Below, piece by piece: positions 1-33,085 of a DNA stretch of 33,085 nucleotides. Origin of the DNA: Anaerolinea thermophila. GTDB taxonomy: Bacteria; Chloroflexota; Anaerolineae; Anaerolineales; Villigracilaceae. The notes under the pieces were generated by a model. It did not search any database. It saw only the letters and a program-made list of their open reading frames with translations, and was not told the DNA's origin. Numbering within the stretch: position 1 is the stretch's first letter; every line of letters begins with the position of its first letter. The stretch spans positions 1 through 33,085 of the forward strand of contig DYKZ01000011.1 in the NCBI GenBank assembly GCA_020722345.1, in the 5' to 3' direction. The position numbers and the translations under genes were made by a program.

Positions 1-239
1 ACCACTTTCTCTTTGATATTCAAAACAAACGTGCCTGTGGGTTTCAAGACGCGCAGCAACTCGGCAGAAATGGGTAAAAACCATTCCACGTATTGATTGG
101 GATGGATTCCTCCATACGTGTCTTTACGGCTGTCGGCGTAAGGGGGGGAAGTGAAAATCAAATCTACGGAATCATCCGCTAGTTTCTTCAACTCTTCACG
201 GCAATCGCCGAGCATGAGACGCGCCTCAACCTGTTTCAT
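1..239 (-). CDS. Site-specific DNA methyltransferase, N-terminal part (runs off window)
   Basis: Reading leftwards from the ATG at 239, 79 codons are open to the window edge, beginning MKQVEARLMLGDCREELKKL. The LGDC segment followed by DLIFTSPPYAD (about residues 26-36) is motif IV of amino-methyltransferases. SPPY is typical of N4-cytosine and some N6-adenine enzymes. The next part, LLRVLKPTGTFVLNI, matches the strand after motif IV. Motif IV near the N-terminus suggests the beta arrangement, with the AdoMet-binding FxGxG motif later, outside the window. The enzyme should transfer a methyl group from AdoMet to a base in a specific DNA site. No restriction partner is visible, so orphan or R-M status is unknown. 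The start has no Shine-Dalgarno but lies 7 nt after a TATAAT box. The family call is firm; the target specificity is not known. Confidence 0.85.
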   Translation of the reverse strand, partial: MKQVEARLMLGDCREELKKLADDSVDLIFTSPPYADSRKDTYGGIHPNQYVEWFLPISAELLRVLKPTGTFVLNIKEKV

Positions 240-246
240 GTCGCGA

Positions 247-252
247 ATTATA
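247..252 (-). promoter_or_regulatory. -10 box of the methyltransferase gene, probably leaderless
   Basis: TATAAT on the minus strand is followed by TCGCGAC (7 nt) and then the ATG at 239. Transcription starting about 7 nt after the box would begin on the start codon itself. No clear -35 box is seen. Confidence 0.55.
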
Positions 253-423
253 CCTGTAATCATCCGTCATAACTTAAGGCTTATGTAGGCCCATCGGTCA
301 CAAGTTAAGCGCTTCTTTGGGGCGGCCCATCCCACTGTAAGTTATAGAATTTGTTGCTTGAGAGGCTAAATTTTGGGATAGCATCCAAAAAGTTGATTTA
401 TGCGCGCCAAAGCCATTTTGTTT

Positions 424-429
424 TATAAT
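424..429 (+). promoter_or_regulatory. -10 box of the C39-like peptidase gene, probably leaderless
   Basis: TATAAT is followed by CCTGCCC (7 nt) and the ATG at 437. There is no Shine-Dalgarno sequence and no convincing -35 box. Confidence 0.55.
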
Positions 430-436
430 CCTGCCC

Positions 437-1786
437 ATGCGTAAACGAACCCGGAACATCCTGATTGGAGTGGCTGCCGCTATCCTGGCGGCGATTGGCC
501 TCTACAACATCCCCTTCATCCACGATAAACTGGCTTGGCGCGTCGAGGATTTGCGGACCAAGATCTATTATTTCTTCAACCCGCCGGGCGAGGTGGTTTT
601 CGTGCCGGCCCAGCAGGCGCAGATGACCACCACGCCGCGCCCGTCTGCCACGCCGACGCAGGCCGTGACCGGCGACTTTACCCCCACAATTACTCCCACC
701 GCCCTGCCCCAGACCGTCGTGCTGGACGGCGTAACGTTCGTGGACCAGATGCACCGCTGGAACTACTGCGGCCCGGCCAACCTGGCCATGGCGCTGGAGT
801 ATGTGAATTGGGAAGGATTGCCCGGCAACAGCATGGAAATCCGTGACCAGATCGGCGCGGCTATCAAACCCGGCGTGAACGATCCCAACCTGAATTTTGT
901 CGAGAGGTCGCAGACCGACGTCAACGTGATGCCGTACGAGATGGTGGATTTCGTCAACGACAATACGCCGTTCCGCGCCCTCTACCGCTACGGCGGGACC
1001 GTTGACCTGCTCAAGCAATTGATTGCTGCCGATTTCCCGGTCATCACCGAAAAGGGCATCTACCAGACCCTGCCGCCGGAGTATACGATGCAGTGGGCCG
1101 GTCACTACGCTTTCACGACCGGTTACGATGATACGACTGGCGAATTCATTTACCAGGACTCCTACACGCCGAACGAAAATATCCCCTACGAACAGCAGGG
1201 CAAGAATATCCGTATGAGTTACGAGGAATACACCGAAGGCTGGCGGGCGTTCAATTACGTTTTCATCATTGTCTACCCACCGGAGCGCGAAGCCCAACTC
1301 TTGCAGGTGCTGGGACCATGGGCTGACGAAACCTGGGCTGCCCAGAAGGCGCTCGAAATCGCCGAGCAGGAGTCGCAAACGCTGACCGGTATTGACCAGT
1401 TCTTTGCCTGGTTCAACAAAGGCGCCAGTTACGGCCTGCTGACCGAGTACGGGCAGGGCGCGCTGGCTTTCGACGCCGCTTTCGCTTTCTACAACATCCT
1501 CCCCGAAGATGACCGTCCCTACCGCATCATGTGGTATCAGACCGGCCCTTACCGCGCCTATTACTACACCAGCCGCTTCCAGGATGTAATCAATCTGGCA
1601 AATGCGACCGAGGCCACGCTCTTCTCCCACCGCGTTCTCGAGGAGACGCTCTACTGGCGCGCCCTGGCGGAAGCCGCGCTTGGCTTATATGATGCTGCCT
1701 ATACAGATGTGCGCCGCGCGGTCGAATACAATCCCAATTTTGGTCCCGCCATCAGCCTGATGGCCGAATGGGGAATTGCTCCTTGA
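437..1786 (+). CDS. Membrane-anchored C39-like cysteine peptidase with TPR-like C-terminus
   Basis: The 449-residue protein starts with basic residues and a single hydrophobic segment (about 8-26), so it is probably anchored with the rest outside the cell. A Thr/Pro-rich linker (about 62-92) follows. The central part fits the Peptidase_C39_2 (papain-like) fold: MHRWNYCGPANLAMAL carries the candidate nucleophile C111, QWAGHYAFTTGYDD the histidine H223, and IYQDSY the aspartate D241. In order and spacing these form a plausible Cys-His-Asp triad. The C-terminal 150 residues contain helical TPR-like sequence (YWRALAEAALGLYDAAYTDVRRAVEYNPN). The substrate is unknown, and no bacteriocin precursor or ABC transporter, the usual partners of C39 domains, is nearby. 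The gene overlaps the next one at its stop codon. Family confidence is good; function is open. Confidence 0.8.
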   Translation: MRKRTRNILIGVAAAILAAIGLYNIPFIHDKLAWRVEDLRTKIYYFFNPPGEVVFVPAQQAQMTTTPRPSATPTQAVTGDFTPTITPTALPQTVVLDGVTFVDQMHRWNYCGPANLAMALEYVNWEGLPGNSMEIRDQIGAAIKPGVNDPNLNFVERSQTDVNVMPYEMVDFVNDNTPFRALYRYGGTVDLLKQLIAADFPVITEKGIYQTLPPEYTMQWAGHYAFTTGYDDTTGEFIYQDSYTPNENIPYEQQGKNIRMSYEEYTEGWRAFNYVFIIVYPPEREAQLLQVLGPWADETWAAQKALEIAEQESQTLTGIDQFFAWFNKGASYGLLTEYGQGALAFDAAFAFYNILPEDDRPYRIMWYQTGPYRAYYYTSRFQDVINLANATEATLFSHRVLEETLYWRALAEAALGLYDAAYTDVRRAVEYNPNFGPAISLMAEWGIAP

Positions 1787-2994
1787 AACTACTGCATTTC
1801 GCCGACGCCCATATTGACATGGCCAACTATGGCCGCCACGACCCCCAAACGGGCCTGCCGTTGCGCGTGCTGGACTTTCTCAAGTCCCTCGACACGATCG
1901 TCGGGACGGCCATCGCCGAGAAAGTGGACCTGGTCATCTTCGCCGGCGACGCCTACAAGGACCGCTCCCCGGCTCCTACCTTCCAGCGCGAATGGGGCAG
2001 GCGGATTCTGCGTCTCTCGAAGGCAGGTATTCGCACCCTGCTCCTGGTCGGCAACCACGACCTCTCCCCGGCGGTTGGCCGCGCCCATGCCATTCAGGAA
2101 TTCGACACACTCGAAGTGCCGCACGTCACCGTACTGGCCCGGCCCGCGTTTCTCTCCCCAGACGAACTCGGCCTCCCGGCGCAGGTCATCGCCCTGCCGT
2201 GGATCACGCGCTCAGGCCTATTGGCCTCCCAAGAGTTAAGCGCCGCCGACCTGGAGGAAGTCAACGCCGGGCTGGAGGAACGCATCACCGACCTGCTGCA
2301 AAATTGGATTGAACAGGCCGACCCGTCCCTGCCGCTCATCCTGACCGCCCACGCCTCCATCGAAGGCGCGCGTTACGGCGCCGAGCGGACCGTGATGCTG
2401 GGCGCCGACCTCGTCCTCCCTGCCTCGCTCGTCCGCGACCCGCGCCTCGACTACGTAGCCCTTGGCCACATCCACAAATCTCAGAACCTGAACGAGGGAG
2501 CGCATCCTCCCGTCATCTACCCTGGCTCCATCGAGCGCGTGGATTTTGGAGAGGCCGCAGACGATAAATTCTTCGTCATCGCCGAGGTCGAAAAGGGAAA
2601 TACAACAGTGGACTGGCGCAAACTGGCGGCCGTCCGCCCGTTCATTGATCGGTTCATCGAGTTGGAGTCGCCCGAGGAGGTCGCCGCAGCCCTCCGGTCC
2701 GCGCTGCCCGCTCCGAAGAAGATGACCGACGCCATCGTCCGGCTGACGGTGCAGTATCCCCGCGAATGGGAATCGCTGATTGACGAACCCGCCCTGCGCC
2801 GCTACGCCGAGGGCGCGTTCGAGTTCCACCTCATCAAGCGCCCGCAGGTGGAAAGCCGCATCCGTCTGCCTGCCGGTCAGACCGCCAGCAGCCTTACCCC
2901 GCTCGAGTTGCTCGACCAGTACTGGAAGGCCAGCCACGCCGCCGAGGCCGAGACGCTTCAGAAAATGGCCAAAGCGATCATTGAAGAGGAGTAG
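1783..2994 (+). CDS. sbcD: SbcD/Mre11-type metallophosphoesterase (DNA repair exonuclease family)
   Basis: A 403-residue calcineurin-like phosphoesterase in the Mre11/SbcD arrangement. Metal-binding motifs are visible in order: DAH at residues 8-10, GD at 55-56, GNHD at 90-93, the TAHAS histidine, and GHIH, followed by the IYPGSIERVDFGE segment typical of SbcD. SbcD works with the SMC-like ATPase SbcC on DNA ends and hairpins, but no sbcC is in this window. I start at TTG 1783, which overlaps the previous stop (TTGA), gives the family-like MKLLHFADAH and has GGGGAA 7 nt upstream. An in-frame ATG at 1768 would add five residues (MGNCS). The stop codon merges into a 7-bp inverted repeat. The sbcD symbol is by family; a generic YhaO-like phosphoesterase is the main alternative. 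Confidence 0.82.
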   Translation: MKLLHFADAHIDMANYGRHDPQTGLPLRVLDFLKSLDTIVGTAIAEKVDLVIFAGDAYKDRSPAPTFQREWGRRILRLSKAGIRTLLLVGNHDLSPAVGRAHAIQEFDTLEVPHVTVLARPAFLSPDELGLPAQVIALPWITRSGLLASQELSAADLEEVNAGLEERITDLLQNWIEQADPSLPLILTAHASIEGARYGAERTVMLGADLVLPASLVRDPRLDYVALGHIHKSQNLNEGAHPPVIYPGSIERVDFGEAADDKFFVIAEVEKGNTTVDWRKLAAVRPFIDRFIELESPEEVAAALRSALPAPKKMTDAIVRLTVQYPREWESLIDEPALRRYAEGAFEFHLIKRPQVESRIRLPAGQTASSLTPLELLDQYWKASHAAEAETLQKMAKAIIEEE

Positions 2995-3012
2995 GGCGGA
3001 TATCGTCCGCCC
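2994..3012 (+). other. Perfect 7-bp hairpin at the sbcD stop codon
   Basis: GGGCGGA, loop TATCG, TCCGCCC. It begins on the last base of the TAG stop and ends 6 nt before the next ATG. There is no T-run, so it is more likely an RNA-processing or translation-control hairpin than a terminator. Confidence 0.5.
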
Positions 3013-3018
3013 GAAATC

Positions 3019-3741
3019 ATGCGCCGGGTTTACATTTCTCCCCACTTCGACGACGCCGTGCTCTCCTGCGGCGGCCTGATCTACGAACAAACCCGCCAGG
3101 GAATGCCGGTCGAAATCTGGACCATCTGCGCCGGCGACCCGCCGCCCGGACAACTCTCGAAGATGGCGAAAAAAATCCACAAGGAATGGGAAACCGGAAC
3201 GGCGGAAGAAACTGTCCGCCTGCGGCGCGGCGAGGACCGGGAGGCTGCCAGCCGCGTTGGGGCGGGCATCTTCCACGCTGACATCCCAGACTGCATCTAC
3301 CGCCGCGCCCCTTCCGGGGCTTTACTCTACACGACCAGCATCTTCACTCCTTGGAATCCGCTCGAAAAGGATTTACCCGCCCGCATTGCCGCAATCCTCC
3401 GGGACAGGCTTATGCCGGATGATGTGCTGGTCTGCCCGTTGGCCATTGGCGGCCATGTGGACCATGTCCTCGTCCGTCTGGCCGCTGAAAGCCTTGAGCG
3501 TCCCCTGCTCTACTACGCCGACATCCCCTATCTGCTCAACCGCCCCCGTTCGCTGGCCCCCGTCACCGCCGGGCTGAGGGAGGAAATCCACCACGTCTCC
3601 GGCGAGGGCCTGCGCGCCTGGCTGGACGCCATTGCCGCCCACCGCTCACAGGTCAGGATGTTGTTCAAAACGGAGAGGCGGATGCGACAGTCCATTGCCG
3701 GTTATTGGCAGCGTGCGCGCGGCATCCGTCTGTGGCGGTGA
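3019..3741 (+). CDS. PIG-L/LmbE family N-deacetylase
   Basis: A 240-residue protein with the zinc-binding signature of PIG-L deacetylases: SPHFDDAVLSCGG at residues 7-19 (H9, D11, D12) and GGHVDHVLVR with H146, D148 and H149. The family removes N-acetyl groups from sugar conjugates such as GlcNAc-lipids or mycothiol and bacillithiol precursors. The actual substrate cannot be read from the sequence. It lies 24 nt after sbcD and is probably co-transcribed. No good Shine-Dalgarno is visible; the spacer is mainly a hairpin. Length is normal for the family. Confidence 0.85.
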   Translation: MRRVYISPHFDDAVLSCGGLIYEQTRQGMPVEIWTICAGDPPPGQLSKMAKKIHKEWETGTAEETVRLRRGEDREAASRVGAGIFHADIPDCIYRRAPSGALLYTTSIFTPWNPLEKDLPARIAAILRDRLMPDDVLVCPLAIGGHVDHVLVRLAAESLERPLLYYADIPYLLNRPRSLAPVTAGLREEIHHVSGEGLRAWLDAIAAHRSQVRMLFKTERRMRQSIAGYWQRARGIRLWR

Positions 3742-3761
3742 GGGCAATTGACCGCGCGTGC

Positions 3762-3789
3762 TTGATTTTCGTCCAGAATCATGTATAAT
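3762..3789 (+). promoter_or_regulatory. greA promoter
   Basis: TTGATT (3762-3767), 16-bp spacer, TATAAT (3784-3789). This is the best sigma-70-type promoter in the window. The start point should be near 3796, giving a leader of about 67 nt. Confidence 0.7.
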
Positions 3790-3797
3790 AGCGCCGG

Positions 3798-3839
3798 GTA
3801 GGGAAACCTACACAAACTGCATCTCTGAGTCAGAGATGC
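3798..3839 (+). promoter_or_regulatory. Structured greA leader with two hairpins
   Basis: Hairpin 1 at 3798-3811 is GTAGG, GAAA tetraloop (GNRA class), CCTAC, right at the predicted 5' end. Hairpin 2 at 3819-3839 is a perfect 10-bp inverted repeat, GCATCTCTGA and TCAGAGATGC, around one central G; a physical loop would open the inner pairs. It is followed by a moderately T-rich stretch (TGTATTTTCTC) and then AGGA at 3851-3854, 8 nt before the ATG. A leader attenuator exists upstream of E. coli greA, so an attenuation or stability role is plausible but unproven here. Confidence 0.6.
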
Positions 3840-3862
3840 TGTATTTTCTCAGGATACAAACC

Positions 3863-4327
3863 ATGTCATCCACTTTTCTGACCAAAGAAGGCTACCAGAA
3901 ACTCGCCGACGAACTCGAATATCTGCGCACTGAAAAGCGCGCCGAGGTCGCCAACCGTCTGCACGAAGCGATGGAAGGCGGCGAACTAATCGAGAACGCC
4001 GAATACGAGGCTGCCAAGAACGAGCAGGCCTTCGTGGAAGGCCGCATCCAGGAACTTGAAATGATCCTGGCCTCGGCACGCATTATCGAAGAAAAAGACA
4101 AGGCGGCAGGCGTTGTTCAGGTAGGCTCCACCGTCACCCTCAGCGAGGACGGCGGCGATCCGGAGAAATACACCATCGTCGGCGCAGCGGAGGCCAACCC
4201 GCGCGAAGGCAAAATATCGAACGAATCCCCGATTGGCAGGGCTATCCTCAACCACTATGCTGGCGAGGAAGTGAATGTGGAAGCGCCTGGCGGCACGTTC
4301 AAGGTCAAAATTATCAAGGTCGAATAG
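3863..4327 (+). CDS. greA: Transcription elongation factor GreA
   Basis: A 154-residue protein of normal GreA length. The N-terminal coiled-coil domain covers about residues 1-75, with the acidic tip GELIENAEYEAAKNEQ. E41 and E44 stand where E. coli has D41 and E44, so RNA-cleavage stimulation should be retained. The C-terminal FKBP-like part includes VQVGSTVTL and the ending SNESPIGRAILNHYAGEEVNVEAPGG, both typical. GreA enters the RNA polymerase secondary channel and rescues backtracked complexes. I start at ATG 3863 (MSSTFLTKEGYQKL) because AGGA lies 8 nt upstream. The open frame continues upstream to 3758, but that part is the promoter and leader. The gene is closed by a strong terminator. 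Confidence 0.96.
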   Translation: MSSTFLTKEGYQKLADELEYLRTEKRAEVANRLHEAMEGGELIENAEYEAAKNEQAFVEGRIQELEMILASARIIEEKDKAAGVVQVGSTVTLSEDGGDPEKYTIVGAAEANPREGKISNESPIGRAILNHYAGEEVNVEAPGGTFKVKIIKVE

Positions 4328-4347
4328 GCCTGGGGTCAGCCCTGTAG

Positions 4348-4382
4348 GCCCCGCGCAGCCTGTCTGGAGCGCGGGGCTTTTT
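4348..4382 (+). terminator. Rho-independent terminator of greA
   Basis: GCCCCGCGC (4348-4356), 12-nt loop, GCGCGGGGC (4369-4377), then TTTTTATT. The stem is a perfect 9 bp. The T-run merges directly into the lysS -10 box. Confidence 0.92.
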
Positions 4383-4386
4383 ATTG

Positions 4387-4405
4387 TAAAATACAGCCAG
4401 AGAGG
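4387..4405 (+). promoter_or_regulatory. lysS -10 box and ribosome binding site
   Basis: TAAAAT at 4387-4392 follows the greA terminator T-run. AGAGG at 4401-4405 lies 7 nt before the ATG at 4413. The start point would fall near 4399, so the leader is very short. No clear -35 box is seen. Confidence 0.5.
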
Positions 4406-4412
4406 TTTTATC

Positions 4413-5939
4413 ATGCCCGAATACTCTTCCCTCGAAAAAATCCGCCTTGAAAAGATCGAAGCGTTGCGCAAGGAAGGCATCGAACCCTATCCCACCCGCG
4501 CCGAGCGGACGCACACCAGCGCCGAAGCCATTGCCGCCTTCGAGGCCGCCGAGAAGGAGGCCGCGCAAGGCCAGCCGCCGGAAGTCCGCGCCACGCTGGC
4601 CGGCCGCATCCGCGCTACCCGCCCGATGGGAAAACTGGTTTTTGCCCATATCGAGGATGGCTACGGAAAGATTCAGTTATTCTTCCGCGTCAACGAGATC
4701 GGGCAGGAGCGCGTGGACTTCTTCAACAACCGCTTCGACCTGGGCGATTTTATCCAAGCCTCCGGCGTGCTGATGCGCACCCGCACGGGCGAGGTCACTC
4801 TGCTCGTCCACGATTTCAAGATGCTGGCAAAGGCGGTCTCTCCTCTCCCTGCGGCGAAGGATGAGACGCTCGAGGACGGGACCGTCATCCGGCACGCGGC
4901 GCTGGAAGACGCGGAACTGCGCGCCCGCCAGCGTTACGCCGACCTGGCGGTTAATCCTGAGGTACGCGAAACCTTCCGCAAACGCGCGGCAGTCATCCGG
5001 TCCCTGCGCGAATTCCTGGACGGGCATGGTTTCCTGGAGGTCGAGACGCCCATCCTCCAGCCGCTCTACGGCGGCGCGGCGGCGCGCCCCTTCATCACCC
5101 ATCACAACGAACTCGACCAGGATATGTACCTGCGCATCTCGTTCGAGTTGTATCTCAAGCGCCTGCTGGTCGGCAATCTGGAAAAAGTCTATGAAATCGG
5201 GCGCGACTTTCGCAACGAGGGCATCTCGTTCAAGCACAATCCGGAATTCACCCAACTGGAATTCTACTGGGCTTACGCCGACTATCTCAAAGTGATGGAA
5301 CTGACCGAGCAGATGATCGTCCACGTGCTGGAGCGGGTGCTGGGGAGGCGCAAATTGACCTACCAGGGTCAGGAACTGGATTTCAACCCGCCCTGGCGGC
5401 GGCTCTCGATGCGCGACGGCATTCTGCAAACTTCGGGCATTGACATCAGTCAGCACCCGACCGCCGAGACTCTCCGTCAGGCGATTGCCCGCAGCGGGAA
5501 GCAGGCCGACCCGGCGGCAACGCGCGGCAAACTGATAGATTTCCTGGTGAGCGAATTCCTCGAGCCAACCTTGATCCAGCCCACCTTCCTCTACGATTAC
5601 CCGCGTGACATCTCCCCGCTGGCAAAGTCGAAGCCGGGCGATCCGCTGACCGTAGAGCGGTTCGAGGGCTACGTGGCCGGCTTTGAACTCTGTAACGCGT
5701 TCACCGAACTCAACGACCCGCTCGACCAGGAGCAGCGCTTCCTCGAAATGGGCCGCGACTACGCTGCCGATGACGAAGAAATGCACCCCATGGATGAGGA
5801 TTACCTGCGCGCTATGCGCTACGGCATGCCGCCCAACGGCGGTTTTGGCATGGGCGTGGACCGGCTGGTGATGCTCCTGACCGACAAGCACAACATCCGC
5901 GAGGTCCTGTTGTTCCCGTCCCTGAGAAAGGAAGAATGA
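4413..5939 (+). CDS. lysS: Lysyl-tRNA synthetase, class II
   Basis: A 508-residue protein that charges tRNA-Lys with lysine in the cytoplasm. The N-terminal OB-fold anticodon-binding domain (about residues 65-180) includes AGRIRATRPMGKLVFAHIED. The catalytic domain carries motif 1 around GFLEVETPILQP, motif 2 in EIGRDFRNEGISFKHNPEFTQLE and motif 3 in GGFGMGVDRLVMLL. GYVAGFELCNAFTELNDP is the usual lysine-specific segment. The length is normal for bacterial class II LysS. The start at ATG 4413 is supported by AGAGG 7 nt upstream; the open frame extends back to 4275 through the greA end and terminator and is not coding there. The stop overlaps the start of the following DUF3054-like gene (ATGA). 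Confidence 0.96.
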   Translation: MPEYSSLEKIRLEKIEALRKEGIEPYPTRAERTHTSAEAIAAFEAAEKEAAQGQPPEVRATLAGRIRATRPMGKLVFAHIEDGYGKIQLFFRVNEIGQERVDFFNNRFDLGDFIQASGVLMRTRTGEVTLLVHDFKMLAKAVSPLPAAKDETLEDGTVIRHAALEDAELRARQRYADLAVNPEVRETFRKRAAVIRSLREFLDGHGFLEVETPILQPLYGGAAARPFITHHNELDQDMYLRISFELYLKRLLVGNLEKVYEIGRDFRNEGISFKHNPEFTQLEFYWAYADYLKVMELTEQMIVHVLERVLGRRKLTYQGQELDFNPPWRRLSMRDGILQTSGIDISQHPTAETLRQAIARSGKQADPAATRGKLIDFLVSEFLEPTLIQPTFLYDYPRDISPLAKSKPGDPLTVERFEGYVAGFELCNAFTELNDPLDQEQRFLEMGRDYAADDEEMHPMDEDYLRAMRYGMPPNGGFGMGVDRLVMLLTDKHNIREVLLFPSLRKEE

Positions 5940-6325
5940 ACCGATTTCCCGGCAGAAAGATCATCCTCGCGGCGGGTGATGTTGCGGCCATTGCCGTCAT
6001 CACTCTCGTCGGCTTTGCTTCGCATGGGGAACTAAAAATATCCTTTGCCGGGCGCATGTTCACCACTTTTTTGCCCTTGCTGGCAGGCTGGTTCCTTATC
6101 GCTCCCTGGCCGGGACTTTTCGACCTGCAAATGGTTTCCGCACCCCGCCTACTCTGACGGCTTGTGCTGGCCATGCTGCTCGCCGCGCCGCTGACCGCCC
6201 TCCTGCGCGCCGCCATGCTGAACACGGCGGCCCTGCCGCTCTTCGCGCTCATCCTCGGAGGCAGCGCCGCGCTGGGTATGCTCGCCTGGCGAGCCTTGTG
6301 GATGCTGACCCGGCGGAAACGATAA
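5936..6325 (+). pseudogene. DUF3054-like membrane protein interrupted by in-frame TGA
   Basis: The frame starts at the ATGA overlap with lysS and codes MNRFPGRKIILAAGDVAAIAVITLVGFASHGE, then a second hydrophobic segment TFLPLLAGWFLIAPWPGLFD. This is the usual start of DUF3054 proteins, which are four-helix membrane proteins of about 120-130 residues. A TGA at 6155-6157 ends it after 73 residues. The same frame stays open afterwards for 55 more codons, with two further hydrophobic helices (LVLAMLLAAPLTALL and LFALILGGSAALGMLAWRAL) and a basic end, to a TAA at 6323. The rest of the family pattern is therefore intact downstream. A TGG (Trp) to TGA change would explain it. Recent inactivation, a sequencing error or readthrough are all possible. 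The family has no established function. Confidence 0.72.
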
Positions 6326-6359
6326 CTCGCCGGTTGGCATGCCCTTGCCTGATTGGGGG

Positions 6360-6365
6360 TAAAAT
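6360..6365 (+). promoter_or_regulatory. -10 box of the ECF sigma factor gene, probably leaderless
   Basis: TAAAAT is followed by ATCCTCG (7 nt) and the ATG at 6373, with no Shine-Dalgarno sequence. TTGGCA at 6334-6339 is a possible -35, but its 20-bp spacer is long. Confidence 0.45.
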
Positions 6366-6372
6366 ATCCTCG

Positions 6373-6981
6373 ATGGACGAACCCGCCCTCATCCGTGACG
6401 CCCAACGCGGCGACCTGGACGCCTTCAATCGCCTCGTTCTTGCTTACCAGGACGCCCTCTACAACACTGCCCTGCGCATCCTCAGCGACGAAGACCTGGC
6501 CGCCGACGCCACCCAGGAGGCCTTCCTCTCCGCCTTCCGCGCCCTCAACTCTTATCGCGGCGGCTCCTTCAAAGCCTGGCTGTTGCGCACCGTCACCAAC
6601 GCCTGCTACGACGAACTGCGCCGCCGCAAGCGCCGTCCCACCGCCCCGCTTGAACCTGAAAGCGATGACGGCGAGGAAATGGACTCCCCGTCCTGGCTGG
6701 CCGACCCCTCTGCCTCCCCCGAAGAACAACTCGATCAGGCCGAACTCGAACACGCCATCCAGCACTGCCTCGACGCCCTGCCGACCGATTTCAAGACCGT
6801 TGTCGTGCTGGCCGATATCCAAGGGCTGGATTACACCGAGGCCGCCCGCGCCGCCCGCGTCCCGCTTGGCACCCTCAAGAGCCGTCTGGCCCGCGCCCGC
6901 CTGCGCCTGCGCGAATGCCTGCAAGCCTTCTGGGAACTTTTGCCCACCGCGTTCCGTCTGGAAGGGGAGCGTGGCGCATGA
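6373..6981 (+). CDS. ECF-type RNA polymerase sigma factor
   Basis: A 202-residue sigma-70 family factor with only regions 2 and 4. Region 2 (about residues 20-90) contains LVLAYQDALYNTALRILSDEDLAADATQEAFLSAFRAL and the DNA-melting/-10 recognition part FKAWLLRTVTNACYDELRRRKRR. An acidic linker (about 95-120) follows. Region 4 (about 135-190) contains LPTDFKTVVVLADIQGLDYTEAARAARVPLGTLKSRLARAR, the usual helix-turn-helix for the -35 element. It would direct polymerase to a stress or envelope regulon. The next gene, overlapping by ATGA, codes a membrane protein of anti-sigma type, so the pair is probably translationally coupled. The start is the ATG at 6373, matching the family N-terminus (DEPALIRDAQRGDLDAFNRLV). 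Confidence 0.93.
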   Translation: MDEPALIRDAQRGDLDAFNRLVLAYQDALYNTALRILSDEDLAADATQEAFLSAFRALNSYRGGSFKAWLLRTVTNACYDELRRRKRRPTAPLEPESDDGEEMDSPSWLADPSASPEEQLDQAELEHAIQHCLDALPTDFKTVVVLADIQGLDYTEAARAARVPLGTLKSRLARARLRLRECLQAFWELLPTAFRLEGERGA

Positions 6982-7625
6982 AGACAACCTTCCGCGATAT
7001 CGAACGACTCTCGGCCTACCTGGACGGGCAACTCCCGCAGGCCGAAAAAACGCGCCTCGAGTCCCGCCTGGCCGCGGACCCCGCGCTGGCTGCCGCGCTG
7101 GAGGAGTTGCGCCAGGCGCGCGCCATCCTCCGCCGCACGCCGCAGCGGCGCGCCCCGCGCAACTTCACGCTGACGCCTAAAATGGCCGGAATCAGGCCCC
7201 CGGTCCCGCGCGCGGCGCCGGTGCTTTCCTGGGCTTCAGCGGTCGCCATGCTGCTCTTCGTCTGCACCTTGGGCGCCAACTTGCTCGGCCAATTCTCCTT
7301 TGGCGCGGCCGCCCACATGGAAGCCGCCGCACCCGCACATGGCATCGGCGGCGGCCCGGTCGAGGAAGCGCAAGTGGTCACCGAAGCCCCCTTGGACAGC
7401 GCCAATGCGGTAACCCCCACGCCGAAGAGCCTCCTCCTGACGGCTCCCGAACCGACTGCCGAGCCCGACGCCCGTGCAGCCGAACCTCCGCAGGAGAAAG
7501 CGCGCCAGTCGGTCAGCCCCTGGCTGGTGGTCTGGCCTTCCCTGGCTGCCCTGCTCTTGGGCGCGGCGCTGCTCACCCGCTGGGTCAGCCTGCAAGCCTT
7601 CAAAAAGAAAGCCGAAAAGAAATGA
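6978..7625 (+). CDS. Putative membrane anti-sigma factor
   Basis: A 215-residue protein starting inside the sigma gene's stop (ATGA). The N-terminus, ERLSAYLDGQLPQAEKTRLESRLAADPALAAALEELRQARAIL, has the helical anti-sigma domain pattern. It lacks the HxxxCxxC zinc motif, so it is not a redox-sensing ZAS type. A first hydrophobic helix lies at about 82-103. A Pro/Thr/Glu-rich region (about 110-180) follows, then a second helix (PWLVVWPSLAALLLGAALLTRWV, about 181-203) and a Lys-rich end. Two helices would put the N- and C-termini in the cytoplasm and the Pro-rich loop outside. It probably sequesters the upstream sigma factor; this rests on gene order and layout, not on a strong sequence signature. 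Confidence 0.75.
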   Translation: MKTTFRDIERLSAYLDGQLPQAEKTRLESRLAADPALAAALEELRQARAILRRTPQRRAPRNFTLTPKMAGIRPPVPRAAPVLSWASAVAMLLFVCTLGANLLGQFSFGAAAHMEAAAPAHGIGGGPVEEAQVVTEAPLDSANAVTPTPKSLLLTAPEPTAEPDARAAEPPQEKARQSVSPWLVVWPSLAALLLGAALLTRWVSLQAFKKKAEKK

Positions 7626-7632
7626 CCTCCCT

Positions 7633-7659
7633 CCGCCCTCCCCGCAGGGCGGTTTTTTT
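7633..7659 (+). terminator. Rho-independent terminator after the sigma/anti-sigma operon
   Basis: CCGCCCT (7633-7639), loop CCCCGC, AGGGCGG (7646-7652), then seven T. The stem is a perfect 7 bp. Confidence 0.9.
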
Positions 7660-7673
7660 CTTGCCAACGTGGG

Positions 7674-7693
7674 TATAATACGAGCGGAGGTGA
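7674..7693 (+). promoter_or_regulatory. -10 box and Shine-Dalgarno of the MEMO-like gene
   Basis: TATAAT at 7674-7679 and GGAGGTGA at 7686-7693, just before the ATG at 7696. The leader is only about 10 nt, but unlike several genes here it contains a strong ribosome binding site. Confidence 0.6.
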
Positions 7694-7695
7694 CT

Positions 7696-8544
7696 ATGGC
7701 AACGATTTCGCCTGTCCGTCCTTCTCCCATCGCCGGGACGTGGTATGAAGGCAACCCCAAGTCCCTGGCCCGCGCCGTGGACGAATACCTCGACCGCGCC
7801 GAACTGCCGGAACTGGAGGGGGAAGTCGTCGCCGTCATCGCGCCGCACGCCGGGCACATCTACTCCGGTGCTGTAGCCGGGTACGCCTTCGCCGCCGTGC
7901 GCGGCCGGACCCTCGACCTGGTGGCCGTCATCTCGCCGATGCACCAGCCCTACTATGAACCGCTGCTGACAACCGCCCACGAGGCTTATTCCACGCCGCT
8001 GGGCAACATCCCTGTGGACAGAGACGCCCTCGCTGCCCTGGATGCGGAACTGGAGCAGGCGATTGGGATAACCACCACGCCCGTCGCCGGCGACCGCGAA
8101 CACTCGCTGGAGATCGAATTGCCATTTCTCCAACGCGCCCTGTCCGCGCCGTTCAAACTCCTGCCGGTGATGGTGCGCAGCCAGGCCATGAAAGCCGTTG
8201 AGGCGCTCGGCGCGGCGCTGGCGAAAACCCTGAAGGGCCGCAACTCCCTGCTGGTGGCCTCCACCGACCTCTCCCACTTCTACGACCAGGAAACCGCCCG
8301 TCTGCTCGACTCGGAAATGCTGCGCTGCTTCGAATCCTTCGACCCGCGCGCCATCTTCGAGGCCGAAGCCAGTGGACGCGGCCAGGCCTGCGGATACGCC
8401 GCGGTGGCCGCCGTGCTGTGGGCCGCCCAAGCCCTCGGCGCGGATACCGTCCGGGTGCTGCGCTACGCCACCTCCGGCGACGTGACGGGAGACTATGGCT
8501 CGGTAGTGGGCTACGGCGCGGCAGTGGTGATAAGAACAAAGTGA
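7696..8544 (+). CDS. AmmeMemoRadiSam system protein B (MEMO1 family)
   Basis: A 282-residue MEMO1-family protein with the expected metal site: H51 in APHAGHIYSG, H83 in SPMHQPYYE and C232 in GQACGYAAV. EHSLEIELPFLQ and the segment STDLSHFYD are also typical. In many bacteria and archaea this protein is encoded with an AMMECR1-domain protein (A) and a radical SAM protein (AmrS). Neither is adjacent here; the radical SAM gene at 24200 belongs to another family. Biochemical function in bacteria is uncertain: the fold relates to extradiol dioxygenases, and the eukaryotic homologue binds copper or iron. The stop overlaps the GTG start of priA. Confidence 0.9.
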   Translation: MATISPVRPSPIAGTWYEGNPKSLARAVDEYLDRAELPELEGEVVAVIAPHAGHIYSGAVAGYAFAAVRGRTLDLVAVISPMHQPYYEPLLTTAHEAYSTPLGNIPVDRDALAALDAELEQAIGITTTPVAGDREHSLEIELPFLQRALSAPFKLLPVMVRSQAMKAVEALGAALAKTLKGRNSLLVASTDLSHFYDQETARLLDSEMLRCFESFDPRAIFEAEASGRGQACGYAAVAAVLWAAQALGADTVRVLRYATSGDVTGDYGSVVGYGAAVVIRTK

Positions 8545-11018
8545 TTTACGCCCGCGTTGCCGTCAATATCCCGTCGGTTACCGGCGAATTTGATTATTCT
8601 CTGCCTCCCGCGTTGGAGGGGGGTGTCGGTGCGGGGCATCTTGTCGCCGTGCCGTTCGGCAAACAGACCGTCCAGGGCGTGATATTGGAATTGACCGCCG
8701 CTCCGTCTGTTGCCGAAACCAAACCTGTCCTTGACCTGCTCGACCCGCTGCCTGTCCTGACCGCGGCGCAGATCGCCCTAGCGCGTTGGATGGCGGAGCA
8801 TTTCCTTGCCCCCCTGGCGGCCATGGTGGATTTGATGCTCCCTGCAGGGCTGGGCCAGCAGGCCGATACGGTTTACGCCATCAACAGCCGGCAGCCAGCA
8901 GCCGGCGAGCAATCGTGGATTGGCACGCAAGCCCGCCTGGTCAATCTGCTCCAGGGGAAAGGAAGCCTACGAGGCCGGCAAATAGACCGCCACTTCAAAA
9001 ACGTGGATTGGCGCAAAACGGCGCAATATCTGGTGCGCGCCGGAGTGCTGACAGCCCAGTCGGTGCTGCCGCCTCCCAGTGTGCGGCCCAAGTTCGTACG
9101 CACGGCCCAACTGGTCGTCCCGCCGCAGGAGGCCGAGGCGGCCCTCCCCGCCCTGGGCAAAACCGAGGCCAGCCTCACCCGCCGTCAGGCCGCGCTGCGC
9201 TTTCTGATGCGCGAGCCGCAGGCGGTCAACGTCTCGTGGGTGTACGCCGAAAGCGGCTGTAACCTGGCCGATTTGCAGGAATTGGCCGAACGCGGGCTCA
9301 TTGTCTTGCAGGAGACGGAAATCTGGCGTGATCCGTTGGAGAAAATAGGTCACCAGGAATCAGATAATCAGAACGTGCAACTAACGCCTGACCAACAGGC
9401 CGCCTGGGAACAAATATACAGCGCCTTTTCCCTTCCCCCTGCCTCCTTCTTGCTCCAGGGAGTCACCGGCTCTGGCAAGACCGAACTCTACCTCCGCGCG
9501 GCGGCGGAGGCCGTCCAGCGCGGCAGGGGGGCCATCATCCTCGTCCCGGAGATTGCCCTCACCCCCCAGACTGTGCGCCGCTTCCTGGCGCGCTTCCCTG
9601 GCCAGGTGGGACTTCTCCACTCGCGTCTCTCGGACGGCGAGCGCTACGACACTTGGCGGCGGGCGCGTCTGGGACTGCTCAAAGTGGTCATCGGGCCGCG
9701 CTCGGCGTTGTTTGCTCCCTTGCCGCAGATTGGCTTGATTGTGGCCGATGAATGCCACGATGGGTCGTACTACCAGGCCGCCCCGCCGTTTTACCATGCC
9801 ATCGCCGCGGCGCGGGAATACGCCCGCATTTGCGGCGCGGTCTGCCTGCTCGGCTCGGCCACCCCGACAGTTGTCCAGCAATACGAAGCGCGGCAAGGGG
9901 AAGGGTTGACCCGCCTCGAGCTGCCGGAACGCGTCGAACGCCGCCGCCTGCCCGAGGTCCGCACCGTGGACATGCGCGACGAGTTGAAATCTGGCAACCG
10001 GGGCATCTTCAGCCGGGAACTGTCTGCCGCGCTGGAAGATGTCCTCGCCCGCGGCCAGCAGGCCATCCTCTTTCTCAACCGGCGCGGCACAGCCACTTAC
10101 GTTTTTTGCCGTGAGTGTGGCGCCGCCCTGAAATGCCCAAATTGTGAGACGCCGCTTACGCTGCACGTTGACAGGCTGGAAAGTTCGCGGATTGACACGC
10201 TGCAACCTCCCATCCAACCGGCCAACATGCTGACATGCCATCGCTGCAACTACCACCGCCGTATGCCGGAGAAATGTCCTGCCTGCGGGAGCGAACAGAT
10301 CCGCGCCTACGGGCTGGGCAGCGAAAAAGTGGAAGCCGAGGTACAGGCGCGTTTTCCCGCCGCCCGCACCCTGCGCTGGGACTGGGAGACCACCCGCCAG
10401 AAGGACGCCCACGAAATCATCCTTAGCCACTTTGCCGCCCACCGCGCCGACGTGCTCATCGGTACGCAAATGTTGGCCAAAGGCCTCGACCTGCCGCTGG
10501 TGACGCTGGTCGGAATCATCCTGGCCGAGGTGGGGCTCAACCTGCCCGACCCGTTCGCGGCGGAGCGGACCTTCAGCCTGCTGACCCAGGTGGCGGGCCG
10601 CGCCGGCCGCTCCTCGCTGGGCGGACGTGTCATCCTGCAAACTTTTCAGCCGGAGAGTTACGTCATCCAGGCCGCGGCGCGGCACGATGTGGCCGGCTTC
10701 CACGCCCGCGAACTGGAGGAGCGCCGCCGCCTCGGCTACCCGCCCTTCAACCGGCTGGTGCGGCTGGAATACCGGCACTTCAACGCCGCCAAGGCCGAAA
10801 CCGAAGCCAGACGCGTGGCAGAAAAGATCTCACAGCGACTAGCGACTGGCAACTACCCGCTCACAACTCTCATCGGTCCCGCCCCATGTTTCTTCGCCCG
10901 CCTGGACGGTCTCTACCGCTGGCAGATCGTCCTGCGCGGGCCCGACCCGGCCTCCCTGCTGCAAGACAAGCCGCCGGCAGGCTGGCGGGTCGAGGTGGAC
11001 CCGCTTTCGCTCCTGTAA
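8541..11018 (+). CDS. priA: Primosomal protein N' (replication restart helicase PriA)
   Basis: An 825-residue superfamily 2 helicase that reloads the replication machinery at stalled forks. The N-terminal 3'-end-binding domain occupies about residues 1-100. Walker A is GVTGSGKTEL (307-316). The Walker B box reads DECH (403-406), where DEEH is usual. Zinc ligands are CRECG, CPNC, CHRC and CPAC (about 523-582). GTQMLAKGLDLPLVTLVG and LLTQVAGRAGR are the later helicase motifs. I start at GTG 8541, which overlaps the MEMO stop (GTGA); the open frame runs back to 8418, deep inside that gene. Low-conservation joints carry extra sequence: about 22 residues between CPNC and CHRC (543-564), about 10 before LTPDQQ (268-278) and a repetitive stretch around 114-126. 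Confidence 0.93.
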   Translation: MIYARVAVNIPSVTGEFDYSLPPALEGGVGAGHLVAVPFGKQTVQGVILELTAAPSVAETKPVLDLLDPLPVLTAAQIALARWMAEHFLAPLAAMVDLMLPAGLGQQADTVYAINSRQPAAGEQSWIGTQARLVNLLQGKGSLRGRQIDRHFKNVDWRKTAQYLVRAGVLTAQSVLPPPSVRPKFVRTAQLVVPPQEAEAALPALGKTEASLTRRQAALRFLMREPQAVNVSWVYAESGCNLADLQELAERGLIVLQETEIWRDPLEKIGHQESDNQNVQLTPDQQAAWEQIYSAFSLPPASFLLQGVTGSGKTELYLRAAAEAVQRGRGAIILVPEIALTPQTVRRFLARFPGQVGLLHSRLSDGERYDTWRRARLGLLKVVIGPRSALFAPLPQIGLIVADECHDGSYYQAAPPFYHAIAAAREYARICGAVCLLGSATPTVVQQYEARQGEGLTRLELPERVERRRLPEVRTVDMRDELKSGNRGIFSRELSAALEDVLARGQQAILFLNRRGTATYVFCRECGAALKCPNCETPLTLHVDRLESSRIDTLQPPIQPANMLTCHRCNYHRRMPEKCPACGSEQIRAYGLGSEKVEAEVQARFPAARTLRWDWETTRQKDAHEIILSHFAAHRADVLIGTQMLAKGLDLPLVTLVGIILAEVGLNLPDPFAAERTFSLLTQVAGRAGRSSLGGRVILQTFQPESYVIQAAARHDVAGFHARELEERRRLGYPPFNRLVRLEYRHFNAAKAETEARRVAEKISQRLATGNYPLTTLIGPAPCFFARLDGLYRWQIVLRGPDPASLLQDKPPAGWRVEVDPLSLL

Positions 11019-11062
11019 TTTTGCTTGTGACAACAAGGGCAACTGTTCCGGCCAAGTTTTGC

Positions 11063-11090
11063 TATAATCAGGTCATTCTTCTTCAAGGAG
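11063..11090 (+). promoter_or_regulatory. Extended -10 promoter and ribosome binding site of the DUF6159-like gene
   Basis: TGC immediately precedes TATAAT (11063-11068), an extended -10 element, and there is no obvious -35. AAGGAG at 11085-11090 lies 6 nt before the ATG at 11097. Confidence 0.65.
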
Positions 11091-11096
11091 TTCGCC

Positions 11097-11990
11097 ATGC
11101 AATCGTTCTCGCGCGGCTGGTCGTTCCTCAAGCAAGCCTGGCAGATGGCAATCAAGGATAGAGACCTCATCAAGCCTTCAATCTTTGCCCTGATTACCGG
11201 CTTCATTGTCTCGCTCATTTTCATCCCATTCCTGGCTGGCGCCTCGTTCCTGCTCGGCGGCGACAGTAGCCTGGTCGGCCAGGTTATGATTTTTGTGCTG
11301 GGCGCGGTGATGATCTTCGTCCAGTACACCGTTGGCTACATTTTCTCGGCCATGACGATTTACCTCATCTACGGCTACCTGGCCGAGGGCGACGGCGTTA
11401 TGTCGAAAGCCTGGGCGATTGTCAAACGCGATCTCCTGGACCTGATGAGCCTGGCCGCGGCTTCGACGGCGGTCAACCTGGTGAAGAGTGCCATCAAGGG
11501 CAAAGGCAAGTCAAGAGGGCGTAACTTCCTGGCCGGGCTGATTGATACGGTTTGGACGGAGGCCGCCTTCCTCATCCTGCCCGCCATGGTCATCGAAGAC
11601 AGCAACCTGAAAGAGGCCGTCAAGCGCGCTGGGAATATCATCAAGAACAACCTGCTACTGGTGGGCATCAGCACGGTCGGCGTCAAGGCAGTCAACGGGC
11701 TGATCGGCTTCCTGCTGGGCGCGCTAGGCATCGGCCTGGGCTTTGGTATCGGCTATGGGCTGATCACCGTCACCGATGCCTCTACATTCGGGCTGGTCAG
11801 CGGAATTGGCCTGGGCGTCATTGTGGCCGGTATTTTCATCATGGTCGCCACCGTCATCACTTCTTACACGGCGACAGCCTACCACACCTGCCTCTACCTG
11901 TGGGCGCGGGATGTGGAAAAGGCCCAGGCTGCGGGCGGCAGCGCCCAGGTCCAGGCCCCTGCTCCGCTGGCGGCAGTGTTGGGAAGATAA
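11097..11990 (+). CDS. Multi-pass membrane protein, DUF6159-like
   Basis: A 297-residue protein with about six hydrophobic segments: paired helices at about 27-54 and 61-93, then segments around 112-130 and 195-260. The N-terminus FSRGWSFLKQAWQMAIKDRDLIKPSI and the mid-part DTVWTEAAFLILPAMVIEDSNLKEAVKRAGNIIKNN resemble the DUF6159 family of integral membrane proteins of unknown role. A strongly basic stretch KGKGKSRGR (about 134-144) would face the cytoplasm. It ends in an Ala/Pro/Gln-rich tail. It has its own promoter and a strong Shine-Dalgarno and no obvious functional partner. The family assignment comes from recalled sequence pattern and needs a profile search. Confidence 0.7.
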   Translation: MQSFSRGWSFLKQAWQMAIKDRDLIKPSIFALITGFIVSLIFIPFLAGASFLLGGDSSLVGQVMIFVLGAVMIFVQYTVGYIFSAMTIYLIYGYLAEGDGVMSKAWAIVKRDLLDLMSLAAASTAVNLVKSAIKGKGKSRGRNFLAGLIDTVWTEAAFLILPAMVIEDSNLKEAVKRAGNIIKNNLLLVGISTVGVKAVNGLIGFLLGALGIGLGFGIGYGLITVTDASTFGLVSGIGLGVIVAGIFIMVATVITSYTATAYHTCLYLWARDVEKAQAAGGSAQVQAPAPLAAVLGR

Positions 11991-11995
11991 TTTTC

Positions 11996-12077
11996 AACAC
12001 AAAGGTCACAAAGCGTCCACAAAGTGGAGTTTAAGAACCCTTGTGTTGCTTTGTGCCTCCTTCGAGTCCTTTGTGTT
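11996..12077. repeat. Nested inverted repeat of the CACAAAGG word family
   Basis: Outer arms AACACAAAGG (11996-12005) and CCTTTGTGTT (12068-12077) are perfect complements. Inner arms CACAAAGC (12007-12014) and GCTTTGTG (12048-12055) are also perfect. The element fills almost the whole gap between the DUF6159-like and Crp-like genes, ending 8 nt before the Crp-like ATG. The same words recur at 22471-22508 and 26317-26444. Confidence 0.7.
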
Positions 12078-12085
12078 TGGAACCA

Positions 12086-12787
12086 ATGTGTATCGTCAAG
12101 GTTGACCAAGCGGAAAAGATCCGCGCCCTGCACGGGAACATCTACTTCGACCACCTTCCCGAAGGCGAGTTGAAGCGGCTGGCCGAATACACCAGCCTGC
12201 ACGAGTTTGAGCGCGGCGAGACGCTCTTCTTTGAGGGCGACGAGTGCGCCGGGCTGCACATCCTTCATACCGGCTGCGTGAAAATTTACCGCGTTTCCCC
12301 GCAGGGACGGCAGTACATCGTCCGCCTGCTGCAGGAGGGCGACACCTTCAACGAGGTGGCCGTCTTCGACAACGGCGGCAATCCAGTCAATGCTGAGGCC
12401 ATCGAGCCGAGCAGGGTTTGGGTGGTGGAGGCAGCCTGCGTTCGCGAGATGGTGCGCGCCAGCCCGGAGTTTGCCCAGAAGGTGATCAACAACCTGGGAC
12501 AGAACCTGCGCATGCTGGTGCGGGCCGCCAGCGAAATGGCCTTCTACCAGGTGACGCATCGCCTGGCGCGGCTCATCAGCCAGTTGTCCACCGAGGAGAG
12601 CAACCCAGACGGGATCTCGCGCCTGACCCAAGAACAACTGGCCGCCCGCCTTGGGACGGTGCGCGAGGTGGTGGCGCGCTCCCTGCGCGAACTGGAGCGT
12701 TCCGGCGCCATCCGGACCGAAAACCGGCGCATCACCATTGCCAACCTCTCCCTGCTGGAGCAGTGGACGCAGGGTCCATGGAATTGA
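12086..12787 (+). CDS. Crp/Fnr family transcriptional regulator
   Basis: A 233-residue protein. The N-terminal cyclic-nucleotide-binding jelly roll (about 15-130) includes LHEFERGETLFFEGDECAGLHILHTGCVKIYRVSPQGRQYIVRLLQEGDTFNEVAVFDNG. The dimer helix is around 135-165. The C-terminal winged helix includes SRLTQEQLAARLGTVREVVARSLRELERSGAI (about 178-209). The phosphate-binding GExA..R(S/T) pattern of cAMP-binding Crp is not kept: GDTFNEVAVF is followed by no arginine pair. FNR-type N-terminal cysteines are absent too. The signal is therefore unknown. The ATG at 12086 gives a normal family start; upstream codons lie in the inverted repeat. No Shine-Dalgarno or promoter is clear. A bidirectional terminator follows. 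Confidence 0.9.
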   Translation: MCIVKVDQAEKIRALHGNIYFDHLPEGELKRLAEYTSLHEFERGETLFFEGDECAGLHILHTGCVKIYRVSPQGRQYIVRLLQEGDTFNEVAVFDNGGNPVNAEAIEPSRVWVVEAACVREMVRASPEFAQKVINNLGQNLRMLVRAASEMAFYQVTHRLARLISQLSTEESNPDGISRLTQEQLAARLGTVREVVARSLRELERSGAIRTENRRITIANLSLLEQWTQGPWN

Positions 12788-12791
12788 GGGT

Positions 12792-12840
12792 CGCGGATTT
12801 TACAGGCTTTTCCCCGCGTTTTCTGCGCTCATCCGCGTCC
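12792..12840. repeat. Dispersed-word repeat downstream of the Crp-like gene
   Basis: Arms CGCGGAT (12792-12798) and ATCCGCG (12831-12837) are perfect complements around a T/C-rich middle, and the right part reads TTTTCTGCGCTCATCCGCG. The low-complexity word structure differs from nearby coding sequence and resembles the other spacer repeats in this window. Confidence 0.45.
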
Positions 12841-12901
12841 CATACGGGTTTTGTACGATAGAGAGATTGCTAGAAATTGTGGGTTGAAATCAATGAAACT
12901 C

Positions 12902-12922
12902 CCCGCTTGCAGCGGGATTTTT
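12902..12922. terminator. Terminator between the convergent Crp-like and ligA genes
   Basis: CCCGCT, loop TGC, AGCGGG, then ATTTTT on the plus strand. On the minus strand the same stem is followed by GAGTTTC, a weak T-run, so it mainly serves the Crp-like gene and may also help end ligA. Confidence 0.75.
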
Positions 12923-12937
12923 GATGCGCCATGCATG

Positions 12938-15154
<2,217 letters not shown>

Positions 15155-15420
15155 GTTTCTGTCTACGTGGATCCGGCAATCCCCTGGAGCAACAATGGCC
15201 CGGAGCGGGTGATTGGCCGCATGAAAATGCGTGCTCGTCCTGTGCGCAACTACAAGACCTGGTCAGGGATGCAGGCTGGCTGGATGCTCGCCGGAACAAA
15301 ACTCGATTGAGCCTGGCTTCTGGTTGGGTGGCGCTTTTTCCCATCAATCTCTCAAACTCGCCAACCGTGTATGTTACAGAGCCATTATTTCTGCGGCTTG
15401 CCTCCTTGATAAGCCCGTGA

Positions 15421-15426
15421 TACACT
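15421..15426 (+). promoter_or_regulatory. -10 box of the REC/TnpA fusion gene, probably leaderless
   Basis: TACACT is followed by ATTTGCG (7 nt) and the ATG at 15434. TTGCCT at 15399-15404 is a fair -35 with a 16-bp spacer. No Shine-Dalgarno is present. Confidence 0.5.
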
Positions 15427-15433
15427 ATTTGCG

Positions 15434-17065
15434 ATGTCGAATGAGATCCTGGTAATCACAGCCGATAAACCCTTTGGCGAGTTGATACGCCAGAGCCTGG
15501 AAGAAACAGGCCGTTTCATCGTCTCTGTGACCGGCGAGGCTGCCAAGGCGAAATCCTACTTACAGGCGGAGAATTGCAGCGTAGTCTTCTTGGATGCTGG
15601 GGAGCGCGTTGAGGAGACGCTCGCGATTGGCCGTGAGTTGCGCCAGATACGCCCCGACCTGCGGTTCGTTGTTATTGTCGAGGCGAGACAATCTTCCACG
15701 ATGGAGGAACTCCTGCCGCAGGATTATCTCTCCAAGCCGTTCTACCTCCCCGACCTGATGGAGACGGTCAACAAGCTGTTCCCTATCGAGCGACACAGCC
15801 CCACGAAGCAGGAAAAGTCGAAGGGCGTCGAAGCGCCCGATGCGCCGGCCTGGCTGTCAGACGTGACCCGCGCCGCCCAGCATCTCACCCGCCTGACGCT
15901 CGAGTCCTCGGCCCAGGCCGCCCTGATTACCCACAACGACGAGTTGTGGGCCTATGCTGGGCAACTGCCGCAGTCGGCGGCGCGCGAACTGGCCGACGTG
16001 GTCGGCCGCTACTGGGATCGCAAGGAGGAGAGCGACCTCGTCCGTTTCGTGCGGCTTTCCTCCACGAACGCCGAGCACATGCTCTACGCCACGCGTTTGA
16101 GGCCGTCCATGGTGCTGGCCATGGTCTTCGACGCCGAAACGCCCTTCAGCACCATCCGCTCGCAGGCTACTCAACTGGTTCGTTCACTTTCGGCCTCGCC
16201 GGCCGAGGAGGAGCCTGGCGGGGACGATGAAACCCCGCTAACGTCCATTGCCGATATCCTTTCCGACGTGCCGTCGCCCAATCCGGACATGGAGGCGAAA
16301 CAGCCTCCCGCGCCGCGCTCGCGCCTCGGCGCGGATACCGAGATTCTGTTCGACAGTCAGGGGCAGGCAGCAGAAGGGAATTCGAGCGACAATCAGCGCC
16401 GCGTGGGCAACGAGAACCTTTCGCCGAATTTCAGCCGCGAGTCGTCGCCGGCAGTGCCGATCAGCATGATGAAGAAAGGCGAGCACCTAATCGCCACCAG
16501 GCCGCACGCCAGCGTCGAGTTGGACGAAGAACTGGCGCTGACGGTCAAATCAAAAGCCAGGAAGAAGCAGCCGAACTCTCCAGAAAAAGGCCCCGGCGAG
16601 ACGCACCCGCGTTCGATCACCGAGGTGGCGGGTAAGATCGTCCTCGAGCCTGTTTCCCCGGCAGTCTTCAGCCTGCAATACGCCTGCTTGCTGATCCCGC
16701 GCTTCACGCGCCACCACCTGACCGGGGACCTTTCCGAGCGCTTGAGCAAATGGGTCTCGGATATCTGCGTCGCCTTCGGGTGGCGGCTGGAATACATCTC
16801 GGTGCGCCCCGAATATTTGCAGTGGATCGTCAATGTCCCGCCGGCCACCTCCCCCGGTTACCTGATGCGCATCATGCGCCAGCAAACTTCTGAACGCATC
16901 TTCGCCGACTTCCCAGCCCTTGGCAGGGAAAACCCCTCCGGCGATTTCTGGGCCCCCGGTTACCTCATCATGGGCGGGTCCCAGCCGCCGCCAGCCCAAC
17001 TGATCAAGAATTTTATCTCCCAAACCCGCCAGCGGCAGGGGATCTCGCAGCAAATCCGTCGGTAA
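15434..17065 (+). CDS. REC domain, Roadblock-like region and catalytically dead IS200-type transposase domain fusion
   Basis: A 543-residue protein. Residues 1-118 form a degenerate receiver domain: VVFLD with D54 as possible phosphoacceptor, K101 in YLSKPFYLPDL, but only one N-terminal acidic residue and no conserved Thr/Ser. Residues about 137-255 resemble a Roadblock/LC7 fold (AALITHNDELWAYAG, MLYATRLRPSMVLAMVFD, TIRSQATQLVRSL). A charged, disordered linker follows (255-400). Residues 405-540 align end to end with the IS200/IS605 TnpA (Y1 transposase) fold: YACLLIPRFTRHHLTGDLSERL, then AFGWRLEYISVRPEYLQWIVNVPP, then LMRIMRQQTSERIFADFP. The HUH motif DHxH is replaced by E460-Y-L-Q463, and the catalytic Tyr position in the last helix is F527. 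It should bind but not cut DNA or RNA hairpins. It probably acts as a regulator; the partner and signal are unknown. Confidence 0.8.
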   Translation: MSNEILVITADKPFGELIRQSLEETGRFIVSVTGEAAKAKSYLQAENCSVVFLDAGERVEETLAIGRELRQIRPDLRFVVIVEARQSSTMEELLPQDYLSKPFYLPDLMETVNKLFPIERHSPTKQEKSKGVEAPDAPAWLSDVTRAAQHLTRLTLESSAQAALITHNDELWAYAGQLPQSAARELADVVGRYWDRKEESDLVRFVRLSSTNAEHMLYATRLRPSMVLAMVFDAETPFSTIRSQATQLVRSLSASPAEEEPGGDDETPLTSIADILSDVPSPNPDMEAKQPPAPRSRLGADTEILFDSQGQAAEGNSSDNQRRVGNENLSPNFSRESSPAVPISMMKKGEHLIATRPHASVELDEELALTVKSKARKKQPNSPEKGPGETHPRSITEVAGKIVLEPVSPAVFSLQYACLLIPRFTRHHLTGDLSERLSKWVSDICVAFGWRLEYISVRPEYLQWIVNVPPATSPGYLMRIMRQQTSERIFADFPALGRENPSGDFWAPGYLIMGGSQPPPAQLIKNFISQTRQRQGISQQIRR

Positions 17066-17072
17066 CTTTTCT

Positions 17073-17095
17073 CGAATGATACACCCTATCATTCG
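17073..17095 (+). promoter_or_regulatory. Perfect 9-bp hairpin in the gap between the fusion gene and polA
   Basis: CGAATGATA (17073-17081), loop CACCC, TATCATTCG (17087-17095). The right arm contains TATCAT (17087-17092), which could be a -10 box for polA. No T-run follows, so it is not a usual terminator. A small perfect hairpin is the kind of target TnpA domains recognise, so it is a candidate operator for the upstream fusion protein (inference). Confidence 0.5.
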
Positions 17096-17110
17096 CATCA
17101 ATCGAGACTT

Positions 17111-19912
17111 ATGCCTCCCACCCTTTACCTGATAGACGGCCACGCCCTAGCCTATCGCATGTATTTTGCCCTGACGGGCGGGTATGGCGCCAGCGCACCC
17201 TCTCGCTGGCAGACCTCCAAAGGCGAACCAACCGCCGGAACGTATGGCTTTTCCCGCGAACTGCTGCGCATCTACGAACAAGAAAAGCCCGATTACCTGG
17301 CAGTAGCCTTCGATACCGGCAAAACCTTCCGCGACGAAATCTTCCCTGAATACAAAGCCACCCGCGCCAAAATGCCCGATGACCTGCGCCCGCAGATCGA
17401 GCGCATCCGCCAAATCGTGGACGCTTTCAACATCCCGCGCCTCGAGCAGGAAGGCTTCGAAGCTGACGACGTGCTCGGCTCCACCGCCCGCTGGGCCGCC
17501 GGGCAGGGACTGGGCGTAAAGATCATCACCGGCGACCGCGACCTGCTGCAACTGGTGAATGAACGCACCATCGTCTACCTCGCCGGCGACGCCCAGAACT
17601 ACATCACCGCCGAGGACGTGTTCGGCAAACTGCACGTCCGCCCGGAGCAGGTGGTGGACTACAAGGCCATTGTAGGCGACAAATCCGACAACATCCCCGG
17701 CGTGCCGGGCGTTGGCGAAAAAACGGCCGAGAACCTGCTGGCCAAATTCACCGCCCTCGACAACATTTACGCCCACCTCGATGAGGTGGAGCCGCGTTGG
17801 CGGACAAAACTGGAGGCCGGGAAAGACTTGGCCTACATGAGCCGCGACCTCGCCCGCATCCGGACCGATTTGCCGGTCGCGCTGGACCTGGAGCAGGCGC
17901 GCCCCGACGCCTTCGACCCGGCCAAAGTGCAGGCGCTCTTCCAGGAACTCGAATTCCGCTCGCTGGTGGACAAACTGCAGAAAATAGCCGGGGCGCCCGC
18001 CGCCGCGCCCGTAGCAGGGCAGCAGTTGAGCCTCTTCGGGGAGGCTCCGCCCCCGGTCCGCGAAGCCCGCCCCGAGTTCCGCAGCGAGGCGGGGCTGGAC
18101 GTGGTGGTCGTGGATTCGGCTTCCGCTCTCGAGTCGCTCGTCCGGGCGCTGGAGTCCGCCTCCATCATTTCCCTCGATACCGAAACAACCTCCACCGACG
18201 AGATGACCGCCGAACTAGTGGGCATTTCACTGGCGGTGCGGGAGGGGCAGGGGTACTACATCCCGGTCGGCCACCGCTCCGGCGCGCAACTGCCGCTCGA
18301 ACAGGTGGTTGCGGCGCTGCGCAAGCCGCTCACCGACGCCCGCATCCCGAAGGCCGGGCACAACCTGAAATATGACTTTATCGTGCTGGGGCGCCACGGC
18401 CTGCGCGTTGCGCCGCTGGCCTTCGACACAATGCTGGCCGAGTGGCTGCTCGACCCGAACTCGCGCAGCCTCGGCCTGAAGAACCTGGCCGCGGCCCGCC
18501 TGGGGCTGGAGATGACCCGCATCGAAGATCTGATCGGCTCCGGCAAGAAGCAGATTTCTATGGCCGAGGTGCCCATCGCCGAGGCAGCCCCCTATGCCGC
18601 TGCGGATGCGGAGGTTGTCATCCGGCTCAAACCCCTCCTCGAGCGGGAACTCAGCCGCTTCCCGAAATTGCCGCCCCTGCTGTCCGAAATGGAGATGCCG
18701 CTTGTCCCTGTGCTGGCCGATATGGAAATGGCCGGCATTGCGCTGGACAAGGACTTCTTCGTTGCCTTTGCCGCTCAACTCAACGAACGCTTGGAAGCCA
18801 TCGAGCAGGACATCTACGCCGCGGTCGGCAAGACCTTCAACATTAACTCCACCCAGCAACTCTCGGACGTTCTTTTTGGGGCCCTGCATCTGTCCCCCCC
18901 CGGCGGCGGCAAGAAAACCGCCTCCGGCCACTATTCCACCGCCGCAGGCGTGCTGGACGAGATGAGCGGTCAGCACCCGGTGGTGGACATGGTGCTGGAG
19001 TACCGCGAACTTGCCAAACTCAAATCCACCTACGTGGATGCACTGCCGCTGCAAATCCACCCCGAGACTGGACGCGTGCACACCTCCTACAGCCAGACGG
19101 GCGCGGTGACCGGCAGGCTGTCCTCCACCGACCCGAATCTGCAGAACATCCCCATCCGCACCGAACTGGGCCGCCGCGTCCGTCGCGGGTTTATCGCCGC
19201 TCCGGGGAACGTACTCCTTTCGGTGGATTACTCGCAGATCGAACTGCGTATTGTGGCGCATATGGCCGGGGATGAGGCCATGATTGCTGCCTTCCGCGCC
19301 GGGCAGGACATCCATGCTACGACCGCCGCAGCCATCTACGGGGTGCCGCTCGCCGAGGTGACGAAGGAACAGCGCCGCCACGCCAAGGCGATCAACTTCG
19401 GCCTCATCTACGGCATGTCTGCCTTCGGGCTGACGCGTTCCACCGAACTAACCCTGGCCGAATCGGAGGAGTTCGTCGGCGCCTACTTTCGCCAGTTCCC
19501 GGGTGTCAAGAAATACCTGGACGGCATCCGCCGCTCGGCGCGCGAGACGGGCTACGTGGAAACTCTCTTCGGCCGGCGGCGGTATTTCCCGGCGCTCAAG
19601 GGGACGCCGAATGTGGCAATCAAGAACCGCGAGGAACGCGAGGCCATCAATGCTCCCATCCAGGGCACGGCTGCTGATATAATGAAAATTGCCATGATCC
19701 GCATCCAGCCTGCGTTGGCAGAGGCCGGTCTGCACGGACAGATGCTCCTGCAGGTGCACGATGAACTGGTGCTGGAATGTCCGCAGGCCGAGTTGCAGGA
19801 AACCGTGCGGGTGACGCGGCAGGTGATGGAGAACGTGTACCCGCTGTCTGTACCGCTCGATACCGAAGCCCGCTGGGGCCGGAACTGGGATGAATTGACC
19901 GTCATCGAATGA
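17111..19912 (+). CDS. polA: DNA polymerase I with 5'-3' and 3'-5' exonuclease domains
   Basis: A 933-residue polymerase used in Okazaki-fragment processing and repair. The 5'-3' exonuclease domain (about 1-290) shows YLIDGHALAYR, GFEADDVLG, ITGDRDLLQL and VGDKSDNIPGVPGVGEKTA. The 3'-5' exonuclease domain (about 320-510) keeps SLDTETTS, GHNLKYDFIVLG and PYAAADAE, so proofreading residues are present, unlike in Thermus Taq. The polymerase domain carries motif A (VDYSQIELRIVAHMAGD), motif B (RRHAKAINFGLIYGMSAFGL) and motif C (LQVHDELVLE). The length is slightly above E. coli Pol I. The start is the ATG at 17111, giving PTLYLIDGHALAYR; no strong Shine-Dalgarno. It lies 45 nt after the REC/TnpA fusion gene and 28 nt before the TPR gene. 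Confidence 0.97.
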   Translation: MPPTLYLIDGHALAYRMYFALTGGYGASAPSRWQTSKGEPTAGTYGFSRELLRIYEQEKPDYLAVAFDTGKTFRDEIFPEYKATRAKMPDDLRPQIERIRQIVDAFNIPRLEQEGFEADDVLGSTARWAAGQGLGVKIITGDRDLLQLVNERTIVYLAGDAQNYITAEDVFGKLHVRPEQVVDYKAIVGDKSDNIPGVPGVGEKTAENLLAKFTALDNIYAHLDEVEPRWRTKLEAGKDLAYMSRDLARIRTDLPVALDLEQARPDAFDPAKVQALFQELEFRSLVDKLQKIAGAPAAAPVAGQQLSLFGEAPPPVREARPEFRSEAGLDVVVVDSASALESLVRALESASIISLDTETTSTDEMTAELVGISLAVREGQGYYIPVGHRSGAQLPLEQVVAALRKPLTDARIPKAGHNLKYDFIVLGRHGLRVAPLAFDTMLAEWLLDPNSRSLGLKNLAAARLGLEMTRIEDLIGSGKKQISMAEVPIAEAAPYAAADAEVVIRLKPLLERELSRFPKLPPLLSEMEMPLVPVLADMEMAGIALDKDFFVAFAAQLNERLEAIEQDIYAAVGKTFNINSTQQLSDVLFGALHLSPPGGGKKTASGHYSTAAGVLDEMSGQHPVVDMVLEYRELAKLKSTYVDALPLQIHPETGRVHTSYSQTGAVTGRLSSTDPNLQNIPIRTELGRRVRRGFIAAPGNVLLSVDYSQIELRIVAHMAGDEAMIAAFRAGQDIHATTAAAIYGVPLAEVTKEQRRHAKAINFGLIYGMSAFGLTRSTELTLAESEEFVGAYFRQFPGVKKYLDGIRRSARETGYVETLFGRRRYFPALKGTPNVAIKNREEREAINAPIQGTAADIMKIAMIRIQPALAEAGLHGQMLLQVHDELVLECPQAELQETVRVTRQVMENVYPLSVPLDTEARWGRNWDELTVIE

Positions 19913-19940
19913 CCTTCCACGGAGCGACCGAGAAGACGCA

Positions 19941-22271
19941 ATGACAGGACGCGAAGAAATCTACAAGAAAGCCATGAGCCTGGGGCATTCTGCCGCCTGG
20001 GACCAGCAATGGGACAAGGCAGTCTCCGCCTACCAGAAGGCGCTGGAGGAGTTTCCCGACAACCCGAAGGCACTCTCTAACCTCGGGCTGGCGCTCTTCG
20101 AGTTGCAGCGTTTTGATGAGGCTTTGCAGGCTTACCAGAAGGCGGCGCAGGCCTCGCCGAACGACCCTGTCCCGCTGGAAAAAGCGGCGCAGTTGTTCGG
20201 GCGGCTGGGAAATATCAAGGAGGCGATTGCCGCCTACCTGAAATCCGCCGAACTGTACATCCGCGGCCAGGAATCCCAGAAAGCCGTCCAGTGCCTGGTC
20301 AACATCATCCAACTGGACGCAGAGCATCTCCCTGCGCATACGTACCTGGCGATGGTGTACGAACGCCTGGATCACAAGACGCAGGCAATCAACGAGTACC
20401 TGGCGGTTGCCAGCCTGTTCCAGCGCAGCGGCAATACCGACAAGGCGGCAGAGATGATTGGGCGCGCCCTGCGCATCAATTCGGGCAGCGCCGAGGCGCG
20501 CCGGGCGCAGAACATGCTCAAGAGCGGGCAACTGCTGCCCAAGCCGCCGCGCCCGCAGGGCGGCACCGCCCCGCTGACCATGGCGCAGGTCAAACAACTC
20601 GAAGCGCCCAAGTCGGAAGATTCGGGCCTGGACCCGGTCGCGGAGGCGCAGCGAAAGGCGCTCACCAAACTGGCGGAAATCCTGTTCGAGATCTCGGACG
20701 AGAGTGTAGAACTGCCCGCCCCGCGTCGTCCGGGAATGCAGGCGATCATGCACGGCACCGGCCCCTTGAGCATCAAGCAAAGCGACCGCGGCAGCATCAT
20801 GCTGCACATCAGCCAGGCCATTGACGCCCAAACGCGGCAGGATGACGGTCTGGCCGCCGAGGAACTAGAAAAGACGCTCAATTCTGGCCTCAAAAACGCG
20901 GCTGTCTATTTCAACCTGGGATTCCTGCACTTCAAGATGGGACGCTTCGAAAGCAGCCTGCGCAACCTGCAAACAGCTGTCCAGCACCAGGGCTACGCCC
21001 TCGGCGCCCGGCTCCTGAGGGCCCAAATCCTGCGCCGGCTGGAGCGGCTCAATGAAGCCGTGGCGGAATATCTCGAGGCCCTCAAGGCCGCCGACCTGGC
21101 GGTGGTCGCCCCCGAGCAGGCGGCTGAACTGTCCGGCCTGTACGAGCCGATCATCGAGTCCCAGCGGCAACTTGAGAACGCCGCCGATCAGGAGAAGTTG
21201 TGCGACAACATCCACAATCTGCTGATGCAGCCCGACTGGTGGGCGCGGGTGGCCAAAGCGCGCGAGCAATTGCCCAAACCGGCGGCGGACATGCCGCCCA
21301 TGCCGCTGGCCGAAATGATGGCGCAGGCGCAGAGCAGCCAGGTCATTGACACGATCGGGAAAGTCCACACCCTGGCGAAAGCCGGCTTCCTGCGCACCGC
21401 CATGGACGAGGCCTTTGAAGCGCTTAAATACGCTCCCACCTATCTGCCGCTGCATTCGCTGATTGGCGACCTGCTCATCCAAGAAGGTCGGACGCAGGAT
21501 GCGATCACCAAGTACAGCGTGGTGGCGCAGGCCTACCGGACGCGCGGCGAGATCAACTCTGCCATTGACCTGCTACGGCGCATCCTGCGCCTTTCGCCGA
21601 TGGACCTGAACATCCGCGCCACCCTCATCGAACTGCTCTCCGCCCGCGGGTCTGTGGATGAAGCCATCGGCGAATACATGGATGTTGCCGACATCCATTA
21701 CCGCCTCGCCGAACTCGACCTGGCGCGCAAAACCTATGCGGCCGGCCTGCGCCTGGCCCAGCAGGGAGAGTCGAGCCGCACCTGGAGCATCAAGATCCTC
21801 CAGCGCATGGCCGACATTGACATGCAGCGCCTCGACTGGAAGCAGGCGGTGCGCGTCTACGAGCAGATTCGCACCCTCCAACCGGACGATATTTCCGTCC
21901 GCAAGCAGTTGGTCAACCTGAACCTGCGTCTAGGAGATGTCCAGCAAGCCAGCGCCGAATTGGAAAATTTCCTGTCCTACCTCCAGAGCGCCAGCCGGCG
22001 TTCGGAAGCAATTCCATTCCTGGAGGAACTGGTCGCCGAGCAGCCCCAGCAGCCAATTTTGCGCCGCGCCCTGGCAGAGGAGTACCGCCAGGCCGACCGG
22101 ATCGAAGAGGCCGTGGCCCAACTCGACGCGGTGGGCGACTATCTGCTCGATGCCGGCGACCGCGCCGGCGCGATCCAGGCCATCGAGGCCATCGTTGCCA
22201 TGAACCCCCCCAACGTGGCAGATTACATCGCGCTGTTGAGAAAACTGGAAGCAGACGGATCGCAAGCATAA
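19941..22271 (+). CDS. Large tetratricopeptide repeat protein
   Basis: A 776-residue protein without signal peptide or membrane helix. TPR units are clear at the N-terminus (WDKAVSAYQKALEEFPDNPKALSNLGLALFELQRFDEALQAYQKAAQASPNDP), around residues 95-195, in the centre (AAVYFNLGFLHFKMGRFESSLRNLQTAV) and throughout the C-terminal half (from about 470), ending with AVAQLDAVGDYLLDAGDRAGAIQAIEAIVAMNPP. A Pro/Gly-rich, low-complexity joint (about 198-215) and a region with no clear repeats (about 240-300) divide it. TPRs form a protein-binding scaffold; the partner cannot be deduced. It follows polA by 28 nt, with weak GAGAAG upstream of the ATG, so it may be co-transcribed with polA. A terminator follows. 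Confidence 0.88.
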   Translation: MTGREEIYKKAMSLGHSAAWDQQWDKAVSAYQKALEEFPDNPKALSNLGLALFELQRFDEALQAYQKAAQASPNDPVPLEKAAQLFGRLGNIKEAIAAYLKSAELYIRGQESQKAVQCLVNIIQLDAEHLPAHTYLAMVYERLDHKTQAINEYLAVASLFQRSGNTDKAAEMIGRALRINSGSAEARRAQNMLKSGQLLPKPPRPQGGTAPLTMAQVKQLEAPKSEDSGLDPVAEAQRKALTKLAEILFEISDESVELPAPRRPGMQAIMHGTGPLSIKQSDRGSIMLHISQAIDAQTRQDDGLAAEELEKTLNSGLKNAAVYFNLGFLHFKMGRFESSLRNLQTAVQHQGYALGARLLRAQILRRLERLNEAVAEYLEALKAADLAVVAPEQAAELSGLYEPIIESQRQLENAADQEKLCDNIHNLLMQPDWWARVAKAREQLPKPAADMPPMPLAEMMAQAQSSQVIDTIGKVHTLAKAGFLRTAMDEAFEALKYAPTYLPLHSLIGDLLIQEGRTQDAITKYSVVAQAYRTRGEINSAIDLLRRILRLSPMDLNIRATLIELLSARGSVDEAIGEYMDVADIHYRLAELDLARKTYAAGLRLAQQGESSRTWSIKILQRMADIDMQRLDWKQAVRVYEQIRTLQPDDISVRKQLVNLNLRLGDVQQASAELENFLSYLQSASRRSEAIPFLEELVAEQPQQPILRRALAEEYRQADRIEEAVAQLDAVGDYLLDAGDRAGAIQAIEAIVAMNPPNVADYIALLRKLEADGSQA

Positions 22272-22276
22272 AATTC

Positions 22277-22305
22277 AGACCCGCAGACATGAGCGCTGCG
22301 GGTCT
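22277..22305 (+). terminator. Terminator of the polA/TPR unit
   Basis: AGACCCGCAG (22277-22286), 9-nt loop, CTGCGGGTCT (22296-22305), then TTCG. The perfect 10-bp stem is strong, but the T-run is weak. Confidence 0.75.
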
Positions 22306-22334
22306 TTCGTTGGACGATATTGCTCCTGAAAACG

Positions 22335-22359
22335 ACAACCAGCCATCACGGCTGGTTGT
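22335..22359 (-). terminator. Terminator downstream of tRNA-Arg
   Basis: ACAACCAGCC, loop of 5, GGCTGGTTGT, a perfect 10-bp stem. On the minus strand it is followed by CGTTTTC and on the plus strand by TTTG, so it may work in both directions. Confidence 0.75.
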
Positions 22360-22362
22360 TTG

Positions 22363-22434
22363 TACCCCTGGGCAGACTCGAACTGCCCTCTACGGCTCCG
22401 GAGGCCGCCGCTCTGTCCACTGAGCTACAGGGGC
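22363..22434 (-). tRNA. tRNA-Arg (anticodon CCG)
   Basis: The minus-strand sequence folds into a 72-nt cloverleaf. The acceptor GCCCCTG pairs with CAGGGGT (G1:U72 is a wobble pair). The D arm is GCTC and GAGC around an 8-nt loop. The anticodon arm is GCGGC, CTCCGGA, GCCGT with CCG at 34-36. The variable loop is 4 nt. The T arm is GGCAG, TTCGAGT, CTGCC. The discriminator is A73, and CCA is not encoded. It reads the arginine codon CGG. Confidence 0.93.
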
Positions 22435-22445
22435 GAACGCCGCAG

Positions 22446-22451
22446 ATTTTA
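22446..22451 (-). promoter_or_regulatory. -10 box of tRNA-Arg
   Basis: TAAAAT on the minus strand, preceded by TGG (extended -10), 11 nt before the mature 5' end. No clear -35 box. Confidence 0.5.
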
Positions 22452-22470
22452 CCATGAAAAGATTGAGAAA

Positions 22471-22508
22471 CCTTCAACACGAAGGCTACCAAGAGAACAA
22501 CAAAGGGG
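22471..22508. repeat. Copy of the CACAAAGG/CTTCGTGTT word repeat upstream of tRNA-Arg
   Basis: On the minus strand it reads CCTTTGTTGTTCTCTTGG and then CCTTCGTGTTGAAGG, nearly the same words in the same order as the 64-bp direct repeat at 26317-26444. CCTTC and GAAGG at 22471-22485 form a small hairpin. It lies just upstream of the tRNA promoter. Confidence 0.5.
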
Positions 22509-22552
22509 CATTTTGTGCACCGTAGTGTCCGTTGAGTTTAACCTCGATGCGG

Positions 22553-23542
22553 TCAGACTTGCACGAACGGCGCCAGTTCGGCCATTTGCTTGCGTAAGTT
22601 CTGGATGATGGACAGGTTGCCGCTCTCGTCGCCCAGTGTGGCGTACTGCTGGCGCTTGTGGGCATACTCCCCGCAGATCTGGTAGAACTTCATCGTCTTG
22701 ACGAATTTCCCGTTGAAGATTGAGGCGATACGGGCGAACATTTGCCGCCAGGCCGAGGAGGCAGTGCGCAGGTGGGCCGGGGTGATCGTCCCGGCCTGAA
22801 CCTCGGCGGACAGGTAGCGGGTCAGGTATTTCTTCTCGTGCCGGGTGGCCCAGATGATAATGATGAACATGAATAGCCAGCCGGTCCAATCCACAAGCGC
22901 GCCAATCGCCAAGCCAAGGAGTCCGCTCAGCAGGGTCGCCATCGTGTTGTGGAAGGCGTGCGTGAACATGGCCACTCCCAGCCCCAAGATCGGCGCGCCG
23001 ACTTTGACGAACCAGTTCTTGTTGAGCCGCGCCATGGCCAGCCCAATCCCGAAGAAGGCCGTGTAGAACGGGTGCTGCCAGCCGACCAGGATGACGCGGA
23101 TGAAGGTCAGGATACCCAGGCCAGCCCAGCCGCTTTCCTGGTAGCCGTAGGCGTAGATGTAATACGTGTTTTCGGTGGCCGCGAAACCGAGGGCAGCCAC
23201 GCCGGCATAGATGATCCCGTCCAGGACCGAATCGAACTCGCGGCGGAAGACCAGGAACACGATCAGCACCGCCATCCCCTTGAGCGACTCCTCCACCAGG
23301 GGGGCGATGATTGAGGCGGTGGCGAACTCACCGGCCATGTCCGAGCCGGTGAAGATCATCACACCGATTCCCAGGACAGTGTTGATGATGAACGCCGACC
23401 CGGCCGCCACGACCGCTCCCCAGATGAACACCCCGCCCAGCAGCAGGAGTGGCTCCTTTTCGTAACGGTCGAGCCAGTAAAGGATGTAGGCAAACAGAAG
23501 CGCCGTAAAAATACCGATGAATGCCGAAGCCGCGAGTCCCAT
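22553..23542 (-). CDS. PrsW family intramembrane protease-like protein
   Basis: A 329-residue multi-pass membrane protein of the PrsW/CPBP-like glutamic-type protease group. The signature is PLVEESLKG (E84, E85), then GFAATEN (E124, N125), HPFYTAFFGIGLA and THAFHN. These four motifs in successive helices are the expected active-site set. In Bacillus, PrsW cleaves an anti-sigma factor (RsiW). A sigma/anti-sigma pair exists at 6373-7625, but there is no linkage to it here. A soluble C-terminal part (about 235-329) carries AWRQMFARIASIFNGKF and ends without known motifs. The start at 23542 has GGAGG 5 nt upstream. It lies 24 nt downstream of the DUF2344 gene on the same strand, so it may belong to that operon. 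Confidence 0.87.
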   Translation of the reverse strand: MGLAASAFIGIFTALLFAYILYWLDRYEKEPLLLLGGVFIWGAVVAAGSAFIINTVLGIGVMIFTGSDMAGEFATASIIAPLVEESLKGMAVLIVFLVFRREFDSVLDGIIYAGVAALGFAATENTYYIYAYGYQESGWAGLGILTFIRVILVGWQHPFYTAFFGIGLAMARLNKNWFVKVGAPILGLGVAMFTHAFHNTMATLLSGLLGLAIGALVDWTGWLFMFIIIIWATRHEKKYLTRYLSAEVQAGTITPAHLRTASSAWRQMFARIASIFNGKFVKTMKFYQICGEYAHKRQQYATLGDESGNLSIIQNLRKQMAELAPFVQV

Positions 23543-23566
23543 GGGTGCCTCCTTCAGAAATTGCGT

Positions 23567-24193
23567 CTATTCTACTTCGTCTTTCAGAATCAAGCGAGTG
23601 CGCTCGATGCGCGCCGCCTCCGGCGGGATGTTCAGTTCGGCCAGCACTTCCTCTGGTCGCCCCGTTGCGCCCTCGCGGGCGGATAGGACCATTCGCAGGG
23701 ACAAATCTCTGCATTCCAGGGACAAGATAAGCGGACGCAGGTCGTACGCTTTCCCGCGCCGTTCGCGCGGCAGGGCTGGTTTTGCCAGCAGGTCGGCCAG
23801 CCTCGCCTCGAGCCCGGACCCGAGGCCTGCCTCCAGCAAAGCAACTTCATACTCCGCTGCCGCCACCTGTGTCTGCAACGCCGGGGCGCGTTCGTCCACT
23901 TCCTCGACTGCCAGGATGCTCAGCCCCGGCGGCGCGGTGGATTGCAAACCCTGGGCGACCTCATGGGTTGCCCCTACGTTATCCGTCAACCACAAATCCA
24001 CCACCTCCGCCCGACCGGCAAACCCCAACGGAAGCGCGGCGGCGATCTGAATTTTCGGCCCAGGGTGGAAACCCTGCGTGTACGCTAGCGGCAGCCCGGC
24101 GCGGCGCGCCGTCCGTTCCCAGACCTGCTGCAGGTCGAGGTGGCCGATGTAACGCAGCGAGCCGGTTTTGGAGAAAGTGACCCGAATCCGCAT
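23567..24193 (-). CDS. Radical SAM-associated DUF2344 protein (TIGR03936-like)
   Basis: A 208-residue protein with the DUF2344 opening RIRVTFSKTGSLRYIGHLDLQQVWERTARRAGLPLAYTQGFHPGPKIQIAAALPLGFAGRAEVVDLWL. That pattern defines the family, which is encoded next to, or fused with, the TIGR03960-type radical SAM protein. The function is unknown; co-occurrence suggests RNA or cofactor modification, which is inference. It starts 6 nt after the stop of the radical SAM gene, and the GGAG serving as its ribosome binding site lies in the repeat that also forms the end of that gene. Confidence 0.9.
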   Translation of the reverse strand: MRIRVTFSKTGSLRYIGHLDLQQVWERTARRAGLPLAYTQGFHPGPKIQIAAALPLGFAGRAEVVDLWLTDNVGATHEVAQGLQSTAPPGLSILAVEEVDERAPALQTQVAAAEYEVALLEAGLGSGLEARLADLLAKPALPRERRGKAYDLRPLILSLECRDLSLRMVLSAREGATGRPEEVLAELNIPPEAARIERTRLILKDEVE

Positions 24194-24199
24194 CTCTCC

Positions 24200-26170
24200 T
24201 CACTGCTCACTGACGACCGATATCTGCTTACTGTCCATTGCCGGCTGACGACCGCTGAGCGGCGACTTCACCTCCGGGCATTTCCAGTAATTGCCGGGGT
24301 GTTCCCGGCGCGCCTGGGCGAAAGTCGGCAGGATGCCGCAGGCATAACAATTCTTGCGGCAGTCCACGCGGATCTCGCCCTCCAGCGATTGGCGGAAATC
24401 CTCGAACAGGTACTTCTTGCGCACCGCGTCCGAGATGTGGTCCCAGGGGAAGACCTCGTCCACGCGACGGGGGCGGTGGGTGTAGAAAGCAGGCTCCAGG
24501 TCCCGCGCCGCAAACGCCGAGGTCCAGGCCTCGTAGCGGAAGTGTTCCTGCCAGGCGTCGAACTTTGCCCCGTTCCTCCAGGCGGCGTAAATCACCTCCG
24601 CCATGCGCCGGTCGCCGCGCGAGAGCCAGGCTTCCAGCAGCGTCTCCTTGGGTTCGGTCCAGGTCAGTTTGATGTTCCGGTCGCGCAGTTCGCGTTTCAA
24701 CAGATCCTGTTTGGCCGTGATCTGCTCAGGCGTGTCCACCGAGACCCACTGGAAGGGTGTGTGCGGCTTCGGGATGAAGGTGCTCACGCCGGCGTTGAGT
24801 TTGGCCTTGCCGCCCATCACCCGGCGGCCCTCTGCCAGGACGCGCTTGCACAGGTCGGCGATGGCCTGCACATCGTCGAGCGTCTCGCTGGGGTGGCCGA
24901 TCATGAAGTAGAGTTTGATGGTTGTCCAGCCGCGGGCGTAGATTTCGCGGGCGGTCTGTAGAATTTGCTCATCGGGGATGAACTTGTTGATGATGCGCCG
25001 CATGTGCTCACTGGCGGCTTCGGGGGCGAGCGTGAAGCCCGATGAGCGGCGGTCTTTCAGTTTCTCCATCAAATCCACCGAAACTGACTCGATGCGCAGG
25101 GAGGGCAAGGCCACGCTCAAGTGGCGTCCGCTGAACTTTTCACCGATGGCGGTCACCAGGTCCAGGATGGGCGTGTAGTCAGAGGAGGAAAGCGACAGGA
25201 GCGCCAGTTCCTCGAAACCGGTCAGGCGGATGGCCTCTTCGGCCGCGGCGACGATCTCCTCCACGCTGCGCTCGCGGACCGGGCGCGTGATCATGCCCGC
25301 CTGGCAGAATCTACACCCGCGCGTGCAGCCGCGCATCACCTCGATTGCCACGCGGTTGTGGACGGCCTCGATGTTCGGCACAATGAAGCGGGTGGGCGGC
25401 GGCGGCAGTTTTGGCACCATGCGCTTCATGACAATCTTCGGCGCTTCGGGAATGTTGGGGGTGACAGCCTTGATCGTGCCATCGTCAAAGTAAGTTACAT
25501 CGTAAAAGCGCGGCACGTAAACGCCGGGGATTTGCGCCAATTCTTTCAACACGTTCACGCGTGAACACGTTGGCACGTTTACACGTTCCGACTTGCCAAC
25601 GTGTTCACGTGGAAACCTGCCAACGGTGTTGATGATCTCGTGGATTACCTCCTCCCCCTCGCCAATCACAAACGCATCAATGAAGGCGTGCATCGGCTCC
25701 GGGTTGAAGCAGGCGTGGCCCCCGGCAATGACGAGAGGATAGCGTTCGTCCCGCTCCTCGGCGCGGAGGGGAATCCCGGCCAGGTCGAGGAGATTCAAGG
25801 CATTGGTGTAGAGGGTCTCGTAAGGGAGCGTAATGCCGATGATGTCGAAGTCAGCCAGGGCATGTTTCGTCTCCAGCGAGTAGAGCGGGACGCCGTGCTC
25901 GCGCATTTTCGCTTCCATGTCTGTCCAGGGGGCGTAGGCGCGTTCGGCCAGAGAGTCGGGGCGGGCGTTGACCAAGTCGTAGAGGATCTGCAGGCCGAGG
26001 TTCGAGACGCCGATGTCGTAGATGTCAGGGAAGACGAAAGCGAGGCGGGTCTGGACCGAGTCCCAGTCTTTGACCACGCTGTTCAGTTCGCCGCCCACGT
26101 AGCGGCCCGGTTTCTGCACCGATAAAAGAATCCGCTCGAGGCGGGCTTCGATTTCAGCAGGAGAAAGCAT
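24200..26170 (-). CDS. B12-binding-like/radical SAM protein, TIGR03960 type
   Basis: A 656-residue radical SAM enzyme. The N-terminal cobalamin-binding-like region (about 40-180) includes LAFVFPDIYDIGVSNLGLQILYDLVN and LVIAGGHACFNPEPM. The radical SAM core starts with RGCTRGCRFCQAG, where C282, C286 and C289 bind the 4Fe-4S cluster, and contains SLSSSDYT and PSLRIESVSV. A C-terminal region has DCRKNCYACG, possible extra cluster ligands. The substrate is unknown. I start at ATG 26170 (MLSPAEIEARLERIL), 7 nt after TATAAT; an ATG at 26197 lies upstream of that box. Two parts are repeat-derived: about 20 residues at 188-207 (hairpin DNA at 25549-25612) and the last 9 residues, KQISVVSEQ. Confidence 0.92.
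   Translation of the reverse strand: MLSPAEIEARLERILLSVQKPGRYVGGELNSVVKDWDSVQTRLAFVFPDIYDIGVSNLGLQILYDLVNARPDSLAERAYAPWTDMEAKMREHGVPLYSLETKHALADFDIIGITLPYETLYTNALNLLDLAGIPLRAEERDERYPLVIAGGHACFNPEPMHAFIDAFVIGEGEEVIHEIINTVGRFPREHVGKSERVNVPTCSRVNVLKELAQIPGVYVPRFYDVTYFDDGTIKAVTPNIPEAPKIVMKRMVPKLPPPPTRFIVPNIEAVHNRVAIEVMRGCTRGCRFCQAGMITRPVRERSVEEIVAAAEEAIRLTGFEELALLSLSSSDYTPILDLVTAIGEKFSGRHLSVALPSLRIESVSVDLMEKLKDRRSSGFTLAPEAASEHMRRIINKFIPDEQILQTAREIYARGWTTIKLYFMIGHPSETLDDVQAIADLCKRVLAEGRRVMGGKAKLNAGVSTFIPKPHTPFQWVSVDTPEQITAKQDLLKRELRDRNIKLTWTEPKETLLEAWLSRGDRRMAEVIYAAWRNGAKFDAWQEHFRYEAWTSAFAARDLEPAFYTHRPRRVDEVFPWDHISDAVRKKYLFEDFRQSLEGEIRVDCRKNCYACGILPTFAQARREHPGNYWKCPEVKSPLSGRQPAMDSKQISVVSEQ
24203..24254. 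repeat. AGTGAGCAGTGAG-type word repeat at the end of the radical SAM gene
   Basis: On the minus strand the tail reads AGTAAGCAGATATC and then CAGTGAGCAGTGAGGAG. CTGACGACCG occurs twice on the plus strand (24210-24219 and 24245-24254). The repeat encodes the last residues of the radical SAM protein and supplies the Shine-Dalgarno of the next gene. Confidence 0.5.
25549..25612. repeat. Hairpin repeat inserted in frame in the radical SAM gene
   Basis: CGTGAACACGTTGGCA (25560-25575) and TGCCAACGTGTTCACG (25594-25609) are perfect 16-bp inverted arms around an 18-nt loop. GTTCACGCGTGAAC (25553-25566) is a separate perfect palindrome. ACACGTT recurs with a 16-nt period at 25549, 25565 and 25581. 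All lie inside the coding region, between helix EVIHEIINTVG and LAQIPGVYVP. Confidence 0.8.
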
Positions 26171-26177
26171 GGGCGGA

Positions 26178-26183
26178 ATTATA
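26178..26183 (-). promoter_or_regulatory. -10 box of the radical SAM operon, probably leaderless
   Basis: TATAAT on the minus strand, then TCCGCCC (7 nt) and the ATG at 26170. No Shine-Dalgarno. It supports choosing 26170 over 26197 as the start. Confidence 0.55.
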
Positions 26184-26316
26184 TCAAGATTGTCCAAAAA
26201 TGACTCTACCGCAAAAAGGCTATTGCATCGCGCAGCATGCGAAGACCGTCAGGAAAATGCAAAATCACAAATCATTATTCAAGATAATCTGCGTCGTGGT
26301 TCAACATTTTCAAAGT

Positions 26317-26444
26317 GTCCTTAAATTTCCTTCGTTGCCTTTGTGTCCTTCGTGTTTAAAAAGGTTTTTGCAGTGGACTCGTCTTTGAATTTCCTTTGTT
26401 GTCTTTGTGTCCTTCGTGTTTAAAAAGGTTTTTGCAGTGGACTC
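26317..26444. repeat. 64-bp tandem direct repeat, two copies
   Basis: Copy 1 is 26317-26380 and copy 2 is 26381-26444. The last 57 bp of each (26324-26380 and 26388-26444) differ at only two positions, both C/T. The core contains CTTTGTGTCCTTCGTGTTT and ends TTTGCAGTGGACTC. AT-rich and without coding potential, it belongs to the same word family as 11996-12077 and 22471-22508. Confidence 0.92.
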
Positions 26445-26482
26445 AAAAATATATCTCCTGGGGCTGAGAGCCTCCAGGAGAT
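26444..26482 (-). terminator. Terminator of the small membrane protein gene
   Basis: ATCTCCTGG (26453-26461) and CCAGGAGAT (26474-26482) are perfect arms. The 12-nt loop holds a further GGCT/AGCC stem. On the minus strand the hairpin is followed by ATATTTTTGAG. Confidence 0.8.
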
Positions 26483-26562
26483 TTCGGCAGGGGAGCGATG
26501 GTCAGCGCAGGGCGGCAAGGTTGGCTTTACACGTTCTAGATCCTCTCCCCCTCACCGGTCAT

Positions 26563-26991
26563 CTATTGATCTACATCCTTCACTTCCGCCTCCACGATCT
26601 CGCCTGCGGGCAATTCCGGCTCCGGCCGGGGCGGCGGGAGTTTGATCCACTTGCTGGCCCCGGCCCAGCCAAGCAGCGCCGCGCCGACCGCTGTCCCGGT
26701 CACCTGGAAGGGAACTCCGGCGATGACGCCCATCACCAGCCCCTTGGCCGCCGAGACGCCCCATTCGTCCTTCGCCAGGTAGCGCTGGACGAACAGGGTG
26801 GTCACGAAGCCGATTCCCCCAACCAGGAAACTGGTCAGCAGGATGGCGAGCGGGTCCACGATCTCGATCCAGCCGAAGACGTTATCCAGGACGATGGTCA
26901 CCAGTGCGGCCAGCGGGTGGATCGGCGCGGGCGGCACCGGGCGGCGGGCTTCGGGGGTTGCAGGGAGGACAGGCTGAATCTCGTTGGTCAT
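26563..26991 (-). CDS. Small membrane protein of unknown function
   Basis: A 142-residue protein I do not recognise. It has a Pro-rich N-terminus (about 8-25), hydrophobic segments at about 26-44, 46-68 and 84-110 (GLVMGVIAGVPFQVTGTAVGAALLGWAG, glycine-rich) and an acidic Pro/Glu-rich C-terminus. Codon use matches its neighbours and a terminator follows, so it looks like a real gene. The start at 26991 has GGAG 8 nt upstream; this GGAG is part of a heptamer repeat that fills the gap to guaA. It lies 40 nt downstream of guaA and is probably co-transcribed with it. Confidence 0.75.
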   Translation of the reverse strand: MTNEIQPVLPATPEARRPVPPAPIHPLAALVTIVLDNVFGWIEIVDPLAILLTSFLVGGIGFVTTLFVQRYLAKDEWGVSAAKGLVMGVIAGVPFQVTGTAVGAALLGWAGASKWIKLPPPRPEPELPAGEIVEAEVKDVDQ

Positions 26992-26996
26992 GGCTC

Positions 26997-27031
26997 AATC
27001 TCCAATCGCAAATCGTAAATCGTAAATCGTC
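26997..27031. repeat. Heptamer tandem repeat filling the guaA downstream spacer
   Basis: Five consecutive 7-bp units on the plus strand: AATCTCC, AATCGCA, AATCGTA, AATCGTA, AATCGTC. It abuts the guaA stop codon exactly and ends 5 nt before the next gene's start. On the minus strand the first unit provides the GGAG ribosome binding site. Confidence 0.85.
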
Positions 27032-28573
27032 TCACTCCCATTCAATGGTCGCGGGCGGTTTGCTGGTAATATCATACACCACTCTGTTGATTCCGTGCAC
27101 CTCATTGACAATCCTGTTTGCCGTTCGCGCCAGCACGTCATACGGAATGCGCGCCCAGTCGGCAGTCATAAAATCCTCGGTCACCACCGCCCGCAGGGCG
27201 CAGGTCTCCTGGTAGGTGCGCTCGTCACCCATCACGCCCACCGAGCGGACGGGCAGCAGCGCGGCGAACGCCTGGCTTGTCCCGGCCCCCTTTCCGAGCA
27301 GGCCGGCGCGGGACAACTCCTCGGTGAAGATGGCGTCCGCCGCCCGCAGACGGGCGACGCGTTCCGGGGTCACCTCGCCGAGCACGCGCACGGTCAGGCC
27401 CGGACCGGGGAACGGCTGCCGCCAAATCATGTTTTCCGGCAGCCCAAGCGCTTCGCCCACCGCCCGCACCTCGTCCTTGAACAGGTAGCGCAGCGGCTCC
27501 ACCAGCGACAGTTCCATATCTTCCGGCAGGCCGCCCACGTTGTGGTGACTCTTGATCCTGGCCGCCTTGCTGCGATCCGGCGCGGCGGACTCGACCACGT
27601 CCGGGTAGATCGTGCCCTGGACGAGGAATTTGGGCGCGCCAAGTTTCTTCGCCTCGCGCTCGAAGATGCGGATAAACTTCTCGCCGACGATCTTGCGCTT
27701 TGCCTCCGGGTCGGTGACGTCTGCCAGCGCGGCGAAGAATTCAGCGGCGGCGTCCACGGCGACGAGTTCGACGCCCATCTGCTGGCGGAAGGTGCGCACC
27801 ACCTGCTCCGGCTCGCCCTGGCGCAGGAGGCCGGTGTCCACGAAGACGGCCGCCAGTCCGTCGCCGACGGCGCGGTGGACGAGGGCGGCGGCCACCGATG
27901 AGTCCACGCCGCCGCTGACCGCCGCCAGGACGCGTTCCCCGCCCACCTGGGCGCGCACGCGGGCAATGCTCTGCCCGATGATCGAGGCCGGCGTCCAGTC
28001 CGGGGCGCAGCCGCAGACCTCAACGGCAAAGCGGCGTAAAATTTCCGCCCCGCCTTCGGTGTGCTTCACTTCGGGATGGAATTGCAAGCCGTAATAATTG
28101 CGGTCAAAATCGCCCATCGCGGCGAAGGGGCTGTTGCCCGATTTTGCCAGCGCGGCAAAGCCAGGCGGCAGTTCGGTGATGCGGTCGCCGTGCGACATCC
28201 AGACAGGGAAGGAAAGAACAGGTAATAAGGGATTAGGGAGTAGGGACTCGACACTGGCAGAGCCATATTCCCGCTCTAAGGACGGATTGACTTTGCCTCC
28301 CAGGGTGTGGGTCAGCAACTGCATCCCGTAGCAGATGCCGAGCACCGGCAGCCCGGACTGGAGCACGTAGCCGGGGAGGGTCGGCGCGCCCTCGGCATAG
28401 ACCGAGGCTGGCCCGCCGGAGAGGATGAAACCGCGCGGCTGGAGGGCAAGCACGGTCTCGGCGGGCGTGTCCCAGGGGAAGAGTTCGCAATAGACGTGCG
28501 CCTCGCGCACCCGGCGGGCAATCAGTTGGGCGTACTGCGAGCCGAAGTCGAGGATGGCAATTGAGTCAGTCAT
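27032..28573 (-). CDS. guaA: GMP synthase (glutamine-hydrolysing)
   Basis: A 513-residue enzyme that converts XMP to GMP using glutamine and ATP. The class I glutamine amidotransferase domain (about 1-200) has the nucleophile in [10 protein letters not shown] and the histidine in [11 protein letters not shown]. The ATP pyrophosphatase domain has the P-loop [14 protein letters not shown]. The C-terminal dimerisation domain ends [13 protein letters not shown], the classic GuaA C-terminus. I start at ATG 28573 ([16 protein letters not shown]), the normal family start. An upstream GTG at 28606, overlapping the xpt stop as GTGA, would add 11 residues and cannot be ruled out. Between REYG and VWMSHGD the usual sequence is replaced by [13 protein letters not shown], encoded by a repeat (28221-28248). 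Confidence 0.95.
28221..28248. repeat. TTAGGG-rich word repeat inside guaA
   Basis: It begins GGTAATAAGGGATTAGGGAG, very close to the word at 14494-14520 in ligA (GGTAATTAGGGAT). It is AT-richer and more repetitive than the rest of guaA and remains in frame. Confidence 0.6.
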
Positions 28574-28602
28574 ATCCTGTTGCGTAGTGTGCGCCAGCCG
28601 AC

Positions 28603-29178
28603 TCACTCGCCCTCGAAAACAATCCGGCCATTCTCCATTGAGACGATGACTGCCAGCGATTCAAGCGGCACGCCCAGAGAGGACAGGGCAGCGCGGCCGT
28701 TTTCGAAGGATTTTTCAATCAGCGTGCCGATGCCGACGATGGTCGCGCCGGCCGCCTGCGCCAGCCGGACGAGGCCGAGGATGGTGGCGCCGGAGGCCAG
28801 GAAGTCGTCAATGATGAGCACGCGCTCGCCGTCCGCCAGGTATTCGGGCGAGACGATGAGTTCGGTCATCACGCCTTTGGTGTGCGAGGGGGCCAGGGTG
28901 AGCAGCACCGTGTCGGGCATGGTGACCGGCTTGGTCTTGCGGGCATAGACGACCGGGATGCCCAAGTGCAAGGCGGCGGTAACTGCCGGGGCAATGCCGG
29001 AGATTTCGGCCGTCAGCACCTTGGTGGCGCCGACATGAGCGAACCTGCGGGCAAATTCGCGCCCGCAGGCGTCCATCAGCACCGGGTCAACCTGGTGGTT
29101 GATAAAACTGTCCACCTTGAGGATGCCGTTGCGCAGGATCTTTCCGTGCAAACGAATGCGTTCGATGAGTTCTTTCAC
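28603..29178 (-). CDS. xpt: Xanthine phosphoribosyltransferase
   Basis: A 191-residue purine salvage enzyme that makes XMP from xanthine and PRPP. The family opening [32 protein letters not shown] is clear. The PRPP-binding loop is [25 protein letters not shown] is typical of Xpt. I start at GTG 29178 (MKELIERI) because AGGAGG lies 5 nt upstream; another GTG at 29184 sits inside that ribosome binding site. XMP feeds GuaA, whose gene follows directly and overlaps or nearly overlaps, so xpt and guaA form a logical purine operon. No purine riboswitch is seen in the short leader. Confidence 0.95.
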
Positions 29179-29205
29179 AGCCACCTCCTGAAAAGTGTTC
29201 TGGAC

Positions 29206-29211
29206 ATTTTA
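29206..29211 (-). promoter_or_regulatory. -10 box of the xpt-guaA operon
   Basis: TAAAAT on the minus strand gives a leader of about 20 nt ending in AGGAGG (29184-29189). It is divergent from the maf promoter. Confidence 0.5.
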
Positions 29212-29237
29212 TCAAAAAACAGCGCAGAGGAATATGT

Positions 29238-29243
29238 TAGAAT
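29238..29243 (+). promoter_or_regulatory. -10 box of maf, probably leaderless
   Basis: TAGAAT is followed by ACTGAGC (7 nt) and the GTG at 29251, with no Shine-Dalgarno. Confidence 0.5.
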
Positions 29244-29250
29244 ACTGAGC

Positions 29251-29922
29251 GTGAGCCGAAAACCTGTCCTCGTCCTGGCATCCAATTCGCCCCGGCGCAG
29301 TTCGTTGCTTGGACTGGGTGGTTGGATGTTCCACGTCTTCCCGACGGATGTGGACGAAAGTCAACGCCCCGGCGAAGCGCCGCGCGACTACGTTCTGCGT
29401 CTGGCCGAGAGCAAGGCCAAAGCCTGCGCCAGGTCAGCCCGCCCCGGCGAGGTGGTCCTTGCCGCCGACACCGCCGTCACGCTGGACGGGGAAATCCTCG
29501 GCAAACCGTCCGGCCTGGCCGAAGCGGCGGAGATGCTGCGCCGGCTGCGCGGCCGCAGCCATCAGGTCTACACCGCCATTGCCGTACTGGAGAACGAATC
29601 CGGCGCGCTCCTGACCGACGTGTGCGTCACCGAGGTCAACCTGCGCGCCTATACGGAAGAGGAGATCCGGGCTTACGTGCTCAGCGGCGATCCGCTGGAC
29701 AAGGCCGGGGCCTACGCCATCCAGCACAACGGTTTCTGCCCGGTGGAGAACATGCAGGGGTGTTACGCCAGCGTGATGGGGCTGCCGCTCTGCCACCTCA
29801 GCCGCACCCTTGCCAAACTGGACATCTCCTCGATGACCCCGCTCGCCGTTCTGTGCCAGTCTGCCTTGAAATACAATTGTCCGATCTTTTCCCGCGTCCT
29901 GACTGGGGAAAACATCGGGTAA
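29251..29922 (+). CDS. maf: Maf-family nucleotide pyrophosphatase
   Basis: A 223-residue Maf protein. The signature VLASNSPRRSSLL (about 8-20) is at the N-terminus. EVVLAADTAVTLDGEILGKPSG holds the catalytic Asp, and GDPLDKAGAYAIQ is the third conserved block. Maf proteins hydrolyse dTTP, UTP or modified nucleotides and may arrest septation. A C-terminal extension of about 30 residues (PLAVLCQSALKYNCPIF) goes beyond the usual Maf end. I start at GTG 29251, giving MSRKPVLVLASNSPRR, 7 nt after a TAGAAT box. The frame is open upstream through the xpt leader and gene, but that is not coding in this direction. Confidence 0.92.
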   Translation: MSRKPVLVLASNSPRRSSLLGLGGWMFHVFPTDVDESQRPGEAPRDYVLRLAESKAKACARSARPGEVVLAADTAVTLDGEILGKPSGLAEAAEMLRRLRGRSHQVYTAIAVLENESGALLTDVCVTEVNLRAYTEEEIRAYVLSGDPLDKAGAYAIQHNGFCPVENMQGCYASVMGLPLCHLSRTLAKLDISSMTPLAVLCQSALKYNCPIFSRVLTGENIG

Positions 29923-29923
29923 C

Positions 29924-29937
29924 GAAAGGAAACTTTC
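29924..29937 (+). promoter_or_regulatory. Small GAAA-loop hairpin over the PBP ribosome binding site
   Basis: GAAAG, GAAA, CTTTC: a 5-bp AT-rich stem with a GNRA tetraloop. It contains the only Shine-Dalgarno-like sequence (AAAGGA, 29925-29930) before the ATG at 29942 and could limit access to it. The stem is weak, so a role is uncertain. Confidence 0.35.
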
Positions 29938-29941
29938 CCCC

Positions 29942-32161
29942 ATGAAACCTGCCCGTTGGATCTATGTGCTGGTGGCCGTCCTCCTGCTGCTGGCCGCTTG
30001 CAACCGCGCCACCGAGACCCCTCCCGGCCTGCCTACCCCTTCGACATACAACACCCCGGCTCCTAGCGTGGAGACCGCCATCCGCTCATTTCTCGATGCT
30101 TACTGTGTGCTGGATTACGCCAGCATGTACGCCATGCTGAGCGAGGAGAGCCGCGCCGCTGTGACGGAGGAGGCCTTCGCCGCGCGGCACAACGAGATCG
30201 TCAACGCCATGAGTCTGAGCCAGATAGATTATGCCATCCAGTCCACGCTGACAAACCCCGACGACGCCCAGGCCGCCTACCGCATCACGTATAAAACCAT
30301 CCTGTTCGGCGACATCTCCCGCGACTTTGTCGTCAGCATGACGCTCCAGAACGGCAACTGGCTCATCCACTGGCACGACGGCCTGATCCTGCCCGAAGTG
30401 GCCGGAGGCAAAACGCTGGTAACCTATTACACTATTCCCACGCGCGGCAACATCTACGACCGCAACGGCGAAGCCATTGCCATCCAGACCGATGCTTATG
30501 CTCTCGGCCTGGTGGCCGGGGCAATCCCCGGTGATTTGGAGGATGCTGCCTTCCGAAAATTGTCGAACCTGACAGGCGTGCCCACCTCGCGTTTCTTGGA
30601 AGAATATTTCAATTACCCCAACGGTCTCTACGTGCCGGTGGGTGAAGCCACAACGGAAGCAACCGAAAATTCGGGCTTGCTGGAATTCTCCGGTGTGCAG
30701 GCTATCCCTTATACCTCGCGTTACTACTTCCCCAACGCTGCCCAGCAAACAGTCGGTCACCTGCTTTACATCAGCGAGGAAAATGTCAATGAATACCGCC
30801 GCAAAGGCTACAGCGGCGGGGAACGTGTCGGCGTGCAGGGCATCGAATTGTGGGCCGAAGACATCCTGCGCGGCCGCAACGCGGCGACCCTCTATGTGGC
30901 TACCGCCGACAAAACCCCCGAAACGGTCCTCGCCCAAGTGGATTCCCAGCCCGCCTCGTCTCTGACCCTGACGATTGACCGCGACCTCCAGCAGCAGGCC
31001 CAGGCTGCTATGGACGGCCTACCCGGCGCCATTGTGGTCATGGAAGTCAATACTGGGCGTATCCTCGCCATTGTCTCCTCTCCCGCGCCGGACACTAACT
31101 GGTACGACCCTGCCAACTACAATTTCATAGCCCTGGGCGATATGTTGAGCACGCCCGCCATCGAAAAGAATCGCGCCACCACCGGCACCTACCCGCTTGG
31201 CTCAGTTTTCAAAATCATCACCATGGCCGCCGCCATCGAGAGCGGCATCTTCACCCCTGATACCGTCTACAATTGCCCCTACACCTACACCGAGATCCCC
31301 GGCGTAACCCTCTACGACTGGACTTGGGAACGCTGCGAGAATGAAAAAGCCGAAACCGGCAAAGATACCTGCTCCCGTCCCAACAGCCAGCCAAGCGGCG
31401 ACCTGACCCTCGTTCAGGGGTTGATGCGCTCCTGCGACCCGTGGTTCTACCACATCGGCTACACCCTCTACAATGCCGGCCTGACCGGTTCGATTACCGA
31501 CATGGCCAAAGGCTTCGGCCTCGGCGAACTGACCGGAATCGAGCAGGTGGAAGAGTCTGCTGGCAACATCCCCCTGCCGACCGACGGGTTGAACGCTACC
31601 AGCCTGGCCATCGGGCAGGGCAACATGCTCGTCACCCCCTTGCAGGTGGCCGACTTCATCGCCGCCATCGCCAACGGCGGCACGCTCTACCGTCCGCAAC
31701 TGGTGGAAAACATCCTGCCTGCGGTCGGCGACCCCATCCAGGTCTTCAAACCCGAAGCGCGCGGCACTCTGCCGATCAAACCCGAAACGCTCCAGGCCAT
31801 CCAGGAGGGGATGCGCGCTGTGGCCGAGAACCCGCGCGGCACCGCCTACTCGCGCCTCGGCACCTTCGCCATCCCCACTGCCGGCAAAACCGGCACCGCC
31901 GAAAGCGGCTCGGCGAACCCGCAGGCCTGGTTTGCCGGCTACAGCCTGGTCAACCGCCCCGACAAACCCGACATTGCCGTGGCTGTTATCGTCGAAAACC
32001 AGGGCGAAGGCTCCATCTGGGCGCTGCCCATCTTCCGCCGCGTGATGGAAATCTACTTCTTCGGCAGCCCGCAGACGGTCTATCCCTGGGAAAAGACTTT
32101 TGGCTTGATAGACCCGGAGTACGGCATCATCGTGACGCCCACCCCCACACCCGAACCGTAA
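29942..32161 (+). CDS. Penicillin-binding lipoprotein (MecA_N-like, dimerisation and transpeptidase domains)
   Basis: A 739-residue peptidoglycan transpeptidase. The N-terminal signal ends in the lipobox LAAC with C20, so it should be lipid-anchored at the outer face of the membrane. A short Pro/Thr linker leads to an NTF2-like MecA_N domain (about 40-150). The PBP dimerisation domain starts at IPTRGNIYDRNGEAIA (about 165-180). The transpeptidase domain carries S421-V-F-K424 (SxxK), S497-C-D499 (SxD, as in PBP2) and K649-T-G651 (KTG). It cross-links peptidoglycan. A lipoprotein form of a MecA-like PBP is less usual than a membrane-spanning one. It follows maf by 19 nt and precedes rsgA by 11 nt. 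Confidence 0.93.
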   Translation: MKPARWIYVLVAVLLLLAACNRATETPPGLPTPSTYNTPAPSVETAIRSFLDAYCVLDYASMYAMLSEESRAAVTEEAFAARHNEIVNAMSLSQIDYAIQSTLTNPDDAQAAYRITYKTILFGDISRDFVVSMTLQNGNWLIHWHDGLILPEVAGGKTLVTYYTIPTRGNIYDRNGEAIAIQTDAYALGLVAGAIPGDLEDAAFRKLSNLTGVPTSRFLEEYFNYPNGLYVPVGEATTEATENSGLLEFSGVQAIPYTSRYYFPNAAQQTVGHLLYISEENVNEYRRKGYSGGERVGVQGIELWAEDILRGRNAATLYVATADKTPETVLAQVDSQPASSLTLTIDRDLQQQAQAAMDGLPGAIVVMEVNTGRILAIVSSPAPDTNWYDPANYNFIALGDMLSTPAIEKNRATTGTYPLGSVFKIITMAAAIESGIFTPDTVYNCPYTYTEIPGVTLYDWTWERCENEKAETGKDTCSRPNSQPSGDLTLVQGLMRSCDPWFYHIGYTLYNAGLTGSITDMAKGFGLGELTGIEQVEESAGNIPLPTDGLNATSLAIGQGNMLVTPLQVADFIAAIANGGTLYRPQLVENILPAVGDPIQVFKPEARGTLPIKPETLQAIQEGMRAVAENPRGTAYSRLGTFAIPTAGKTGTAESGSANPQAWFAGYSLVNRPDKPDIAVAVIVENQGEGSIWALPIFRRVMEIYFFGSPQTVYPWEKTFGLIDPEYGIIVTPTPTPEP

Positions 32162-32172
32162 CCGCCGAACGT

Positions 32173-33085
32173 ATGCCGTCCGCCAGCACCGAACCCGGCC
32201 TCATCGTCCGTTCCCAGTCGGGGTTCTTCACCGTCCAGACGGCGGGCGGCGCGCTGACCTGTGTCCTGCGCGGCCGCCTCAAGCAGGGTCCCCGCCTGGG
32301 CGACATCGCCGCCGTCGGCGACCGGGTGCAGGTCTCGCGTCAGCCGGACGGGACGGGGACGATCGAGTCGGTCGAACCGCGCGGCAGGTCCCTGGTCCGG
32401 CTCGACCCGCGCCCGCAGGGAATCTATCAGCAGGTGCTGCTGGCGAATCCCGATCAGGCAGTGTTTGTCTTTGCCTGCGCGCGTCCGAGCCCTCATCTGC
32501 GCATGTTGGATCGTTTCCTGGTCATCGCCGAGAAGCAGGGCATTCCGGCGGTCATCGTCGCCAACAAGGTGGACCTGGTGGGGCAGGCCGAGGCCGAGCG
32601 GATGTTCGGCTTCTACCCGGCCATCGGCTATTCGTTGATCTACACCTGCGCCAGAAGCGGCCAGGGCGTGGACGAACTGCGGGCGCGGCTGACCGGCAAA
32701 GTGTCAGCGCTGGCCGGGCCGAGTGGAGTGGGCAAATCGAGCCTGCTCAACGCCGTCCAGCCGGGGCTGGGGCTGGCCGTGCGCGAGGTCAGCGAGGCGG
32801 TGCGCAAGGGGCGCCACACGACTACTGTGCGCGAACTGTTTCTGCTTGTAGGTGGCGGCTACGTGGCCGATACCCCCGGCCTGCGTTCCCTGGCGCTGTG
32901 GGATACCGAGCCGGAGGAACTGGACGGCTATTTCCCAGAGATCGCCCCGCTGGTGAACGCCTGCCAGTTCAGCAACTGCGCCCACAAGTCCGAGCCGGGC
33001 TGCGCGGTGCGGGCGGCGGTGGAGGCCGGCAAGGTGAGACCGGAGCGGTATGAGTCGTATTTGCGGTTGAGAGCGGGCGAGGAGT
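32173..33085 (+). CDS. rsgA: Ribosome small subunit-dependent GTPase RsgA, 3' end outside window
   Basis: 304 complete codons are open to the window edge with no stop. The N-terminal OB-fold (about 8-70) precedes a circularly permuted GTPase domain: G4 NKVD (131-134) comes before G1 GPSGVGKSS (182-190) and G3 DTPG (233-236), as expected for RsgA. The zinc site shows C264, C269, H271 and C277. LLANPDQAVFVFACARPSPHLRMLDRFLVIAE is typical. RsgA releases RbfA and checks late 30S subunit maturation. Only about the last 10-30 residues should be missing. The ATG at 32173 lies 11 nt after the PBP stop without a clear Shine-Dalgarno, so translation may be coupled. Confidence 0.93.
   Translation, partial: MPSASTEPGLIVRSQSGFFTVQTAGGALTCVLRGRLKQGPRLGDIAAVGDRVQVSRQPDGTGTIESVEPRGRSLVRLDPRPQGIYQQVLLANPDQAVFVFACARPSPHLRMLDRFLVIAEKQGIPAVIVANKVDLVGQAEAERMFGFYPAIGYSLIYTCARSGQGVDELRARLTGKVSALAGPSGVGKSSLLNAVQPGLGLAVREVSEAVRKGRHTTTVRELFLLVGGGYVADTPGLRSLALWDTEPEELDGYFPEIAPLVNACQFSNCAHKSEPGCAVRAAVEAGKVRPERYESYLRLRAGEE

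Follow-up and report, generated by a model that had tools for sequence, protein, structure and literature searches.

A catalytically dead TnpA-type domain conserved behind receiver and roadblock domains in a polA-linked protein of Anaerolineae

The window analyzed here is a 33,085-nucleotide stretch of an Anaerolinea thermophila assembly (Chloroflexota). An earlier note, made from the sequence alone, proposed that one of its genes joins a degenerate receiver domain, a Roadblock/LC7-like region and an inactive IS200/IS605 transposase domain. Such a gene raises the question of whether it is the remnant of a mobile element or a host gene that has kept a transposase fold, and, if the latter, what the fold might be used for.

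Domain architecture and lost catalytic residues

We built an AlphaFold2 model of the full protein with 50 homologues. The model contains three confident domains (approximately residues 3-115, 139-253 and 414-534, pLDDT mostly >90) joined by disordered linkers. The roadblock domain was the most conserved part of the protein, with a mean identity of 72% to the window protein and a pairwise omega within the genus of 0.03-0.11. The corresponding values were 71% and 0.05-0.22 for the Y1 domain, 39% and 0.10-0.36 for the receiver (REC), and 28% and about 0.3-1.0 for the linker.

Table 1 Features of the gene and its conserved downstream neighbours (window coordinates).
Feature	Position	Strand	Basis
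REC-roadblock-linker-dead Y1 protein gene, 543 aa	15434..17065	+	ATG at 15434 to TAA at 17065, frame intact
Receiver (REC) domain, residues 3-116	15440..15781	+	Pfam sub-threshold; AlphaFold2 and VIA-align to Spo0F
Roadblock/LC7 (MglB-like) domain, residues 139-253	15848..16192	+	AlphaFold2 of isolated domain, Foldseek
Disordered Pro-rich linker, residues 254-410	16193..16663	+	pLDDT, identity, Thr motif counts
Catalytically dead Y1/TnpA domain, residues 411-536	16664..17041	+	PF01797, NF033573, Foldseek
Former HUH motif, Y461-L462-Q463	16814..16822	+	Sequence; alignment with active TnpA
Former Y---Q motif, F527...T531	17012..17026	+	Sequence; alignment with active TnpA
polA (DNA polymerase I), conserved downstream neighbour	17111..19912	+	Pfam; adjacency; gap 45 nt
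TPR-repeat protein gene, third in this conserved arrangement across most of the order	19941..22271	+	Pfam; neighbourhood comparison

The assignment of the C-terminal domain to TnpA was borne out by several searches. Residues 411-529 matched the Pfam family Y1_Tnp (PF01797; E 4e-12; score 46.7 bits, cut-off 23). TnpA proteins were the only significant matches when the C-terminal part was searched against PDB sequences (best 2ec2, E 4e-10). With the C-terminal domain of the model, Foldseek matched the TnpA of ISDra2 (E 7e-10), and VIA-align to 2ec2 gave a Z of 16.6 and 1.8 A over 109 residues. The NCBIfam model for IS200/IS605 transposases, NF033573, accepts the window protein just above its cut-off (55.1 bits against 55), so automated annotation may label such genes as transposases.

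Alignments to TnpA placed Y461 and Q463 at the two HUH histidines, F527 at the catalytic tyrosine and T531 at the metal-ligand glutamine (Y+4). The first three of these residues, as well as D54 and K101 of the receiver, are those named in the earlier note, to which T531 and the loss of the receiver's acidic pair can now be added. In the 51 order-level sequences compared, the first HUH position was Y in 43, H in 5, and F, C or A in one each, and the second was Q in 42, L in 4, H in 2, R in 2 and E in 1. A complete HUH pair was found in 0 of the 51, while active TnpAs from Chloroflexota and PDB have histidine in 12/12 at both positions and tyrosine in 11/11. At the catalytic tyrosine position, 34 of the order-level members have F and 17 have Y. 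The expectation that homologues would share both losses therefore holds for the HUH pair, and universal loss of the tyrosine was rejected. Single HUH vestiges occur elsewhere in the class, in family f49 (DHVQ in L186, DLIH in L187).

The dead domains also share residues of their own. W450 was found in 48/51 order-level and 16/16 far members, and R532 in 51/51 and 14/16, respectively. A417, another residue specific to the dead clade, is common to near and far members, and the same position is H in 12/12 active TnpAs. In a tree whose root was not inferred, one branch split active from dead Y1 domains (support 93/96). Judging from these sequences, a single origin of the dead Y1 domain is likely.

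The receiver proved degenerate, as had been proposed. Response_reg (PF00072) matched residues 5-112 with 25.7 bits, below the cut-off of 30.2, and the model of the N-terminal domain aligned to Spo0F with a VIA-align Z of 18.2, which places it in the REC fold. D54 is present in 42/43 members and K101 in 39/44, but the acidic pair for Mg2+ is missing (about T9-A10; position 9 is T in 38 members). Ordinary phosphorylation of the receiver is doubtful because this pair has been lost even though D54 and K101 are kept, and so is the description of the protein as a regulator in the response-regulator sense.

For the middle domain, VIA-align on the full model listed almost only REC chains, and the domain was therefore modelled separately with AlphaFold2. 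Foldseek then gave MglB as the best match (6izw_B, E 9e-8), with MP1-p14 and Ragulator among the other matches. The Roadblock/LC7-like region is thus a roadblock fold, despite the lack of a match to the Pfam roadblock model (PF03259) in the window protein, which is also absent among the PF03259 matches of its own genome.

The linker has a pLDDT mostly <50. T[RA]P was observed 29 times against 5.0 expected and ET[RAHK] 30 times against 5.0 expected, in homologues that are not independent. Threonine motifs recur as ETRP-like motifs in near linkers and as TR-x-hydrophobic-D-D repeats in the linkers of some far members (L129, L133 and L139). Those of both near and far linkers look like docking or phosphorylation sites.

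Distribution, selection and gene order

A homologue was found in 55 of 61 relatives, mostly as one full-length copy with 45-65% identity in the same family. A profile search of the window's own genome found no second Y1_Tnp match. Around the gene we found no short-spaced inverted repeats of at least 12 nt and no IS ends. The Y1 domain is an inactive TnpA fold under purifying selection, with a dN/dS of about 0.05-0.2. A decaying insertion sequence or a gene-fusion artefact could account for the lost catalytic residues, but full length is kept in many genera, orthologues occur in tens of genera, omega is low, the gene is single-copy and IS ends were not found, so that this explanation is extremely improbable; a decayed insertion sequence was rejected on the purifying selection and the orthologues. 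The earlier statement that the frame is intact and the suggestion that the fold was exapted agree with these results, given its conservation in Chloroflexota. Homologues with an intact HUH pair flanked by IS ends, which would have spoken for a mobile element, did not appear in the order-level family.

Far-diverged relatives elsewhere in the class are 325-1146 aa long and consist of REC, a long linker, roadblock and pseudo-Y1, except that REC is absent in the 325-aa protein L138. REC-roadblock proteins that lack Y1 occur in further families of the class, and matches to the roadblock profile hardly occur outside the class. The pseudo-transposase fusion is real, ancient and conserved, and its distribution is class-wide. 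The dead IS200/IS605-type domain appears to be domesticated, a mobile-element enzyme turned into a host component.

We analyzed the gene neighbourhood and found polA to be the next gene downstream in 23 of the 29 order-level cases (the window included), followed in most by the TPR gene. In two more cases polA lies one gene further on. At L040, L043 and L049 the gene does not adjoin polA. Outside the order, polA is next in 8 of 15 far loci; L143 stops at a contig edge. Compact REC-roadblock-Y1 proteins of family f49 (~380 aa; L184, L185, L187 and L199) are preceded by a gene for ~740-840 aa, with no polA following. The suggestion that the position between ligA and polA may be meaningful was therefore right for polA, whose linkage is supported by these comparisons, and not for ligA, which was rejected as a conserved neighbour. 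Between ligA and the gene lies a tandem 19-nt direct repeat, TTGCATTATAGCG[GA]GGAAT (window 15117-15154). Because REC-roadblock-only relatives (L192, L193 and L194) are also located upstream of polA, we infer that in Anaerolineae the REC-roadblock protein linked to polA is older and suggest that the Y1 domain was fused onto it later, the alternative being Y1 loss.

Comparable catalytically inactive proteins are known. TldR is an inactivated TnpB that acts as a guide-RNA repressor; it is likewise a nuclease-dead transposon protein exapted by a host, but it derives from TnpB rather than TnpA and is RNA-guided. The origin-binding domains of SV40 T-antigen and papillomavirus E1 have a HUH-like fold without catalysis, but these are viral initiators of unrelated architecture. 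The fold and profile of the window protein's C-terminal domain are those of IS200/IS605 TnpA (IS608/ISDra2). In contrast to these enzymes, the window protein lacks the HUH motif, the tyrosine, the metal-ligand glutamine and IS ends, is single-copy and carries the domain fused behind REC and roadblock. It also does not look mobile, with a fixed gene order, the sole Y1_Tnp match in its genome and no short-spaced inverted repeats around the gene that could form hairpin ends. TnpA-REP (RAYT) proteins, called the first domesticated prokaryotic transposase, are catalytic (PMC8266576). They too are TnpA relatives acting as host genes, but their HuH and Tyr are intact and they process REP hairpins, whereas the window protein is without catalysis; at the window gene itself, a search found no short-spaced inverted repeat. 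Domesticated prokaryotic TnpAs described so far are catalytic, and the conserved pseudo-transposase here has survived the loss of all its cleavage residues, within an architecture of signalling domains and next to a gene of core replication/repair. A survey of TnpA-Y1 restricted itself to sequences that have HuH and Y, and set long fusions and HuH/Y-less sequences aside as probably non-functional (PMC6006769). Sequences like the present one are of the kind that was filtered out there. In our searches of open-access PMC papers, we came across no account of a REC-roadblock-Y1 protein.

Possible roles of the fusion protein

Roadblock domains dimerise and bind Ras-like GTPases. The window's own genome encodes a 180-aa Ras-like GTPase directly after a PatA-N-like (PATAN, DUF4388) gene (pair at L205:660-2037, GTPase at L205:1495-2037) and two MglB-like roadblock proteins. 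Because of these properties and genes, protein docking fits the fusion better than nucleic-acid binding does. We tentatively favour a reading, with low confidence in its mechanism, in which the domesticated dead TnpA domain on the polA-linked REC-roadblock protein forms part of a signalling scaffold that has no catalytic activity, is probably a dimer and belongs with roadblock/small-GTPase systems. In this scheme, dimerisation and/or binding of an MglA-type, Ras-like small GTPase would fall to the roadblock domain, and the pseudo-receiver would contact a partner without undergoing the usual Mg-dependent phosphorylation. The linker, disordered and rich in Thr, could be a target of phosphorylation or a docking site, and a surface for docking or dimerisation would come from the pseudo-Y1 domain. 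Since the gene is co-oriented with polA, the protein may be expressed jointly with, or act on, DNA polymerase I or the synthesis step of repair. We infer every step of this scheme that goes further than the folds, the selection and the linkage. The MglA-MglB-RomR polarity module of Myxococcus shares the roadblock GAP fold, and its receiver proteins RomR, AglZ and FrzS work with MglA. The window protein differs in having receiver and roadblock in one chain with a pseudo-transposase and in lacking a linked GTPase. Mgl GTPases near PATAN genes have been described before (PMC4316618). The Ras-like GTPase and the other roadblock genes of the genome are all unlinked to the REC-roadblock-Y1 gene, and a linked MglA GTPase was rejected, none being seen beside the two small roadblock genes. 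The unlinked position of these genes, the several far members away from polA and the basic Y1 positions kept in the order count against a scaffold.

The last of these points bears on the hairpin DNA or RNA binding proposed in the earlier note. If the dead TnpA domain were a structure-specific binder of ssDNA hairpins or RNA, it could serve as the output of a regulator or tether Pol I to folded lagging-strand DNA. The kept TnpA fold and the polA linkage would suit such a role. R423, R482, R498 and K525 are mostly still basic in the window's order, and nucleic-acid binding there is conceivable for this reason. However, the basic residues of active TnpAs have mostly been lost: R425, present in 12/12 active TnpAs, has become P/S/T in dead domains, and the near-invariant R508 has become P in the order and D/S/E in far members. 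The net charge of the Y1 domain, a crude proxy for binding, is +5 to +12 in active TnpAs of the phylum (median +8, n=8), and falls to a median of +2 in the order (+4 in the window) and mostly to between -4 and -11 (about -7) in far members. The linker and REC are acidic. The loss of charge weakens the case for DNA or RNA binding as the general function of the domain, and hairpin binding, although possible, is not favoured; we regard this role as rather unlikely. It is also conceivable, though less probable still, that the gene order with polA reflects slow genome rearrangement and that the protein acts in an unrelated roadblock/REC pathway. The mechanistic link to Pol I is indeed conjectural, and L040, L043, L049 and several far members lie elsewhere, but adjacency to polA persists across families whose other neighbours differ. 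TnpA dimers assemble their active sites in trans, so an inactive subunit could poison the enzyme, and the protein might block IS200/IS605 transposition as a dominant-negative partner in mixed dimers with active TnpA. This is very improbable, since there is no second Y1_Tnp match in its genome for it to inhibit, the dead domain has diverged from active copies, and the fusion and the polA linkage would be left unexplained.

A signalling scaffold remains our preferred reading. The protein makes it possible to test whether a roadblock/receiver pathway acts on Pol I in bacteria. The broadest picture would be a dead HUH domain fixed in a polA-operon protein across much of the class, where it would link Ras-like GTPase/roadblock signalling to Pol I in the role of a sensor or adaptor, together with a second dead-Y1 branch paired with Mrr-like nucleases; as a whole, we consider this improbable.

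Short dead-Y1 proteins and Mrr-like genes

A gene with Mrr_cat and Mrr_N domains often follows the genes for paralogues of the full protein and for short dead-Y1 proteins that stand alone (about 170-200 aa). Dead-Y1 genes precede an Mrr-like gene at L055, L056, L057, L060, L062, L065, L066, L146 and L147. Conversely, of the 14 close Mrr homologues that the relatives carry, 8 adjoin a dead Y1 gene; the window's own genome has no such Mrr gene. PADLOC found no match for the window protein or the short dead-Y1 proteins. A defence system was rejected on this ground; only the Mrr-like partners of the paralogues match candidate defence models (PDC-S02). Judged by eye, several of the Mrr-like proteins seem to have a degenerate catalytic motif.
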